The notes below the pieces were generated by a model that did not search any database, was not told the DNA's origin, and worked only from the letters and a program-made list of their open reading frames with translations. Below are positions 1 through 64,000 of a DNA stretch of 64,000 nt, one piece after another (within the stretch, counting starts at the first letter, position 1; each line of letters opens with the position of its first letter). This stretch comes from Saccharopolyspora galaxeae (lineage in GTDB: Bacteria; Actinomycetota; Actinomycetes; Mycobacteriales; Pseudonocardiaceae), in NCBI RefSeq assembly GCF_016526145.1, contig NZ_JADDUE010000005.1, forward strand, positions 1 through 64,000. The letters are read 5' to 3'. The position numbers and the translations under genes are program-made.

Positions 1-5
1 CACAC

Positions 6-63
6 AAGGACCTCCATCGTTCGGTGCGTGATGTGGTGATCCACACCGAACCTGGGGGTCCTT
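6..63. repeat. Bipartite inverted repeat at window edge
   Basis: Two nested pairs of perfect 7-bp arms form one long hairpin. AAGGACC (6-12) pairs with GGTCCTT (57-63), and TTCGGTG (20-26) pairs with CACCGAA (44-50). It lies about 60 bp beyond the ptsH stop codon in the direction of that operon, so it could end the fructose operon transcript, but no T-run follows. It could equally be the end of a mobile element lying outside the window. The arms are seen directly; the role is a guess. Confidence 0.5.
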
Positions 64-122
64 CCTATTCCAAGATCATCCAACCGCATGTTCCAAATTC
101 ACAACCTCCCGAGGCACTACAC

Positions 123-404
123 CTAGGTGGCCGCGGGTTCCTCGTCGAGGTCCCGTTCGAGCAGCGCGACCAGCTCGTCGAGCGCTTCGGCGCTTTCCGA
201 GCTCAGCTCCACCTGCTCGCCCTGCCGGGCGCCGAGCGTCATCAAGCCGAGCACGCTGCTCGCGTCGACCGGGTCGCCGGGACGATCATCGGTGACCTTC
301 GCGATGGTCACCGCGGCGGGCTGCCCGGCAGCGGCCGAAGCCAGCAGGGCGGCGGGCCGGGCGTGCAGGCCGACCGCGGCGGCGATCGTGGCGCGACGAT
401 TCAT
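123..404 (-). CDS. ptsH: Phosphocarrier protein HPr
   Basis: This is a 93-residue HPr, the small cytoplasmic protein that carries phosphate from PTS enzyme I to the sugar-specific EIIA. The active-site motif GLHARPAA places the phosphorylated histidine at His14, and the length is normal for HPr. The ATG at 404 is preceded by GAGAGG at suitable spacing. It is the last gene of the fructose operon, 59 bp after fruA. That linkage suggests it serves fructose uptake, although HPr normally serves all PTS sugars. No enzyme I gene (ptsI) is in the window, so EI must be encoded elsewhere. Confidence 0.93.
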   Translation of the reverse strand: MNRRATIAAAVGLHARPAALLASAAAGQPAAVTIAKVTDDRPGDPVDASSVLGLMTLGARQGEQVELSSESAEALDELVALLERDLDEEPAAT

Positions 405-463
405 GGAAATGCCTCTCAGTCCGTCGGTGCGAAAACCCTCGAGCTGCTTCCCGCGCAGCGAAT

Positions 464-1927
464 TCAGGCTGCGACGGCGGTTTCGGCGGCGCCGGTCCGC
501 TCGGTCCGGCGGAGCCGCTTGGCCAGCAGCACCGCCCCTGCCGCGACCACGACGCCCGCGACGATCGCACCCAGGTACGGCAACAGGTGTCCGGCGAGCG
601 GCAGCACGAACACCCCGCCGTGCGGGGCGCGCAACGTGGCACCTGCAGCCATCGACAGCGCACCCGTGGTGGCCGAGCCGAGCACGACCGGCGGGATCAC
701 GCGCAGCGGGTCGCCCGCCGCGAACGGGATCGCGCCTTCGGTGATGAACGATGCGCCCAGCAACCACGCCGTTCGACCGGCGTTGCGCTCGGCCGCGGTG
801 AACAGCTTCGCGCGCACCGCAGAGGCCAGCGCCAGCGCCAACGGCGGCACCATCCCCGCAGCCATCGCCGCGGCCATGACCTCCAGCGAGGTCTCGCTGG
901 CGATGCTCAGCCCGCCGACGGCGAAGGTGTAGGCGACCTTGTTGACCGGCCCGCCCATGTCGAACGCGATCATCGCGCCCAGCAGCGCCCCGAACAGCGC
1001 GGCGTTCGCCCCGGACAGGCCGCTGAGCCAGCCGGTCAGCCCGCTCATCGCCGCGGCGATCGGCTTGCCGACCAGCACGAACATGATCACGCCGACCAGC
1101 AGCGAGCCCAGCAGCGGCAACACCACCACCGGCATGATCCCGGCGACCGCCCGCGGCACCGGAATCCGCACCAGCGCGGCGACCACGGCACCGGCCAGCA
1201 GGCCCGCGACGAGCCCGCCGAGGAACCCGGCGCCGACGGTCACCGCGACCGCGCCGCCGACGAAACCGGGCGCGATCGCCGGGCGGTCGGCCATCGCGAA
1301 GGCGATGAAGCCGGCGAGCACCGGCACCAGGAAGTCGAACGCCTGCTGACCGATCTGGTTGGCCAGTGCCGCCCAGCTCTGCGCGCTGGCCGCGTCGAAG
1401 TGCTCGGTGACCGGTGGTGCCTCGGTGATCTGGTAGCCGCCGAGCGCGTAGCTCAGCGCGATGAGCAGTCCGCCCGCGGCCACGAACGGCAGCATGTAGC
1501 TCACGCCGGTCATCAGCCATTGGCGCAGCCGTGCGGCCGGACCTGCGCCCGCCTGCACCTTGCTGCCCAGTTCGGCTGCTCCGGAATCGTCCGGCGCCGC
1601 CGCTTCGGCGGCTTCGGGCTTGTGCTCGGCTGCCGTACCTGCGCGTTCGAGCAGACCCGCGGCGTCGTTGATGGCCTGCTTGACGCCGGCTTCGACGATC
1701 GGCTTTCCCGCGAAGCGCTCGCGGTCCCGCACGCCGACGTCAGCAGCGAAGATCACCGCGTCCGCCGCCCGCACGTCGGCCTCGGAAAGCGGGCTCGACC
1801 CGGCCGAGCCTTGCGTCTCCACCCGGATCTCGGCGCCTGCGTCCTTCGCCGCCTGCTCCAGGGCTTCGGCCGCCATGTAGGTGTGCGCGATTCCGGTGGG
1901 GCAGGCGGTGACGGCCACGAACTTCAC
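464..1927 (-). CDS. fruA: Fructose PTS permease, EIIBC component
   Basis: A 487-residue membrane permease that imports fructose and phosphorylates it to fructose 1-phosphate. Residues 1 to about 100 are the EIIB domain with the phosphocysteine motif CPTGIAHTYMAA (Cys9). An Ala/Glu-rich linker follows, then a hydrophobic EIIC domain of about 330 residues. The start is a GTG at 1927 behind AGGAGG, overlapping the IIA stop by 4 bp (GTGA), so the two are translationally coupled. EIIA is a separate protein here rather than fused, a common variant of the fructose family. Neighbouring fruK supports fructose as substrate. Confidence 0.92.
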   Translation of the reverse strand: MKFVAVTACPTGIAHTYMAAEALEQAAKDAGAEIRVETQGSAGSSPLSEADVRAADAVIFAADVGVRDRERFAGKPIVEAGVKQAINDAAGLLERAGTAAEHKPEAAEAAAPDDSGAAELGSKVQAGAGPAARLRQWLMTGVSYMLPFVAAGGLLIALSYALGGYQITEAPPVTEHFDAASAQSWAALANQIGQQAFDFLVPVLAGFIAFAMADRPAIAPGFVGGAVAVTVGAGFLGGLVAGLLAGAVVAALVRIPVPRAVAGIMPVVVLPLLGSLLVGVIMFVLVGKPIAAAMSGLTGWLSGLSGANAALFGALLGAMIAFDMGGPVNKVAYTFAVGGLSIASETSLEVMAAAMAAGMVPPLALALASAVRAKLFTAAERNAGRTAWLLGASFITEGAIPFAAGDPLRVIPPVVLGSATTGALSMAAGATLRAPHGGVFVLPLAGHLLPYLGAIVAGVVVAAGAVLLAKRLRRTERTGAAETAVAA

Positions 1928-2379
1928 GGCGAGACCTCCTGGCGCACGTACTGCGCCAGCGCCGCCGGATCGTCGGCCCGGCGCAGCGCCGTGGTGAACT
2001 CCTCGCGCACCAGCCGCCGGGCGAGCGCGGCGAGCACGGTCATGTGCTCCTCCCCGCCGCCTTCCGGCGCGGCGATGAGGAAGATCAGCGTCGCCGGGCC
2101 GTCGTCGGCGCCGAAATCGACCCCCGCGGTGCTGCGGGCGAACACCAGCGTCGGCTCGGTCACCGCGGCCGAGCGGCAGTGCGGGATGCCGATGCCGCCT
2201 TCCAGCCCGGTCGCCATCTGCTCCTCCCGGGCCCGCACATCGGCCAGGAACCGTTCGAGGTCGGTGATCCGCCCGGCGTCGACGGCCCGCTGCGCCATCG
2301 AGCGCACGGCCGCGCGCCGGTCGTCGGCCGCGAGGTCGAGGTCGACCAGGCCGGGCGTGATCAGTTCGGTGGGGGTCAT
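1924..2379 (-). CDS. Fructose-type PTS EIIA component
   Basis: A 151-residue EIIA of the fructose/mannitol family. It accepts phosphate from HPr on a histidine and passes it to the EIIB cysteine. The phosphohistidine motif GIPHC is at residues 63-68 (His67), followed by the typical TEPTLVFAR stretch and a conserved C-terminal half. It sits between fruK and fruA with 4-bp overlaps on both sides, so the three products are probably made in matched amounts. The cytoplasmic location is inferred from the absence of signal or membrane segments. Confidence 0.9.
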   Translation of the reverse strand: MTPTELITPGLVDLDLAADDRRAAVRSMAQRAVDAGRITDLERFLADVRAREEQMATGLEGGIGIPHCRSAAVTEPTLVFARSTAGVDFGADDGPATLIFLIAAPEGGGEEHMTVLAALARRLVREEFTTALRRADDPAALAQYVRQEVSP

Positions 2380-3323
2380 GCCGCCGCTCCAGTGAGGCTC
2401 AACGTCTCGTCCACTTCGTGCACCCGCACCCGTGCCGTGCGCACCTGGTGCGGGGCGGGCATCCGGGAGCCCGCCAGCCCGACCGCGGCGGTGCCGTAGG
2501 CGACCGCCGCGCGCAGGGCCGCGGGCCCGGATCCCCCCGCTCGCAGGAAACCCGCGAGCGTCGCGTCTCCCGCTCCGACGGTGCTGAGCACCGCCGGAAC
2601 CGCCCGGCTCGTCGCGTGCCAGGCTCCGCCGCGCTCCGCCAGGAGCGCCCCGTGCTCGCCGAGGCTGACCAGGACCGCCCGCACCCCGCACGCCCGGATC
2701 TCGCCAGCGGCGTCGAGCACGTCGCCGAGCCGCGGCAGCGGTCTGCCGACGTGCCCGGACAGTTCCTGCAGGTTCGGCTTGATCAGGTCCGGCCCGGCCG
2801 CGCAGGCAGCGGTCAGCGCCGCGCCGGAAGCGTCGACTGCCACGCGCGTGCCCGCGGCGCGCCCGGCGGCCACAAGCCGCGCGTGCAGGTCGTCCGCGCC
2901 GCCCGCGGGCAGGCTCCCGCAGGTGACCAGCCAATCCGCCGTTTCGGCGAGTTCGGCGGAACGCGCTTCGAGCGCGGCTTGTTCGGTCCCGGTCAGTTCC
3001 GGGCCGGGCTCGTTGAACTTGCTCGTGGTCCCGTCGGCTTCGACGACGGCGAGGTTGCTGCGGATCGACCGCGCGATCGGCACCTCGGCCACCGGGACGC
3101 CTTCGGACGTGAGCAGTTCGGCCAGCTCGGCGCCCTCGGCACCGCCGGTGGGCAGCACGGCCACGGTGCGGCTGCCCGCCGCCGCCAGCGCCCGGGCCAC
3201 GTTCACGCCCTTGCCGCCCGGGTCCAGGCGCGCGGCACCGGTGTGGTGGATCGTGCCCGGAACCAGCCGGTCCACCGCGACGGTGCGGTCCAGGCTCGGG
3301 TTCGGGGTGACGGTGACGATCAT
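2376..3323 (-). CDS. fruK: 1-phosphofructokinase
   Basis: A 315-residue PfkB-family sugar kinase that phosphorylates fructose 1-phosphate to fructose 1,6-bisphosphate, feeding imported fructose into glycolysis. The start MIVTVTPNPSLDRT and the GGKGVNVARAL segment are typical of FruK. The C-terminal PfkB signature STVGAGDATLAGF contains the catalytic aspartate. Length matches the family. It overlaps the upstream regulator stop by ATGA and the downstream IIA start by 4 bp. Tagatose-6-phosphate kinases look similar, but the PTS context favours FruK. Confidence 0.93.
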   Translation of the reverse strand: MIVTVTPNPSLDRTVAVDRLVPGTIHHTGAARLDPGGKGVNVARALAAAGSRTVAVLPTGGAEGAELAELLTSEGVPVAEVPIARSIRSNLAVVEADGTTSKFNEPGPELTGTEQAALEARSAELAETADWLVTCGSLPAGGADDLHARLVAAGRAAGTRVAVDASGAALTAACAAGPDLIKPNLQELSGHVGRPLPRLGDVLDAAGEIRACGVRAVLVSLGEHGALLAERGGAWHATSRAVPAVLSTVGAGDATLAGFLRAGGSGPAALRAAVAYGTAAVGLAGSRMPAPHQVRTARVRVHEVDETLSLTGAAA

Positions 3324-4078
3324 GCCGGGACCACTTCGGTCTCCGCGGCGAGTTCGGCGCGGGCCTCGGCGTCCAACGCCTCATCGCTCACCACGGCGTC
3401 CATCTCGCAGATCCGGGCGAAGCGGCTGAACTGGTCGTCGCCGTACTTGCTGTGGTCGGCCAGCAGCACGCGCCTGCGGCTGGCCGCGACCATCGCCGCC
3501 TTCACCGCCGCTTCGGCGGTGTCCGGCGTGGTGCATCCGCGGTGGGCGGAGAAGCCGTTGGTGCCGAAGAACCCGACGTCCACGGTCAGCCCCGCCAGCA
3601 CGTCCAGCGCCCACGACTCGACCGAGGCCAACGTGGTGCCTCGGATGCGCCCGCCGAGCATGTGCAGCGTGCAGTTGGTCCGGTTGGCGAGCTGGGTGGC
3701 CACCGGCAGCGAGTTCGTCACGACGGTGTATTCGCGATCGCTGGGCAGCAGCCCGGCCAGCCTGCCGGTGGTGGTACCCGCGTCGAGCAGCAGCGTGCCG
3801 CGCTGCGGCAGCAGGTCGACCGCGGCGCGGGCGATGCGTTCCTTCTCCGCGGCGTTGGTCTTGTCGCGCTGGGTCACGCCCGGTTCGAAGTCGATGCGGC
3901 CCACGGGGATGGCTCCGCCGTAGACGCGGCGCACCAGCCCCTGCCGTTCGAGCGCGCCGAGGTCGCGCCGGATCGTCTCCGGTGCGACCTCGAGCTCGGC
4001 CGCCGCGGCCATGACGTCGATGCGCCCGTCGCGCCGCGCCCGCTGCGCCAGCAGCTGCTGCCGCTCGGCCCCGTACAT
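3320..4078 (-). CDS. fruR: DeoR-family fructose operon regulator
   Basis: A 252-residue DeoR-family transcription factor. An N-terminal winged helix (residues 1-57) contains the family signature VAPETIRRDLGALERQGLVRR. The rest is the sugar-phosphate-sensing domain with GTTTGRLAGLL and an NSLP segment. The ATG at 4078 is chosen because GGAGGA sits 8-9 bp upstream and the DeoR alignment begins there; an upstream in-frame ATG lies inside the -35/-10 region. As first gene of its operon it probably represses it until fructose 1-phosphate accumulates, as known for other FruR/DeoR proteins. Confidence 0.87.
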   Translation of the reverse strand: MYGAERQQLLAQRARRDGRIDVMAAAAELEVAPETIRRDLGALERQGLVRRVYGGAIPVGRIDFEPGVTQRDKTNAAEKERIARAAVDLLPQRGTLLLDAGTTTGRLAGLLPSDREYTVVTNSLPVATQLANRTNCTLHMLGGRIRGTTLASVESWALDVLAGLTVDVGFFGTNGFSAHRGCTTPDTAEAAVKAAMVAASRRRVLLADHSKYGDDQFSRFARICEMDAVVSDEALDAEARAELAAETEVVPA

Positions 4079-4115
4079 GCCCGTTTTCCTCCGCTTCAAG
4101 ATTTGTTGTTGCCTG

Positions 4116-4143
4116 ATTGTGCCCTGTGTCGACATGTTGTCAA
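4116..4143 (-). promoter_or_regulatory. Promoter of the fru operon
   Basis: On the minus strand a perfect -35 box TTGACA (4143-4138) is followed after 16 bp by CACAAT (4121-4116, 4 of 6 bases of the -10 consensus). That leaves a leader of roughly 30 bases before fruR. Related ACAACA-containing segments lie in the spacer and just downstream of the -10 box, plausible half-sites for the DeoR regulator. The boxes are seen; operator assignment is inferred. Confidence 0.6.
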
Positions 4144-4404
4144 GGCTGCGCGGATGATCGACCACTCGGAGGCGGCACCTCGCGGCCGGCATCGGTTCGG
4201 TTACGTCGCTGCGGTCGTGGATCGCGGGATTTCCGTTCGGCCTCGGCGGGTCCGGGTGGTGTCGTAGACTCGCGATGATCTGTCGTGATCACGGGTGCAG
4301 TCGCGTGCGAGCGCTTGCTCAATGCGCTTTGTTCGTGCCTGTTGCCGTTGGCCGGATCGTCTGTGCGCGCCGTCTCGGCGTGGGTTCGTGTGGTGGGGGT
4401 TGCG

Positions 4405-7400
4405 ATGGCGGATTTTCCGGAGCACTTGTTCTCGCTGGGCGGGTCGCCGGAGGCGATCGCGGGTTCGGCCCGCCGGTATGACCGTTTCGGCGAGTCCGCC
4501 GCGCACGCGGCCGAGCGGATCACCGGCATGGACACCGGCCAGTTCCAGGGTCCGGAGGCGGAGCAGTTCCGGGAGAAGATCGATTCGGAGTTGCCGCCGG
4601 ACCTGCGGGTGACCGGCACGGCCTTCAGCCAGGTCGGCACGGCGCTGAACACCTTCTCGTCGCGGTTGTCGGAGCTGCAGGGCAAGATGCGACCGCTAGC
4701 GCATCAGGCGCCTGGCTTGTGGGAGCAGCTCAAGGCCAGCGAGGGTCGTGTGGAGCGGGCGGAGTCGGCCGACCGTGCTCATGCCCAGGCGGAGCGGGAG
4801 AAGGCGGCTCATGCTCCGGCCGGGCAGGCTCCGCCGCCGGGCCCTGCGTATGAGTCGGATACCGGGGACGCCTCGGCGGCGTTGTCGTCGGCGCGGGCGG
4901 CGTGGCAGGACTGCGTGGACAAGGCCAACGGCCTGCGCACCGAGATGACCGCCGCCGCCCGCGAGTGCACCAACCGCATCAACGACGCCAAAGGCATGCG
5001 GTTCAAAGAACCCCCGGCCAGCTACGACCTCATTGGGCAGGGGCAGGACTTCATCCGCGAGAACAAGGATGTGCTCAAGGAGATCTCCTCGGCGCTGAAA
5101 GTCGTCTCGGGCGCGCTCGCGGTCGTCGGTCTGGTGTTGCAGGCGATCCCGGTGGTCGGCAACGCCGTCGGCGGCGCCTTCCTCATCGCCGCCGGCATCA
5201 CCGGCGGCGCCGCGTTGGCCATCGACGCCGGTATCTACGCCGCCACCGGCGAAGGCAGCCTCACCTCGATCCTCGTCGACACCGCATTAACCGTCATCCC
5301 GTTCGGACGAGTCGCGAAACTCGGCAGCAAAGCCATCGGGGGCTTGTCGAAGGCCGCCAAGGGCCTGCGCGGCACCAAACACGCGGGTGATGCGGCGGGG
5401 TTGTCGAAGACGACCCGGGAGATGCCGCTGTGCAAGGACCCGATCGACATCGACAGCGGCCGCATGGTGATGACCCAGACCGATGTCGAACTCGGCGGGC
5501 TGCTGCCGCTGATCCTGCGCCGCACCCATCTGTCGTCGTATCGGATCGGGCTCGCGTTCGGCCCCAGCTGGGCGTCCACTTTGGACCAGCGGCTCGAGGT
5601 CGACGCCGAGGGCGTGTACTTCGCTTCCGAAGACGGGCTCGCCCTGTGCTACCCGGACCCGATGCCCGGTGTGGAGGTCTACCCGGCCGAGGGCCCGCGC
5701 TGGCCGCTGACCCGCACCGACGACGGCGGCTACACGATCACCGACGTGCCCCTGGGCCAGCAGCTGCACTTCACCCAGCACGACACCCACTGGCCGCTCA
5801 CGGCGATCACCGACCGCAACGGCCACCGCATCGACTTTCACCACGACGACACCGGATTACCCACCGAGATCGAGCACAGTGGTGGCTACCGCATCCGGAT
5901 CGAGACCACCAACCGCCTGGTGACCGCGCTGTACCTGTGCGACGCCGACAACGGTGCGGACGTGGCCCTGATGCGCTACCGCTACCACGGCGAGCGGCTC
6001 ACCGAAGTCATCAACGCCTCCGGCCAACCGTTGACGCTCGACTACGACGACGCCGGGCGCATCACGGGTTGGAGGGACCGCAACGACTGCTGGTACCGCT
6101 ACACCTACGACGCCGAGGGCAGGTGCGTGCGCACCGACGGCTCCGGCGGTTCGCTGTCGGCGACCTTCCACTACGACCTCGACAACGCGATCACCCACGT
6201 CACCGACTCCCTCGGCCACACCACCGCCTACCACCTCGACGACGACGGCCAAGTCGTCCGCGAAATCGACCCACACGGCGCCGAAACCCACTCCGAATGG
6301 GACCAACACCGCCGCCTCCTCTCCCGCACCGACCCGCTGGGCCGCACCACCAGCTACGAGTACGACGAGGACGGCAACCTCACCACGGTTCGCAGGCCGG
6401 ACGATGGCCAGGTCCGGTTGGATTACAACGAGCTACGTCAGCCGATGACCGTGGCTGCCCCGGATGGCACGGTCTCGCACCGGGAGTACGACGCCCGCGG
6501 CAACCTCGTGCGCACTGTGGATCCGGCGGGCGCGGCCACGACGTACGACTACGACGAGCGAGGGCGCCTGCTTCGCGTCACCGACGCGCTGGGCAACACC
6601 CGCCGCGTCGACACCGATGCCGCGGGCTTGCCGACCGCGATCACCGACCCGCTCGGCGCCACGACGCGCTATGAGCGGGACGCGTTCGGTCGAGTCACCG
6701 CGCTGTCGGACCCGGTCGGCGGGGTGACCCGCCTGGGCTGGACCGTTGATGGCAAACCCGCCTGGCGCACCCTGCCGGACGGGGCGACCGAGCGGTGGCT
6801 CTACGACGGCGAAGGCAACCTGCACACCCACGTCGACGCTCTCGGGCAACGCACCAGCACCGAGGTGACCCATTTCGACCTGCCCGCGGCCGAAGTCCGC
6901 CCCGACGGCACGCGCTTGGCGTTCGGCTACGACACCGAACTACGCCTGACCAACGTCACCAACGAGCAGGGCTTGGTGTGGCGCTACGACTACGACGTGG
7001 TCGGGAACTTGGCGCGGGAAACCGACTTCAACGGCCGCGTTCTCACCTACCGCCACAACGCGGCAGGCCAGCTCGTCGAGCGCACCAACGGCGCAGGCGA
7101 GACCACCACCTTCACCCGGGACCTGCTGGGCCAGGTCACCGAACGCCGCAACAGCGATGCCGTCGCCACCTTCTGCTACGACCAAGCCGGACGACTGCGC
7201 GAAGCCACCAACCCGCACGCGCGGGTGCTCTTCGACCGCGACCCGCTGGGCCGGGTGCTGGCCGAAACCATCAACGACCGCACCCTGACCTCCACCTATG
7301 ACGCGCTGGGCCGCCGCACCCGGCGAGTGACTCCGTCCGGCGCGGCAAGCGACTGGGACTACGACGCGAACGGCAACCCGACCGCGCTGCACACCGCAGG

Positions 7401-8874
7401 CCGCACCCTCCACTTCGAACACGACGCAGCCGGGCGGGAAGTTCAGCGTTCGCTCGGCGACGACGCGGTTTTGACCCAGCAGTGGGATGGCAATCACCAG
7501 CTCACCTCGCAGGCCCTCACCGGGCGCGGCGGGCGACGCATCCAGCAGCGCGCCTACAGCTATCGCGCCGACGGGTTCCTCTCCCGCATCGAGGACCAGC
7601 TTGGCGGTACCCGTACCTTCGGCTTGGACCAGGTCGGGCGCGTGACGGCGGTGCAGGGCTCCGGCTGGACCGAGCGCTACGCCTACGACGCAGCAGGCAA
7701 CATCACCGAAGGAACCTGGCCAGCTCCCACCGACTCGCCCGACTCCGAAGCACTCGGAGACCGCGAGTACAACGGCACCCTCATCCGCCGCGCGGGCAAA
7801 GTCCGCTACGAGCACGACGCCCAAGGCCGCATGACCCTGCGCCAGCAAAAACGCCTCTCCGAAAAACCCGCCACCTGGCACTACACCTGGGACACCGACG
7901 ACCGCATGACCGGCGTCACCACCCCCGACGGCACCCGCTGGCACTACCACTACGACCCACTCGGCCGCCGCATCGCCAAGCAACACCTCGGCCCAAACGA
8001 CGACGTCATCGAACGCATCGACTTCACCTGGGACGGACCCGCCCTCGCCGAACAAACCCACAAAACACGGCACAACGAAGCAAGGAACACGGTCTGGGAG
8101 TACGAGCCCGGTAGTTTTCGCCCCCTAACTCAGCATCATCGCTCCCCGCTTCGCGAAGCACCCCAGCAGTGGATCGACGAGCATTTCCACGCGATAGTCA
8201 CAGACGTGGTCGGATCCCCGTCAGAATTGGTGGACGACAAGGGTGCGGTAGCGTGGTTCCACAGGACGACGCTTTGGGGAGAACCACTCGATGAAGATGG
8301 CGGTGGTGTCACGATGCCACTGCGGTTCCCCGGCCAGTACGCAGATCGGGAAACAGCCTTCAACTACAACTACCAGCGTCACTACAGTCCCGCTTTGGGC
8401 AGGTATGCGAGCTCGGACCCGTTGGGGCTTGCGCCAGGACCGAACCCGTATCGATATGTGTTCAATCCAAACTCGGAAATCGACCCTCTTGGATTGACGC
8501 CATGCGGACTCAAGTACGTTACCTACATCAAGTCGAATCCGACAACCGGCGCAGTGTACTCCGGTCGCGCACGCGGTACTGGCGCTCCCGAGGACATCGT
8601 TGCGGCGCGGGACGCCGGGCACCACATGGATGAGCATGGATTCGGTCCGGCGCAGCTGGACAAGTTCGCCGATGCGAATTTGCCGTTCGTGCAGCGGCAC
8701 CAGGACTTGGCATACCAGATGATCAGGGGCAGGGAGCAGAATCTCATCGACTTCTTCGGTGGTGCGCAATCAGCAGGAGGGACGTCCGGGAATGCGATCC
8801 GCGGGATCGCCGAGGACAACCCGCTGCGGCAAACTTTCATGGACGCTGCGAGAGGTCAATGGGGCTTGCAGTAA
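4405..8874 (+). CDS. T7SS-type RHS/YD-repeat polymorphic toxin
   Basis: A 1489-residue polymorphic toxin. Residues 1-110 resemble the alpha-helical WXG100-like head of actinobacterial T7SS-secreted toxins. A charged coiled segment follows, then a hydrophobic stretch (about 229-305). A DUF6531-like region begins near 341 (CKDPIDIDSGRM). Dozens of YD repeats (about 500-1290) form the RHS shell, ending in the RHS-associated core (YNYQRHYSPALGRY) and the DPLGL boundary at 1360-1364. Residues 1367-1489 are the toxic tip. Its order TYI, VYSGR, GHH, GREQNLI, GNAI fits a GIY-YIG nuclease (Tyr1374, Tyr1385, Arg1388, Glu1444, Asn1463), but this is inference. ATG at 4405 follows GGTGGGGG; 40 upstream in-frame codons do not resemble the family. 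Base composition becomes visibly less GC-rich from about 8,100 onwards. Confidence 0.88.
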   Translation: MADFPEHLFSLGGSPEAIAGSARRYDRFGESAAHAAERITGMDTGQFQGPEAEQFREKIDSELPPDLRVTGTAFSQVGTALNTFSSRLSELQGKMRPLAHQAPGLWEQLKASEGRVERAESADRAHAQAEREKAAHAPAGQAPPPGPAYESDTGDASAALSSARAAWQDCVDKANGLRTEMTAAARECTNRINDAKGMRFKEPPASYDLIGQGQDFIRENKDVLKEISSALKVVSGALAVVGLVLQAIPVVGNAVGGAFLIAAGITGGAALAIDAGIYAATGEGSLTSILVDTALTVIPFGRVAKLGSKAIGGLSKAAKGLRGTKHAGDAAGLSKTTREMPLCKDPIDIDSGRMVMTQTDVELGGLLPLILRRTHLSSYRIGLAFGPSWASTLDQRLEVDAEGVYFASEDGLALCYPDPMPGVEVYPAEGPRWPLTRTDDGGYTITDVPLGQQLHFTQHDTHWPLTAITDRNGHRIDFHHDDTGLPTEIEHSGGYRIRIETTNRLVTALYLCDADNGADVALMRYRYHGERLTEVINASGQPLTLDYDDAGRITGWRDRNDCWYRYTYDAEGRCVRTDGSGGSLSATFHYDLDNAITHVTDSLGHTTAYHLDDDGQVVREIDPHGAETHSEWDQHRRLLSRTDPLGRTTSYEYDEDGNLTTVRRPDDGQVRLDYNELRQPMTVAAPDGTVSHREYDARGNLVRTVDPAGAATTYDYDERGRLLRVTDALGNTRRVDTDAAGLPTAITDPLGATTRYERDAFGRVTALSDPVGGVTRLGWTVDGKPAWRTLPDGATERWLYDGEGNLHTHVDALGQRTSTEVTHFDLPAAEVRPDGTRLAFGYDTELRLTNVTNEQGLVWRYDYDVVGNLARETDFNGRVLTYRHNAAGQLVERTNGAGETTTFTRDLLGQVTERRNSDAVATFCYDQAGRLREATNPHARVLFDRDPLGRVLAETINDRTLTSTYDALGRRTRRVTPSGAASDWDYDANGNPTALHTAGRTLHFEHDAAGREVQRSLGDDAVLTQQWDGNHQLTSQALTGRGGRRIQQRAYSYRADGFLSRIEDQLGGTRTFGLDQVGRVTAVQGSGWTERYAYDAAGNITEGTWPAPTDSPDSEALGDREYNGTLIRRAGKVRYEHDAQGRMTLRQQKRLSEKPATWHYTWDTDDRMTGVTTPDGTRWHYHYDPLGRRIAKQHLGPNDDVIERIDFTWDGPALAEQTHKTRHNEARNTVWEYEPGSFRPLTQHHRSPLREAPQQWIDEHFHAIVTDVVGSPSELVDDKGAVAWFHRTTLWGEPLDEDGGGVTMPLRFPGQYADRETAFNYNYQRHYSPALGRYASSDPLGLAPGPNPYRYVFNPNSEIDPLGLTPCGLKYVTYIKSNPTTGAVYSGRARGTGAPEDIVAARDAGHHMDEHGFGPAQLDKFADANLPFVQRHQDLAYQMIRGREQNLIDFFGGAQSAGGTSGNAIRGIAEDNPLRQTFMDAARGQWGLQ

Positions 8875-8909
8875 ACTAGGGACATCGACATTACTTGATT
8901 GGGGTGAGC

Positions 8910-9371
8910 ATGAAGCGAATATCATTCTCGCCGGGTAAGCTTTTTGAAGTTCCGGCCGGTGATGACGACCACGCCTTCGGCCTGATGCTGGAGAAATCGC
9001 CGTACTGGGCCTTCTATAACAGGCAGGCCAATTTTGATGAGGCTGGACGCCCTACCGATGACCCGATGTTCATCGTTGCAGTGGCGAAGTCGGCATACTC
9101 CTCCGGCAAGTGGGGCGAGCCGATCCGGCAGCTGCCCAACCAGGCCCTTCCGCCGATACCTCGATTTTTTCGACAGGATCCAATATCAGGCAATTGCGAT
9201 ATATTCGACCCGTCCGGAGGATCGGATGAGGGGACGTCGGCGACCCCGGAAGACTGTATCGGACTCGAGCGTTATGCAGTTTGGTCCGCGGAACATGTGG
9301 TCTCACGGATAGCTGATACTTACGCAGGCCGCCCCAATTCGTTTGCCGAATCGATGCGGGTGAAGTTCTGA
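8910..9371 (+). CDS. Immunity protein for the RHS toxin (Imm26-like)
   Basis: A 153-residue cytoplasmic protein starting 35 bp after the toxin gene, the usual place for the cognate immunity protein. The sequence resembles Imm26-type proteins as I remember them: GKLFEVPAGDDDHAFGLML near the start and a C-terminal part with EDCIGLERYAVWSAEHVV and YAGRPNSF. ATG at 8910 lies just after GGGGTGAG; a TTG at 8895 is also in frame. Codon use and GC are clearly lower than in flanking genes but like the toxin tip, so tip and immunity gene probably moved together. It should bind and block the nuclease tip. Confidence 0.75.
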   Translation: MKRISFSPGKLFEVPAGDDDHAFGLMLEKSPYWAFYNRQANFDEAGRPTDDPMFIVAVAKSAYSSGKWGEPIRQLPNQALPPIPRFFRQDPISGNCDIFDPSGGSDEGTSATPEDCIGLERYAVWSAEHVVSRIADTYAGRPNSFAESMRVKF

Positions 9372-9702
9372 CGCTTCCCGCAAAAACGAGCAATTCCGTT
9401 TCTTTCCGGAACGCCGCGAGAGCCTCCGGGGGCAGCATACGCATACCGCGAGATTTCGTTACATTCCGATAAGAACAGCAGAGGGCTGGTATTGCCAGCG
9501 ACGGAACCGACCTGCGGATATCCGATACGGCGGCTCGTGCTGGGCCGGGTGGGCGGCGACAGCCGTCGGAACCGTCGCGGGACTGGCCCGGTCGCGGATC
9601 CGACTGGAGTCCTATCGTGCTCATCGCCGACGATCCAGTGCGTTGCTTCCAGCGTTAGGTACCGGACCACCCCACCACACCAACCGCCGAGCGCCGCGTC
9701 GC
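9372..9702. other. Gene-free interval after the immunity gene
   Basis: These 331 bp separate the immunity gene from the convergent DUF574 methyltransferase. No coding frame with actinomycete codon use was found on either strand. No second immunity gene, orphan toxin tip, tRNA or clear terminator hairpin was seen. The first part has the lower GC of the toxin tip, and normal high GC returns from about 9,510. The composition boundary of the acquired cassette therefore lies inside this stretch. Confidence 0.5.
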
Positions 9703-10548
9703 TCAGGGTTTCCGGCCGATGGCGCCGATGTGCAGGGCGTGTGCCGGGTTCTGCGGGTCCGGGAAGTCCTCGTCCGGTCGCCATTGGTTGTTCGGCACCA
9801 GGCCGGGTTCGATCAGTTCGAGGCCGTCGAAGTAGTGCAACTGCTGCTCGCGGGTGCGGAAGCAGTTCGAGCCCATGCCGCCTTCGGCGAACGCGCGGGC
9901 CAGGTCGCGGGCGTGCGGCTCGCCGGTGTCGCAGGTGTTCGAGGCCATCAGGTAGCCGCCCGAGGGCAGCCGGTCGCGGATGCGGGCGGCGACGCCGTCC
10001 GGGTCCTCCTCGGCTTCGAGGTGCATGAGGATTCCGCCGAGCAGCACTGCGAACGGCTGGTCGGGGTCGATCAGCCGACGGGTCTCGGGGTCGTCGAAGA
10101 TCGCATCCGGGTCGCGCAGGTCCGCCTGGATGAGACCGGTGGTCTCGTCGGCGGGCAGCAACGCGCGCCCGTGCGCGAGCACGATCGGGTCGTTGTCGGT
10201 GTAGAGCACCCGGACTTCCGGATCGATGCGCTGCGCGACCTCGTGCACGTTGCCCGCGGTGGGCAGGCCGGAGCCGATGTCGACGAGCTGGCGGACGCCG
10301 GCCTCACCGACCAGGTACCGCACCGCCCGGCGCAGGAACGCGCGGTTGGCCTTCGCCAGCAGCGGTGTCTCCGGGACCGCCTCGAGCATCGTCCGGCACG
10401 ACTGCCGATCCGCCTCGTAGTGGTCCTTCCCGCCGAGCAGGTAGTCGTAGACCCGCGCGATCGAAGGAACGCTCGTGTCGATCTGCGACGGGACCGGCGC
10501 CCGCCCGCTGGAAAGCCGGGAAAAGACCGGGTCGCTCACGTCCACCAC
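9703..10548 (-). CDS. DUF574-family SAM-dependent methyltransferase
   Basis: A 281-residue member of the actinomycete-specific DUF574 (Methyltransf_19) family. The N-terminal hallmark IDTSVPSIARVYDYLLGGKDHY is present. A Rossmann SAM site reads LVDIGSGLPTAGNVHEVAQ (about 87-105), followed by YTDNDPIVLAHG, whose acidic residues normally bind the ribose, and a QADLRDPD motif. Streptomycetes and relatives carry many such paralogues; their substrates are mostly unknown. Two or three GTG codons are possible starts (10548, 10545, 10539) and no strong ribosome site separates them. TATGAT at 10583-10578 on the minus strand could be its -10 box. Confidence 0.88.
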   Translation of the reverse strand: MVDVSDPVFSRLSSGRAPVPSQIDTSVPSIARVYDYLLGGKDHYEADRQSCRTMLEAVPETPLLAKANRAFLRRAVRYLVGEAGVRQLVDIGSGLPTAGNVHEVAQRIDPEVRVLYTDNDPIVLAHGRALLPADETTGLIQADLRDPDAIFDDPETRRLIDPDQPFAVLLGGILMHLEAEEDPDGVAARIRDRLPSGGYLMASNTCDTGEPHARDLARAFAEGGMGSNCFRTREQQLHYFDGLELIEPGLVPNNQWRPDEDFPDPQNPAHALHIGAIGRKP

Positions 10549-10735
10549 CTGTTGCTCGTACCGCGGGCAGAGTGTCGATCATAGAACGGATCACCGCGCC
10601 GTCTCGACACTGCGTGCCACATCGCCCGAAATGCCGAGAACGACCGCCGGCGAGCAATTCGCTACCGCTCGCAGCCGGTGCCCCGGGTCGCGAGCCACCT
10701 ATCCTTGGACCAGCCGCGACGCGGGGGGTCGACAG

Positions 10736-12229
10736 GTGAGCAGCTGCCAGGACGAACCCGAGGATCCGCTGCTGGCAGGGGTCGTTCCCGCAGCGGAGCG
10801 GCGGATCTGGCTGTTGCTGGACGCCGGCCGCTTCGAGGAGGCCGAAGCCGCGTTCGACCGGATCCCGGCCGCGCCGGACGAGGCCGGATACGCCCCGGCC
10901 GTGGTCCTGGTGAACCGGGCGCTGCTGGCCGCGCGGCTGGACCGCATCCCGCGGACGATCCAGCTGGCCGCCGAAGGGTGGTCCCGGCTCGACATGGAAA
11001 GCGCAGACGACGCGAGCTCGGCGCACGCGGTCGGGATGCTCGGTTATCTGCTGGCGTCGGTGGGCAGCCACGATTCCGCGGTGGCGATGGGCACCTCGGC
11101 GGTGCGGCTCGCCCGCCGCTGCGGTGATCCCGACACCTTGGCGCACTGCCTGCTGCGCGAGGCGGGCACGCGGCTGGCCGGGTTGATCGACGACCCCGAC
11201 GCCACCCGCGCCGATTTCACCGCGGTGCAGGCGCTCTGCGAGGAATCGCTGTCGCTGGCCTCGCCGAGCCAGACCCGCCGCCGGGCGCTGACCGCGAGCG
11301 CGCGGGTGCTGGCCAGCTTGGACTCCCTGGAGGAGGCCGAGAGCCGCGCCACGCGAGCACTCGAGCTCAGCCGCCGGACGGAGGACTACTACACGCTGTC
11401 GTTCGCGAACCGCGTCCTCGTGGAGGTCCGCAAGCGCCAGGGACGCCTGCACGAAGCCAGGGCCTTCGCCGACCGGGCAGTGGACGCGGTGCAGCGCACT
11501 CGCGAATACCGGCTGTTCCGCCGGTTCTCGTGGCAGCTGGCGACGCTGCGCCGGGAGCTGGACGACCCGGCAGGCGAGGCCGCCGCGCTGCACCGCATGA
11601 TCGGGGCCGGGCGCACGACCGTGCGCGCCTTGCACGAGGGTCTCGGGCAGGCGCTGGAACAGCGCCACCTGTCCATGCGGGAGCAGCGGCGCGAAGAGGC
11701 CGCGCGGAAGGCGGCCGACCGCGACCCGCTGACCGGCCTGCTCAACCGCCGGGGCCTGGAGCACCGCGCGACGGTGCTGTTCGACCGGGCCGGGGGAACC
11801 GTCGTGCCGTGGCTGGTGCTGATCGACGTCGACCACTTCAAGGACATCAACGACCGCGCGGGACATGCCGCGGGCGATCGGACGCTGCAGGAGATGAGCA
11901 GGCTGCTGCGGCGCGAATGCCGCGATCAGGACCTGGTGTGCAGGTGGGCGGGTGACGAGTTCGTCGTGCTGGCCGTCGACAGCCGCGCGGCGGGCTGCCC
12001 ACCGGCAGGTGCGGCCGCGGCGGAACGGATCCGGCGCCGCGTCGGCGAACACGACTGGCGCGGTGTTCTCGGCGACAGCGCGGCCGGTGCGGAGGTGACC
12101 GTGAGCATCGGCGTGGCTTCCGCGGCAGGCGCGCTGCCAGACCTCGTGCAAGCTGCCGACAACGCGCTGTACCGAGCGAAGCGGGAAGGCCGGAACCGCA
12201 TCGGCACCGCCGCGCGATCCGCGGGCTGA
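10736..12229 (+). CDS. TPR-GGDEF diguanylate cyclase
   Basis: A 497-residue cytoplasmic protein that should make cyclic di-GMP from two GTP. Residues 1 to about 315 are helical repeats of TPR type, a likely sensing or docking platform. A GGDEF domain follows (about 320-490) with DRDPLTGLLNRRG and DVDHFKDIND. The active-site loop is AGDEF (405-409), a variant usually still active. The inhibitory I-site RDQD (396-399) lies exactly five residues upstream, so product feedback is expected. GTG at 10736 is chosen because GGGGGG lies 8 bp upstream. No EAL domain or transmembrane segment is present. TATCCT at 10700 may be a -10 box. Confidence 0.88.
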   Translation: MSSCQDEPEDPLLAGVVPAAERRIWLLLDAGRFEEAEAAFDRIPAAPDEAGYAPAVVLVNRALLAARLDRIPRTIQLAAEGWSRLDMESADDASSAHAVGMLGYLLASVGSHDSAVAMGTSAVRLARRCGDPDTLAHCLLREAGTRLAGLIDDPDATRADFTAVQALCEESLSLASPSQTRRRALTASARVLASLDSLEEAESRATRALELSRRTEDYYTLSFANRVLVEVRKRQGRLHEARAFADRAVDAVQRTREYRLFRRFSWQLATLRRELDDPAGEAAALHRMIGAGRTTVRALHEGLGQALEQRHLSMREQRREEAARKAADRDPLTGLLNRRGLEHRATVLFDRAGGTVVPWLVLIDVDHFKDINDRAGHAAGDRTLQEMSRLLRRECRDQDLVCRWAGDEFVVLAVDSRAAGCPPAGAAAAERIRRRVGEHDWRGVLGDSAAGAEVTVSIGVASAAGALPDLVQAADNALYRAKREGRNRIGTAARSAG

Positions 12230-12299
12230 CGCCGCGGTTTGCCGCCCGCGGCGGCGTGGGTAGCGTCGGCGCGGAACCTGCGGGAAGGAGGTCCGGGCC

Positions 12300-13142
12300 G
12301 TGTCCGCAACCCCGACGATCGCGCTGCCCTCCGGCGAGGTGATCCCGGCGCTGGGCCAGGGCACCTGGGGCTGGGCCGAGCGCCCCGAGCGCCGCGAAGG
12401 CGAGATCGATGCGCTGCACGCCGGAATCGACCTGGGCATGACGCTGGTCGACACCGCGGAGATGTACGGCGACGGCGCGGCCGAGGAACTGCTCGGTTCG
12501 GCACTCGGCGTCCGCCGCGACGAGGTCTTCCTCGTCGACAAGGTGCTGCCGCAGCACGCCACGAAGCAGGGCGTGATCGACGCCTGCGAGCGGAGCCTGC
12601 GGCGGCTGCGAACCGACCGCATCGACCTGTACCTGCTGCACTGGCGCGGCCGGACACCGCTGGAAGAAACGCTGGAGGCGTTCGCCGAGCTGGTGCGGTC
12701 CGGCCGGATCCGGTATTGGGGCGTGAGCAACTTCGACCCCGAGGACATGTCCGAGCTCGCCCGCACCCGCGGCGGCGAAGGCGTCGGCACCGACCAGGTG
12801 CTCTACAACCTCACCCGCCGCGGCGTCGAGTACGACCTGCTGCCGTGGTGCAGGCAGCGCGAGTTGCCGGTGATGGCCTACTCCCCGATCGAACAGGGCC
12901 GGATGCTGGATTCGCCCGCGCTGCGGCAGGTGGCCGAGCGCCACGACGCGAGCCCCGCGCAGATCGGGCTGGCCTGGCTGCTGCGCAACGAGGGCGTCTG
13001 CGCCATCCCGCGCGCGAGCAGCCGGGCGCACGTGCAGGAGAACCACGCGGCGCTGCGGTTGCGGCTGTCCGAACAGGACTTCGCCGAACTCGACGAGGCG
13101 TTCCCGCCGCCGACGAGCCCGCAGCCGCTCGAAGTGCTCTGA
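12300..13142 (+). CDS. Aldo/keto reductase
   Basis: A 280-residue NADPH-dependent aldo/keto reductase with the TIM-barrel fold, reducing aldehydes or ketones in the cytoplasm. The catalytic tetrad is visible: Asp51 and Tyr56 in VDTAEMYGDG, Lys81 in LVDKVLP and His114 in LYLLHWRG. The second signature is present around GVSNFDPEDM. The C-terminal cofactor region reads AIPRASSRAHVQENHAAL. GTG at 12300 follows the very strong site GGAAGGAGG. Its substrate cannot be read from the sequence. It lies 70 bp after the GGDEF gene and before a DJ-1-like gene, so a detoxification or redox-stress role is possible. Confidence 0.9.
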   Translation: MSATPTIALPSGEVIPALGQGTWGWAERPERREGEIDALHAGIDLGMTLVDTAEMYGDGAAEELLGSALGVRRDEVFLVDKVLPQHATKQGVIDACERSLRRLRTDRIDLYLLHWRGRTPLEETLEAFAELVRSGRIRYWGVSNFDPEDMSELARTRGGEGVGTDQVLYNLTRRGVEYDLLPWCRQRELPVMAYSPIEQGRMLDSPALRQVAERHDASPAQIGLAWLLRNEGVCAIPRASSRAHVQENHAALRLRLSEQDFAELDEAFPPPTSPQPLEVL

Positions 13143-13265
13143 GAACCCGAACCGGCTCTCCGCGACGGGTTTGCACCACCCGGCGCTGGGGAATGTTCGC
13201 GCGCGGAAAGCACTCGCCGATCAGTACCGGCGAGGCGACGACCGAACTTGAACGAGGACTCCAAC

Positions 13266-13961
13266 ATGGCCAACACCAACCGGGTACTGATCATCGTCAC
13301 GAGCGTCGGCGAGTACGAGAAGGCCGGATTCCGCACCGGGCTGTGGCTCGGCGAGCTCACCCACTTCTACGACGTGGTCGAACAGGCCGGATACGAACCC
13401 GTCATCGCCAGCATCGCGGGCGGACATGTGCCCATCGACCCGGAAAGCCTGTCCCACGACGTGCTCGGCGAGCTGGGCACCGACCGGCGCTACGCCGACC
13501 GGCAGTTCATGGACCAGCTGCGCGAGACCAGGTCCGTGGCCGAGGTCGACCCGGCCCACTACGACGCGATCTATCTCACCGGCGGCCACGGGGTGATGTT
13601 CGACTTCGCCCAGAGCGACCGGCTGGCCGGGCTGCTGCGGGAGTTCCACGAGTCCGGCAAGGTCGTCTCCGCGGTCTGCCACGGCCCGTGCGGGCTGCTC
13701 GGCGCGCAGCTTTCCGACGGGCGGTACCTGGTCGACGGCAAGGACGTCACCGGCTTCTCATGGCCGGAGGAAGAACTGGCGCAACGCGACCGGGCCGTGC
13801 CCTACAGCCTGCAGGACGAGCTCAAGCAGCGGGGCGCCGAGTATTCGACGGCCGAGCAGCCCTTCGCCACGTACGTTCGCGAGGACGACCGGTTGATCAC
13901 CGGCCAGAACCCCGGTAGCGCCAAGGCCGTCGCCGAGGCCGTGGTCGCCAAGCTGCGCTGA
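13266..13961 (+). CDS. DJ-1/PfpI-family (Hsp31-like) protein
   Basis: A 231-residue protein of the DJ-1/PfpI superfamily, class I glutamine amidotransferase-like fold. The nucleophile elbow SAVCHGPCGLL holds the reactive cysteine (Cys138), and YLTGGHGVMFDF and DVTGFSWPEEE match Hsp31-like proteins. Known members act as glyoxalase III (methylglyoxal to lactate), deglycase or chaperone; which applies here is not decidable from sequence. ATG at 13266 follows CGAGGA; a TTG 18 bp upstream is in frame but lacks a site. With the upstream aldo/keto reductase it may form a small reactive-aldehyde defence set (inference). Confidence 0.86.
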   Translation: MANTNRVLIIVTSVGEYEKAGFRTGLWLGELTHFYDVVEQAGYEPVIASIAGGHVPIDPESLSHDVLGELGTDRRYADRQFMDQLRETRSVAEVDPAHYDAIYLTGGHGVMFDFAQSDRLAGLLREFHESGKVVSAVCHGPCGLLGAQLSDGRYLVDGKDVTGFSWPEEELAQRDRAVPYSLQDELKQRGAEYSTAEQPFATYVREDDRLITGQNPGSAKAVAEAVVAKLR

Positions 13962-14062
13962 CCGCGGTCGCATCGGCGCCGCGCGAGTTAGTCGATCCCC
14001 GCCGCGGGACACCCTCGGCACGGGAGCGGCCGTGCTGCCCGGCCGCCGCCGGAAGGAGGGGG

Positions 14063-14119
14063 ATGGGCGGGTTCAGCGAACGCCGGCGACGCTTCCGGCG
14101 GTGCGGGGTGCGTCCGTGA
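14063..14119 (+). CDS. Arg-rich leader ORF overlapping cydA start
   Basis: An 18-codon ORF reading MGGFSERRRRFRRCGVRP. Its ATG follows one of the strongest ribosome sites in the window (GGAAGGAGGGGG), which has no other gene to serve in that frame. Its TGA (14117-14119) overlaps the GTG at 14116 that best fits the cydA start, a GTGA coupling like the one between cydA and cydB. Seven of 18 residues are arginine. It may be a leader peptide coupling translation to cydA or tuning it to ribosome speed. Codon evidence is impossible at this length, so the call rests on the ribosome site and the overlap. Confidence 0.45.
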   Translation: MGGFSERRRRFRRCGVRP

Positions 14120-15501
14120 GCGCGGCGGAGGCCGTGAGCGCGGCGGTGCCGGGCACCCCGGCGCAGGCCGCGGTCCTCGCGGTGGCGCACTCCCCCGCCG
14201 ATCTGGCCGCGGCCCGCACGCAGATGGGGTTCTCGCTCGGCTGGCACATCGTGATCGCCTGCTTCGGGGTGGGGATGCCCGCGATCACGCTCATCGCCGA
14301 ATGGCGCGGTCACCGCTACGACGACCCCACCTACCGCCTGCTCGCGCACCGGTGGGCCAGGGCGATGGGTGTGCTGTTCGCCGTGGGAGCGGTCTCCGGC
14401 ACCATCCTGAGCTTCGAGATGGGGCTGCTGTGGCCGGGGATGATGTACACCTACGGCGAAGTCATCGGGCTGCCGTTCACCCTCGAGGGGTTCGCGTTCT
14501 TCATCGAGGCGATCTTCCTCGGGATCTACCTGTACGCGTGGGACCGGTTGCCGCCCCGCGTGCACATGCTCACCGCCGTCCCGATCTGCATCGCCGGGGT
14601 CGCCTCGGCGTTCTTCGTGGTCACCGCGAACGCCTGGATGAACCAGCCGCGCGGGTTCGACGTCGACGACGGCCGGGTCGTGCAGGTCGACCCGTGGGCG
14701 GCGATGTTCAACCCGGCCGCCTGGCCGCAGACCGTGCACATGATCATCGCCGCGTTCATGGTGGCGGGTTTCGGCATGGCCGCCGTCTACGCGGTGGCGA
14801 TCCTGCGCGGCCGAAACGACCGCTACCACCGGCTGGGTTTCCGGCTGCCGTTCACCGTGGGCGCCGTGCTCGCCCCGGTGCAGATCGGAGTCGGTGACTG
14901 GGCGGCGAAGTTCCTCGCGACGAACCAGCCCGCGAAGCTCGCCGCGATCGAGGGCGTGTACCGCACGGCCAGCGGAGTCCCGCTGCACGTCGGCGGGGTC
15001 TACCGCGACGGCGAGATGCACTACGCGCTGGAGATCCCCGACGGGCTGTCGCTGCTGGCGCACTGGGATCCGGGCGCCACGATCATCGGGCTCGCGGAGT
15101 TCCCAGCGGCCGACCGCCCGCCGGTCAACATCGTGCACTGGTCGTTCCAGATCATGGTGGCGATCGGGTTCGCGTTGCTGGCGCTCGGGGTCTGGTTCGC
15201 GATCACCTGGTGGCGGCGCCGGAACCTGCCGCGTTCGAGCTGGTTCTTCGCGGGCGCGGCCCTCGCCGGGGTGGCCGCCCCGATCGCGGTGGAATCCGGG
15301 TGGATCACCACCGAGGTCGGCAGGCAGCCGTGGATCGTGTGGGGCCACATGCGCACCGAGGACGCCGTTTCGCCGGTGCCGGGTCTCGTGGTGGGGCTGC
15401 TGGCGGTGCTGGCGGTCTACCTGGTGCTCACGATCACCAGCGTGTACGTGCTGCGCAGGCTGGCGAAGGTGCCGCTGGCGCAGGACGAGGACGTGCCGTG
15501 A
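14116..15501 (+). CDS. cydA: Cytochrome bd ubiquinol/menaquinol oxidase subunit I
   Basis: A 461-residue membrane subunit of cytochrome bd oxidase, which oxidises quinol and reduces oxygen to water with high affinity. The N-terminal segment QMGFSLGWHIVIACFG carries His44, the expected high-spin haem ligand. Nine or so membrane helices, the conserved GRQPWIVWGHMRT segment and a short Q-loop typical of actinobacteria are visible. GTG at 14116 overlaps the stop of a leader ORF; another GTG at 14032 has a fair site (GGGAG), so 28 more residues are possible. cydB overlaps by 4 bp. The cydDC exporter genes needed for assembly are not in the window. Confidence 0.92.
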   Translation: MSAAEAVSAAVPGTPAQAAVLAVAHSPADLAAARTQMGFSLGWHIVIACFGVGMPAITLIAEWRGHRYDDPTYRLLAHRWARAMGVLFAVGAVSGTILSFEMGLLWPGMMYTYGEVIGLPFTLEGFAFFIEAIFLGIYLYAWDRLPPRVHMLTAVPICIAGVASAFFVVTANAWMNQPRGFDVDDGRVVQVDPWAAMFNPAAWPQTVHMIIAAFMVAGFGMAAVYAVAILRGRNDRYHRLGFRLPFTVGAVLAPVQIGVGDWAAKFLATNQPAKLAAIEGVYRTASGVPLHVGGVYRDGEMHYALEIPDGLSLLAHWDPGATIIGLAEFPAADRPPVNIVHWSFQIMVAIGFALLALGVWFAITWWRRRNLPRSSWFFAGAALAGVAAPIAVESGWITTEVGRQPWIVWGHMRTEDAVSPVPGLVVGLLAVLAVYLVLTITSVYVLRRLAKVPLAQDEDVP

Positions 15502-16505
15502 TCCTCGCGAACCTGCTGATCGGGACGATGTGGGTGGCGCTGACCGCCTACGTCCTGCTCGGTGGCGCCGACTTCGGCGCGGGCTGGTGGGCGCTGCTGA
15601 CCGGCCGGAGCCGGTACGGCTCCCGGCAGCGGGAGCTGATCGACCACTCGATCGGCCCGGTGTGGGAGGCCAACCACGTGTGGCTGATCTTCGTGATCGT
15701 GCTGTGCTGGAGCGGGTTCCCCGCGGTGTTCGCCTCCGTCTCGTCCACCATGTACATCCCGTTGACGCTGGTGGCGCTGGGCATCATCGCGCGCGGTTCC
15801 GCCTTCGCGTTCCGCAAGGCCAGCACCGCGACCGCCCAGCGGCGCGCCTACGGCTCCGTGTTCGCGCTCTCGTCGGTGCTCACGCCGTTCTTCCTGGGCA
15901 CCGTCGCCGGCGGGATCGCGTCCGGGCGCGCGTCGCTGGGCATCGCGCAGGGCGACATCATCACCAGCTGGATCAACCCGACCTCGATGCTGGGCGGGGT
16001 GCTGGCGGTCGCGGCCGCCGCGTACCTGGCCGCGGTCTACCTGTGCGCGGACGCGGTGCGCGAAGGCGCCGACGACCTCGCCACCGCGTTCCGCGCGAAG
16101 GCGCTGGTGACCGCGGCGGTCACCGGAGTCGTAGCGCTCGCGGGCATCGCCGTGCTGCACGCCGACGCGCCGGTGCTCTACCGGGGACTGATCGGGCCCG
16201 GTCTGCCGATCATCATCGTCTCGGTCGTGACCGGGGTGGCCTCCTTGGCGCTGCTGCTGATCCGGCGCTACGTGGCCTGCCGGGTCGCGGCCGCGCTCGC
16301 GGTCACCGCACTGCTGTGGGGATGGGCGGTCGCGCAATATCCGCTGGTGCTGCTGCCGGACACCACGATCCGGATGGCCGCGGCGAACCCGTCGGTGCTG
16401 CTGGCGGCGCTGATCTCCTCGGCGGTGGGAGCGGTTCTGCTGGTGCCTTCGCTGCTGTGGATGTTCGTGCTGTTCCAGCGATCCCCGCGGCGGTCCCGGA
16501 CCTGA
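15498..16505 (+). CDS. cydB: Cytochrome bd oxidase subunit II
   Basis: A 335-residue integral membrane partner of CydA. The start is a GTG whose last two bases belong to the cydA stop (GTGA), so the two subunits are translationally coupled. Recognition rests on the hydrophobic helices and the family motifs GGADFGAGWWALL near the N-terminus, GPVWEANHVWLIF, and later GWAVAQYPLVL. Length matches the family. It ends 4 bp before the stop of the convergent TetR gene, leaving no room for a separate terminator. Confidence 0.93.
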   Translation: MILANLLIGTMWVALTAYVLLGGADFGAGWWALLTGRSRYGSRQRELIDHSIGPVWEANHVWLIFVIVLCWSGFPAVFASVSSTMYIPLTLVALGIIARGSAFAFRKASTATAQRRAYGSVFALSSVLTPFFLGTVAGGIASGRASLGIAQGDIITSWINPTSMLGGVLAVAAAAYLAAVYLCADAVREGADDLATAFRAKALVTAAVTGVVALAGIAVLHADAPVLYRGLIGPGLPIIIVSVVTGVASLALLLIRRYVACRVAAALAVTALLWGWAVAQYPLVLLPDTTIRMAAANPSVLLAALISSAVGAVLLVPSLLWMFVLFQRSPRRSRT

Positions 16506-16509
16506 GCGC

Positions 16510-17058
16510 TCAGGCCCGCGGAGTCAGCAGGTCCTGCAGCAAGGCGCCGTACCGGGACACCAGCTCACCGCGGTCGGCGGCCAGCAGCCGCTCGTCACCG
16601 ACCACCAGCAGCCCGTACAGCAGCCCCGCCAGCAGCGATCCCGCGAGCCGGGCGCGCAGGTCCGCGTCCGGCCCGGACAACCGGGCGCGCAGCGGTTCGA
16701 CGAACGTGCCTTCGTGGGTGGCCTTGAGCCGGTCGGCGATGTGCGGTTCGTTGCTGCCGCGCAGCAGCGCCACGAACACGCCGCCGGACTCGTGCTGCAG
16801 GTCCAGCAGCAGCTCGACGAACTTCTCCCCGAGCTGTTCCAGCGGCACGTCCAGCAGCGGCTCGTCGTCCAGCGTCAGGTGCATGGTCTCCAGGAACAGC
16901 AGTTCCTTGCTGCCGAAGTGGCGGATCACCAGCGCCGGGTCGGCACCGGCCGCGGCCGCGATCTCCCGCACGGTGGTCCCGGCGAATCCGCGTTCCTGGA
17001 ACAACCGGGTCGCGGCCGCGTGGATCGCCGCTGGCAGCGCGGTACCGGGTCGGGGCAT
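16510..17058 (-). CDS. TetR-family transcriptional regulator
   Basis: A 182-residue TetR-type repressor. The N-terminal helix-turn-helix reads FAGTTVREIAAAAGADPALVIRHFGSKELLF (about 24-54), followed by a variable helical ligand-binding domain. It is convergent with cydB, so it need not regulate it; its target and ligand are unknown. Ribosome site GGCGGA is directly upstream. TAGCCT ending 7 bp before the ATG could be a -10 box giving a leaderless transcript, but no good -35 box is present. Confidence 0.87.
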   Translation of the reverse strand: MPRPGTALPAAIHAAATRLFQERGFAGTTVREIAAAAGADPALVIRHFGSKELLFLETMHLTLDDEPLLDVPLEQLGEKFVELLLDLQHESGGVFVALLRGSNEPHIADRLKATHEGTFVEPLRARLSGPDADLRARLAGSLLAGLLYGLLVVGDERLLAADRGELVSRYGALLQDLLTPRA

Positions 17059-17178
17059 GTCCGCCAGGCTAGGCGATCACCGGCCGCGCACGGCCGGGAG
17101 CCGCCGCGCCCCGCATGTTGCCGAGACGAACGTCGCCGGGCCCGGACGTCGCCGCACCCGAGCGTCCGCACCCGAACG

Positions 17179-18222
17179 TCACTGCGCCGACCAGCCGCCG
17201 TCGGACGGCACCACCGCCCCGGAGATGTTCACCCCGTCATCGCTGAGCAGGAAGCTGATCGAGGCGGCGAGCTGCTGCGCGGTGGCGACCGACGGCATCA
17301 GCGCCACGAAATCGCGGACGCGCCCCCGCCCGAACTCGGACATCTCGCCGCTGCCGATGCCGCCGCCGATGCCGGTGGCGACGCCACCGGGCGCGACCGC
17401 GTTGACCCGCACACCCTGTGGCCCGTACATGAACGCCGCACTGCGCGTGATGCCGACGACGGCGTGCTTCGAGGCGGTGTAGGCGACGCCCGCGGCCGAT
17501 CCGCGCAGCGCGGCTTCGGAGGCGACGTTGACGATCGAACCGCTCCCGGCCGCGAGCATCGCGGGCACGACCGCGCGGGTCAGCCGGAACACCCCGTCCA
17601 CGTTGATCGCGAAAATCCGCTCCCAGACCTCGTCGGAGACTTCGTGGATCGGGCTGAAGTCGTCGACCACGCCCGCGACGTTGGCCAGCCCGTCGATCCG
17701 CTCGCCGGCGGCTTCCAGGATCCGCTCGGTGTGGCCGGGGTCGGTGAGGTCGGCCTGCACGGTCACCACGTCCGGCAGCTCGGCGATCTCGGCCAGCCGG
17801 TCGGCGGAGATGTCCACCGCGACCACTCGCCCGCCTTCCCTGGCCACCCGGGACGCGGTGGCCCTGCCGATGCCGGACCCGGCACCGGTGACGATCACGG
17901 TCCGGCCCTCGAAGCGGCCCGGCGTGATCCGTTCCTGCCAGGCGGGCCGGTCGTCCGGAACGTCCTCGTCCGGGATCGTGCCGCCGTTCGCACGCCGCAC
18001 CAGGTCGTCTACGACGTCCTCGGGCAGGGCGCCCTGGCTGAGCTCGGCCAGCTGCCGCAACGAGAGCTGCCGGACCGGCGCCAGCGCCTGCTCGTCGAAG
18101 CCCGCCTGCGCGAGCATCTCGCGCAGCAGCACGCCGCCCTCGGGGTGGGCGAGCCACTCGTCGACCGTGCTGGCCGCCCGCACCGGCCGCGGTTCCTGCG
18201 CCGTCCCGGGTTCCTGCGCCAT
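17179..18222 (-). CDS. Short-chain dehydrogenase with N-terminal extension
   Basis: A 347-residue protein. Residues about 107-347 are a classical SDR oxidoreductase: cofactor loop TGAGSGIG, DISADRL, NVAG, catalytic Ser in VNVASEAAL, and YTASK with Tyr and Lys. Unusually, about 105 residues precede it, including LSLRQLAELSQGALPEDVVDDLVRRANGGTIPDED. That helical region is unknown to me; it could bind a partner or a substrate. ATG at 18222 follows GAGGAG. A perfect palindrome 47 bp upstream suggests dedicated control. It lies downstream of the E2 gene on the same strand but separated by 200 bp. Confidence 0.85.
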   Translation of the reverse strand: MAQEPGTAQEPRPVRAASTVDEWLAHPEGGVLLREMLAQAGFDEQALAPVRQLSLRQLAELSQGALPEDVVDDLVRRANGGTIPDEDVPDDRPAWQERITPGRFEGRTVIVTGAGSGIGRATASRVAREGGRVVAVDISADRLAEIAELPDVVTVQADLTDPGHTERILEAAGERIDGLANVAGVVDDFSPIHEVSDEVWERIFAINVDGVFRLTRAVVPAMLAAGSGSIVNVASEAALRGSAAGVAYTASKHAVVGITRSAAFMYGPQGVRVNAVAPGGVATGIGGGIGSGEMSEFGRGRVRDFVALMPSVATAQQLAASISFLLSDDGVNISGAVVPSDGGWSAQ

Positions 18223-18268
18223 GTCGTCTCCTCGAGAAGTCCGGCTGCGACTGCCCCGGGCAGGTTAT

Positions 18269-18285
18269 TGTCAACTTAGTTGACA
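18269..18285. promoter_or_regulatory. Perfect 17-bp palindromic operator
   Basis: TGTCAACTTAGTTGACA: two perfect 7-bp arms around TTA. The arms contain TTGACA on each strand, so the site also looks like a -35 box in both directions. It lies 47 bp upstream of the SDR start, a typical place for a TetR or GntR dimer to repress. Which regulator binds is unknown; the TetR gene just downstream of the SDR is one candidate. Confidence 0.65.
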
Positions 18286-18422
18286 CCGGCAACCGGGGTC
18301 GGTGCGCGGGCCGCGGACGTGCCGGAACCGGCGGGCCGCTGCCCGCGATTCCCCTGGTCGGGCAGGAGGCGGCGCCTGCGGTTCCCGATCACCTGCGCAG
18401 AACGACGTGCAAAGCGAGGAAC

Positions 18423-19718
18423 TCAGAGGTCGGCGAGCGCGGAAACGGGCGACTCGACGGCATCGGCCACGAACCGCAGGAAGCCGGCGGCGGTCCCGCC
18501 GTCGCACACGCGGTGGTCGAACACCAGCGACAGCTGAGTGATCCGCCGCGGCTCCAGCCGCCCGTCCACGACCCACGGCCGCGGCAGGATGCGCCCCATG
18601 CCGAGGATCGCCACCTCGGGGTGGTTGATGATCGCCGCGCTGCCGTCGACGCCGAACGACCCGTAGTTGTTGAGCGTGAACGACCCGCCGGTGAGCCCGG
18701 CCGAGCCGTCCTTCGCCGCGGTGGTCGCGCTGCGGATCTCCGCGTCGAGCCCGCGGGCGCTGAGCCGGTGCGCGTCGCGCACCACGGGCACCAGCAGTCC
18801 GCGATCGGTGTGCGTGGCGATGCCGAGGTTGATCCCGTCGAGCACCTGGATCTCCCCGCCTGCGACCCGCGCGTTGAGCACCGGGAAGCGGGCCAGGCCG
18901 GCGAGCGCGAACCGCGCGACGAGGGCCAGCAGGCCGGGTCCGCCCGCGTCGGCGGCGCGGTGTGCCACCAGTTCGGTCGCGTCCACGTCCACCCAGGTCG
19001 TTGCTTCCGGGATCTCCTGCCTGCTGCGGGAGAGCGCGGCGGCGATGGCTCCGCGCGTGCCGGTCAGGGGGATGCGTTCACGGATCGGCAAGCCGGTACG
19101 CGCGTCGGCTCCCGCGTCCGCCGATGCCACAGCTCCCGTGTCCGCCGATGCCACAGCGCCCGCGTCCACCGGTGCCGCAGTGCCCATGTCCGCCGATGTC
19201 GCGGCGGACTCCACATCGGACCTCGTGATCAGGCCGTTCGCACCGCTCCCGCGGATCGCGGTGAGATCGACACCGCGATCCTTGGCGAGCTTGCGCACCA
19301 GCGGGGACACGACCGCGGGCCGCTCCCCCGCCACCCGCTCGGGCGCCGGCGCGGATCGGCGGCGACGACGACGCGGCGGAGCATCGGCGGCAGGTCCGGT
19401 CCCGTACCCGATGAGGACGTTCCCGGAACCGCCGCGCTGCTCGTGCCCACCGGAGGGCGCGCCGTCGGCTTCGGACCGCGCGGTTTCCACCGTGATCAGC
19501 GGTGCGCCCACGGCGATCGTGGCGCCTTCTGCGCCGTGCAGTTCGGCGACCACCCCGGCGTAGGGCGAGGGCACCTCGACCATCGCCTTGGCGGTCTCCA
19601 CCTCGGCCACCGGCGCGTCCATCGCGACCGCGCCGCCGGGTTCGACCAGCCAGCGGACCAGCTGCGCTTCGGTGAGCCCTTCCCCGAGGTCGGGCAGGGC
19701 GAAGGTGCGGGTGCTCAT
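18423..19718 (-). CDS. Branched-chain 2-oxoacid dehydrogenase E2 (copy 1)
   Basis: A 431-residue dihydrolipoyl acyltransferase core. The N-terminal lipoyl domain (1-80) carries the lipoylated lysine in VETAKAMVEVPS (Lys44). A flexible linker follows, then a peripheral subunit-binding domain around VSPLVRKLAKDRGVDLTAIRGSGANG. The catalytic domain ends with the motif DHRVCDGG. It moves the acyl group from E1 to CoA. ATG at 19718 overlaps the E1 beta stop by 4 bp. Between the binding and catalytic domains lies an Ala/Asp/Gly linker built of 8-residue repeats. Branched-chain specificity is inferred from operon form and the divergent Lrp gene; no E3 gene is present. Confidence 0.88.
   Translation of the reverse strand: MSTRTFALPDLGEGLTEAQLVRWLVEPGGAVAMDAPVAEVETAKAMVEVPSPYAGVVAELHGAEGATIAVGAPLITVETARSEADGAPSGGHEQRGGSGNVLIGYGTGPAADAPPRRRRRRSAPAPERVAGERPAVVSPLVRKLAKDRGVDLTAIRGSGANGLITRSDVESAATSADMGTAAPVDAGAVASADTGAVASADAGADARTGLPIRERIPLTGTRGAIAAALSRSRQEIPEATTWVDVDATELVAHRAADAGGPGLLALVARFALAGLARFPVLNARVAGGEIQVLDGINLGIATHTDRGLLVPVVRDAHRLSARGLDAEIRSATTAAKDGSAGLTGGSFTLNNYGSFGVDGSAAIINHPEVAILGMGRILPRPWVVDGRLEPRRITQLSLVFDHRVCDGGTAAGFLRFVADAVESPVSALADL
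19108..19203. repeat. Four 24-bp tandem repeats in the E2 linker
   Basis: Four consecutive 24-bp units (starting 19108, 19132, 19156, 19180) differ by only a few bases. Units 1 and 2 differ at one position (CGCGTCC versus CGTGTCC). They encode the 8-residue repeats VASADAGA, VASADTGA, AAPVDAGA and ATSADMGT in the inter-domain linker of E2. Such Ala-rich linkers are normal in E2 proteins, but the exact DNA period points to slippage, so copy number may vary between strains. Confidence 0.8.
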
Positions 19719-20725
19719 CGGTGATCCCATTGCAGTTCGTCGACGGTGTCCAGGACGCGCTCGGCGCCGGGCAGGTAGTGCCGTTCGAGCTTCGGCGGCG
19801 GGTACGGCACGTCGAACCCGGTGACCCGCCGGACCGGCGCTTCGAGGTGGTGGAAGCACCCCTCGGCGACCCGCGCGGCGATCTCGGAGGCCACCGAGGC
19901 GAACCCGGGCGCTTCGGCCACCACGACCGCGCGCCCGGTCCGGCGCACCTCGGCGAGCACGGTCGCGTCGTCGAACGGCACGATCGAGCGCAGGTCGACC
20001 ACGCCCAGGTCGCGCCCTTCCGCGGCGGCCATCTCGGCGGCGCCGAGCGCGACCGGCACGGACGGGCCGTAGGCGATCAGCGTGGCGTCCGCGCCGGGCC
20101 TGCGCACCACCGCCCGGCCGATCGGCGGCACCTCGCGCGTGGTGTCTACCTGCTCGGTGCTGAAGTAGTGCTTCTTCGGCTCGAGGAAGACGACCGGGTC
20201 CGGATGCTCGATCGCCGCCCGCAGCAGCCCGTAAGCGTCCGCGTTGGACGAAGGCGCCACCACGGTGAGTCCCGGGGTGTGCGCGTAGTACGCCTCGGAC
20301 GAGTCGCAGTGGTGCTCGACCCCGCCGATGCCTCCGGCGTAGGGCACGCGCACCACCACGGGCAGCCGGACGCGTCCGCGCGTGCGGTTCGCCATCTTCG
20401 CCAAGTGGCTGGTGATCTGCTCGAACGCGGGGTAGGCGAACGCGTCGAACTGCATCTCCACGACCGGGCGCAGCCCGTTCATCGCCATCCCGATCGCGAG
20501 CCCGGCGATGCCCGCCTCGGCCAGCGGCGTGTCGAAGCAGCGCTGTTCGCCGAACGTCGCGGTCAGCCCGTCGGTCACCCGGAAGACCCCGCCGAGCGGG
20601 CCGACGTCCTCGCCGAACACGACCACCGAATCGTCGGCGGTCATCGCATCGCGCAGTGCCGTGTTGAGCGCCCGGGCCATGGACAGCTGTGTCTCCGCGC
20701 CCGGGATCGCAGTCGTCGCGGTCAC
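19715..20725 (-). CDS. 2-oxoacid dehydrogenase E1 beta (copy 1)
   Basis: A 336-residue transketolase-like beta subunit of E1. With E1 alpha it decarboxylates 2-oxoacids using thiamine diphosphate and loads lipoyl-E2. Recognisable segments are GEDVGPLGGVFRVTDGL, DTPLAEAGIAGLAIGMA, GGIGGVEHHCDSSEAY with the conserved histidines, and VDLRSIVPFDDATV. The GTG at 20725 overlaps the E1 alpha stop (GTGA). It is about half identical by eye to the copy at 57,118. The isobutyryl/isovaleryl-CoA it could supply would prime branched fatty acids, as in other actinomycetes. Confidence 0.9.
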   Translation of the reverse strand: MTATTAIPGAETQLSMARALNTALRDAMTADDSVVVFGEDVGPLGGVFRVTDGLTATFGEQRCFDTPLAEAGIAGLAIGMAMNGLRPVVEMQFDAFAYPAFEQITSHLAKMANRTRGRVRLPVVVRVPYAGGIGGVEHHCDSSEAYYAHTPGLTVVAPSSNADAYGLLRAAIEHPDPVVFLEPKKHYFSTEQVDTTREVPPIGRAVVRRPGADATLIAYGPSVPVALGAAEMAAAEGRDLGVVDLRSIVPFDDATVLAEVRRTGRAVVVAEAPGFASVASEIAARVAEGCFHHLEAPVRRVTGFDVPYPPPKLERHYLPGAERVLDTVDELQWDHR

Positions 20726-21792
20726 CGGTTCTCCTCCTGTGCAGCCAGTTCCGCTTGCAACACCGCGGCCTGCGCGGTCACGTCGGGTGTGGGCCTCGCG
20801 TGCACGTGGGCGAACAGCTCGGCCGGGTCGACCGGGGAGTCCGCCGCCAGTGCGGTGCGGACGCGCTCTGCCTCGGCCTCGGCCGCCTCGGCGATTTCGG
20901 CGTCGGCCCGGTCGTCGAGCACCCCTTCGGCGCGCAAGTGCGCGCCCAGCCGGATCAGCGGGTCCCGCGGTTGCCACTCCGAGACCTCCGCATCGGCGCG
21001 GTACCGCGCCGCATCGTCGGCGTTGGTGTGCGCTTCGAGGCGGTAGGTGTCGGCCTCGACGAGCGTCGGGCCCGCACCGGCCGCGGCTCGCTCGACCGCC
21101 TCCTGCAGCACCACCGAAAGCGCCGCGGCGTCGTTGCCGTCCACCAGCACGCCCGGCATCCCGTAACCGACGCCCTTGTCCGCCAGCGAAGGCGCCACCG
21201 ACTGCCGCGCCAGCGGAACTGAGATCGCGTACTTGTTGTTCTGCACCAGGAACACGACCGGCGCCCGCAGCACCGCGGCGAAGTTGAGCGCCTCGTGGAA
21301 ATCGCCCTCGCTGGTCGCCCCGTCCCCGCACAACGCCATGACCACGGTGTCCTCGCCCTTGAGCCGCGCGGCGTGCGCCACGCCGACCGCGTGCGGCAGC
21401 TGCGTGGCCAACGGTGTCGCCTGCGGAGCCACCCGGTGCCGCAGCGGGTCGTAACCGCAATGCCAGTCGCCCGCCAGCAGCGTCAGGACTTCGACCGCGT
21501 CCACACCGCGGGCGGCGGCCGCGACCGAGTCGCGGTAGGTCGGGAACAACCAGTCGCCCGGGCGCAGCGCACCGGCCGCGACGACCTGGCAGGCTTCCTG
21601 GCCGCGCGAAGACGGGTAAACCGCGAGCCTGCCCTGGCGGACCAAGGCACCGGCCAGTTCGTTGAGCCGCCTGCCCAGCACCATCGCGCGGTAGTGCTCC
21701 AGCAGCGATTCCGCCGGTGGCAGCGAATGGCGCTGGTCCTCGACCACCGCTCCGTCCGCCGCCAGCAGCCGGATCGGCCCATCCCGCGTCAT
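20722..21792 (-). CDS. 2-oxoacid dehydrogenase E1 alpha (copy 1)
   Basis: A 356-residue thiamine diphosphate-binding alpha subunit. The ThDP motif GDGATSEGDFHEALNFAAV is followed by QNNKYAISVP, and the C-terminal half has EADTYRLEAHTNADDAARYR, typical of branched-chain E1 alpha. ATG at 21792 is preferred because GGAGG lies 5 bp upstream; an in-frame start at 21837 lacks one. It is the first gene of the E1 alpha-E1 beta-E2 operon, all joined by 4-bp overlaps. The Lrp-type regulator is divergent 116 bp away. Confidence 0.9.
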   Translation of the reverse strand: MTRDGPIRLLAADGAVVEDQRHSLPPAESLLEHYRAMVLGRRLNELAGALVRQGRLAVYPSSRGQEACQVVAAGALRPGDWLFPTYRDSVAAAARGVDAVEVLTLLAGDWHCGYDPLRHRVAPQATPLATQLPHAVGVAHAARLKGEDTVVMALCGDGATSEGDFHEALNFAAVLRAPVVFLVQNNKYAISVPLARQSVAPSLADKGVGYGMPGVLVDGNDAAALSVVLQEAVERAAAGAGPTLVEADTYRLEAHTNADDAARYRADAEVSEWQPRDPLIRLGAHLRAEGVLDDRADAEIAEAAEAEAERVRTALAADSPVDPAELFAHVHARPTPDVTAQAAVLQAELAAQEENR

Positions 21793-21908
21793 GCGCACCT
21801 CCGCGTCGAACAGATCTCCCTGGATTGTGCGCAGCACTGCTATGTTCTGCCCACAAGTGCGTCGATTTCGCAGACACAGTGCCGAAAAAGCACTTCGGGA
21901 GGAGTCAG
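21793..21908. promoter_or_regulatory. Divergent control region, E1 alpha / Lrp
   Basis: A 116-bp interval between two divergent starts. It holds TTGTG (21825-21829) and CACAA facing each other about 20 bp apart, and AAGTGC facing GCACTT further right. These fit the loose, multi-site binding of Lrp/AsnC proteins. No convincing -35/-10 pair could be chosen. Role inferred from position. Confidence 0.4.
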
Positions 21909-22409
21909 ATGTCCAGCAACGGCAGCACTCCGGAAGGCGCGGGCGGACAGATTGCTCCGGGCCTGGACGAACTCGATCAGAACATCCTGCGCGAGCTCAG
22001 CCGCGACGGCCGGATGGCGGTGCGGATGCTGGCCCAGCGGTTGAACATCTCGCGCGCGAACGCCTACACCCGACTGGAACGGCTCAAGCGATCCGGCGTG
22101 CTGACCGGTTTCACCGCGGTGATCGACCCCGCGCGAGCGGGACTGTCCACATCGGCCTACGTCACCCTCACCGTGCGGCAGAACTCCTGGCGCGACCTGA
22201 CGCAGCACCTGCGGCGCATCCCGGAGGTCCGGCACATGGCGCTGGTCGGCGGGGAATTCGACGTGATGCTGCTGGTGCACACGACCGACAACGAACACCT
22301 CCGGCGCGTGGTGCTCGAACAGCTGCCGAGCCTGCCCGGTGTGCGCGGCACGCGCACCCACTTGATCTTCGACGACATCCGCAACGATCCCGCCGACAGC
22401 GGCGGCTGA
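21909..22409 (+). CDS. Lrp/AsnC-family regulator (copy 1)
   Basis: A 166-residue Lrp/AsnC transcription factor. A helix-turn-helix occupies about 17-65: LDELDQNILRELSRDGRMAVRMLAQRLNISRANAYTRLERL. The RAM effector domain follows with VRHMALVGGEFDVMLLV. ATG at 21909 follows GGGAGGAG. Being divergent from an E1/E2 operon, it is likely a BkdR-type regulator that senses branched-chain amino acids or keto acids; that role is known for Lrp proteins beside bkd genes in other bacteria and is inferred here. The N-terminus has a 15-residue Gly/Ser-rich tail before the DNA-binding domain. Confidence 0.87.
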   Translation: MSSNGSTPEGAGGQIAPGLDELDQNILRELSRDGRMAVRMLAQRLNISRANAYTRLERLKRSGVLTGFTAVIDPARAGLSTSAYVTLTVRQNSWRDLTQHLRRIPEVRHMALVGGEFDVMLLVHTTDNEHLRRVVLEQLPSLPGVRGTRTHLIFDDIRNDPADSGG

Positions 22410-22495
22410 GGTGCCCGGCCGCTCTTGACCTGACACCGCGCGCGCCGCACGCTTCCGGACACCGGCCGCGCCTGCGCCGGAGTGCGGAGGTTCGC

Positions 22496-24037
22496 ATGGG
22501 CTGGGATCTGATCGTCGTCGGCGCCGGTTCTTCGGGCGCACCGCTCGCGACGCGTTGCGCGCAGCGGGGCAAGCGGGTGCTGCTGCTGGAAGCGGGATCG
22601 GACTACCGCTCGGCCGAGATGCCCGAGGCCTGGCGCTCCCCCAACCCGGGCCGGGCGTTGCTGGATCCCGCGGCGGCCGCGCACCTGCTGTGGGCGGGTC
22701 TCGACGCGACTCGCACGGACGAGCAGCCGCCTGCGCCGTACTGGCGCGGCAAGGGCGCGGGCGGGAGTTCCGCGGTCAACGGCCAGATCGCGATCCGCCC
22801 GCCGCTGGAGGACTTCGACGACTGGGCCCTCGCGGGCTGGTCGCGCGACGACGTGCTGCCGTACTTCGTGAAGCTGGAGGACGACGAGGCTTACGGCCAC
22901 CTCCCCTACCACGGCCGTGGTGGCCCGACGCCCATCTACCGGACGCCGGACCACGAGTGGGGTGCGGTCGACGCCGCGCTGTGCCGATCGGCGCTGGACG
23001 CCGGGTACCCGTGGTCCGAGAACGTCAACGCGCCGGGCGCCACCGGGGTCTCGCCCTACCCGATCAATTCGCGTTCCGGGCGACGGGTTTCGGTCAACGA
23101 CGCATATCTGGAAGCGAACCGGGACGGTGGCGGGCTCACGGTGCGCGGCGATGCGCTGGTCGAGCGCTTGGTCTTCGCCGGGGAACGGGCCGTCGGGGTC
23201 GAGGCGCGCATCGACGGGCGAGCGGTCACCGAGTACGCCGACGAGATCGTGCTCAGCGCCGGAGCGATCCACTCGCCCGCGATCCTGCTGCGTTCCGGGA
23301 TCGGTCCCGGTGCCGAGCTGCGGGCGCTGGGCGTCGAGGTGCGCGCGGACCTGCCGGTCGGGCGCGGGCTGCAGGACCATCCGCTGGCGCTCGTCGAGAT
23401 CCCGCTGACCGCCGAGGCCACCACCACGGACCCGGACGCCCGGCACACCAACGTCTGCGTGCGCTACGCCAGCTCGCCGACGGCGAGCAACGACATGCTG
23501 CTGACCGCCATGAACCGCAACGTGCTGTCGATGGCCGAAGCCGACACCGGCGCCGGAGCGGGCGCGTTCGGAGTGTGGGTCAACCAGTGCCGTTCCCGCG
23601 GCTTGCTGCGGCTGACCTCGCTCGATCCGGAGGCGCAGCCGCAGGTGCAGGAGCGGATGCTTTCCGATGAGCGGGACCTCGCGCGGATGCGCGACGGGCT
23701 GCGCGCGCTGGTCGAGCTGGCGCGCGCCCCGGCCACCGCGAAGATCACCAGGGACTCGCCGGATTCGCACCACAGCGCCTTGTTCGCCGCGCTCGACGAC
23801 GACCGCGCACTGGATCGGTACCTGCTGAGCACGGTCGCCGACGCGCAGCACGCCACGAGCACCTGCCGGATGGGCGGTGCCGGTGACCGCGACGCGGTGG
23901 TCGACACGGACTGCCGCGTGCTCGGGTTCGATGGCTTGCGGGTGATCGACGCGTCGATCTTCCCGTCGGTGCCGCGGGCCAACACGAACCTGGCCGCGAT
24001 CATGGCCGGTGAACTCATGGCCGACCGCCTGCGCTGA
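22496..24037 (+). CDS. GMC-family FAD oxidoreductase
   Basis: A 513-residue glucose-methanol-choline oxidoreductase that oxidises an alcohol using bound FAD. The FAD-binding motif VVGAGSSGAPLATR is near the N-terminus, followed by LLLEAGSDY. The signature WRGKGAGGSSAVNG and ABGAIHSPAILLRSGIG-like segment (SAGAIHSPAILLRSGIG) are present. The catalytic histidine is His452 in QHATSTCRMG and its partner Asn498 lies in RANTNLAAIMAGE. Length is normal. ATG at 22496 follows GGAGG. No signal peptide is visible, so it acts in the cytoplasm. Substrate unknown; choline dehydrogenase-like alcohols are possible. It lies 86 bp after the Lrp gene. Confidence 0.9.
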   Translation: MGWDLIVVGAGSSGAPLATRCAQRGKRVLLLEAGSDYRSAEMPEAWRSPNPGRALLDPAAAAHLLWAGLDATRTDEQPPAPYWRGKGAGGSSAVNGQIAIRPPLEDFDDWALAGWSRDDVLPYFVKLEDDEAYGHLPYHGRGGPTPIYRTPDHEWGAVDAALCRSALDAGYPWSENVNAPGATGVSPYPINSRSGRRVSVNDAYLEANRDGGGLTVRGDALVERLVFAGERAVGVEARIDGRAVTEYADEIVLSAGAIHSPAILLRSGIGPGAELRALGVEVRADLPVGRGLQDHPLALVEIPLTAEATTTDPDARHTNVCVRYASSPTASNDMLLTAMNRNVLSMAEADTGAGAGAFGVWVNQCRSRGLLRLTSLDPEAQPQVQERMLSDERDLARMRDGLRALVELARAPATAKITRDSPDSHHSALFAALDDDRALDRYLLSTVADAQHATSTCRMGGAGDRDAVVDTDCRVLGFDGLRVIDASIFPSVPRANTNLAAIMAGELMADRLR

Positions 24038-24160
24038 GCCGGAACTTCGCAGCGACACTTACCGTCGTCCGCCGGGTCGCTCCCCCGGAGACCCGATGCG
24101 GAACTCCGGTCGCGGCCCGGCAAGATCGGCCGCGTCTCGCCGGACGCGATAGGAGGCTGC

Positions 24161-25651
24161 GTGCACTACTCGGAGTACCGCGAACACGACGGGCTCGGCC
24201 TGGCGGAGTTGATCCGTACCGGTGCGGTGCCCGCCGCCGAGGTGCTGGAAGCCGCGGTGGCGCGCGCCGAGGACGTCGGCCCGCGACTCGGGGCGCTCAC
24301 GCAACGGCTCTACGACCAAGCCCGCGAGCGCGTCCGCGGCGGCGCACCCGAAGGTCCGTTCACGGGAGTCCCGTTCCTGCTCAAAGACCTGCACCAGGAA
24401 GTGGCCGGGCTGCCGTCCAGCGGCGGATCACGCGCGCTGCGCACGGTTCCCGCCGCGGAGACCGCCGAGGTGGTCCGCCGCTGGACCGACGCCGGGCTCG
24501 TCGTGTTCGGCCGGACGAACACCCCCGAGTTCGGCGCGAAACCCATCACCGAACCGGCCGCGTTCGGCCCGGCGCGCAACCCGTGGCAGCTCGACCGCAC
24601 GCCCGGCGGCTCGTCCGGTGGCGCCGCTGCCGCGGTCGCCGCGGGGATCGTCCCGCTGGCCGGTGCCAGCGACGGCGGTGGCTCGATCCGCATCCCGGCC
24701 GCCTGCTGCGGGGTGTTCGGGCTCAAGGCCGGGCGGGGCTCGGTGCCCGCCGGGCCGATGCGCGGCGAGAACTTCCACGGCGCCGCGCTGGACGGCGTGG
24801 TCTCGCGCAGCGTCCGGGACAGCGCGGCGGCGCTGGACTGCCTCGCCGGTCCCGACCCCGCGGGCCCGTTCGCGGCGGCGGCACCGGAGCGCAGCTTCGC
24901 CGAGGAGGTCACGCGGGAGCCTGCGCCCCTGCGGATCGGTTTCACCGCCGTCTCGGCGCTGGGTGATCCGCATCCGGAAGCGGTCCGGGCGATGACCGAC
25001 GCGGCGGAACTGCTCACCTCACTTGGCCACCACGTCGAGGAAGTCCCGCCGCCGGTGGACCTCTCCGCACTCGCCGTGGACTTCCTGCAGGCGTGGTCGG
25101 TGCGGCTGGCCGCAGCGCTCGACGAAGCCGCCCGCCACGCGCCGCACAGCTCCTTCGAGCTGGACACCCGGCTGCTCGCCGCGGCGGGTCGCAGCACCGG
25201 CGCTGCGCAGTACGTGTCCACATTGGATCGCTGGCACCAGCACACCCGGCGGCTGGCGGAGTTCCACCAGCACCACGACCTGCTGTTGACGCCCAGCCTG
25301 GCCGGTCCGCCGCTGCGCATCGGCGAGCTGGACACCCCGAAGGCGTTGCAGGTCCTCGGCAAAGCCGCACTGGCGCTGCGCGGCGGCGGCCTGCTGCGCC
25401 GCTCCGGCGTGGTCGACCGGGTCGCGCGCGGCAACCTGCGGCACGTCCCCTACACCCAGCTGGCCAACATCACCGGCCGCCCGGCGATGTCCGTCCCGCT
25501 GCACTGGACGCCCGAGGGCTTGCCGCTCGGCGTGCAGTTCGTCGCCCCGCTCGCGGGCGAAGGAACGCTGTTCCAGCTGGCAGGACAGCTGGAACAGGCT
25601 CGGCCCTGGGCCGGTCACGAGCCACCGCTGCGCGCCGCCGCGCACGGCTGA
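24161..25651 (+). CDS. Amidase signature-family hydrolase (paralogue 1)
   Basis: A 496-residue amidase that hydrolyses a carboxamide to acid and ammonia. The Ser-Ser-Lys triad is visible: Lys in PFLLKDLHQE (about residue 75), Ser in PGGSSGG and the nucleophile Ser in SDGGGSIRIPA. GTG at 24161 follows AGGAGG. It is followed by a close paralogue at 25,850 that begins with almost the same residues ([17 protein letters not shown]). Substrate is unknown; some relatives act on 6-aminohexanoate dimers or acyl amides. A weak link to the GMC oxidase upstream is possible because the strands agree. Confidence 0.9.
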   Translation: MHYSEYREHDGLGLAELIRTGAVPAAEVLEAAVARAEDVGPRLGALTQRLYDQARERVRGGAPEGPFTGVPFLLKDLHQEVAGLPSSGGSRALRTVPAAETAEVVRRWTDAGLVVFGRTNTPEFGAKPITEPAAFGPARNPWQLDRTPGGSSGGAAAAVAAGIVPLAGASDGGGSIRIPAACCGVFGLKAGRGSVPAGPMRGENFHGAALDGVVSRSVRDSAAALDCLAGPDPAGPFAAAAPERSFAEEVTREPAPLRIGFTAVSALGDPHPEAVRAMTDAAELLTSLGHHVEEVPPPVDLSALAVDFLQAWSVRLAAALDEAARHAPHSSFELDTRLLAAAGRSTGAAQYVSTLDRWHQHTRRLAEFHQHHDLLLTPSLAGPPLRIGELDTPKALQVLGKAALALRGGGLLRRSGVVDRVARGNLRHVPYTQLANITGRPAMSVPLHWTPEGLPLGVQFVAPLAGEGTLFQLAGQLEQARPWAGHEPPLRAAAHG

Positions 25652-25849
25652 ACCGACCCTGGCGAGGAATGCGCTCGCAACTCACACCCAGCCTGGATTC
25701 CGGGCGAAACGCGCATTTCCCCGCACCGCGGGCGCACGTTCGTCCATAGTGGAGGAAAACCCCGGAGTCGTGCGTCCGGGCGCCGGATTCCGCGCACGGT
25801 TCGGCAAAATTGCCACCGAATCGGAAAGTGCTATGCGCAAGGTGGTGGC

Positions 25850-27352
25850 GTGCAGTATTCGGAGTACCGCGAGCACGACGGGCTCGGGCTGGCAGAGTTG
25901 ATCCGTTCCGGCGTGGTGCCCGCCGAAGAGGTGCTGGAAGCCGCGGTGGCGCGCGCCGAGGAGGTCGGCCCGCGGCTGGGCGCCCTCACGCAGCGCCTCT
26001 ACGACCAGGCCCGCGAGCGCGTGCGCGGCGGATCCGACGGCCCCGCTGCTAGCGGAGGCCCTTTTGCCGGAGTCCCGTTCCTGCTCAAGGACCTGTACCA
26101 GGAGATGGCAGGAATGTCCTCCAGCGCCGGATCACGCGCACTGGCCAACGTTCCCGCCGCCGAGACCGCCGAGGTGGTGCGCCGCTGGACCGACGCCGGA
26201 CTCGTCGTGTTCGGCCGGACGAACACCCCGGAGTTCGGCACGAGTGCCGTTACCGAGCCGGCCGCGTTCGGCCCGGCGCGCAACCCGTGGCGGCTCGACC
26301 GCACCCCCGGCGGCTCCTCCGGTGGTGCCGCGGCCGCGGTGGCAGCAGGGATCGTCCCGCTGGCCGGTGCGAACGACGGCGGCGGCTCGATGCGCAACCC
26401 GGCCGCGTGCTGCGGAGTGTTCGGGTTCAAGGCGGGCCGGGGCGTGGTGCCCGCCGGGCCGGCGCGCGCGGAGGGCTTTCACGGTGGACTGGTGGACGGT
26501 GTGCTCTCGCGCACCGTGCGGGACAGCGCGGCGGGCCTGGACTGCCTCACCGGCTTCGATCCCGCGGGGCCGTTCGCGGCAGCGGCGCCGGACCGCAGCT
26601 TCACCGAGCAGGTCACCCGGGAGCCCGGGACCTTGCGGATCGGGTTCAACGCCTCCGCGGCGCTGGGAGAACCCCATCCGGAAGCGGTCCGGGCCATGAC
26701 CGACGCGGCGGAACTGCTCACCTCCCTGGGCCACCAGGTCGAGGAGGTTCCGCCGCCGGTGGACTTCGCCGAGATATCCGTGGATTTCCTGCGTGCCTGG
26801 TCGGTGCACCTGGCTTCCGAGGTCGAAGCCGCCTCCGCCCACGCACCGCAGAGCTCCTTCGAGCTCGAGACCCGGTTGCTCGCTGCGGTCGGCCGCAGCA
26901 CCAGCGCCCCGCAGCTGCTGTCCGCACTCCAGAACTGGCACGGGCACGCCCGGCGGCTGGCGCGGTTTCACGAGCACTACGACCTGCTGTTGACGCCGAG
27001 CGTTGCCAGCCCGCCGTGGCGAGTCGGCGAGCTCGAGACCCCGCGGGCATCGCGGGTGCTCGGGAAGGCCGTGCTGGCGCTGCGCGCGGGAGGGCTGGTG
27101 CGCCGCTCGGGCATTCTCGACAAGCTCGCGCAGGACAGCATGTCGCGGGTGCCCTACACGCAATTGGCCAACATCACCGGCCGCCCGGCGATGTCCGTCC
27201 CGCTGCACTGGACGCCCGAGGGCTTGCCGCTCGGCGTGCAGTTCGTGGCCCCGCTCGCGGGCGAGAGCACGCTGTTCCAGCTGGCAGGACAGCTGGAGCG
27301 GGCCCGGCCGTGGGCCGGCCACGAGCCACCGCTGGCCCCCGGGGACGACTGA
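25850..27352 (+). CDS. Amidase signature-family hydrolase (paralogue 2)
   Basis: A 500-residue tandem paralogue of the preceding amidase, colinear over its whole length. The triad is kept: Lys in [10 protein letters not shown], Ser in PGGSSGG, nucleophile Ser in [11 protein letters not shown]. The last motif differs from paralogue 1 (SMRNPA versus SIRIPA), near the active site, so substrate range may have shifted. An 82-bp stretch (27165-27246) is identical to 25461-25542 even at silent positions. GTG at 25850 follows AAGGTGG. A 198-bp gap before it contains the motif TCCATAGTGGA, so it may have its own promoter. Confidence 0.9.
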
Positions 27353-27718
27353 CCCGACGGCAAGGCGTTCCCGGCCGTGGCGGCAAACGGCCGCGCGCCG
27401 GGAACGCGCTTGCCGCGGAACACCGGCCCTGGGCCGGTTCCCTCCCGAGCGGACGCCGAAGACCCCGGGGCAGCGCCTGCCGAGGCTGCGGCTGACGCCT
27501 GCCGAGTCCCGGCCCGCAAACGACTCCGCCGCTCGTTCGGCAGCGCCGCACCGCGCACTCGGCGAGCTCCACTCCCCCGGCCGGATTCGCCGTCCTGACC
27601 ATGGCGCCACCTGCTGTTCCGCGCGCACTCTTGCCACGCCCGCAGTATGTGTTACGTTTGGTAACAGGTTACCGCTGGTAACGGTAATGGGTGTCACGCG
27701 ACCTCTCGAGGAGTACCC
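27353..27718. promoter_or_regulatory. Upstream region of the diiron oxygenase with double operator
   Basis: A 366-bp gap without a believable gene. Near its right end are two copies of GTTAC-N5-GTAAC, at 27651-27665 and 27668-27682, centre to centre 17 bp, plus a partial GGTAAT at 27683. Two stacked palindromes of this kind fit a TetR-type repressor binding as a pair of dimers. TTGCCA (27631) and TACGTT (27653), 16 bp apart, may be the promoter, which the operator would cover. GAGGAG before the ATG at 27719 is the ribosome site. The remaining part shows no structure. Confidence 0.65.
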
Positions 27719-28666
27719 ATGAGCAGCAACATCACCGGCACGGACACGCGACCGGCGCAGTCCGAAGACCACGATGCCGCGCCCGCGGACGCCGAGCGGG
27801 ACAGCACCGCGCGCCGGTTGCTGGACTCCTCGGAGCAGCTCTCCTACGACCCCGCCCAGGAAGTCGACTGGGAAACCCCGCTGGACACCGATTTCCACGG
27901 CGCCAGCCCGGAGTGGAGCACGCTGTACGGGACGTCCTACTGGGACGAGCTGACCCCGGCCCAGCAGCGCGAGCTGACCCGCCAGGAAGCCGCATCGGTG
28001 GCCAGCACCGGGATCTGGTTCGAGATGATCCTGCAGCAGATGATGCTGCGGGACTTCTACGCGAAGGACCCGACCGACCCGGCGTTCCAGTGGGCGCTGA
28101 CCGAGATCGCCGACGAGTGCAGGCACTCGATCATGTTCGCCCGCGGTGCGGCGAAGCTGGGCGCACCCGCGTACCGGCCGAAGCGCTCGGTGGTCGAACT
28201 CGGCCGCGTGTTCAAGACGCTGGCCGGAGGTGAAGCCGCCTACGCCGCGATCCTGGTCGCCGAGGAGGTCCTCGACGTCATGCAGCGCGACTGGATGCGC
28301 GACCAGCGGGTGGTGCCGTTCGTGCGGACCATCAACAACATCCACGTGGTCGAGGAATCGCGGCACATGAAGTTCGCCCGCGAGGAGACCAAGGAGCGGC
28401 TCAAGTCCGCCGGGTGGCTGCGGCGGCAGATCAACGCCGTGGTGGTGGCCGGTTCCGCCTACTTCATCGTCACCAGCATGGTCAACGACGAGGTCTACGC
28501 CAACGCCGGGCTGGATCCCGAGCGCGCCAAGCGCGAGGCGAAGGCCAACCAGCAGCACAAGTCGATGCTGCGCTCCAGCTGCTCCGGGCTGATGGAGTTC
28601 CTGCACTCGGCCGGGCTGCTCACCAAGCCCGCCACCTGGTTCTACAAGCGCGCCAGCCTGCTCTGA
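27719..28666 (+). CDS. AurF-like diiron oxygenase
   Basis: A 315-residue protein of the AurF (p-aminobenzoate N-oxygenase) ferritin-like family. Metal-ligand motifs spread over four helices: Glu in WFEMILQQM, ExxH in DECRHS, Glu in VAEEVLD and ExxH in EESRHMKFAREE. Such enzymes use two irons and oxygen to oxidise amines or lipids. The next gene encodes a ferredoxin-reductase fusion that can supply electrons; in Mycobacterium tuberculosis an AurF-like gene (Rv0885) also sits beside fprB (Rv0886), from memory. The N-terminal 40 residues are polar and probably disordered. Substrate is unknown. Confidence 0.85.
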   Translation: MSSNITGTDTRPAQSEDHDAAPADAERDSTARRLLDSSEQLSYDPAQEVDWETPLDTDFHGASPEWSTLYGTSYWDELTPAQQRELTRQEAASVASTGIWFEMILQQMMLRDFYAKDPTDPAFQWALTEIADECRHSIMFARGAAKLGAPAYRPKRSVVELGRVFKTLAGGEAAYAAILVAEEVLDVMQRDWMRDQRVVPFVRTINNIHVVEESRHMKFAREETKERLKSAGWLRRQINAVVVAGSAYFIVTSMVNDEVYANAGLDPERAKREAKANQQHKSMLRSSCSGLMEFLHSAGLLTKPATWFYKRASLL

Positions 28667-28772
28667 GCCGCGGCTCGGCAGAGCCGGACGTCGAGCCTGC
28701 TGCGGGAGCGAGCGGCCCGCTTTCGCCACCTGACCACCTGCCCGACCGGACTCGAAGACAGGCATTGCACCG

Positions 28773-30335
28773 ATGGCCTTCGCGATCACCCAGACCTGCT
28801 GCAACGACGCCTCCTGCGTGAAGGTGTGCCCGGTCAACTGCATCCACCCGACGCCGGACGAACGGGACTTCGGCAGCACCGAGATGCTCTACATCGACCC
28901 GGCAACCTGCATCGACTGCGGGGCGTGCGCCGATGCCTGCCCGGTGGAGGCGATCTTCCCGGTGGACCGGCTCACCGGGCCGCTGAAGGCGTACGCCGAA
29001 GTCAACGCGGACTACTTCGCGGACAAGTCACCGGTGGCGGAGGATCCGGGACCGGCCGCGGCGGAATCTCCGGCCGCAGCAGCGGATGCGCAGCCCTCGC
29101 CGAACTTCCACTCCTGGCAGCAACCGGTCTTCGACCGCAATGTCCCCAGCGACCTCGCGCCGCTGGATGTCGCCGTGGTCGGGACCGGGCCCGCGGGGAT
29201 GTACGCCGTCGAGGACCTGCTGCTGCACACCAACGCCAAGGTCACGCTGATCGACCGGCTGCCGGTCGCCGGGGGCCTGCTGCGCTACGGCGTGGCTCCG
29301 GACCACCCGTCGACGAAGAAGATCGGTGAGACGTTCGCGCGCTTCCACGACCACCCGCGGCTGCGGCTGCGCCTCGGCGTCGAGGTCGGCCGCGACGTCA
29401 CCGCCGAGGAACTCGGCGCCCAGCACCACGCGGTGATCTACGCGGTCGGCGCCTCCTCCGCGCGGCGGATGGGCATCGCGGGTGAGGACCTGGCAGGCAG
29501 CATCACCGCCACGAGCGCGGTGGCCTGGTACAACGGCCACCCGGACGTGCCCGCGGACGCGGTCGGCCTCTCCGGTGAGCGGGTGGCGATCGTGGGCAAC
29601 GGCAACGTCGCGCTGGACGTGGCACGGATCCTCACCAGCGACCCGGATGCGCTGCAGGGCACCTCGATCTCCCCGGAAGCCTTGGAGCGGCTGCGTTCCA
29701 GCAAGGTCCGCGAGGTCGTGCTGCTCGGCAGGCGAGGCCCGGAATCGGCCGCCTACACCAGGCCGGAGATGCTGGCGCTGACCCAGCAGCAGGGCGCATC
29801 CCTGGTGGTCGACGACCACGATCCGCGCATCGCGGCGGCCATCGATTCCGCCGCGTCCGATGACAAGGCGGCTCTGCTGCGGACCGTGCCGCGGGAGCAG
29901 GTGGACTGGGCCGCCACCCCCTCGCAGCGCAGGATCGTGCTGCGGTTCCATTCCGCGCCGGAGGAACTCCTCGGCGACACCGAGGTACGCGGGCTGCGAG
30001 TCACCGGTGGCGCCGAGATCCCGGCCGGGCAGGTGGTGCGGGCGATCGGCTATCGCGGGACCGCGCTGCCGGGCCTCCCCTTCGACGAGCAGACCGGCAC
30101 GATCCCGCATTCCGACGGGCGCGTCGAGGGGCGTGCCGGCACCTACGTCGTCGGGTGGATCAAGCGCGGCCCGTCCGGCGGCATCGGCGCGAACCGGGAA
30201 TGCGCGCGGGAAACGGTCGGCACGCTACTCGACGACGCGGTTTCGGGCGCACTCCCCGAGCCGCAGCGGCGCTCGTCGATGCTGGCCGGGCTGACCTCCC
30301 GGCTGCGGGAGCGGCTGATCGGCGCCGGGCGGTGA
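28773..30335 (+). CDS. fprB: Ferredoxin-NADP reductase fusion (FprB-like)
   Basis: A 520-residue fusion. Residues 1-85 form a 7Fe-type ferredoxin: cysteines in TCCNDASCVKVCPVNC and a full CIDCGACADACP set. After an Ala/Pro linker, residues from about 125 form an adrenodoxin reductase/FprA-like flavoprotein: FAD motif VVGTGPAGMYAVEDLL, NADPH motif VGNGNVALDVARIL and a C-terminal GWIKRGPSGGIG. It should pass electrons from NADPH through FAD and iron-sulphur centres to a partner, most simply the diiron oxygenase just upstream. The start ATG at 28773 has only a weak site, but the ferredoxin begins there. Confidence 0.92.
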   Translation: MAFAITQTCCNDASCVKVCPVNCIHPTPDERDFGSTEMLYIDPATCIDCGACADACPVEAIFPVDRLTGPLKAYAEVNADYFADKSPVAEDPGPAAAESPAAAADAQPSPNFHSWQQPVFDRNVPSDLAPLDVAVVGTGPAGMYAVEDLLLHTNAKVTLIDRLPVAGGLLRYGVAPDHPSTKKIGETFARFHDHPRLRLRLGVEVGRDVTAEELGAQHHAVIYAVGASSARRMGIAGEDLAGSITATSAVAWYNGHPDVPADAVGLSGERVAIVGNGNVALDVARILTSDPDALQGTSISPEALERLRSSKVREVVLLGRRGPESAAYTRPEMLALTQQQGASLVVDDHDPRIAAAIDSAASDDKAALLRTVPREQVDWAATPSQRRIVLRFHSAPEELLGDTEVRGLRVTGGAEIPAGQVVRAIGYRGTALPGLPFDEQTGTIPHSDGRVEGRAGTYVVGWIKRGPSGGIGANRECARETVGTLLDDAVSGALPEPQRRSSMLAGLTSRLRERLIGAGR

Positions 30336-30401
30336 GGCCGGGAGCCGTGCGGTGAAACCGCGTCGAGCGGACGTGAGTCACCGCACAACAATCCGGAAGG
30401 G

Positions 30402-30443
30402 CTGAAGAGCGCGGGCCGGCTTGCTAGCGTAAGTCACGTGACT
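30402..30443 (+). promoter_or_regulatory. Promoter and palindromic operator of the MFS-fusion gene
   Basis: CTGAAG (30402-30407) and TAGCGT (30425-30430) are separated by 17 bp and look like -35 and -10 boxes. The perfect 12-bp palindrome AGTCACGTGACT follows at 30432-30443, across the expected transcription start. A MarR- or TetR-type repressor could block initiation there. No regulator gene is adjacent, so the controlling protein would act from elsewhere. Confidence 0.5.
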
Positions 30444-30487
30444 GAATCACCAGTCGGCCACGCCGCACCGACGGGAGCCTTCCGCCG

Positions 30488-32455
30488 ATGACCCGCACGC
30501 TCAGCTCGCCGCCCGTTGCCGACCCGGCGCAACCGGCGCACCCGCGCGTCGTCGTCCCGGTGCTGGCCTTCAGCGGAATCGTGGTCTCGCTGATGCAGAC
30601 CCTGGTGATCCCGCTGGTGCCGCAGTTGCCCGCGCTGCTGGGCGCACCCGCGGCCGACACCGCGTGGGCGATCACCGCCACCCTGCTGGCCGCCGCCGTG
30701 GCGGTGCCGACGGTGGGGCGGCTCGGCGACATGTACGGCAAGCGCCGGATGCTGCTGTTCAGCCTCGCGATGCTGGTGCTCGGTTCGGCGCTGTGCGCGC
30801 TGTCGGCCGGGCTGGGGATGATGATCGTCGGCCGGACGCTGCAAGGGTTGTCCTCGGCCGTGATCCCGCTGGGCATCAGCATCATGCGCGACGAGCTGCC
30901 GCCGGAGCGGCTCGGCGGGGCGACCGCGCTGATGAGCGCCTCGCTCGGCGTCGGCGGCGCGCTCGGCCTGCCCGCGGCGGCGTTCATCGCCGAGACGGCC
31001 GACTGGCACGTCTTGTTCTGGGTCGCCGCCGGGCTCGGCACCATCGCGGCGGCCGGAGTCCTCGGTCTCGTGCCGGAGTCCAGGGTCCGCACCGGAGGCC
31101 GGTTCGACCTGCCCGGCGCAGTGGGCTTGTCGATCGCGCTGCTGTGCCTGCTGCTGGCGATCTCGAAAGGCGCGGACTGGGGTTTCGGCAGCGGCATGAC
31201 CTTGGGCCTGCTGGCCACCGCGCTGGTCGTGCTGCTGGTGTGGGGCTGGTGGGAGCTGCGCAGCCCGCGGCCGCTGGTGGACCTGCGCACCTCGGCCCGG
31301 CGGCAAGTGCTGCTGACCAACATCGCATCGGTGGTGTTCGGGTTCGCGATGTTCGCGATGTCCCTGGTGCTGCCGCAGCTGCTGCAGCTGCCGGAAGCGA
31401 CCGGTTACGGGCTCGGCCAGACAGTGCTCGCCGCCGGCCTGGTGATGGCCCCGAACGGGCTGGTGATGATGGCGATGGCGCCGATCTCGGCGTGGATCTC
31501 CCGGACCATGGGCCCGAAGGTGACGTTGATGACCGGCGCGGTCGTGGTCGCCGCCGGCTACGGCCTGAACCTGGTGCTGATGTCGGCCATCTGGGAGCTG
31601 ATGCTGGCCTCCAGCATCATCGGTGCCGGGGTCGGGCTCGCCTACGGCGCGATGCCCGCGCTGGTGATGGCGGCGGTGCCGGTCTCGGAGACCGCCGCGG
31701 CCAACAGCCTCAACACCCTGATGCGCTCGATCGGCACGTCCACCTCCAGCGCGGTGGCCGGCGTGATCCTCGCGCACATGACCGTCGACCTCGGCCCGGT
31801 CGCCGTGCCCGCGCAGAACGGGTTCCGCGTCGTGCTCGGCATCGGTTCGCTCGCGGCGCTGGTCGCCCTCGCGATCGCGGCGTTCTTGCCCGCCCAGCGC
31901 CGATCCGGCGACGACGCGCAGGACGCCGCCGCTGAGCCGGGCGGCATCGCGGGCACGCTGCGGACCGCGTCCGGCAGCACCGTCGCCGGGGTGGTCACGG
32001 TGACCGAGCCCGGCGGCCGCCAGGTCGGCCGAGTTCGCAGCGACGCCGAGGGCAATTACTCGGTGCCCGCGTTGCAGCCGGGTCACTACACGATCATCGC
32101 CACCGCGGACGAGTGCCGCCCGGAAGCGGCGTCGGTCCCGGTAAACGGTTCCGGTGCCGTTCAGGACTTCACGCTCGCCGGACTCGGTGTCGTCGCCGGA
32201 ACCGTGACCGCGCCCGGCGGACGTGTTCTGCCGGAGGTGACCGTGGCCGTGACCGACAGCGGCGGCAACGTCATCGGCAGTACCAGCACCGACGCCGACG
32301 GCCGCTACGAACTCGGCGGACTCGCGCCGGGCGACTACGTGGTGGTGGCGAGCCTCTACACGCCCGCGGTTCGGGAAATCCGCTTCAGCGGGGGAAAACC
32401 GCTCACGGCGGACCTCGATTTGCACGGCGCCGGCCACGGGCGGAGCACCGCTTGA
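30488..32455 (+). CDS. MFS exporter fused to two carboxypeptidase-regulatory-like domains
   Basis: A 655-residue fusion. Residues 1 to about 470 are a 14-helix MFS drug:proton antiporter of the DHA2 (EmrB/QacA) type, with GRLGDMYGKRRM after helix 2 and GRTLQGLSSAVIPLGISIMRD. From about 488 two domains of some 75 residues each follow, both with the pattern G-T-V...DA-G-Y-LPG-Y-V, typical of carboxypeptidase-regulatory/transthyretin-like beta sandwiches (about 488-562 and 566-640). Such domains are usually extracellular or bind partners; what they do on an exporter is unknown. ATG at 30488 follows GGGAG. Confidence 0.88.
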   Translation: MTRTLSSPPVADPAQPAHPRVVVPVLAFSGIVVSLMQTLVIPLVPQLPALLGAPAADTAWAITATLLAAAVAVPTVGRLGDMYGKRRMLLFSLAMLVLGSALCALSAGLGMMIVGRTLQGLSSAVIPLGISIMRDELPPERLGGATALMSASLGVGGALGLPAAAFIAETADWHVLFWVAAGLGTIAAAGVLGLVPESRVRTGGRFDLPGAVGLSIALLCLLLAISKGADWGFGSGMTLGLLATALVVLLVWGWWELRSPRPLVDLRTSARRQVLLTNIASVVFGFAMFAMSLVLPQLLQLPEATGYGLGQTVLAAGLVMAPNGLVMMAMAPISAWISRTMGPKVTLMTGAVVVAAGYGLNLVLMSAIWELMLASSIIGAGVGLAYGAMPALVMAAVPVSETAAANSLNTLMRSIGTSTSSAVAGVILAHMTVDLGPVAVPAQNGFRVVLGIGSLAALVALAIAAFLPAQRRSGDDAQDAAAEPGGIAGTLRTASGSTVAGVVTVTEPGGRQVGRVRSDAEGNYSVPALQPGHYTIIATADECRPEAASVPVNGSGAVQDFTLAGLGVVAGTVTAPGGRVLPEVTVAVTDSGGNVIGSTSTDADGRYELGGLAPGDYVVVASLYTPAVREIRFSGGKPLTADLDLHGAGHGRSTA

Positions 32456-32479
32456 CGCCCTTCGTCCATAGTGGATGGT

Positions 32480-33025
32480 TCATCCGTGCTGCGGCGTCGG
32501 CTTGCCCCCGTCGTATACGAGCAGGCCGTCGTCGCGCAGCCGGACACCGGAGATGGGCCGGTTCTCGGCCAGCGAGCCGTCGTGCATCAGGTGCCGCACT
32601 TCGACCCCCCGCGCGAGTTGCAGGAAATCGGCGATCATCCGCCGGTGACAACGCCACCACACCGTTTCGCCGCACATGATCGCGGTCACCTGGCCAACGG
32701 CCTGGTCGACGAGTCCGTCCACTGCGGACTGAAACTCCGAAGTCCGCATGTGCGCCGCATAGGCCCGGAACGCGTCGTTGTTCCACACCGAGTCCGGGGA
32801 ATCCGGCGGCAGCTTCCGGAATCCGCCCAGGCGCCGGTCCCAGCGGTAGGAGATGCCCTGCTGCGGCAACCAGCTCTCGAGCTCGTGCCTCGCCACGTGC
32901 GGGTGGCGCCTGCTGCCCGGCGCGGAACGCACGTCGACCACTCCGGCCACGCCAGCTCCGCCGAGCAGCCGGATGATCTCGTCCTGCGTGGCGGTGCCGT
33001 GCCCGAACGTCAGTACCTGCACCAT
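32480..33025 (-). CDS. DUF488 family protein
   Basis: A 181-residue DUF488 protein. The start TFGHGTATQDEIIRLL and the VVDVRSAPGSRRHPH motif are hallmarks, as is the conserved cysteine-containing CGETVWWRCHRRMIADFL. The structure and biochemical role of the family are poorly known; the cysteine motif has led to proposals of redox or nucleic-acid functions. The gene is convergent with the MFS-fusion gene, with only 24 bp between stops. Confidence 0.85.
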   Translation of the reverse strand: MVQVLTFGHGTATQDEIIRLLGGAGVAGVVDVRSAPGSRRHPHVARHELESWLPQQGISYRWDRRLGGFRKLPPDSPDSVWNNDAFRAYAAHMRTSEFQSAVDGLVDQAVGQVTAIMCGETVWWRCHRRMIADFLQLARGVEVRHLMHDGSLAENRPISGVRLRDDGLLVYDGGKPTPQHG

Positions 33026-33134
33026 CTCCGGCGGTCCTCACGTCGCGAGACCGCGCCGATCACCTCGGCCGCGCCCCGTCCGGTCATCCTGCCCGTCGAG
33101 TTCCCGCACCGGGCGGTAACCATGCCTCGCAGAC

Positions 33135-33314
33135 AGTGAACGGCCTGTTGGTCCCACTAGATTGGTCAAACGGTCCGTTCGCTCAGAGACGGCCCGGCGG
33201 CAACGGCTGCCTTCAGCCGTCACGAGTGAACGGCCTGTTGGTCCCACTAGATTGGTCAAACGGTCCGTTCGCTCAGAGACGGCCCGGCGGCAACGGCTGC
33301 CTCCGGCCGTCACG
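33135..33314. repeat. 90-bp direct tandem duplication with hairpins
   Basis: Two adjacent 90-bp units (33135-33224 and 33225-33314) match at 88 of 90 positions. Each holds an imperfect palindrome of about 47 bp beginning GTGAACGG and ending CCGTTCGC, two TTGGTC copies 14 bp apart, and a terminator-like hairpin ACGGCTG-cctt-CAGCCGT. In unit 2 the hairpin is changed to a G-U-compatible form. The end of unit 2 overlaps the stop codon of the SDR gene at 33,310. It looks like a duplicated terminator combined with a REP-like dispersed palindrome; that reading is inferred. Confidence 0.8.
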
Positions 33315-34089
33315 AAGGCATGTACTCCCCGCCGTTGACGTCCAACGTCGCGCCGGTGATCTCGCTGGCGTAGCGGGAGAGCAGGAACAGGATTCCGCCG
33401 GTGCACGCGTCGTCGGTCGGTATCCGGCCGAGCGGGTTGCGCGCCGCGATCTCGTCGTAGACCTGCTGTTCGTCCACCCCGCGCTGCTGCGCGGTCATCT
33501 CCAGGTAGAACCGCACGCCCGGCCCGTCCAGCCAGCCCAGCACGGCCTGGTTGACGCGGATCGCGGACTCGCCGAGCTCCAGCGCGAGGAACCGGGTCGC
33601 CGCGGCCATCGCCTCCTTCGCGACCGCATAACCGCCTTCACCACGGAGGGGCTTGCGAGTGGCCATGGTGCCGATGTTGACGATCGAGCCGCGGCCGGCG
33701 GCGCGCATGTGCGGCACGACCTCGCGCGCCATGTTCAGCGCGCCGAACAGGATGATGTCCATCGACCGGCGCAGCTTCTTCTCCGGCGTATCCAGCAGAT
33801 CGGTGAAACCGGGGTGCCCGTAGGCGGAGTTGACCAGCCCGGTGATCGGGCCGAACCTCTCGGTCGCGGTGCGCACCACCCTGCTCACGTCGTCGGGATC
33901 GCGAACGTCGCAGCGCACTCCCAGCGCTTCACCGCCCGCTGCGGCGACGTCCTGCTCCACCTGTGCGAGCACGTCGCCGGAGCGGGCCACGGCGACCACT
34001 TTCGCCCCCTCGGCCGCAGCGCGGGTGGCGAGCTTCGCGCCGAGCCCCGCGCCGACTCCGGAGATCAGCACCACTTCGTCGGAGAGCAT
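33310..34089 (-). CDS. Short-chain dehydrogenase, operon with sulfotransferase
   Basis: A 259-residue SDR oxidoreductase using NAD(P)H. The cofactor loop is reduced to SGVGAGLGAKLA, and the catalytic Tyr/Lys are in YAVAKEAM. The residue usually serine, 13 before the tyrosine, appears to be threonine (NIGTMATRK), an odd substitution that could lower activity or change the reaction. The conserved NSAYG replaces NNAG. ATG at 34089 shares one base with the stop of the upstream sulfotransferase (TGATG). Third gene of the DUF1214-sulfotransferase-SDR operon under the KstR-like palindrome. Confidence 0.86.
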   Translation of the reverse strand: MLSDEVVLISGVGAGLGAKLATRAAAEGAKVVAVARSGDVLAQVEQDVAAAGGEALGVRCDVRDPDDVSRVVRTATERFGPITGLVNSAYGHPGFTDLLDTPEKKLRRSMDIILFGALNMAREVVPHMRAAGRGSIVNIGTMATRKPLRGEGGYAVAKEAMAAATRFLALELGESAIRVNQAVLGWLDGPGVRFYLEMTAQQRGVDEQQVYDEIAARNPLGRIPTDDACTGGILFLLSRYASEITGATLDVNGGEYMPS

Positions 34090-35237
34090 CACAGGTAAGC
34101 CTCCCGGTAGAACGCGAAGTCCCGTTCCAGCCGGGACTCGGACAATCCGAACTCCTCCGGGGAGTACCGGTGCGCAGCGGTGCGACTCGCGCGGTCGCGC
34201 TCCACATAGGACTCGAAGGCGGCTCGGTCGCCCTCCCCCGGTGACCGGCCCAGCGCGCGCAGCACCCGCAGCGCTTCGGCGACCGGATCGTCGAGCAAGG
34301 CGTCGAACCGCACGTCGACGAACCGGTCCGGGCGCGCCTCGCGAACCGCGCAGAACTCCCGCAACGACGCGACGAACCGGTCGCTCCAATACCGCCCGAG
34401 CCCGGCGTCGTCCACGTTTTCGCTGTACTGCGCGGAAAGATTGCTGACCATCGAGGCGTAGGAGGGCACCGCCCGCACCGGCGAGCGGTGCGTCATCACG
34501 ATCGAGCAGTCCTCGAAGGCGTCCAGCACGGTGCCCACCGCGGTCAGGTGGTGCGGCGACTTGAGGATCCAGCGCAGCCCGGAACGCGCGGGCTGCTGCC
34601 ACTGCAGCACCTGCAACCACTGGCGCAGCTCGTCGTACGCCTTGGTCTGATCGGTGGTACGCAGCCAGTCGCCGTAGCCGGGCACCCAGTGGAACGACTC
34701 GAAACTCATCGACGTGAACGACCGGTCGACGAGGATCACGTCCTCCTCCGGCTCGTCCCAGGCCACGGTGTGGATGTCGCCGAAATCCGGGGAAAGCTCC
34801 AGGAACGCCCGCATCCGTTCCTGCGCGCGGCGTTTGCGCTCGGCCGCGTCCGGGCCTTCGCCGGGGAACGGCAGCGGGTAGGTCGTCTCCCAGGACATCG
34901 TGGAGGTCAGCTGCGGCGAGGTGGCCAGCAGCCGGTGCAGCAAGGTCGACCCGGTCCGCGGCAGTCCGCAGATCTCGGCGGCGACCACCGGCCGCACCTC
35001 CAGGATCTCCGGGTGCGCCCGCTGCACGGCGCGCAGCCGCAGGCGGTCGGCCAGCAGCGCGGTGAGCCTGCGGCGGGTCAGTTCCAGACCGGTCGCGGAT
35101 AGCCGGGCCTCGTCGTTGAGCGAGGTGACCAGTACGCCGAGCGGTTCGAGGAACCAGTCGTCGCCGAACTCCGTCAACCCGGTCTTGTCCCGTGCGGCCG
35201 CGAGCAGGTCGTCCACGCGTAGTTCGGTGCCCGTCAC
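34089..35237 (-). CDS. Sulfotransferase-family protein
   Basis: A 382-residue protein of the Sulfotransfer_3 type. The 5'-phosphosulfate-binding loop reads GLPRTGSTLLHRLL and the 3'-phosphate-binding region VMTHRSPVRAVPSYASM. Such enzymes transfer sulfate from PAPS to an alcohol, but many actinobacterial members of this branch have no proven substrate. GTG at 35237 follows GAGGGGG and overlaps the DUF1214 stop by 4 bp. From memory, the mycobacterial KstR regulon holds a comparable trio (Rv3529c-Rv3531c), which hints at a steroid-related role. Confidence 0.86.
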   Translation of the reverse strand: MTGTELRVDDLLAAARDKTGLTEFGDDWFLEPLGVLVTSLNDEARLSATGLELTRRRLTALLADRLRLRAVQRAHPEILEVRPVVAAEICGLPRTGSTLLHRLLATSPQLTSTMSWETTYPLPFPGEGPDAAERKRRAQERMRAFLELSPDFGDIHTVAWDEPEEDVILVDRSFTSMSFESFHWVPGYGDWLRTTDQTKAYDELRQWLQVLQWQQPARSGLRWILKSPHHLTAVGTVLDAFEDCSIVMTHRSPVRAVPSYASMVSNLSAQYSENVDDAGLGRYWSDRFVASLREFCAVREARPDRFVDVRFDALLDDPVAEALRVLRALGRSPGEGDRAAFESYVERDRASRTAAHRYSPEEFGLSESRLERDFAFYREAYL

Positions 35238-36331
35238 CGGTCCCCCTCGGAGCTCAGCGACGCCAGCGGCACGACCCGGCATTCCGGGATCGGGTGCTCA
35301 TCGGCTCCGAGCCAGCGCAGCAGCGCGGTGCCGCGATCGTGCCCGCAGGTGTCGATCCAGTTGCCCACGCCCGGGTCCCGGTCGGCCACGACAATCCGCA
35401 GCCTGCCGTCCGGGCCGAGCCGGGCGGTGTGCTTGTTCACGGTGGTGCGCCGCCGGTTGTCCAGCGACTCCATCCACCAGTTGTCCAGCTGGAAGTTCCA
35501 GTACGGGCATTCGGGCACGTCGGTCTCGATCAGCCACGCCTCGCCGGGCCGCAACGTCCAGTAGCCGTGCAGGTAGTGGATCTCCGGGTCACCGCCTGCG
35601 CGCTGGAACATCTCCTGGCCGAAGTCGGGCAGCTCGTTCGGCTTGGTCGCGAACAGCTCCGCCCACCCGGCGAAGGTCGCCGCCGTGCCGTGCACCGCCA
35701 GCGCCGTGCGGCGCAGCGCCGCGGCGAGGAAGTCCGGCGCCAACTCGGCGGGTTCGCCCGGACCGTCGAGCCGCTCGATGCGCCATCGGCCGGGTGCCTC
35801 GGCGGCGCGGTCGAGGTAGGTCTGGCGAACCACGAGCCCGGTCGAGTCCGGTGCCAGCGGCAGCCAGTTCCGGCCCCGCCGGGTCGCACTCGCGATGATC
35901 TCGATCGTGCCGTCCGGTTCGGCGACGAGATCGGCGTCGGTCAGCTCGCCGGTGGAGGCCATGGTGCCGTCCTTGGCGTAGCGGTTGGCCTTCGACCCGA
36001 TGCTGAAGTAGCTGATCGTGCCGCGCTCGCCGGTGATCCGGTATTCGCGGTCACCGCGGATGTTGGCCGACAGGTAGACGTTGTCCGGGTTGTCCGCGCC
36101 GATCTTGACCAGGTCCAGCTCGTGCAGCCGCGGGAAGTCGGGATCGGCGTTGTCGACGCACGAATACAGCATCTCGCGGGTGAGCCGGGTCAGGTAGCGG
36201 AAGCCTTCGGCGCGGTCGAACGGGGTGTCCGGGGCGCTGCCGGACAGCACCACCTCGCCCGCCCGTTCCAGCGCGCGGCAGAACTCCGACCACGCCTGGC
36301 CGGAACGCACCGCATCCTCGGAGCCGCTCAC
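35234..36331 (-). CDS. DUF1214 domain protein
   Basis: A 365-residue protein whose C-terminal part matches DUF1214: YWTLRPGEAWLIETDVPECPYWNFQLDNWWMESLD and RIVVADRDPGVGNWIDTCGH. The family function is unknown. No signal peptide or membrane helix is visible. The GTG at 36331 is chosen because GGGAGG is 6 bp upstream and because the operator and promoter lie immediately before it; the frame stays open 16 codons further but would run through the operator. First gene of a coupled three-gene operon. Confidence 0.85.
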   Translation of the reverse strand: MSGSEDAVRSGQAWSEFCRALERAGEVVLSGSAPDTPFDRAEGFRYLTRLTREMLYSCVDNADPDFPRLHELDLVKIGADNPDNVYLSANIRGDREYRITGERGTISYFSIGSKANRYAKDGTMASTGELTDADLVAEPDGTIEIIASATRRGRNWLPLAPDSTGLVVRQTYLDRAAEAPGRWRIERLDGPGEPAELAPDFLAAALRRTALAVHGTAATFAGWAELFATKPNELPDFGQEMFQRAGGDPEIHYLHGYWTLRPGEAWLIETDVPECPYWNFQLDNWWMESLDNRRRTTVNKHTARLGPDGRLRIVVADRDPGVGNWIDTCGHDRGTALLRWLGADEHPIPECRVVPLASLSSEGDR

Positions 36332-36340
36332 CGGAACCTC

Positions 36341-36395
36341 CCTCGCTAGAACAGGTTCTAGCGAGGACTCTAAGGTCATCCCCGGCGAGGTTCAA
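36341..36395 (-). promoter_or_regulatory. KstR-like palindrome and promoter of the DUF1214 operon
   Basis: A perfect palindrome has 12-bp arms: CCTCGCTAGAAC (36341-36352), then AG, then GTTCTAGCGAGG (36355-36366). Its core TAGAACAGGTTCTA fits the KstR consensus TnnAACnnGTTnnA exactly. Directly upstream on the minus strand lie TTGAAC (36395-36390) and TAGAGT (36372-36367), 17 bp apart, a good -35/-10 pair. The operator therefore covers positions from about -5 to +20, suited to repression. It also lies between the operon and the divergent NTF2-like gene. Confidence 0.75.
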
Positions 36396-36500
36396 TACCG
36401 CGTCCGCAGTGATCGCCGCCCCGAGCGCTTGCTCGGTCCGGGCGATACCGGGTGCATCCGGGGTCTGGTGCGCGCGCCGGTGGTGCTCCAGGCTGAGAGC

Positions 36501-36974
36501 ATGGACCTGATCGCGCTGGAAGAGATCCGTGCCCTCAAACACCGCTACCTGCGCAGCATCGACCTCAAGCAGTGGGACGAGCTCGCAGCCACCCTCGCCG
36601 AAGACGCGACCACCGACTACGGGTCGCCGTCCGGCGGGCGCCCGCTGGCGTTCACCGGCCGCGACGAGATCGTGTCCTACATGCGCGAGCAGCTCGGCTC
36701 CGGGATGACCACCGTGCACCACTGCACCGGCCCGGAGATCACCGTCGACGGCGAGCACGCGAGCGGGAGCTGGTGCCTGAGCGACACCGTTCTGGTGCCG
36801 CGCTACGAGGTCGCGATCATCGGTTCCGCCTACTACGAGGACCGGTACCGCCACGTGGACGGCGCGTGGAAGATCGCGCACACCGGCTACGTCCGCCTCT
36901 ACGAGGCGAAGATGTCGTTCGCCGACCTGCCGAGCTTCCGGCTCACCGCCGACATGTGGGCGAGCACCGGCTGA
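36501..36974 (+). CDS. SnoaL-like / NTF2-family protein
   Basis: A 157-residue cone-shaped NTF2-like fold protein of the SnoaL_4 type. Typical segments are ALEEIRALKHRYLRSIDLKQWDELAATLAEDAT near the start, HHCTGPEITVDGEHASGSWCL in the middle and VDGAWKIAHTGYVRLYE at the end. Members include small hydrolases, isomerases and dehydratases on steroid or polyketide substrates. ATG at 36501 is nearest to the family start; GTG codons upstream are possible. It is divergent from the DUF1214 operon and shares the palindrome, so co-regulation is likely. Confidence 0.82.
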   Translation: MDLIALEEIRALKHRYLRSIDLKQWDELAATLAEDATTDYGSPSGGRPLAFTGRDEIVSYMREQLGSGMTTVHHCTGPEITVDGEHASGSWCLSDTVLVPRYEVAIIGSAYYEDRYRHVDGAWKIAHTGYVRLYEAKMSFADLPSFRLTADMWASTG

Positions 36975-37097
36975 ACGCCTTCGCCCGATCCGGTCTCGCG
37001 GAGCCCGCCGGGCAGCGGGAACCTCCAGGATCGCCGCGGATCTCCGAGATTCCCGACCGCCTTTCCATCCACAGTGGATCGAACTCGTGCCGGTGAG

Positions 37098-38090
37098 TCA
37101 GCGGGACCGGGCCATCGCCCCTGCGGTCAGCTCGACCGAGAGCACCCGCTCGGCGGTGCCGATGGCCTGGTGGGCGAGCATCAGCTCGTCGGCCCCGCTG
37201 GATTCGGCGAAACCTTCCAGGTATTCGCGGACCTCGTCGGCCGTCCCGGCCGCGGTGTACTTGGTCATCGAAGCCAGCGGGCGGCCGCTCGGCGAGGCGA
37301 GGAACGCGTCGATCTCGGCGTCGGTCAGGTTCACCCCCGGCCGCCCGGACTTGATCATCATGCGCGCCCGCGCGCGGTAGGCGGTGGTCTTCTGCTCCAC
37401 CGCGACGTCGTGGTCCTCGGCGGCGAAGACGTTGGCCCCCGCCACCACGTACGGCTCGGTCAGCTGCTCGGACGGCGTGAATTCCGCGCGGTAGACCGAC
37501 ACCGCCTCGTGCAGGGCGTCCGGCGCGAAGTGCGAGGCGAACGCGTACGGCAGGCCCAGCTGCGCGGCCAGCCGCGCGCCGAACAGCGACGAGCCCAGGA
37601 TGTACAGCGGTGGCGCGGTTTCCGCGTGCGGCACGGCGCGGACGCCGCGAACCGATTTTCCGCCCAGGTACGCCTGCAGTTCGAGGACGTCCTGCGGGAA
37701 CGCGTCGGCCTGGGCGGGGTCGCGGCGCAGCGCCAGCACGGTGTTCTGGTCGCTGCCGGGGGCCCTGCCGAGGCCGAGGTCGATGCGCCCGGGGAACAGC
37801 GTCTCCAACGTGCCGAACTGCTCGGCGATCACCAGCGGCGCGTGGTTGGGCAGCATGATTCCGCCCGCGCCCAGCCGGATGGACTCGGTGCGCGCCGCGA
37901 TGTGTCCGATGAGGACACTCGTGGCGCTGGAGGCGATGGAGCCCATGTTGTGGTGTTCGGCGTACCACACGCGCCGGTATCCGGTGCGTTCGGCGGCCTG
38001 CGCCAGCTCGATCGAGGCGTCGAAGCTTTCCCGGGCGGTACCGCCACGGGCGATCGGCGCGAGGTCCAAAAGGGACAGTGCAGTGGGCAT
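37098..38090 (-). CDS. LLM-class flavin-dependent oxidoreductase
   Basis: A 330-residue luciferase-like monooxygenase of the MsnO8 type. Signature stretches are [65 protein letters not shown] and [11 protein letters not shown]. Such proteins use reduced FMN or F420; which applies cannot be told. ATG at 38090 follows GGAGGA. It is the second of two neighbouring minus-strand genes, 40 bp after the PEP-mutase-like gene, so a common transcript is likely. Confidence 0.88.
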
Positions 38091-38130
38091 GAGAGGTCTC
38101 CTCCGTACTCCGTGGTTGCCGGCGGCCGCG

Positions 38131-38916
38131 TCAGCCGAGCGCTTCGTCGAGGGCGACGCGCCCGCGCCCGCCCGCGTCCAAATAGCCGAAGGTGCCGTGC
38201 TCGCGCAGTTCCCGCGCCGCGTCGGCCAGTGCCGCGTGCGCGGCGAACGCCAGCGCACCGCCGGTCGAAACGCGGCGCACGCCCAGCTCCGCGAGCTCGG
38301 CCACCGGCGGCACGCCGGGCACGGCCAGCACGCTGACCGGAACATCTACGTTGCGCACCACCGCGCCGATCTGCTCGGCCGTGTTCAACCCCGGGGCGAA
38401 CACGACATCGGCGCCGGCTTCCACATAGGACTGCAACCGGGCGATGGTGTCGTCCAGATCGGACACTCCGCGCAGGTGGTTCTCCGCCCGCGCGGTGATC
38501 ACGAGTTCACCCGCCGCGGCCGAGGCGGCCGCGCGCACCCGGTCCGCGGCGTGTTCGGGCTCGTAGAGCGCGGTGCCGTCCCAGTCCTCGACCGAGGCGC
38601 CCGCCAGCCCGCACTCGACCGCGAGCCGGATCGTGTCGGCGACCCCGGCCGGTTCCGCGGCGAACCCGTTCTCCAGGTCCGCCGAGACCGGCACGTCGAC
38701 CGCTGCCGCGATCTCGGCGGCGGCGTGCAACGCCGACTCGCGGTTCAAGCCGCCGTCCGGCAGTCCCCGGGCGGCGGCCGCACCGCTGCTGGTCGTCGCA
38801 AGCGCCGAGAACCCGAGCGACTGCATGATCTTCGCCGCGCCCGCGTCCGGCGGGTTCGGCATGAGCAGCACGTCACCGCGGTGGTGCAGCGCTCTGAAGG
38901 TGTCCACGAGGGCCAT
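38131..38916 (-). CDS. Isocitrate lyase/PEP mutase-family protein
   Basis: A 261-residue member of the PEP mutase/isocitrate lyase superfamily. The barrel motifs are present: [18 protein letters not shown], metal-binding [18 protein letters not shown] and ITARAENHL. It lacks the KKCGH lyase loop of true isocitrate lyase. Relatives cleave C-C bonds of oxaloacetate-like acids or are uncharacterised. ATG at 38916 has TATGCT ending only 6 bp upstream, so transcription may start at or next to the ATG, giving a leaderless message (weak inference). Confidence 0.85.
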
Positions 38917-38961
38917 GCCCGCAGCATACGTTTCCCGGTGACGGCACCGAGCTTCGCAGGC

Positions 38962-39729
38962 TCAAGCCTTGGGACCGCCGGCGACGTAGAGGATCTGCCC
39001 GGACACGAAGCCGGACCGCTCGTCGGCGAAGAACGACACCGCGTTGGCGATGTCGTCCACCTCACCCGCTCTGCGCACCGGGATCGCCTCGGCGCGGTCG
39101 GCCGCGTACTGCTCCCACGGCACGCCGATGCGCTGCGCGGTCGCTTTGGTCATGTCGCTGGCGATGAAGCCGGGCGCGACGCAGTTCGCGGTCACGCCGA
39201 ACTTGCCGAGTTCCACGGCGAGCGTCTTGGTGAAGCCTTGCAGCCCGGCCTTCGCGGTCGAGTAGTTCGCCTGACCGCGGTTGCCCAGCGCAGCCGTCGA
39301 CGAGAGGTTCACGATCCGCCCGTACCCGGCCGCGACCATGTGCTGCTGCACGGCCCTGCTCATCAGGAACGAACCCTTCAGGTGCACGCCCATGACCGCG
39401 TCCCAGTCCGGCTCGGTCATCTTGAACAGCAGGTTGTCCCTGGTGATCCCGGCGTTGTTGACCAGCACGGAAGGCGAGCCGAGCGTCTCTGCGGTCCGCG
39501 CGACGGCGGCATCGACGGCTGCGGCGTCGGAGACGTCGGCACCCACCGCGAGCGAGGTGCCGCCTGCTGCGGCGATCGCAGCGGCGGTGTCCTCGGCCGC
39601 CGCTTCCTCCAGATCGAGCGCGGCGACCGCGAACCCGTCCGCGGCCAGGCGCAGCGCCGTTGCCGCGCCGATTCCCCTGGCCGCGCCGGTCACGATCGCC
39701 ACGCGCTGCGCGGACAGCTGCTCAGCCAT
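38962..39729 (-). CDS. 3-oxoacyl-ACP/CoA reductase-like SDR
   Basis: A 255-residue FabG-like SDR that would interconvert 3-oxoacyl and 3-hydroxyacyl thioesters with NADPH. Cofactor loop TGAARGIG, NNAG motif, Ser in VNLSSTAALG, and YSTAKAG with catalytic Tyr/Lys are intact, and the C-terminus has GFVSGQILYVAGG. ATG at 39729 follows GGAGGGG and lies 8 bp inside the CoA-transferase gene, so the two are coupled. With that gene and the acyl-CoA dehydrogenase it forms a small beta-oxidation-like set. Confidence 0.88.
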   Translation of the reverse strand: MAEQLSAQRVAIVTGAARGIGAATALRLAADGFAVAALDLEEAAAEDTAAAIAAAGGTSLAVGADVSDAAAVDAAVARTAETLGSPSVLVNNAGITRDNLLFKMTEPDWDAVMGVHLKGSFLMSRAVQQHMVAAGYGRIVNLSSTAALGNRGQANYSTAKAGLQGFTKTLAVELGKFGVTANCVAPGFIASDMTKATAQRIGVPWEQYAADRAEAIPVRRAGEVDDIANAVSFFADERSGFVSGQILYVAGGPKA

Positions 39730-40903
39730 CAAAGTCCCCTCCGCCGTCGGGTTGATCATCGAGTTCCAGTTCGGCGAGGATCGCCGCGTTGTGCTCGCCG
39801 AGCGCCGGGATCCGCCCCATCGGCAGTTCGGCGTCGCGGAACGTCATCGGCGGCAGCACCCCGCGGATCTCGCCCGCTTCGGTCGGCACCGTGCGCCACC
39901 GGTCCCGCTCGGCGAGCTGGGGATGCTCGGCCAGTTCCGCGGTGCCGTTGATCTGAGCGGCGGGGATGCCCGCGGCCGCGAGCCGCTCGTCGAGTTCGGC
40001 CGTGGCGAACCGCGCGGTGCACGCAGCCACCAAGGCGTCGCACTCGGCCCGGTTGCGCACCCGGGCGACGTTGGTGGCGAACCGCGGATCTTCCGCATGT
40101 TCCGGGGCGCCGAAGACTTCCGTCACCAGCCGGCGCCATCCGCGGTCGTTCTGCACCCCGATGAGGATCTGCCCGTCCGCGGTCGGATAGGCGTCGTACG
40201 GCGCGATCGCCGCGTGGCTCAGTCCCATCCGCGGGATCTGCGCGCCGCCGTAGAGCTGCATGTAGAGCGGATGGCCCATCCACTCGACGGCCGCGTCGAA
40301 CATCGACACGTCGACCACGCCGCCTGCACCGGTGCGTTCGCGCCGCAGCAACGCGCTCATCGCGGACATCGCCGCGTAGAGACCGGCGCCGATATCGGCG
40401 TTGGGCACTCCGGTCTTGGACGGCGTCTCCGGTGTGCCGGTCACCGCGACCATCCCGGTCTCGGCCTGCACGAGCATGTCGTAGGCCTTCCGGTCGCGGC
40501 GCGGTCCGCCGGTCCCGTAGCCGGAGATGTTGACCACGACCAGCCGCGGGTGCGCGGCCCGCAAGGTCTCGCCGTCCAGCCCGAGCCGTTCGAGCGCTCC
40601 CGGCGCGGTGTTGTGCAGGAACACATCGGCCCGGGCGATGAGTTCGCGGGCGGCGCGCAGCCCGCCGTCCGACTTCAGGTCGATCGCCAGCGATTCCTTA
40701 CCGCGGTTGAGCCAGGCGAAGTGGGTGGACAAACCGTGCACCGCGGCGTCGTAGTCGCGGGCGAAGTCGCCCTGCCCCGGCCGCTCGATCTTGATCACGC
40801 GGGCGCCGAGGTCGGCGAGGTGGCGGCTCGCCAGCGGCCCCGCGACGGCCTGCTCCAGCGCGACGACGGTGGTTCCGGCCAGCGGCAGCTCTCCGGTGGT
40901 CAC
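39722..40903 (-). CDS. Class III (CaiB/BaiF) CoA transferase
   Basis: A 393-residue CoA transferase that moves CoA between carboxylic acids via a covalent aspartyl anhydride. The catalytic aspartate lies in KAYDMLVQAETGM. Other family segments are GARVIKIERPGQGDFAR, SLAIDLKSDGG and GVVDVSMFDAAVEW. GTG at 40903 overlaps the acyl-CoA dehydrogenase stop by 4 bp. It probably activates the acid that the dehydrogenase then oxidises; bile-acid, carnitine and 2-methylacyl substrates are known in the family, and the actual one is unknown. Confidence 0.9.
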   Translation of the reverse strand: MTTGELPLAGTTVVALEQAVAGPLASRHLADLGARVIKIERPGQGDFARDYDAAVHGLSTHFAWLNRGKESLAIDLKSDGGLRAARELIARADVFLHNTAPGALERLGLDGETLRAAHPRLVVVNISGYGTGGPRRDRKAYDMLVQAETGMVAVTGTPETPSKTGVPNADIGAGLYAAMSAMSALLRRERTGAGGVVDVSMFDAAVEWMGHPLYMQLYGGAQIPRMGLSHAAIAPYDAYPTADGQILIGVQNDRGWRRLVTEVFGAPEHAEDPRFATNVARVRNRAECDALVAACTARFATAELDERLAAAGIPAAQINGTAELAEHPQLAERDRWRTVPTEAGEIRGVLPPMTFRDAELPMGRIPALGEHNAAILAELELDDQPDGGGDFDG

Positions 40904-42063
40904 GAGCCGCGCACCGCCTGGCGCACCAGTCCCCCACCGACGATGAGCCGCTGGATCTCGCTGGTGCCTTCGTAGAGCCGCAGCAACCGCACATCGCGGT
41001 AGATCCGCTCGACCGGGATCTCGCGCATGTAGCCGGCGCCGCCGTGCACCTGCACGGCCGAGTCGGCGACCCTGCCCGCCATCTCGGTGCAGAACAGCTT
41101 CGCCGCGGAAGGGCCGATGCGGCGGTCCTCGCCGCTGACGTGGGCGCGCGCCGTTTCGCGGACCATGGCGCGACCGGCGAGGACATCTGTCTGCTGATCG
41201 GCCAGCATCGCCTGCACCAGCTGGAATTCGCCGATGCGCCGACCGCCTTGGGTGTTCGTGGCGGCGTGGGACACGGACTCGTCGAGGGCGCGCTGGGCGG
41301 CGCCGACCGCGAGCGCGGCGATGTGCACCCTCCCGCGCGCCAGCGAGGTCATCGCCGCGCGGTACCCGGCGGCCTCGTCGCCGCCCACGAGCGCGTCGGC
41401 GGGCACCCGGACCTGGTCGAAGCCGACCTCCGCGGTCCAGGCGCCTTCCTGCCCCATCTTCGCGTCCTTCGGGCCGACGGTGATTCCCGGCGTGCCCGCG
41501 GGCACCAGGAACACCGCGATGCCCGGGTTCTCCGGCTGCGGCTCGGCGGTGCGGGCGAACACGACGAACAGGTCCGCGATCGGCGCGTTGGTGATGAACT
41601 GCTTGCTGCCGTCGATCACCCACTCGTCGCCGTCCCGGTGCGCGCGGGTGCGCAGGCCCGCCGGGTCCGAGCCGGCGCCCGGCTCGGTCAGTGCGAACGA
41701 GGCCACCACGTCCCCGGAGGCGATGCGTTCGAGCCACCGCTGCTTCTGCGCATCGGTGCCGAATCCGACGAGCACCTGCCTCGCGATGCCGTTGTTCGTG
41801 CCGAACAGCGAACGCAGCGCCGGCGTGGTGTAGCCGAACTCCATCGCGAGTTCGACGTCCTGGGCCAGGTCGAGCCCGAGCCCGCCCCATTCCGCGGGGA
41901 TCGCGTAGCCGAACAGGCCCATCTGCGCGGCGGCCGAGCGCAGGTCGTCCGGAACCCGGTCGGCGTTCATGATCTCGGTCTCGCGCGGCAGCACCGCGGA
42001 GCGGACGAACTCGCGCACCTGCCGCCTGATGGCCTCGAAGTCCTCTGCTGCCACCTCGCTCAT
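40900..42063 (-). CDS. Acyl-CoA dehydrogenase
   Basis: A 387-residue FAD-dependent acyl-CoA dehydrogenase introducing a 2,3 double bond. Motifs: FALTEPGAGSDPAGL, VIDGSKQFITNAP, QVHGGAGYMREIPVERIYRDVR and the catalytic base Glu365 in RLYEGTSEIQR. Electron transfer to ETF is expected. No Shine-Dalgarno sequence precedes ATG 42063, and TTGGAC with TCATCA 17 bp apart places the start of transcription near the ATG, so the message may be leaderless. First gene of the dehydrogenase-CoA transferase-FabG operon. Confidence 0.9.
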   Translation of the reverse strand: MSEVAAEDFEAIRRQVREFVRSAVLPRETEIMNADRVPDDLRSAAAQMGLFGYAIPAEWGGLGLDLAQDVELAMEFGYTTPALRSLFGTNNGIARQVLVGFGTDAQKQRWLERIASGDVVASFALTEPGAGSDPAGLRTRAHRDGDEWVIDGSKQFITNAPIADLFVVFARTAEPQPENPGIAVFLVPAGTPGITVGPKDAKMGQEGAWTAEVGFDQVRVPADALVGGDEAAGYRAAMTSLARGRVHIAALAVGAAQRALDESVSHAATNTQGGRRIGEFQLVQAMLADQQTDVLAGRAMVRETARAHVSGEDRRIGPSAAKLFCTEMAGRVADSAVQVHGGAGYMREIPVERIYRDVRLLRLYEGTSEIQRLIVGGGLVRQAVRGS

Positions 42064-42239
42064 GGTGTTGATGATGAGCGTCCGGCGGGTGCGAGTCCAA
42101 CATCGGAGCACCCGCTCGGGTCCGCCCGCGGCGACGGATGAGTCACTTGGCTGTCTTAGGATTTGGCGGCCGGGTTCGCCGAACGCCGCTGCCCGGGCGA
42201 TCCGATCCGCTGGCGAAGATCCGGAGCCGAAAGGCGGGC

Positions 42240-42965
42240 ATGTCCACTTACGTCCTGGTGCACGGCGCGGCGCACGGCGGGTGGTGCTACCGGCGGGTCG
42301 CGCGGATTCTGCGCGCGGCCGGGCACGACGTGCACGCACCGACGCTGACCGGACTCGGCGAACGCGCGCATCTGCTCGGTCCCGATGTCGATCTCGACCT
42401 GCACGTCCAGGACGTCCTGGCGGTGCTGCGGACCGAGGACCTGTTCGACGTCGTCCTGGCCGGGCACAGCTACGGCGGAATGGTCGTCACCGGCGTCGCC
42501 GACCGGGCGCCCGAGCGCATCCGGCACCTCGTCTACCTGGACGCCGCGACCCCGGCGCACGGTGAGGCGATCATCGATCTCGCGCCCGTCGCGATCCGCG
42601 AGCACACCCAGGTGGTCGACGGGGTCGAACTCGTCCACTTCCCGGACACCGGGTCGTCCCCGATCTTCGGCGTGACCGACCCGGAGGACGCCGCATGGGT
42701 GCGCAGCAAACTCACACCGCACCCGTATCGGTGCTTCGAACAGCCGCTGCTGCTGACGAACGAGGCGGCGCTGAATGCGATCCCGCAGACCCAGATCGTG
42801 TGCTCCTCGGCGCTGCACGGTCGCGACCCCGCTCGGCTGGCCACCGCCCGCGCGGCGGGCCGGTTGTGGGAGATCGACACCGGGCACGACCTCATGATCA
42901 CCGAGCCGGAGCTGGTCGCCGACATGCTGATGCGCGCCCCGGCCGAGACCTCCCCGCCGTGCTGA
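42240..42965 (+). CDS. Alpha/beta hydrolase (esterase-like)
   Basis: A 241-residue alpha/beta hydrolase related to plant-type salicylate/methyl-ester esterases. Nucleophile elbow LAGHSYGG contains the catalytic serine, the oxyanion region is LVHGAAHGGWCY, and the catalytic histidine lies in DTGHDLMI. ATG at 42240 follows AAAGGCGGG. It is divergent from the acyl-CoA dehydrogenase gene, 176 bp away. It could supply or process an ester substrate of that operon, but this is only position-based. No signal peptide is present. Confidence 0.87.
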   Translation: MSTYVLVHGAAHGGWCYRRVARILRAAGHDVHAPTLTGLGERAHLLGPDVDLDLHVQDVLAVLRTEDLFDVVLAGHSYGGMVVTGVADRAPERIRHLVYLDAATPAHGEAIIDLAPVAIREHTQVVDGVELVHFPDTGSSPIFGVTDPEDAAWVRSKLTPHPYRCFEQPLLLTNEAALNAIPQTQIVCSSALHGRDPARLATARAAGRLWEIDTGHDLMITEPELVADMLMRAPAETSPPC

Positions 42966-43034
42966 TCCGGCTCGCGGGACTGCGCGCCGCGGAGGATTCT
43001 TCGGCCGAAGTTCGCGCCGTACCCAGGCAATTGC

Positions 43035-43054
43035 ATTCAGTCAGGCAACTGAAT
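43035..43054. promoter_or_regulatory. Inverted repeat upstream of the first P450
   Basis: ATTCAGT (43035-43041) and ACTGAAT (43048-43054) are perfect 7-bp arms around a 6-bp spacer. TTGCAT (43031) and TTAACT (43054), 17 bp apart, overlap it as weak -35/-10 boxes. It lies 52 bp before the GTG of the P450 gene, so it is a plausible operator for that gene. Confidence 0.5.
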
Positions 43055-43105
43055 TAACTTGGTCCCGGGGATGCCGCGACGAGCACCGACCACGCAGGAG
43101 CGCCA

Positions 43106-44320
43106 GTGACCCAGCCGTCCACCACCGGCCGAGAGCCCACGCCGATCAGCACCCGCCGCAGCGGGTTCGGCCCCGCCCCGGAGGTGGCGGCGGTGCGCGC
43201 GGCGGAAGGGATCGTCCGGGTGCCGACCCCGTTCGGCCCGCCGGCGTGGCTGCTCACCCGGCACGCCGACGTGCGGCGGATGCTCGGCGACGCCGACTCC
43301 TTCATCAACGGCTGGGGGCCCGCCGACCTCGACGCCGGGCAGCGGCCCGCCCGGGATCCGCGGCAGCTGTCCGGGCACCGCAGCGGGAACATCCTCTCGC
43401 TCGACCCGCCCGACCACACCCGGCTGCGGCGGTTGCTCACACCGGAGTTCACGGTGCGGCGGATGCGGCGGCTGCAACCCCGGATCGCCGAGATCGTCGA
43501 CGAGCACCTGGACGCCCTCGAACGGCACGGACCGCCCGCCGACCTCGTCGCCGAGTACGCGCTGCCGATCCCGTCGCTGGTCATCTGCGAACTGCTCGGG
43601 GTGCCCACCACCGACCGCGCGGAGTTCCAGGAGCGCACCCGGCGCCAGCTGGACACCACAGCGCCCGAAGCCGACCGGATCGAGCTCTCCGAGGAATCCA
43701 TCGCCTACATGACCGGTCTGGTCGACCGGGCTCGCGAGCGTCCCGGCGAGGACCTGATCGGGATGCTGATCCGCGACCACGCCGACGCGCTGAGCAACGC
43801 CGAACTCATCGGCATCGCCAACCTGCTGCTGGTCGCAGGGCACGAGACGACGTCGAACATGCTCGGTCTCGGCACCTTGGCGCTGCTGCGCCACCCCGAG
43901 CAGCTCGCGATCGTCCGCGACGATCCGGCCGCGGTGCCCGGCGCCGTCGAGGAACTGATGCGCTGGCTCAGCGTGGTCAACGGCGGTTCTCCGCGGATGG
44001 CCGTGCGCGACGTCGAACTCGACGGGGTCACGATCCGCCGCGGCGATCTGGTGAACGTGAACCTGCCCGCGGCGAACCGGGACGCCGGCCTGCTGGAGCA
44101 ACCGGAGCGGTTCGACGTGACCCGCTCCGCCGCGCCGCACGTCGGATTCGGGCACGGCATCCACCACTGCCTCGGCGCTCCGCTGGCCCGCATGGAGATG
44201 CGGATCGCGTTTCCCGCGCTGCTGCAGCGATTCCCGGGTTTGCACGTGGTCGACGAGGAAATCGCCTACGCCGCCGATCAAGCCATCTACGGGCTGCAGC
44301 ACCTCAACGTCGGGTGGTGA
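43106..44320 (+). CDS. Cytochrome P450 (class I, first copy)
   Basis: A 404-residue soluble bacterial P450 monooxygenase. I-helix motif VAGHETTSN, the E-x-x-R in VEELMR, and haem-binding FGHGIHHCLG with thiolate Cys355 are all intact. The meander and the SLDPPDHTRLRRLL segment are also typical. It needs ferredoxin and reductase; none is adjacent, though a ferredoxin fusion lies at 28.8 kb. GTG at 43106 follows AGGAG. Substrate unknown. The gene is convergent with an SGNH hydrolase, stops only 11 bp apart. Confidence 0.92.
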   Translation: MTQPSTTGREPTPISTRRSGFGPAPEVAAVRAAEGIVRVPTPFGPPAWLLTRHADVRRMLGDADSFINGWGPADLDAGQRPARDPRQLSGHRSGNILSLDPPDHTRLRRLLTPEFTVRRMRRLQPRIAEIVDEHLDALERHGPPADLVAEYALPIPSLVICELLGVPTTDRAEFQERTRRQLDTTAPEADRIELSEESIAYMTGLVDRARERPGEDLIGMLIRDHADALSNAELIGIANLLLVAGHETTSNMLGLGTLALLRHPEQLAIVRDDPAAVPGAVEELMRWLSVVNGGSPRMAVRDVELDGVTIRRGDLVNVNLPAANRDAGLLEQPERFDVTRSAAPHVGFGHGIHHCLGAPLARMEMRIAFPALLQRFPGLHVVDEEIAYAADQAIYGLQHLNVGW

Positions 44321-44331
44321 TCCGCCACCGG

Positions 44332-45531
44332 CTAGCGCTGGATGCCGAACGGCCCACCGGAGTCGAAGGCCAGTCCGGTGAAGCGCTCGCCGATGCGGCG
44401 GTGGGCGGCCGTGTCCGGGTGGAGCTCGTCGGGCAGCGGCAGCTCGGCGAAGTCCGCTTCGCCGTACAGCTCGCGGCCGTCCAGGTGGTGCAGGTTCGGG
44501 TCCTCGGCGGTCCGCTCGCGCACGATCCTGGCCAGCTCGTCCCGGATGACGCCCAGCGTCAACTTGCCCGCGGCGCGCTCCGCCGGGTCGCCGGTGGCCC
44601 GGAACCGCACTTGCCCAGCGCTGAGCGCGCTGAGGTCGAAAGCGCCGGGTCCGGGCGTGTCCTCGTGGATCGGGCAGTGGATCGGTGAGATGACCAGCAG
44701 CGGCGTGGTGGGGTGCCCGTCGCGGATGGTGTCGAGGAACCCGTGCACCGCCGGGGTGAACCCGCGCAGCCGCATCAGGTCCGAGTTGACCAGGTTGATC
44801 CCGATCTTCGCGCTGATCAGGTCCGCGGGCGTGTCGCGCATGGCACGGGCGGTGAACGGGTCGAGCAGCGCGTTGCCGCCCAGCCCGAGGTTGATCAGCT
44901 CCACATCGCCTCGCACGGCCGCCGTCGCGGGCCAGGTCGTGCTGGGACTCGCTGCGTTGGAGCCGTGGCTGATCGAACTGCCGTGGTGCAGCCACACCCG
45001 CCGGCCCCGATCCGGCGCCGGCTCCACGGGAGCGTCGGTGCGCAGCGCGACGAGTTCGGTGATCTCGTTGTGCGGCAACCAGATCTCGACGTCCTTGCGG
45101 CCTTCGGCCAGGCCGGTGAACCGCGCCGTGCCGGGCGGTCCGGGCCGGTACTCGGCGGCGCCGGTGCGCATGTCGATGCTCCGGGTGTTCCCGCCGGTCA
45201 CGGTGGCCTGCCCGGTCAGCCGACCGTCCACGAGCAGGTCGTACACGCCGTCCGGGCGAGGTGGCGCGCCCGCGTAGACCAGCTTGGTGGGCAGCGTGTC
45301 CAGTTCGAGCGCGGTCGCCGAGGTGCGCAGTACCAGCCGCACGCCGGCGGGCTGGGACTCCATCATGGCCAGCCGCTCGTCCGCGCTCTGCGCGCGGGCG
45401 CGGGCGGGCAGGCGGTGCGGTAACAGGCCGTGCTCGGTGCGTTCGAGTTCGAACGCACCGCGCAGGAGTTCCGCGGTGACCGGGGTGTTGATCCAGTCCG
45501 CTCGGCGGGTGGGATCGGGGTGATCGTTCAC
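44332..45531 (-). CDS. SGNH/GDSL-type hydrolase
   Basis: A 399-residue two-part esterase-like protein. The C-terminal half is an SGNH hydrolase: the nucleophile serine is in HHGSSISHGS, NLGLGGNALLDPF carries the oxyanion Gly/Asn, and LPDELHPD provides Asp and His. The N-terminal half is a beta-rich accessory region. Neither signal peptide nor membrane helix is visible, so the protein seems cytoplasmic. GTG at 45531 is preceded by AGGATGA. It lies 58 bp after the second P450 gene on the same strand and may be co-transcribed with it. Confidence 0.85.
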   Translation of the reverse strand: MNDHPDPTRRADWINTPVTAELLRGAFELERTEHGLLPHRLPARARAQSADERLAMMESQPAGVRLVLRTSATALELDTLPTKLVYAGAPPRPDGVYDLLVDGRLTGQATVTGGNTRSIDMRTGAAEYRPGPPGTARFTGLAEGRKDVEIWLPHNEITELVALRTDAPVEPAPDRGRRVWLHHGSSISHGSNAASPSTTWPATAAVRGDVELINLGLGGNALLDPFTARAMRDTPADLISAKIGINLVNSDLMRLRGFTPAVHGFLDTIRDGHPTTPLLVISPIHCPIHEDTPGPGAFDLSALSAGQVRFRATGDPAERAAGKLTLGVIRDELARIVRERTAEDPNLHHLDGRELYGEADFAELPLPDELHPDTAAHRRIGERFTGLAFDSGGPFGIQR

Positions 45532-45589
45532 GGGCTCATCCTGCCAACCGGATTCCTCGTCGGCACGCGACTTTCCGCCGCAGGCGCCG

Positions 45590-46783
45590 TCACCTCTCCC
45601 ACCGCACGGGCAGCTCGTCCGGGCCGCGCAACGCGGTGCCGACCTGGCTGGTGATGCGGACGGCGCACCCGGCGCGCAGCCGCAGCCCCGGCAGGCGCCG
45701 CAGCAGCACCTTCAAGCCCGCTTGCAGCTCGGCCACGGCGAACCACGTGCCGAGGCAGGTGTGCGGCCCCTGTCCGAACGCCAGCAGGTCGGCCGAGCGT
45801 CGGGTGACGTCGAAGCGGTGCGGATCGGCGTGCGCGGCCGGGTCGCGCAGCGCCGCGTTGATCGAAAAGATCATCGGTGTCCCCGCGGGTATCTCGATTC
45901 CTTGCCACGTGGTGGTTTCCGGGCAGATGCGCGGCAGCAGGCCCACCGGCGGCTCCCAGCGCAACCCCTCCCAGATCGCCCACGGCACGTGCTCGTCCGG
46001 GTCGCAGCGCACCAGCTCCAGCTGATCGGGATGGCTCAGCAGCGCGGCCAGCGTGTTGGCCAGCGCGAAGACCGTGGTGTCCGCACCGGCCGGGAACAGC
46101 AGGCGAAGGAACGCCAGCACCTGTTCGTCGTCGAGGTGCTCGTCTTCGGCGGTTTCGGTGACCAGCATCGAGATCAGGTCCGCACCGGGTTCGCGGCGGC
46201 GCCGGTCGAGGATCGGGCGGACGTGTTCGGTGAACTCCGCGGACGCCGCCATGGCCGCATCGGGATCGAGCGGGTAGTTGAACAGGTCTTGCGCCCAACG
46301 CCGCACGGTTCCCTCACTCTCCGCGGGCAACCCGAGCATGCGGCTGATGAGCAGCACCGGGTAGCGGCTGGTGAACTCCGCGACCAGGTCGGCTTCCCCG
46401 CGCGCGGCGAACCGGTCGATCAGCTCGTGCGCGAGCGGCTCCAGCAGCGGTTCGACGTACTCGGCGACCTTGCTGCGGCGGAACGGTGGTGCGGCGACGG
46501 CCCGGTTGATGCGGTGTTCCCGGCCGGACATGCACTGCAACGTCCGGCCGAGCACCGGTTGTGTGGTCAGCGGGTAGATCGCCGCGGCCGGGAACGTGCC
46601 CTCGTCCTTGAACGCGGCGCTGACCAGCTCCCGGGTCAGCAGCAGCACCGCGCGCGTGCCGGCGAACGGCACGCTCGCATAGGGCTTTTCCGCGCGCAGG
46701 CGGGCCAGCACTTCGTGCAGTTCGGGGATGTCGTCGAAGGCGAAGTCGATGCCTTCCGGGTCGGCGGGTCCGGGTGGTTTCAT
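45590..46783 (-). CDS. Cytochrome P450 (second copy)
   Basis: A 397-residue P450. I-helix motif reads FPAGADTTVF, the E-x-x-R lies in WEGLR, and the haem loop FGQGPHTCLG contains Cys343. The I-helix has Ala-Asp in place of the more common Glu-Thr pair (GADTT), which is acceptable in the family. It is only distantly similar to the P450 at 43.1 kb. It is divergent from an IclR-type regulator with a perfect 16-bp palindrome between them, so that regulator probably controls it. Function and substrate unknown. Confidence 0.9.
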   Translation of the reverse strand: MKPPGPADPEGIDFAFDDIPELHEVLARLRAEKPYASVPFAGTRAVLLLTRELVSAAFKDEGTFPAAAIYPLTTQPVLGRTLQCMSGREHRINRAVAAPPFRRSKVAEYVEPLLEPLAHELIDRFAARGEADLVAEFTSRYPVLLISRMLGLPAESEGTVRRWAQDLFNYPLDPDAAMAASAEFTEHVRPILDRRRREPGADLISMLVTETAEDEHLDDEQVLAFLRLLFPAGADTTVFALANTLAALLSHPDQLELVRCDPDEHVPWAIWEGLRWEPPVGLLPRICPETTTWQGIEIPAGTPMIFSINAALRDPAAHADPHRFDVTRRSADLLAFGQGPHTCLGTWFAVAELQAGLKVLLRRLPGLRLRAGCAVRITSQVGTALRGPDELPVRWER

Positions 46784-46796
46784 CGCGAACCTCCTG

Positions 46797-46812
46797 GCAC
46801 GACTATTCGTGC
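46797..46812. promoter_or_regulatory. Perfect palindrome between P450 and IclR-type gene
   Basis: GCACGACTATTCGTGC: arms GCACGA and TCGTGC around CTAT. It lies 14 bp upstream of the P450 start and 43 bp upstream of the regulator start. Such a position fits a site where the IclR-type protein represses or autoregulates. The palindrome is seen; the binder is inferred. Confidence 0.6.
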
Positions 46813-46854
46813 TACGGTCACCGATATTCGGTTCGATCGAGATTAGGGGGCGCT

Positions 46855-47745
46855 GTGCCGGAGGGCAACGACCGGTCGGCGTCGCCGCCCACGCGACGAG
46901 TGGTCCGCGTCGTCGAACTGATCGCGGGCGACACCGGTCCGGTGAAGGGCGCGGAGATCGCCGACGAGCTGGAGCTCAGCAGGTCGACCGTCGCGGCGAT
47001 CCTCGACACCCTCGATGAGCGCGGCTGGGTGCGCCGCGCACCGGACCGCACCTACCGGCCGGGACCGCGACTCCGCACGCTCGCAGGTGCGTCGGGCACC
47101 GATGCGGCGATGCCCACCGGCACGGAAGACGTGCTCGCCGAACTCGCCGAGCGGGTTGCCTGCGGAGCGTCGCTGAGCCTGGTCACCCGCACCGAGTCGG
47201 AGTTCGTGGCGGTGACCGCAGGGCCGGGCAGGTTGCCCGCGGGCATCACGACCGGCACCAGACTGCCGCTGCGCGCTCCCGCGGGCGCGGCCGTGGTGGC
47301 CTTCGCCGACGAGCGGCGGCAGCGCGCTTGGCTGGACACCGCAGAACCCGGGCAGCGGCCCGGCCTCGCCGACGCGCTCGAACACATCCGCACGACCGGG
47401 GCGGCGTTGTGGGGCATCGACGCCGCGGACCCAGCGATGCTGGACGTGCTCTCGGAAGTCGTCGAACACCTCACGAACGATCCGGCCGCGCAGCTGCGCG
47501 AACGCGTGCTGTCGCTGCTGGCGCGGATCAGCGGCGAGCCCTACGGTTCCGCGCAGCTGCGCTCGCGGAAACGGCAGCCGCTGACGCATCTGGCGGCTCC
47601 GGTGTTCGACGGCACCGGGCGAGCCGCCTGGGAGCTCCACATCGGCCCGTTGCGGCAGGACGTCGACCTCGGGGAACGACGCCACTACATCGACGAGCTG
47701 GTGCGAGCGGCGGCCTCGCTCGGGCCACCACCCGCCGGCGGCTGA
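46855..47745 (+). CDS. IclR-type transcriptional regulator
   Basis: A 296-residue regulator. Residues about 15-65 are a winged helix (RVVELIAGDTGPVKGAEIADELELSRSTVAAILDTLDERGWVRRAPD), as in IclR proteins. The rest is a GAF-like effector domain, recognisable by TGTRLPLRAPAGAAVVAF and the C-terminal THLAAPVFDGTGRAAWELHIG. GTG at 46855 follows TTAGGGGG. It is divergent from the second P450 with a palindrome between, hence probably its regulator. The ligand is unknown. Confidence 0.85.
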   Translation: MPEGNDRSASPPTRRVVRVVELIAGDTGPVKGAEIADELELSRSTVAAILDTLDERGWVRRAPDRTYRPGPRLRTLAGASGTDAAMPTGTEDVLAELAERVACGASLSLVTRTESEFVAVTAGPGRLPAGITTGTRLPLRAPAGAAVVAFADERRQRAWLDTAEPGQRPGLADALEHIRTTGAALWGIDAADPAMLDVLSEVVEHLTNDPAAQLRERVLSLLARISGEPYGSAQLRSRKRQPLTHLAAPVFDGTGRAAWELHIGPLRQDVDLGERRHYIDELVRAAASLGPPPAGG

Positions 47746-47776
47746 GCGCCCGTTCCGGCGCACGGACGATTCCGCG

Positions 47777-49273
47777 CTACCGCTTGGAGAACGTCCGGTC
47801 CGAGGGCTCCTGGCGACCGTCGCCGATGGTCGCGCCCGCAGCCGCGGCGCCCCCGCGCCCGCGCACGAACAGCGCGGTGACGAACGCGAGCACCCCGACA
47901 CCTCCAGCCACCACGAACGCGGTCCGCAACCCGGCGGCGTCGGGCGCTCCGGTCGCGGCCGCGCTGCCAGCGGCCGCGACGGTGACGAACACCGCGGTGC
48001 CGAACGCGCCCGCGACCTGTTGCAGCGTGGACAGGATCGCGCTGCCGTGCGAGTAGAGGTGGTCCGGCAGCACGCTCAGCGACTCGGTCATCAGCGGCGT
48101 CATCATCAGCCCGAGCCCGGTCATCAGCAGGATGTGGATCCCGATGACCGCGCCCAGCGCCGAGTCCGGCCCGAGCGTGGCGAACAGGCACAGCGACACC
48201 GCCATCGCCAGCGCCCCCGGGATCACCAGCGGCCGCGCGCCGAAGCGGTCGAACAACCGCCCCACCGGGCGCCCGAGCATTCCCAGCACCAGCCCGCCCG
48301 GCAGCACCGCCAGGCCGCTGACGAACGTGCTGGTTCCCAGCACCGTCTGCAGGTACAGCGGCAGCAGGATCGCCCCGGCACCCAGCAGGCACATGAACAG
48401 CAGCGCGGCGAGCACCAGCGCGACGACGAACGGGCGGTAGGTCAGCGGGCGCAGGTCGAGCAGCGCGCGGTCGTCGCGTTGCAGCCGCACCTGGCGCGCT
48501 GCGAACACCACCAGCGCGACCGCGCCGACGGCGATGGCCGCCCACGGCGGCACCGGCTGGTGCCCGCCCGCGGACTCCCCCATCGCGGAAAGCCCGTAGA
48601 GGACACCGCCGAATCCGAGCGCGGACAGCAGCACCGAGCCGACGTCCAGCGGCACCCGCCGGGTCGCGGCGTCCAGCCGCATCCAGACCGCACCGATCAC
48701 GAGCGCCAGCAACGACAACGGCAGCACGAGCCAGAACATCCACCGCCAGCCCAGCCAGGCCAGCACCGCTCCGCCGATCGTCGGACCGATCGCGGGGGCG
48801 ACCGCGATGACGATGGTGATGGTGCCCATCGTCGCGCCGCGGTTGGCGGGCGAGACCAGCCGCATCACCGAGGTCATCAGCAGCGGCAGCATCACCGCGG
48901 TGCCGAACGCCTGCACCACGCGCCCGGCGAGCAGGACTCCGAATCCAGGTGCGAGCCCGCTGAGCAACGTGCCTGCGCTGAACAGCGTCAGCGAGGCCAG
49001 GAAGACCTGCCGCGGGGTGAACCGCTCCAGCAGGAATCCGGTGATCGGGATGACCACCGCCATGGTCAGCAGGAACCCGCTGGTCAGCCATTGCACGGTG
49101 GTGGTGGACACGCCCAGGTCCTCGGTCAGATCGCGCAACGCGACGCTCAGGATCGTCTCGTTGAGGATCATCACGAAGGCCGAGACGACCAGCACGGCGA
49201 TCAGCACCGCCGCCCGCGGTGCTGCGACGTCCCGGCCGGAGTCCGCTGTCGCGGTGCTCGCGGAGTCGGTCAT
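47777..49273 (-). CDS. DHA2-type MFS drug exporter
   Basis: A 498-residue MFS transporter with about 14 membrane helices of the EmrB/QacA drug:proton antiporter type. Typical parts are NETILSVALRDLTEDLGVSTTTVQWLTSGFLLTMA at helix 1-2, LLAGRVVQAFGTAVMLPLLMTSVM, and GPTIGGAVLAWLGWRWMFWLVLPLSL. ATG at 49273 follows GAGGTG. Substrate is unknown; multidrug efflux is usual for the family. Unlike the exporter at 30.5 kb it has no extra C-terminal domain. Confidence 0.9.
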   Translation of the reverse strand: MTDSASTATADSGRDVAAPRAAVLIAVLVVSAFVMILNETILSVALRDLTEDLGVSTTTVQWLTSGFLLTMAVVIPITGFLLERFTPRQVFLASLTLFSAGTLLSGLAPGFGVLLAGRVVQAFGTAVMLPLLMTSVMRLVSPANRGATMGTITIVIAVAPAIGPTIGGAVLAWLGWRWMFWLVLPLSLLALVIGAVWMRLDAATRRVPLDVGSVLLSALGFGGVLYGLSAMGESAGGHQPVPPWAAIAVGAVALVVFAARQVRLQRDDRALLDLRPLTYRPFVVALVLAALLFMCLLGAGAILLPLYLQTVLGTSTFVSGLAVLPGGLVLGMLGRPVGRLFDRFGARPLVIPGALAMAVSLCLFATLGPDSALGAVIGIHILLMTGLGLMMTPLMTESLSVLPDHLYSHGSAILSTLQQVAGAFGTAVFVTVAAAGSAAATGAPDAAGLRTAFVVAGGVGVLAFVTALFVRGRGGAAAAGATIGDGRQEPSDRTFSKR

Positions 49274-49811
49274 GGGTGGGCACACCTCGCAGCGGTAGTT
49301 CCGGTTCGCCGTCCGGCGCTGTTCGCAGCGCGCGGGCGGCCGGTCGTGCAAGAGCGGCGATCCGCTCCGCATCGCCTGCGAGCGGGGATCGGACGGCGTT
49401 GCACGGCACGGCCAGCTTTGCACTCCCGATGCCGCTGATCGTCCCCAGCTCCCCGGTCGCAAGGAAAATCACAGTCGGCGAAACGACGCCCCCAGCGCCG
49501 CGACCCCCGATGCCGCAGCCCGCAATGCCGTGATCCGCAGTGCTGGAAACCCCAGCGCCAGAACCCCAGTGCGGCTGCCGCCCCCAGCACCGACTCGTTT
49601 CAGCCTACCGCAGCAGAACTCCCGTTCCGGCGGGGAGAGCGAATTACACGTCCGGCCCGGTGCGGCCGGGAATCGGCGCCGAGCGGCCTCGGGTCCGAGC
49701 CCGGTGGCACCAGCGCACGAGCGAACCCCGGCCCGCGCTCGGGCCGTCGCCCGCTGCCGGTGACCGAAGCGGGGCAATCGTGTGATGATGTCCCGCCCGA
49801 GGAAGGAACCG
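49274..49811. other. 538-bp divergent intergenic region with low-complexity DNA
   Basis: This region separates the DHA2 exporter from the lactate dehydrogenase. Between about 49,485 and 49,590 it contains short imperfect repeats of CCCCAGCGCC and GATGCCGCAG type. Translated, these give only Arg/Gly/Cys-rich low-complexity text. No RNA gene, palindromic operator or clean promoter could be named, although the starts of two divergent genes must lie here. GAGGAAGGA at about 49,799 is the ribosome site of the dehydrogenase. Confidence 0.4.
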
Positions 49812-51080
49812 ATGCCGAACAAGATCTCCCTGGCCGCCGTCTCGCGGGCGCGGCAACTGCCGAAGTGGTCGCAGCTGCGCGAGGTCGTGCAGTTCAGCAA
49901 GCCGGCGTTCGGCCGCACCGCCCGCCGCCTGGAGAACGCCCGCACCATCGGCGAGCTGCGCGCCGCGGCCCGGCGCACCACTCCCCGCGCGGTGTTCGAC
50001 TACGTCGACGGCTCGGCCGAGGAGGAGATCACCGCCGCCCGCAACATCGCCGCCTTCCGGCGCGTGACGCTGCGTCCGGAACCACTGCGCCCGGTGACGG
50101 ATCCGGACACCGCGATCGAGCTCGCGGGCGAACGCAGTGCGCTGCCGCTGGTGTTCGCGCCGACCGGTTACACGCGGATGATGCACCACCACGGCGAGGC
50201 GGCGGTGGCCCGCGTCGCCGAGCACTTCGGCGTCCCGTACTCGCTGTCGACCATGGCCACCACGTCCGTCGCGGACGTCCGGGAGGCCGCGCCCGGCGTC
50301 GCGCTGTGGTTCCAGCTCTACTACACGCAGGACGCCGAGCTGAACGAACTGCTCATCTCGCGGGCCCAAGCCGCGGGCTGCTCGACGCTGCTGCTGACCG
50401 TGGACACCTCGGTGCCGGGCAAGCGCCTCAAGGACGTGGCCAACGGGCTGACCATCCCGCCTGCGCTGACGGCCAGGACGTTCCTGAACATGTCGATGTT
50501 CCCGGCGTGGTGGTTGCACAAGCTGACCACCCCGGGCATCGGCTTCGCCTGCCTCGACGGGGTGCGCGGCAACTACACCTCGGAGGACCTGGCGCGCACG
50601 TTGTTCGACCCCGGTCTGGACTTCGCCGCGCTGGAGCGGCTGCGGCAGCGCTGGCCCGGCAGGCTCATCGTCAAGGGGATCAACACCGCCGAGGCCGCGC
50701 GCGAGGTCGTGCGTCGCGGCGCCGACGGCGTGGTCGTGTCCAACCACGGCGGCAGGCAGCTCGACCGCTCGGCCGCGACGCTGGAGGTGCTGCCCGCCGT
50801 CCGCGCCGCCGTCGGCGAGCGGGCGACCGTGCTCATCGACGGCGGTGTCCGGCACGGCGCGGACATCGCGGTCGCGCGGGCGCTGGGCGCGGACGCGGCG
50901 ATGATCGGGCGCGCTTACCTGTACGGGATCATGGCCGGGGGCCAGGACGGCGTCGTGCGCGCCTACGAACTCCTCGCCGAGGAGTACCAGCGCTGCATGC
51001 AACTGCTCGGAGTGCGTCGCAGCGCCGACCTCGCCGCACGGCACGTGGCGCTTCCGGGGAACGGCCGCGACGACCGCTGA
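49812..51080 (+). CDS. FMN-dependent L-lactate dehydrogenase (LldD2-like)
   Basis: A 422-residue alpha-hydroxyacid dehydrogenase/oxidase. The order LPLVFAPTGYTRMMHHHGE, YSLSTMATTSV, LLLTVDTSVPGKRLKDV and the active-site motif SNHGGRQLD (His312, Arg315) identify it. It closely resembles M. tuberculosis LldD2 (Rv1872c) in memory: RTPRAVFDYVDGSAEEE and FDPGLDFAALERLRQRWPGRLIVKG align. It should oxidise L-lactate to pyruvate and pass electrons to quinone. ATG at 49812 follows GAGGAAGGA; an upstream in-frame ATG at 49782 lacks a site. Mycofactocin MftD is similar, but no mycofactocin genes are near. Confidence 0.87.
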   Translation: MPNKISLAAVSRARQLPKWSQLREVVQFSKPAFGRTARRLENARTIGELRAAARRTTPRAVFDYVDGSAEEEITAARNIAAFRRVTLRPEPLRPVTDPDTAIELAGERSALPLVFAPTGYTRMMHHHGEAAVARVAEHFGVPYSLSTMATTSVADVREAAPGVALWFQLYYTQDAELNELLISRAQAAGCSTLLLTVDTSVPGKRLKDVANGLTIPPALTARTFLNMSMFPAWWLHKLTTPGIGFACLDGVRGNYTSEDLARTLFDPGLDFAALERLRQRWPGRLIVKGINTAEAAREVVRRGADGVVVSNHGGRQLDRSAATLEVLPAVRAAVGERATVLIDGGVRHGADIAVARALGADAAMIGRAYLYGIMAGGQDGVVRAYELLAEEYQRCMQLLGVRRSADLAARHVALPGNGRDDR

Positions 51081-51157
51081 TCCGGCGCGTCCGGCGGGCA
51101 GCACGACTGTCCATTGAAGACGGTCGAATCGCGGGGTGCGCACCGCGAGCCGCCGCC

Positions 51158-51598
51158 GTGCTGACCATCGCGGTGCCCCTGCAACTGCTCGCGGGCGTTT
51201 TCGGTTTCCTGAACAGGGACCCGGTCCTGGCGATCGGGATGAGCACGCTCAGCGCCACCTGGCTGACGACGAGCGTGCTGACGCTGCGCAGCGCACCCGG
51301 CGGGCACAGCCCGGTGCTGGGTGTGGCCGTGCTGTTCCTCGCCGCGGCGGTGTTGCTGTGCGCGGTCGTGACCGCCGCCGGGAAACCGCTGGTGGCGATC
51401 GTGCTCACGTTCGCCGGGTGCCGGTTCGCGTTGACCGGCGTGGTCGAGTACCGGCAGCTACCGATCGCACGGCTCTGCGATGGCTGGCTGGGCCTGGGGG
51501 TGTGCGTGGTCGCGCTCTACGCGGCCGCGGCCTTCGCACTGCAGGACGTGCACCAGCGGACGATCCTGCCGACCCTCAGCCGCGCTGGCCGGTCGTGA
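51158..51598 (+). CDS. Small membrane protein (possible GPR1/FUN34/YaaH-like)
   Basis: A 146-residue protein consisting almost wholly of five hydrophobic helices, including LLAGVFGFLNRDPVLAIGMSTLSATWLTTSVL and IVLTFAGCRFALTGVVEY. The FGFL and ATWL patterns recall YaaH/SatP-type acetate transporters, but the protein is shorter, so this is tentative. It follows the lactate dehydrogenase by 77 bp on the same strand, suggesting a link with organic acid use. The start is uncertain: GTG at 51158 is the only normal start codon before the first helix and has no good ribosome site. Confidence 0.55.
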   Translation: MLTIAVPLQLLAGVFGFLNRDPVLAIGMSTLSATWLTTSVLTLRSAPGGHSPVLGVAVLFLAAAVLLCAVVTAAGKPLVAIVLTFAGCRFALTGVVEYRQLPIARLCDGWLGLGVCVVALYAAAAFALQDVHQRTILPTLSRAGRS

Positions 51599-51673
51599 GC
51601 ACCGGCCGACCCTGAGCGCTGCGAGCCGCGCGGGCGGGCAGTCGCGCCGGGCGCCGCATGGGACCATCCCGAT

Positions 51674-52480
51674 GTGGTGGATGCGGATTCGTGGGTTTAC
51701 TTGATGGACCTCAACGGCGTGTTGATGCGCGACGAGGAGAACGCCGTGCCGGGCGCCGAGGAGTTCCTGGCAGCCCTGCGATCGGCGGGAATTCCGTTCC
51801 TGGTGTTCACCAACGAGTCCGTGCACACGCCGCGGGACATGCGCGCGCGGCTGCTCGAACGGGGCCTGGACGTCCCCGAGCACACGATCTGGACCTCGGC
51901 GCTGGCCACTGCCCGGTTCCTGCGCGAACAGCGTCCCGGCGGGTCGGCTTACGTCCTCGGTGAGGCCGGGCTGTCCGCGGCGCTGTTGGACGCCGGTTAC
52001 GTGCTCACCGGCGACGATCCGGATTACGTCGTGCTCGGTGAGACGCGCACCTACAGCTTCGAGGCGATCACGCACGCCATCCGGCTGATCGAAGGCGGCG
52101 CCCGGTTCATCGCGACCAACCCGGACGAGAAGGGGCCGGGTGCGGAAGGGCCGCTGCCCGCCACCGGGGCCGTCGCCGCGCTCGTGCAACGGGTGACCGA
52201 GCACGAGCCCTACTACATCGGCAAGCCGAACCCGCTGATGATGCGCTCCGCGCTGCGGGCGGTGGGCGCGCGCTCGGCGAACGCGATCGTGCTCGGCGAC
52301 CGGATGGACACCGACGTGCGCTGCGGCATCGAGGCCGGGATGCGGACGATCCTGGTGCTGTCCGGGCTCTCCGGCCCCGATGCCGTGGCGGGGCACCCGT
52401 ATCAGCCGACTGCGATCGTCGATTCGGTCGCGGACATCATCGAGCACGTCCGCGATCCGTTCGGGTCCGGTTCGGCCTAG
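51674..52480 (+). CDS. HAD-IIA (NagD-like) phosphatase-fold protein, altered motif I
   Basis: A 268-residue HAD-IIA family protein. Motif II is in FLVFTNES, motif III Lys in YYIGKPNP and motif IV in VLGDRMDTDV. Motif I reads MDLNGVL, so the first catalytic Asp is present but the second (Asp+2, general acid/base) is Asn. True phosphatases almost always have Asp there; the protein may have low phosphatase activity or another role. GTG at 51674 is followed at once by a second GTG; ribosome site is weak. It is convergent with the S9 peptidase, stops 21 bp apart. Confidence 0.83.
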   Translation: MVDADSWVYLMDLNGVLMRDEENAVPGAEEFLAALRSAGIPFLVFTNESVHTPRDMRARLLERGLDVPEHTIWTSALATARFLREQRPGGSAYVLGEAGLSAALLDAGYVLTGDDPDYVVLGETRTYSFEAITHAIRLIEGGARFIATNPDEKGPGAEGPLPATGAVAALVQRVTEHEPYYIGKPNPLMMRSALRAVGARSANAIVLGDRMDTDVRCGIEAGMRTILVLSGLSGPDAVAGHPYQPTAIVDSVADIIEHVRDPFGSGSA

Positions 52481-52501
52481 CAGCCTCTTGGCAGTCCCCG
52501 G

Positions 52502-54505
52502 CTACTTTTCGCCGAGGACGTAGCGGTCCATCCACTCCAGCAGCGCCTCGTTCTGCGCGCGCCGGTGGGTGACCGGCCCGAGCACCGAACCGACGTGCGA
52601 GGTTCCGGGAAACCGCAGCATTTCCGCCGTGACGCCGCGGCTTTTGAGGACCGTGTAGAACTGTTCGGTCTGCCCCGGCGGCGCGCGGTGGTCGCTCTCG
52701 TGCTGGAAGAACAAGGTCGGCGTGCTGGACCTGTGCGCGTAGGTAACAGGTGAGCAGCGCCGGTAGAGCTCGGCGCGTTCGTGCGGGTCGCCGCCCATGA
52801 ACGAGCGGCCCGCCCAGATTCCGATGTCGCTGGTGCCGTACATGCTGGAGAAGTCGAACAACGGGTCCTCGGGGCACGCCGCCCGGAACCGGTCGGTCTG
52901 GGTGGTGAGCCAGCCGCTGAGCGTGCCGCCGGCGGAAGCGCCGAACACGCCGAGGCGGTCGGAATCGGCCAGGCCGATCGCGATCGCGTGATCGACACCG
53001 GCCATCAGGTCGGCGCAGTCGAGGTTGCCCCAATCCGAGGTGATCGCGGTACCGAAGTCGTCGCCGTAACCGGTGGAACCGCGGTGGTTCACGAACAGCA
53101 CGCCGTATCCCGCACCGGCCAGCATCAGGAAGTCGAAGACGAAGGTGTGGCCCCATCCGGCGTGCGGTCCACCATGGATTCCCAGCAGTGTCGGCAACGG
53201 GCGCTTCGCGCGCGCGGGTTCGAGGTACCAGCCCTCGACGGCCGTGCCGTCGGTGCTGGTGAACTCCAGGTGGTGCACGGCGGGCCACTCGAGCCGGGCC
53301 AGCAGCTCGGCGTTGAGTTCGGTCAGCCGACTCTCGGTCCCGGTGGCGGTGTCGAGCACGTGCAGGTCACCGGGGTCGCGGATGCCGAAGGCGGCGAACA
53401 GCAGCCGGTTCCCGCGCAACCGCACCGGTGCGCACCCGCGCTCACCCCCCGCCACGGGTTCGTGCGACTCGGCCCCGGACAATCCCACGCGCAGCACCCG
53501 CACTTCACCTCCGCGTTGCGCGGGCAGGTAAGCGTGCCGGGAGTCCGCGGAGATCAGGACGCCCGCCATCGTGAAGGCGAACGCGGGCATGTCCGGGACG
53601 AGCCGTCCGCCGACATCGTCCACAAGCCCCGTCGTGCGCCGCTGGTGAACCCCGGTTTCCGGGTCGTAGACCCACAGGTCGGCTTTCGATCCCGCGCGCC
53701 GACCGTCCTCATTGGTCAGCACGTACGCGATGCGCCCGTCGGGGCACACCGCGTGGCTCGCGATGGCCCCGCCACTGGCCACATCGGACACCGAACCGTC
53801 GAGGTCGACCCTTCGCAGCCGGTTGAGCATCCCCATCGATTCCGGGTCGAAGCTCGCGTTGAACACGAGCGCCGCACCGTCCGGTGTCCACTGCGGAGCG
53901 GTGTTCAACGAGCGGTCTTCGGTCAACCGCACGGGTTCGCCGCCTTCGGCCGCGACCACGTAGACGTCCTGCAGCGCGTCCTCGATGACGCCCACACCGT
54001 CGGCCCGCCAGGCCGCGCGGTCGACTCGATACGGCAGGGCGGGGTCGCGCCGCGTTCCGGGTGGCACGGCGGTGAAGGCGATGCGCGTCCCGTCCGGCGA
54101 GAACACCGGCCCACCACCGACCCCGTCCGGGAAGGCGGTGAGCTGGCGCGCTTCGCCGCCGTCGAGGGGCAGCGCGAAGATCTGCGGCACGCCGGTGCGG
54201 GTGGACAGGAACGCGATTTCGCGCCCGTCCGGCGCGAACGCGGGGTGCGCGTGCACCGCGTCGACGCTGGTGAGTTGCCGTTGACCGCCCGAGGAGACCG
54301 CCACCTGCACCAGGTCGGTGTGGTCGGTGTTCGCCTCGACGTCGGTGCGGGACAGGGCGAACACGACCGACTCGCCGTCCGGCGACAGGTCCGCCGAGGT
54401 CGCGAACCGGAGGCGGAACAGGTCGTCCGGTTCGATCGGCCGAAGCGCCTCATCCGAGTCCGGGCGCTCGGCACCTGCACCGGCCGCGCGATCGTCTACC
54501 GGCAT
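52502..54505 (-). CDS. S9-family (prolyl oligopeptidase-type) peptidase
   Basis: A 667-residue peptidase. Residues about 40-390 form a beta-propeller with WD/TolB-like repeats (FSPDGTRIAFTAVPPGT, WTPDGAALVFNASF). The C-terminal part from about 415 is an alpha/beta hydrolase: GIHGGPHAGWGHTF, nucleophile in GASAGGTLSG (Ser524), Asp in HESDHRAPPGQTEQF and His in PGTSHVGSV. It cleaves short peptides in the cytoplasm as an acylaminoacyl- or dipeptidyl-peptidase; exact preference is unknown. ATG at 54505 is the nearest start to the first propeller blade. Confidence 0.88.
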   Translation of the reverse strand: MPVDDRAAGAGAERPDSDEALRPIEPDDLFRLRFATSADLSPDGESVVFALSRTDVEANTDHTDLVQVAVSSGGQRQLTSVDAVHAHPAFAPDGREIAFLSTRTGVPQIFALPLDGGEARQLTAFPDGVGGGPVFSPDGTRIAFTAVPPGTRRDPALPYRVDRAAWRADGVGVIEDALQDVYVVAAEGGEPVRLTEDRSLNTAPQWTPDGAALVFNASFDPESMGMLNRLRRVDLDGSVSDVASGGAIASHAVCPDGRIAYVLTNEDGRRAGSKADLWVYDPETGVHQRRTTGLVDDVGGRLVPDMPAFAFTMAGVLISADSRHAYLPAQRGGEVRVLRVGLSGAESHEPVAGGERGCAPVRLRGNRLLFAAFGIRDPGDLHVLDTATGTESRLTELNAELLARLEWPAVHHLEFTSTDGTAVEGWYLEPARAKRPLPTLLGIHGGPHAGWGHTFVFDFLMLAGAGYGVLFVNHRGSTGYGDDFGTAITSDWGNLDCADLMAGVDHAIAIGLADSDRLGVFGASAGGTLSGWLTTQTDRFRAACPEDPLFDFSSMYGTSDIGIWAGRSFMGGDPHERAELYRRCSPVTYAHRSSTPTLFFQHESDHRAPPGQTEQFYTVLKSRGVTAEMLRFPGTSHVGSVLGPVTHRRAQNEALLEWMDRYVLGEK

Positions 54506-54737
54506 CTGCACCAAACCCCCGCAATTCCGCCAACACCTGCACACAACAACGAGCCCGCCCGGTTCGCCGAGCGCGGCCCGCTCTCCAGGAATACCTGCAT
54601 CAGCTCCCGGAGTCGACGCAGATCGCTAACGGTGAACAACGGCGAGCCGCCGGCTTCGCGTTCAGAGCAGCGGAGCCGAGGGCCGCCCGGCCTAGCGGAA
54701 ACCCCCGAACGGCGGCTCACCGCCACGAGCGCGCGCG

Positions 54738-54767
54738 TTGAACACGACATGTACCGGTCGGTACACT
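54738..54767 (+). promoter_or_regulatory. Self-controlled TetR promoter with operator
   Basis: TTGAAC (54738-54743) and TACACT (54762-54767) are 18 bp apart. The palindrome TGTACCG-GT-CGGTACA (54750-54765) fills the spacer and overlaps the -10 box, so a bound dimer would block RNA polymerase. The GTG of the TetR gene begins 7 bp after the -10 box, the expected start of transcription, so the message is likely leaderless. Operator and boxes are seen; autorepression is inferred. Confidence 0.7.
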
Positions 54768-54773
54768 CGGCTG

Positions 54774-55343
54774 GTGAGTTCCAGGTCCGACAAGCGCGCC
54801 GAACTGCTGCGGCAGGTGGTGGACCAGCTGGCCGAGCACGGCATCGCCGACATGTCGTTGAGCCCGCTGGCCGCGCAGCTGGGCACCAGCAAGCGCATGT
54901 TGCTGTACTACTTCGGCAGCCGGGACAACCTGATCGCCGAGGCGATCGCCGCCAGCAGGCCGGACGTCGCCGGGCTGTTCAGCGGTGTGCACGACGCCGC
55001 GAGCCTGCGCGAGGCGGCGTGGGCGCTGTGGACGGCGATCACCGAAGGCCACCAGCAGCGGCCGATCCGCATCCTGTTCCAAGTGCTGAGCCTGGCGCCG
55101 ACGCAACCGGACCGGTACGGCGCGGTGGCTTCCGAGGCCGTCACCGCCATGGTCGATCCGCTGGTCCCGGTACACCGCGATCTCGGTTTCGACGAGACGG
55201 AGGCGCGCGCCCGGGCGAGCCTGCTCATCTCCGGGCTGCGCGGGCTGTGCCTGGACCGGATCGTCACCGGCGACGTCCCCAGGATCGAAGCCGCCGCCAG
55301 GACGCTGATCGCGACCGCGACCACGCTGCCCGAGTCGCGCTGA
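54774..55343 (+). CDS. TetR-family regulator, likely autoregulated
   Basis: A 189-residue TetR-type regulator. DNA-binding domain: HGIADMSLSPLAAQLGTSKRMLLYYFGSRDNLIAEAI (about 22-58). C-terminal domain resembles the TetR_C_6 group. GTG at 54774 is preferred: upstream in-frame start at 54738 would translate through the operator, and the promoter boxes place the transcript start exactly at this GTG. It is divergent from the S9 peptidase gene, 268 bp away, and could also regulate that gene. Confidence 0.85.
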   Translation: MSSRSDKRAELLRQVVDQLAEHGIADMSLSPLAAQLGTSKRMLLYYFGSRDNLIAEAIAASRPDVAGLFSGVHDAASLREAAWALWTAITEGHQQRPIRILFQVLSLAPTQPDRYGAVASEAVTAMVDPLVPVHRDLGFDETEARARASLLISGLRGLCLDRIVTGDVPRIEAAARTLIATATTLPESR

Positions 55344-55430
55344 ACGCGGCGAACTCGAAGCAACTCCTCACCCGCAGGAAGTCGACGAGCCCGGACTCAC
55401 GGCCGTGCGCGAGGGCCGACCGGGAAGGGC

Positions 55431-55865
55431 TCAACCGTCCAAGTTGCGGTCCCACGAGGCCATCACGATCAGCGTCTTGGTGCCCGCCACCTTCCCGGTG
55501 CGCCGGATGGCGTTGACGACCCGCTGCAGGTCGTCGACGTTGCGCACCCGGAAGCGCACCAGCGCGTCCGGGTCGCCGGAGGTGGTGAAGTACTGCTGGA
55601 CCTCGGGCACCTGCTTGGCGATCTGCTCGATCTCGGCGGTGTCGGTGGCGCCGGTCAGGCGGATCTCGGTGAAGGCGTCCAACTCCCCCACCGCGGCGTC
55701 GTCGGTGATCGCCACGTAGCCCTTCAGCACGCCGTCGCGTTCGAGGCGTTCGATCCGGCGGGACACCGGCGCGCCGGAGAGCCCGACCTGCCTGCCGATC
55801 TCGCTGACGGGCGTGCGCGCCCGGGTTCGCAGGATCTCGACGATCCGCCGGTCCGTGTCGTCCAT
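55431..55865 (-). CDS. Lrp/AsnC-family regulator (copy 2)
   Basis: A 144-residue Lrp/AsnC protein. Helix-turn-helix region: MDDTDRRIVEILRTRARTPVSEIGRQVGLSGAPVSRRIERLERDGVLKGY, then the RAM domain with LDAFTEIRLTGATDTAEIEQIAKQVPEVQ. ATG at 55865 follows GAGGTG. It is divergent from the second E1/E2 operon, as the other Lrp gene is from the first, so it is likely a BkdR-type controller. The two Lrp proteins are clearly different in sequence and length, so each operon seems to have its own regulator. Confidence 0.88.
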   Translation of the reverse strand: MDDTDRRIVEILRTRARTPVSEIGRQVGLSGAPVSRRIERLERDGVLKGYVAITDDAAVGELDAFTEIRLTGATDTAEIEQIAKQVPEVQQYFTTSGDPDALVRFRVRNVDDLQRVVNAIRRTGKVAGTKTLIVMASWDRNLDG

Positions 55866-55881
55866 GGAGCACCTCGCACGT

Positions 55882-55909
55882 ATCTTGCGCCGCCAGCCGA
55901 GATCTTGCG
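55882..55909. promoter_or_regulatory. ATCTTGCG direct repeats, likely Lrp sites
   Basis: ATCTTGCG occurs at 55882-55889 and again at 55902-55909, exactly 20 bp (two DNA turns) apart, in the interval between the Lrp gene and the E1 alpha gene. Equally faced repeated half-sites suit an Lrp octamer that wraps DNA. The repeat is seen; the binding protein is inferred from position. Confidence 0.5.
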
Positions 55910-56041
55910 TCCGGGACGGCTCGGCAGGCTTGTTCCGCTGCGTTTCGTGCGCTGATTGAACCAAACAGTTGTCGCTGTCGGCGCGGCGCTGAAACGGTGC
56001 GCACCGCGTGCCCGCTGATCCGCCCGTCCCCTTGGAGCGCC

Positions 56042-57121
56042 ATGGACCCCTCGCCGTCCCCGCCCGAGCCGTGGTCCGCGCTCGACGCCGAAGGCCGGTT
56101 GACCGCGCACGAGCTGCTGCCGAGCGGTGACGATGCGCTCGACCTGCACCGCGCCCACCGCGACATGGTGCTGGCGCGGCGGCTGGACACCGAGGCGATC
56201 GCCTTGCAGCGCCAGGGCGAGCTCGGGCTCTGGCCGTCGCTGCTGGGACAGGAGGCCGCGCAGGTCGGCGCCGCCTCGGCGTTGCACGAACGGGACGTGG
56301 TGTTCCCGACCTACCGCGAGCACGCGGCCGCCTGGTGCCGCGGCGTGGACCCGGTGGACCTGCTGGGGCTCTTCCGCGGCACGACCCTCGGCGGCTGGGA
56401 TCCGCACGAGCGCGGCTTCAACCTGTACACGCTGGTGATCGGCGCGCACACGTTGCACGGGGTCGGCTACGCGATGGGCATCGTGCGCGACGGCGACGTG
56501 GGCACCGGAGACCCGGGGCGGGACCGCGCGGTGCTGGTGTTCCTGGGCGACGGCGCGCTCAGCGAAGGCGAGACGAACGAGGCGTTCGTCTGGGCGGCGG
56601 CGCAGAACCTGCCGGTGGTGTTCTTCTGCCAGAACAACCAGTGGGCGATCTCCGCGCCCTATTCAGTGCAGAGCCGGGTTCCCGCCGCGCAGCGTTCGCA
56701 GGGATTCGGCTTCCCGGGCGTGCGGGTCGACGGCAACGATGTGGTGGCCTGCCACGCGGCCGCGCACGACGCGCTCAGCACCGCCCGGCGCGGCGGCGGG
56801 CCGACGCTGATCGAGGCGGTCACCTACCGCCGCAACCCGCACACCACCTCCGACGACGACTCGCGCTACCGCGCCGCGGCGGAGAACGACGACTGGGCGC
56901 AGCGGGACCCGATCGAACGGCTGCGGTCGCACCTCGGCGAATCCAGCGAATCGCTGCGGGCCGAAGAGGACCGGCTGGCCGACCGGCTGCGCCGCGGTTG
57001 CCGCGAACTTCCCGTGCCTGCCCCGGATTCGCCGTTCCGGCACACCTTCGCCGAGCTGCCGCGGGAACTGGCCAAGCAGCTCGAGGAGCACCTCGCGTTC
57101 GTGCAAGGGCAGCAGGCATGA
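56042..57121 (+). CDS. 2-oxoacid dehydrogenase E1 alpha (copy 2)
   Basis: A 359-residue thiamine diphosphate-dependent alpha subunit. ThDP motif: FLGDGALSEGETNEAFVWAAAQNLPVVFFCQNNQWAIS. C-terminal half carries EAVTYRRNPHTTSDDDSRYR, the branched-chain-type version. It has a ten-residue insertion IVRDGDVGTGDPGRDRAV before the ThDP motif that copy 1 lacks. ATG at 56042 follows TTGGAG; an in-frame start 45 bp upstream is possible. First gene of the E1 alpha-E1 beta-E2 operon, coupled to E1 beta by ATGA. Confidence 0.9.
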   Translation: MDPSPSPPEPWSALDAEGRLTAHELLPSGDDALDLHRAHRDMVLARRLDTEAIALQRQGELGLWPSLLGQEAAQVGAASALHERDVVFPTYREHAAAWCRGVDPVDLLGLFRGTTLGGWDPHERGFNLYTLVIGAHTLHGVGYAMGIVRDGDVGTGDPGRDRAVLVFLGDGALSEGETNEAFVWAAAQNLPVVFFCQNNQWAISAPYSVQSRVPAAQRSQGFGFPGVRVDGNDVVACHAAAHDALSTARRGGGPTLIEAVTYRRNPHTTSDDDSRYRAAAENDDWAQRDPIERLRSHLGESSESLRAEEDRLADRLRRGCRELPVPAPDSPFRHTFAELPRELAKQLEEHLAFVQGQQA

Positions 57122-58092
57122 CGGGCACCGCGCTCGCCCACGCCTTGAACCGCGGTCTGCGCGACGCGCTGGCCGCGGACAACAAGGTGTTGCTGCTCGG
57201 CGAGGACATCGGGCGTCTCGGCGGCGTTTTCCGCGTCACTGCCGAGTTGCAGAAGGACTTCGGCGAGTCGCGGGTGGTCGACGCGCCGCTCGGTGAAGCG
57301 GGGATCGTCGGCAGCGCGATCGGGTTGGCGATGGCCGGGTACCGGCCGGTCTGCGAGATCCAGTTCGACGGCTTCACCTTCCCGGCGATGAACCAGATCG
57401 TGACTCAGCTGGCGAAGTACCGGCACCGGTCCGGGGGTCTGGTGTCGCTGCCGGTGGTGATCCGGATTCCCGTCGGCGGCGGTATCGGGGCGATCGAGCA
57501 CCACGGCGAGTCGCCCGAGGCGTACTTCGCGCACACGGCCGGATTGCGGGTGCTGAGCCCGTCCACCGCGCAGGACGCCTACGACCTGATCGGGCAGGCC
57601 GTCCGCTGCGACGATCCGGTCGTGTTCCTGGAGCCGAAGCGCTCCTACTGGCGCAAGGGCGAACTCGACACCGCGGCACAACCGTCCGCAATGGATAGTG
57701 CGCGGGTGGTTCGGCGCGGCGGCGACCTGACCTTGGTGGCGTACGGAGCGCTGGTGCCGATCGCGCTGGAAGCGGCCGAAGCGCTGGCCGAAGAGGGCCG
57801 CGACGTCGAGGTCGTCGACCTGCGGTCGCTCTCGCCCGTGGACGACGAGACGGTGGTGGAGTCGGTGCGGCGCACCGGACGGCTGGTCATCGCGCACGAG
57901 GCTTCGCGGACCGCCGGGCTCGGCGGCGAACTCGCAGCCCGGGTGCAGGCCGCCGCGTTCTACTCGCTGGAGGCACCGATCGTGCGCGTCACCGGGCACG
58001 ACACCCCGTACCCGGCTGCGCGGCTGGAAGCGGACTGGTTGCCGAACCTCGATCGCATCCTGGAGGGCTGCGACGAGTCCTACGCGCATTGA
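57118..58092 (+). CDS. 2-oxoacid dehydrogenase E1 beta (copy 2)
   Basis: A 324-residue beta subunit. Family segments: GEDIGRLGGVFRVTAELQKDFG, DAPLGEAGIVGSAIGLAMAGYRPVCEIQFDGF, GGGIGAIEHHGESPEAYFAHT and VDLRSLSPVDDETV. The ATG overlaps the E1 alpha stop (ATGA). It has the same organisation as the first copy, but sequences have diverged widely, so the duplication is old or one copy was acquired. With E1 alpha it would decarboxylate branched 2-oxoacids from valine, leucine or isoleucine. Confidence 0.91.
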   Translation: MTGTALAHALNRGLRDALAADNKVLLLGEDIGRLGGVFRVTAELQKDFGESRVVDAPLGEAGIVGSAIGLAMAGYRPVCEIQFDGFTFPAMNQIVTQLAKYRHRSGGLVSLPVVIRIPVGGGIGAIEHHGESPEAYFAHTAGLRVLSPSTAQDAYDLIGQAVRCDDPVVFLEPKRSYWRKGELDTAAQPSAMDSARVVRRGGDLTLVAYGALVPIALEAAEALAEEGRDVEVVDLRSLSPVDDETVVESVRRTGRLVIAHEASRTAGLGGELAARVQAAAFYSLEAPIVRVTGHDTPYPAARLEADWLPNLDRILEGCDESYAH

Positions 58093-58117
58093 CCCGAGGT
58101 CGCGAGCAGGAGTCCGC

Positions 58118-59431
58118 GTGAACAGCACCGCCCAGGAGTTCCACCTTCCCGATGTCGGCGAGGGCCTGACCGAAGCCGAGATCGTGACGTGGCACGTCGC
58201 CGAAGGCGACCCCGTCGCGGTCAACCAGGCCGTCGTCGACATCGAGACCGCGAAGTCCGTGGTGGCACTGCCCGCACCGCACGGCGGTGAAGTGCTCGAA
58301 GTGCTCGCCGCCGAAGGGGAAACGGTCCAGGTCGGCACACCGATCCTGCGCATCGGCTCGCCCGCCGGACCGGAGCAGCCTGCCGGCGATGCCTCGTCGT
58401 CCAAAGCGGACGCTGCAGAGTCCGCTGAGGACGAACCGAAGCTTCTCGTCGGATACGGCAACACCGGTGCGAATTCTCGGCGGAGTCGCCGGCAGCGTCG
58501 GGATTCGCAACCGCAGCAACAAGAATCGGCTACGGCCCGGCACCGCCCCCTGGCCAAGCCGCCCGTGCGCAAGCTCGCCAAGGAACTCGGTGTCGACCTC
58601 GGGGAAATCCGGCCGAGCGGGCAGCACGGCATCGTGGCGCGCCAAGACGTGCTCGCACACGCCGAGAAGAACGAGGCCCCGATCGAGACCGGGCGAACCG
58701 AGACCCGGGGAACCGGGGCCGGGCGAACCGAGACCCGGGTGCCGATCAAGGGCGTGCGCAAGCGCACCGCGGAGGCGGTGGTCGCGTCGGCTTTCACCGC
58801 ACCGCACGTCACCGAGTTCAGCACGATCGACGTCACCCGCACGATGCAGCTGCGCGAGCAGATCCAGCAGCGGCGCGAGTTCCGCGACGTCAAACTCACC
58901 CCGCTCGCGTTCGCGGCGCGCGCCTACCTGGCCGCGATCGCCCGGACTCCGATCGCCAACGCCCGGTGGGACGAGGACGCCCAGGAGATCGTGCTGCGCG
59001 AACAGGTCGACCTCGGCATCGCCGCCGCAACGCCGCGCGGGCTGGTCGTGCCCAACGTCGAAGCGGCGCAACGGCTCTCCCTCCGGGAATTGGCCTCCTC
59101 GATCAACGAGCTCGCCGAAACCGCCCGCGCGGGCGCGACCACTCCCGGGCAGCTGGCGGGCGGCACCACGACGATCACCAACATCGGCGTTTTCGGCGTG
59201 GATTCCGGCACGCCGATCCTCAATCCCGGACAGACCGCGATACTCGCGGTCGGGGCGGTGCGCCGGATGCCGTGGGTGGTGCACGACGAGCAGGGCGAAC
59301 GCATCGAACCGCGCTCGGTGCTGCAACTCGCGCTGTCGTTCGATCACCGGGTGATGGACGGCCAGCAGGGCTCCGAACTGCTGGCGGACACCGCCGCGGT
59401 CCTGGCCGATCCCGGAATGGCGTTGCTTTGA
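58118..59431 (+). CDS. 2-oxoacid dehydrogenase E2 (copy 2)
   Basis: A 437-residue acyltransferase core. Lipoyl domain with IETAKSVVALPA (Lys46), a Gly/Pro/Ser linker, the subunit-binding domain (PPVRKLAKELGVDLGEIRPSGQHG), then a catalytic domain closing with FDHRVMDGQQG. The linker region contains a 30-bp repeat (GGGCGAACCGAGACCCGGG at 58691 and 58721). GTG at 58118 follows CAGGAG, 25 bp after E1 beta. No E3 (dihydrolipoamide dehydrogenase) follows; a mobile element remnant begins 4 bp after the stop, so E3 or other genes may have been lost there, or E3 is shared with pyruvate dehydrogenase. Confidence 0.89.
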   Translation: MNSTAQEFHLPDVGEGLTEAEIVTWHVAEGDPVAVNQAVVDIETAKSVVALPAPHGGEVLEVLAAEGETVQVGTPILRIGSPAGPEQPAGDASSSKADAAESAEDEPKLLVGYGNTGANSRRSRRQRRDSQPQQQESATARHRPLAKPPVRKLAKELGVDLGEIRPSGQHGIVARQDVLAHAEKNEAPIETGRTETRGTGAGRTETRVPIKGVRKRTAEAVVASAFTAPHVTEFSTIDVTRTMQLREQIQQRREFRDVKLTPLAFAARAYLAAIARTPIANARWDEDAQEIVLREQVDLGIAAATPRGLVVPNVEAAQRLSLRELASSINELAETARAGATTPGQLAGGTTTITNIGVFGVDSGTPILNPGQTAILAVGAVRRMPWVVHDEQGERIEPRSVLQLALSFDHRVMDGQQGSELLADTAAVLADPGMALL

Positions 59432-59434
59432 ATC

Positions 59435-59512
59435 CTCCCGCCTGAAGGCGGGAGATTCCTGACTCAGGCAGCCTGACCGCGTTGCACGCGGTCAGGACTC
59501 ACGCCCTCAACA
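59435..59512 (-). ncRNA. Structured IS605 right end, possible omega-RNA 3' scaffold
   Basis: Between the tnpB stop and the element end lie two perfect stems: CCTGACCGCG-ttgca-CGCGGTCAGG (59472-59496, 10 bp) and CTCCCGCC-tgaa-GGCGGGAG (59435-59454, 8 bp). In IS605/IS200 elements the guide (omega) RNA of TnpB is made from the 3' end of tnpB and the right end, so this is where such an RNA would lie. Whether it is transcribed here is unknown. The left stem may also end the E2 transcript. Confidence 0.45.
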
Positions 59513-59767
59513 TCAGCCGGGTTGAAACCGAACTAGCATCACGCGTGCGGAGTTCTTGTCCCTCGGGGACCAGGCTCCGCACGCAGTGCAGGTGTAGGTA
59601 CGTTCCGACAGCGGCAGGCGGTGCTTGGCTCTCGCGCCGCACTGTCCGCAGTCCATCGTGGTGTGCTTCGGGTCGACCAGCCGCAGCACGCGGTCGTGCT
59701 TGCGGGCCTGCTCGACCAGCGCAGTCTTGGTAGCGCCGATCGCAGCGTCAGCGGCCTTACGGGCCAT
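59513..59767 (-). pseudogene. tnpB: TnpB 3' fragment (RNA-guided nuclease remnant)
   Basis: An 84-codon remnant equal to the C-terminal quarter of TnpB: ARKAADAAIGATKTALVEQARKHDRVLRL, then VDPKHTTMDCGQCG, TYTCTACG (a four-cysteine zinc ribbon) and PRDKNSAR with the RuvC-III aspartate. RuvC-I and RuvC-II residues and the DNA-binding head are missing, so it cannot cut DNA. The reading frame stays open into adjacent sequence but is not homologous there. Start is set at the ATG at 59767 only for convenience. Confidence 0.8.
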
Positions 59768-59774
59768 CGTGGTC

Positions 59775-60119
59775 TTCGCGAGAAACCTTGGTCGGAAGGA
59801 CACGCACCTGCGGCGGATGGAAGAGGTCATGCGGGCGGTGTGTGAGGACTTTGAAACCGAATTGGCCGAGTTCAACGGCGAGTCGAACCACGTGCACCTG
59901 CTCGTACACTTCCCACCCAAGGTCGCCGTGTCCAAGCTGGTCAACAGCCTGAAGGGTGTGTCCTCGCGGATGCTGCGGAAGGAGTTCGAGGACCTGCGGT
60001 TCTCGTACTGGAAGGGCGTCCGACTGTGGTCCGGCAGCTACTTCGCCGGTTCCGTGGGTGGCGCGCCGCTATCGGTAGTGCGGCAGTACATCGAGCAACA
60101 ACAGCGTCCGCCTGTGTAG
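59775..60119 (+). pseudogene. tnpA: TnpA (Y1 HUH transposase) 5'-truncated gene
   Basis: About 115 codons of an IS200/IS605 TnpA. Conserved parts: LRRMEEVMRAVCEDFETELAEFNGESNHVHLLVHFPPKV with the HUH motif (HVH), SKLVNSLKGVSSRMLRKEF, LWSGSYFAGSVGGAPLSVV and the nucleophile tyrosine in RQYIEQQ. The N-terminal 20-25 residues that normally precede this are absent at the deletion junction. The catalytic motifs survive, so it is pseudogenised by truncation only. No frameshift or stop is seen in the rest. Confidence 0.8.
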
Positions 60120-60215
60120 GTCACCGCTGGGCACGTCGCCCACGGACTGGACGCGCTTACTCCCCGCCCTGACGGGCGAGGCATCCGCGCTACGTTCGTT
60201 TGGTGAACGACATCG

Positions 60216-62300
60216 TCACTGCTGGCTCAGCTGCCAGGTGACCTCGTCGGTGTGCACCGATCCGTGCACTTCGGCCTGTGCGGTGAGCACGTTCGAGCCC
60301 GGCCGCAAGCGCACCGGCCAACTGAACACCCGGCCGTCGCGCGTGCCGTCGCCGAGCGGCGCGCCGTTGAGGGTCAGTGCCACCGATTCGGCGTTGGAGT
60401 ACACCCGCACGGTCGTGTCCGGCTCCGTTCGGTGCGTCCACCGCCTGCTGGTGATGTGCAGAACCGCTTCGTCGCTCCAATGTGCTTTGTAGCAGTGGAA
60501 GGCGTCTTTGCGGACGGCACGGTCGTGGGTGACCAGACCCTTGTCGTTGATGCCGGGCGCAGCGCCCTCATCGCGGCTGTCGGAGGCGAAGTCGAACATG
60601 TTCCACAAGAACGTTCCCCACAGGTACGGGCGCTCGTCGATCTGGGCGATGAAGGATTCGTGCAGCAACGCCTGGTATTCCTCGGGATGCCACTGCCCGT
60701 CCGGAACCGGTGGCGCGGCCAGTGATGCGGGGCCGTGCTGGTCGATGTTGGCTCCGGCGCCGTACTCGGTAACCGCGATCTTGCGCATCGGATCGGCGGC
60801 GTGCAGGGAATCGGCCCACTGTCCGAACTGGTCTGCCGTGCCCTCGTACCAGCCCTCGTAGCGGTTGTAGCCGGACAGCTCGGCGTGCTCGGTGAACGGG
60901 TCGTCGTCGGCGCGTTTGAGCACGTTGGCGTAGGCGGAGGCGCGTTCCGGGTCCTCGGTGCGGACCAGCTCGGCGAGTTCTGCCAGCAGCGCGTTGATCT
61001 GCGGGTCCTTGTCCGTCTGGTGGAAGCCCAGCTCGTTGCCGATGCCCCAGAACAGCACCGAAGGGTGGTTGTAGTGCTGCCGGATCAGCTCGCGCAGCTG
61101 CTGCTTGACGTTGTCCCGGAAAGCCGCTGAGTCGGTGATCTCGTTGACCCACGGAACCTCGGTGTAAACCGCGAAACCCGCGGAGTCGGCGAGATCGTAG
61201 ACCAGCGGGTCCTGCGGATAGTGCGCGGTGCGCAGCGCGTTGACGCCCATCTCGCGCATCAGCGCGAAATCCTGCTCGTGGTCGCCGTCGTCGACGGCGA
61301 ATCCCTTGCCCCGCCGGTCTTGGTGGCGGTTGACACCGCGCAGCCGCAGGGGTTCGCCGTTGAGCGAGAACCCGTCTGACGGCGAGACGGCGAACGTCCG
61401 CAGTCCCAACGGTTCCGTCACCGCGTCGAGCGGCCTGCCGGTGTCCACCTCCCGCAGCTGCACCTGCACGCGGTGCACATGCGGGTCGGCGCGCCCGTTC
61501 CACAGCCGCGGTGATCCGATGTGGACCGGGAAGGTGCACTGTCGCCGCCCGCCAGCGGCAAGGGACACGGCAGGCGCGGATTCCTCCGCCACCACGCGAC
61601 CATCGTCATCAGTGATCGTGGCGCGCACATCCACGTGTTGGGCCTGCTCGGAATCGTTGGCCAGTTTCGCCGTGACCTCCACCGTGGCCGCATCCGCGCG
61701 AACCTCGCGCTGCCGCAGGTAGACGCCCGGCCCGCCGTGATCGAGCAAGTCCAGGTGCACCGGCTCGGTCAGCTGCAGGCGAACACCTCGGTACAGCCCG
61801 CCGAAGAACGTGAAGTCCGCCGAAAGTGGCGCCACATCCGGATTTTCCCCGTTGTCCACGCGAACTAGCAAGTCGTTCGCACCGGGGCGCAGCACCTCGG
61901 TCACGTCGAACCGGAACCGCGTGTAGCCGCCGCTGTGCTGTCCCAAGTGAACACCGTTGAGCCACACGTCGGTGGTCGTGTTCGCACCGTCGAATTCCAG
62001 AAAGGCGCGCCTGCCGGCCGATTCCGCGCTCAACGGCAACTCGCGCCGATACCAACCGGCACCGCGCCGGTAATCGTCACCGCCGTCCTGACCGTCGCGG
62101 GCGTTCCAGCTGTGTGGCAACCGAATGCGCTGCCAATCGCCCCGCTCGCCGAAGCGGAACGACCAACCGGTGTCCAGCTCGACCTGTTCCCGCATAGGGG
62201 ACGGTGCCGCGGAGACCGCGCGCGGCAAGACGGACCATGCCAGTGGTACCGCAGCGGCACCGAGGACGACCTGACGCCGGGAGAACCGCGCGTTGACCAT
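60216..62300 (-). CDS. Tat-exported glycoside hydrolase family 2 enzyme
   Basis: A 694-residue GH2 glycosidase (beta-galactosidase/beta-glucuronidase/mannosidase superfamily). Residues 1-34 are a Tat signal (RRQVVLGAAAVPLAWSVLPRAVSA), so the enzyme is exported folded. The sugar-binding jelly-roll (about 38-190) and immunoglobulin-like domain precede the TIM barrel, where the acid/base is Glu423 in WGIGNELGFH and the nucleophile Glu512 in AVTEYGAG. A C-terminal beta domain follows. ATG at 62300 follows GGAGGA. Substrate is not certain. It is divergent from an SSS symporter and may release the sugar that transporter takes up. Confidence 0.9.
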   Translation of the reverse strand: MVNARFSRRQVVLGAAAVPLAWSVLPRAVSAAPSPMREQVELDTGWSFRFGERGDWQRIRLPHSWNARDGQDGGDDYRRGAGWYRRELPLSAESAGRRAFLEFDGANTTTDVWLNGVHLGQHSGGYTRFRFDVTEVLRPGANDLLVRVDNGENPDVAPLSADFTFFGGLYRGVRLQLTEPVHLDLLDHGGPGVYLRQREVRADAATVEVTAKLANDSEQAQHVDVRATITDDDGRVVAEESAPAVSLAAGGRRQCTFPVHIGSPRLWNGRADPHVHRVQVQLREVDTGRPLDAVTEPLGLRTFAVSPSDGFSLNGEPLRLRGVNRHQDRRGKGFAVDDGDHEQDFALMREMGVNALRTAHYPQDPLVYDLADSAGFAVYTEVPWVNEITDSAAFRDNVKQQLRELIRQHYNHPSVLFWGIGNELGFHQTDKDPQINALLAELAELVRTEDPERASAYANVLKRADDDPFTEHAELSGYNRYEGWYEGTADQFGQWADSLHAADPMRKIAVTEYGAGANIDQHGPASLAAPPVPDGQWHPEEYQALLHESFIAQIDERPYLWGTFLWNMFDFASDSRDEGAAPGINDKGLVTHDRAVRKDAFHCYKAHWSDEAVLHITSRRWTHRTEPDTTVRVYSNAESVALTLNGAPLGDGTRDGRVFSWPVRLRPGSNVLTAQAEVHGSVHTDEVTWQLSQQ

Positions 62301-62655
62301 GCTGCTCCTCCATCCGGACGGGCGCGCACGCCTAGCTGGCGCACGCCCTGAGCACTTCCACGGGCCGACCGGCCGAACGCCGCGACCCGGCGGTCGTGTG
62401 ATCGTCATCGCGGAAACCGCCGGGAGCCAAGGAGTTGCCGCGAGTTGCCGACGCCGGCCGGCGCCGGATCCGCGCAGCCCACGCCCCGGCCGGAGCGAGG
62501 CAACTGTTGGCAACCGATTGCCGCGCGGTTGCGCGCTTGCCTAGCTTGTACGCGCTCGAAGTCGGCCTGCGGGCCGAGTCGCGCGGCGATCCCGCACAAC
62601 GAGGTGGAAGCCGGAGAACGGAGCGAACCGTACCGGCGCCGGGAGAGGAATCGAC
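62301..62655. promoter_or_regulatory. Divergent control region GH2 / SSS symporter
   Basis: This 355-bp interval holds no gene. Around 62499-62532 it has clustered GGCAAC motifs: GGCAAC at 62499 and 62509, the palindrome GGCAA-CCGA-TTGCC at 62509-62522 and GGTTGC at 62527, which faces GCAACC. TTGCCG (62519) and TAGCTT (62542), 17 bp apart, overlap them as a possible promoter for the symporter. This fits a LacI- or GntR-type operator for sugar use; no regulator gene is visible in the window. Confidence 0.5.
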
Positions 62656-64000
62656 ATGCATCCGCTGGACTGGGCGGTCGTGGCAGGCTACCTGCTGGTC
62701 ATGCTGGGCATCGGGGTCTGGGCGCACCGCCAGGTCGCAGACACCGCGGACTTCTTCACCGCAGGCGGGCGGATGCCGTGGTGGCTGGCCGGGATCTCGC
62801 ACCACATGTCCGGCTACAGCGCGGTCGTGTTCGTCGCCTACGCCGGAGTGGCCTACGAGCAGGGCATCGTGTCCTACGTCGTGTTCATGTTCCCGCTCGC
62901 GATCGCCACCGGCATCGGCGCCTTCCTGTTCGCGCCGAAGTGGAACAGGCTGCGCCTGCACTACGGCATCGCCTCCCCGCTGGAGTACCTCGCGCGCCGG
63001 TTCAACGTCACCACGCAGCAGGTGCTGGCGTGGAGCGGGTCGCTGCTGAAGGTCTTCGACGTGGCGGCGAAGTGGTCGGCGATCGCCCTGCTGCTGCAGG
63101 AGTTCGTCGGCGTGCCGCTGGTACGGGGCATCGTCATCACCGCCGTGGTCACGCTCGTGTACTGCACCGCCGGGGGCCTGTGGGCGGACGCGCTGACCGA
63201 GCTCGGGCAGTTCGTCATCCAGGGCGTCGCGGCGTTCGCGATGATCGCGGCGGTCGGTATCGCGTTGGCGGACAAGGGGTTGAACTACGCGACGTTCTGG
63301 AGCGCGCTGCCGTCCGGGCACACCGACCCGACCACGAGCGACTACCCCGCCTACTTCCTGCTGGTGTACGTGATCGTGAAGACCTTCGAGTACAACGGCG
63401 GCATGTGGAACCTGGCGCAGCGCTACATCGCCACCCCCGATGCCCGCGCCGCCCGCCGCACCGCGCTGCTGTCCAGCGGCTTGTACCTGCTGTGGCCGGT
63501 AGTGCTGATGCTGCCGATGTTCGCCGGGCCGCTGCTGGTGCAGGTGTCCGACCCGGAGGACGTCTACGCCGAGATGGCCCTGCAATTCCTGCCCGCGGGC
63601 CTGCTCGGACTGGTGCTCGTCGGCGTCTTCTCGCACACGATGGCCATGGCCGCCTCCGACGCCACCGCCATCTCCGCGGTGATGACCCGCGACGTGCTGC
63701 CGAAGATCTGGCGCCGTGCCAAGGGATTCACCGACAAGCAGTTCCTGGCGGCGGGCCGGGTGCTGACCGTGGCGTTCGTGTTCCTCAGCGTCGTGATCGC
63801 CATCAACGCCGAAAACCTCGGCGGGGTGTTGGGCATCATCGTCGCATGGGTCGGTGCGCTGATCGGGCCGATCTCGATCCCGATGATGCTGGGGATGCTG
63901 CGCCCGTTCCGGCGCATCGGGCCGGCCGCGGCGCTGTCCTCGTGGGCAGGCGGGCTGATCACGTTCGCGGTCACCAAGTACGTGCTGCAACTGCAGGAAG
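62656..64000 (+). CDS. Sodium:solute symporter (SSS family), 3' end outside window
   Basis: At least 448 codons; the gene runs off the right edge. Recognised as an SSSF symporter by helix 1 WAVVAGYLLVMLGIGVW, the TADFFTAGGRMPWWLAGISHHMSGYSAVVF region, PLEYLARRFN and GGLWADALTELGQFVIQG. Sugar, proline or organic acid import with sodium is usual. ATG at 62656 follows GGGAGAGGA. Its neighbour is a divergent exported GH2 glycosidase, so sugar uptake is plausible (inference). At least ten transmembrane segments are present within the window. Confidence 0.9.
   Translation, partial: MHPLDWAVVAGYLLVMLGIGVWAHRQVADTADFFTAGGRMPWWLAGISHHMSGYSAVVFVAYAGVAYEQGIVSYVVFMFPLAIATGIGAFLFAPKWNRLRLHYGIASPLEYLARRFNVTTQQVLAWSGSLLKVFDVAAKWSAIALLLQEFVGVPLVRGIVITAVVTLVYCTAGGLWADALTELGQFVIQGVAAFAMIAAVGIALADKGLNYATFWSALPSGHTDPTTSDYPAYFLLVYVIVKTFEYNGGMWNLAQRYIATPDARAARRTALLSSGLYLLWPVVLMLPMFAGPLLVQVSDPEDVYAEMALQFLPAGLLGLVLVGVFSHTMAMAASDATAISAVMTRDVLPKIWRRAKGFTDKQFLAAGRVLTVAFVFLSVVIAINAENLGGVLGIIVAWVGALIGPISIPMMLGMLRPFRRIGPAAALSSWAGGLITFAVTKYVLQLQE

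Follow-up and report, generated by a model that had tools for sequence, protein, structure and literature searches.

Among the described systems closest to the locus reported here is Tox-URI1, which Zhang et al. 2012 (PMC3482391) characterize by the motif Y, YxG, R, [RK]xxE, N, by occurrence mainly in RHS-type carriers, and by the partner families Imm14, Imm26, Imm44 and Imm51. Two antibacterial nuclease effectors of Yersinia pseudotuberculosis, each with an adjoining immunity gene as here, are reported to be DNases: TepC, whose partner TipC carries an Imm26 domain (PMC10833071), and TkeA, an Rhs protein partnered by TkiA and assigned to GIY-YIG by motif search (PMC12302616). The account of LrhA, an Rhs toxin of the Listeria T7SSb (PMC10327511), likewise describes DUF6531 with RHS repeats, a variable tip and a gene near a T7SS ATPase gene. 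Compared by these descriptions, TepC and TkeA differ from the present toxin in being T6SS effectors, and the critical residue reported in TkeA is an Asp (PMC10833071, PMC12302616); LrhA belongs to a T7SSb of Bacillota (PMC10327511), whereas the genome considered here has EccC-type ATPases, with linkage seen only for a paralogue; and the routes listed for Tox-URI1 (PMC3482391) do not include T7SS, while relatives found here have a second, unnamed partner family. In the literature searched, outside which most subscription journals lie, no paper dealt specifically with this tip or with its helical partner; tip, partner and chassis together make up a weapon of a familiar sort, though in a form that has been little catalogued.

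The window, by which we mean the whole 64,000-nucleotide stretch analysed (Saccharopolyspora galaxeae, GCF_016526145.1, NZ_JADDUE010000005.1, positions 1 to 64,000, forward strand), carries an RHS polymorphic toxin gene at 4405..8874 of the forward strand, encoding 1489 residues from an ATG at 4405 to the stop at 8874, with the frame open back to an alternative longer start (GTG 4285). The carrier had been predicted to be intact from a T7SS-like head to a DPLGL boundary, and domain profiles and motifs recovered every element, all on the forward strand: a T7SS_signal head (PF21725; residues 13-177, 4441..4935; 33.5 bits, cut-off 27), DUF6531 (PF20148; residues 345-413, 5437..5643; 62.8 bits, cut-off 24.1), a YD/RHS-repeat shell of approximate limits (5644..8271; the whole protein has 18 passing RHS_repeat stretches), and the RHS-associated core (TIGR03696; residues 1290-1364, 8272..8496; 68.8 bits, cut-off 32.5). 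DPLGL occurs twice, at residues 1338-1342 and 1360-1364; the second closes the Rhs core and is the presumed cleavage site, by analogy with other RHS/TcC proteins.

The toxin tip, residues 1365-1489 (the last 125; 8497..8871, forward strand), matched no Pfam or NCBIfam model. A tblastn search of 72,556 plasmid records with the tip gave matches in eight (Aliiroseovarius 4, Vibrio 2, Paenibacillus 1, Ensifer 1), and a scan of a genome collection with a six-row alignment returned 93 pattern matches, 78 of them encoding tip relatives, in Actinomycetota, Bacteroidota, Bacillota, Spirochaetota, Planctomycetota, Gemmatimonadota, Pseudomonadota and other phyla. Against a profile of 51 non-actinobacterial tips the window tip scored 128.7 bits, the best of 2000 shuffles reaching 9.2, and sequence comparison confirms the family as more than chance. 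For residue-level comparison we aligned 60 rows, the window tip with 59 of the 78 genome tips, leaving out 11 partial, cut or odd tips as well as 8 that were near copies, had long inserts or exceeded the length of the list. Invariant in all 60, and outside the scan pattern, are Tyr1374 (the GIY-type Tyr; 8524..8526), Tyr1385 (8557..8559) and Gly1387 of the YxG element, Arg1402 (presumed catalytic; 8608..8610) and Asn1463 (8791..8793), these and the following codons lying on the forward strand. Glu1444 (presumed metal ligand; 8734..8736) is also present in 60 of 60, an invariance biased by the use of its surrounding stretch, which includes Arg1441-Glu1444, as the scan pattern; His1406 (8620..8622), four residues behind Arg1402, is kept in 52. 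The motifs TYI, VYSGR, GHH, GREQNLI and GNAI begin at residues 1373, 1384, 1405, 1442 and 1462, in the order given by the original prediction, which had also numbered Tyr1385 and Glu1444 correctly. Its further proposal, that Tyr, Tyr, Arg, Glu and Asn follow one another as in GIY-YIG nucleases, holds for the invariant residues, but the best candidate for the catalytic Arg is Arg1402 and not that of VYSGR, which is found in 57 of 60 rows.

Structure prediction, suggested at the outset as a check on the tip, gave a model of GIY-YIG-like fold (pLDDT 97) whose predicted strands and helices run beta-beta-alpha-beta-alpha, the core order of the GIY-YIG family. The five best VIA-align entries for this model were all I-TevI or PD-T4-3, the latter of which we take to be a GIY-YIG enzyme, and the first unrelated entry stood lower, at 3.9; Z was below 8 throughout, where the tool warns that a match may reflect just a common arrangement. 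Foldseek spoke against the assignment, with no match at E <= 0.001 and the catalytic domain of I-TevI (PDB 1ln0, 1mk0; 16% identity) ranked 19th at E 1.1. I-TevI is a DNA endonuclease that serves as an intron homing enzyme, not as a toxin. Compared profile to profile, the tips and GIY-YIG aligned in catalytic register, with none of 100 column shuffles as good. The GIY-YIG model PF01541 had no match in the window tip and touched three of 60 relatives weakly (best E 0.065), unrelated families scoring equally or better on the 60 tips; because the score does not rise above the gathering cut-off, we do not file the tip as a PF01541 member. The high-confidence predicted fold, the I-TevI and PD-T4-3 entries heading VIA-align and the catalytic register nevertheless support a divergent GIY-YIG-like nuclease domain, as first proposed.

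That the tip belongs to no named toxin family, as had also been suggested, stands insofar as no profile searched covers it, and fails insofar as motif, partner and carrier fit Tox-URI1 as set out in PMC3482391: the tip has Tyr1374, Tyr1385-x-Gly1387, Arg1402, Arg1441-x-x-Glu1444 and Asn1463, in an RHS carrier with an Imm26-like partner. On this description the tip would be of Tox-URI1 type.

The following gene (8910..9371, forward strand; 153 aa) opens with an ATG 35 bp behind the stop, as predicted. It scored 12.3 bits against PF15428, below the gathering cut-off of 23.3, so that its product is to be regarded only as homologous to PF15428 members and not as a PF15428 hit. The predicted Imm26 likeness is nonetheless borne out through bridging sequences: the product scored 113 bits against a profile built from 34 non-actinobacterial partners (best of 2000 shuffles, 6.2), and 37 of 42 rows in the Imm26-like partner alignment, composed of the window partner and 41 of 45 others, match PF15428 at E <= 0.01. 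The predicted model of the window partner is mostly strands; Imm26 is described as mostly alpha in the table of Zhang et al. 2012 (PMC3482391). This gene likely encodes the immunity protein of the tip. Behind the related tips at the 78 genome loci, the next gene was Imm26-like at 45, of a second, probably helical type at 24 and neither at nine (including L070 and L081, both cut by contig ends), counts that lean towards assignment since the loci counted also supplied the training rows for both partner profiles. Six of the eight matching plasmid records were examined, and in five the next gene is annotated as Imm26, the exception being that of Ensifer.

Elsewhere in its own genome the Rhs core is matched at four places, and two chassis paralogues bearing other tips share 82% and 74% identity with the window protein over residues 1-1367 and 1-1366, the alignments stopping there; a conserved chassis with differing tips behind a DPxGL motif is the arrangement of RHS polymorphic toxins. 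The chassis was found in all six genomes of the genus searched (16 matches), whereas the tip occurred in only one genome of a 60-genome set of relatives and the Imm26-like gene in one of 396 genomes of the phylum sample, in both cases its own. A T7SS substrate is suggested by the T7SS_signal head together with four EccC-type ORFs above the family cut-off in the genome; no T7SS genes were seen beside the window copy within positions 1-14000. One paralogue with a different tip (L127:3043-11822) lies less than 0.2 kb behind an eccC-like ORF on the same strand; no Pfam model scores above its cut-off on the tip of this paralogue, as seen for its counterpart L178.

Comparison with a second genome of the species (G710, locus L179) delimited an exchanged region at approximately 6250..9700, comprising the RHS 3' half, the tip and the following gene. 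By blastn the same locus in G710 aligned with window positions 122-8036 at 93.5% and 9700-15005 at 99.3%. In 250-base bins, identity was 0.96-1.00 from 250 to 6250, fell to 0.68-0.80 up to 8000, 0.57-0.59 up to 8500 and 0.26-0.35 up to 9500, and returned to 0.98-1.00 from 9750 to 15000. The G710 allele ends in an Ntox21 tip (60.6 bits, cut-off 25), behind which a small gene gave no Pfam match. That the 3' half, tip and following gene differ together is the pattern that recombinational exchange of a polymorphic toxin would be expected to leave, and a tip swap within one species offers a ready system for studying the diversification of T7SS-linked RHS toxins.

We consider it probable that the gene encodes an interbacterial RHS polymorphic toxin, with a type VII (ESX) system as the most likely export route, whose Tox-URI1-type GIY-YIG nuclease tip would cut target DNA and be blocked by its Imm26 partner. 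The tip would be held by the YD-repeat shell and probably cut off behind the second DPLGL; once freed, it would cleave the DNA of the target cell with a metal ion through Tyr1374, Tyr1385, Arg1402, Glu1444 and Asn1463, and the Imm26 protein encoded 35 bp downstream would bind and block it. This gives a testable mechanism to a tip that is blank in Pfam and NCBIfam, and to which at least 78 further tips are tied.

An unrelated small alpha/beta fold with another activity, in which the order of Tyr, Arg, Glu and Asn would be coincidental, is very improbable, given that the key residues are invariant with the right order and spacing, that I-TevI and PD-T4-3 take all five leading places in VIA-align, ahead of the first unrelated entry, and that the tip motif equals the published Tox-URI1 motif (PMC3482391). 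The same toxin and fold might instead have RNA, such as tRNA or rRNA, as its main target. We regard this as unlikely, yet the most probable of the alternatives, and the nature of I-TevI as a DNA endonuclease weighs against it. So do the reports of DNase activity for TkeA with its GIY-YIG motif and TepC with its Imm26 partner (PMC12302616, PMC10833071). In favour stand the statement that metal-dependent toxin nucleases can hit both DNA and RNA (Zhang et al., PMC3482391), a Bacteroidetes toxin survey that glosses its GIY-YIG domain as an endoribonuclease, and one Salmonella paper in which RNase activity is read from the presence of Imm26. The remotest alternative is a tip directed not at bacteria but at eukaryotic cells, such as those of an insect or another host: two plasmid relatives sit in SpvB/TcaC-type carriers and TkeA is reported to act on bacterial and mammalian cells (PMC12302616), but the tip here retains an immunity-type neighbour, as 45 of 78 related loci retain an Imm26-like one, and within the species the tip varies jointly with the gene behind it, a pattern consistent with bacterial rivalry.

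The second partner family, which replaces Imm26 at 24 of the 78 loci (L034, L038, L044-L046, L049, L052-L055, L058-L061, L064-L066, L068, L071, L072, L076, L080, L086, L087), is probably helical and had no relative beyond chance in Pfam, NCBIfam or PDB; its alignment comprises 21 of the 24. On a tree of 64 tips, from which partnerless rows and two long-branch rows were left out, three partner changes are needed and well-supported branches force two. Several independent changes were considered and dropped as an interpretation: a helical type that arose just once is not rejected (p-AU 0.10), and we therefore do not claim more than one origin. On balance we give an even chance to a broader reading, in which a widespread clade of GIY-YIG toxins, absent from the profile libraries searched and constant in its active site, faces two unrelated families of dedicated immunity proteins, Imm26 and an unnamed, probably helical one that has replaced it at least once, and in which exchange at a fixed locus in the window's species takes the RHS 3' half, the tip and the immunity gene together. 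If the second partner family does confer immunity, one nuclease fold would be blocked by two unrelated proteins and the two could be compared directly.

Other arrangements of the domain were also observed. Short stand-alone ORFs in Bacteroidota (L069:5992-6366, L073:2519-2890, L074:5998-6354, L075:2111-2449) consist of the tip domain followed by hydrophobic C-terminal residues, and neither partner gene accompanies them. On an Aliiroseovarius plasmid (L009:2300-3198), a tip remnant without its N-terminal half is followed by an intact Imm26-type gene, likely an orphan immunity gene.
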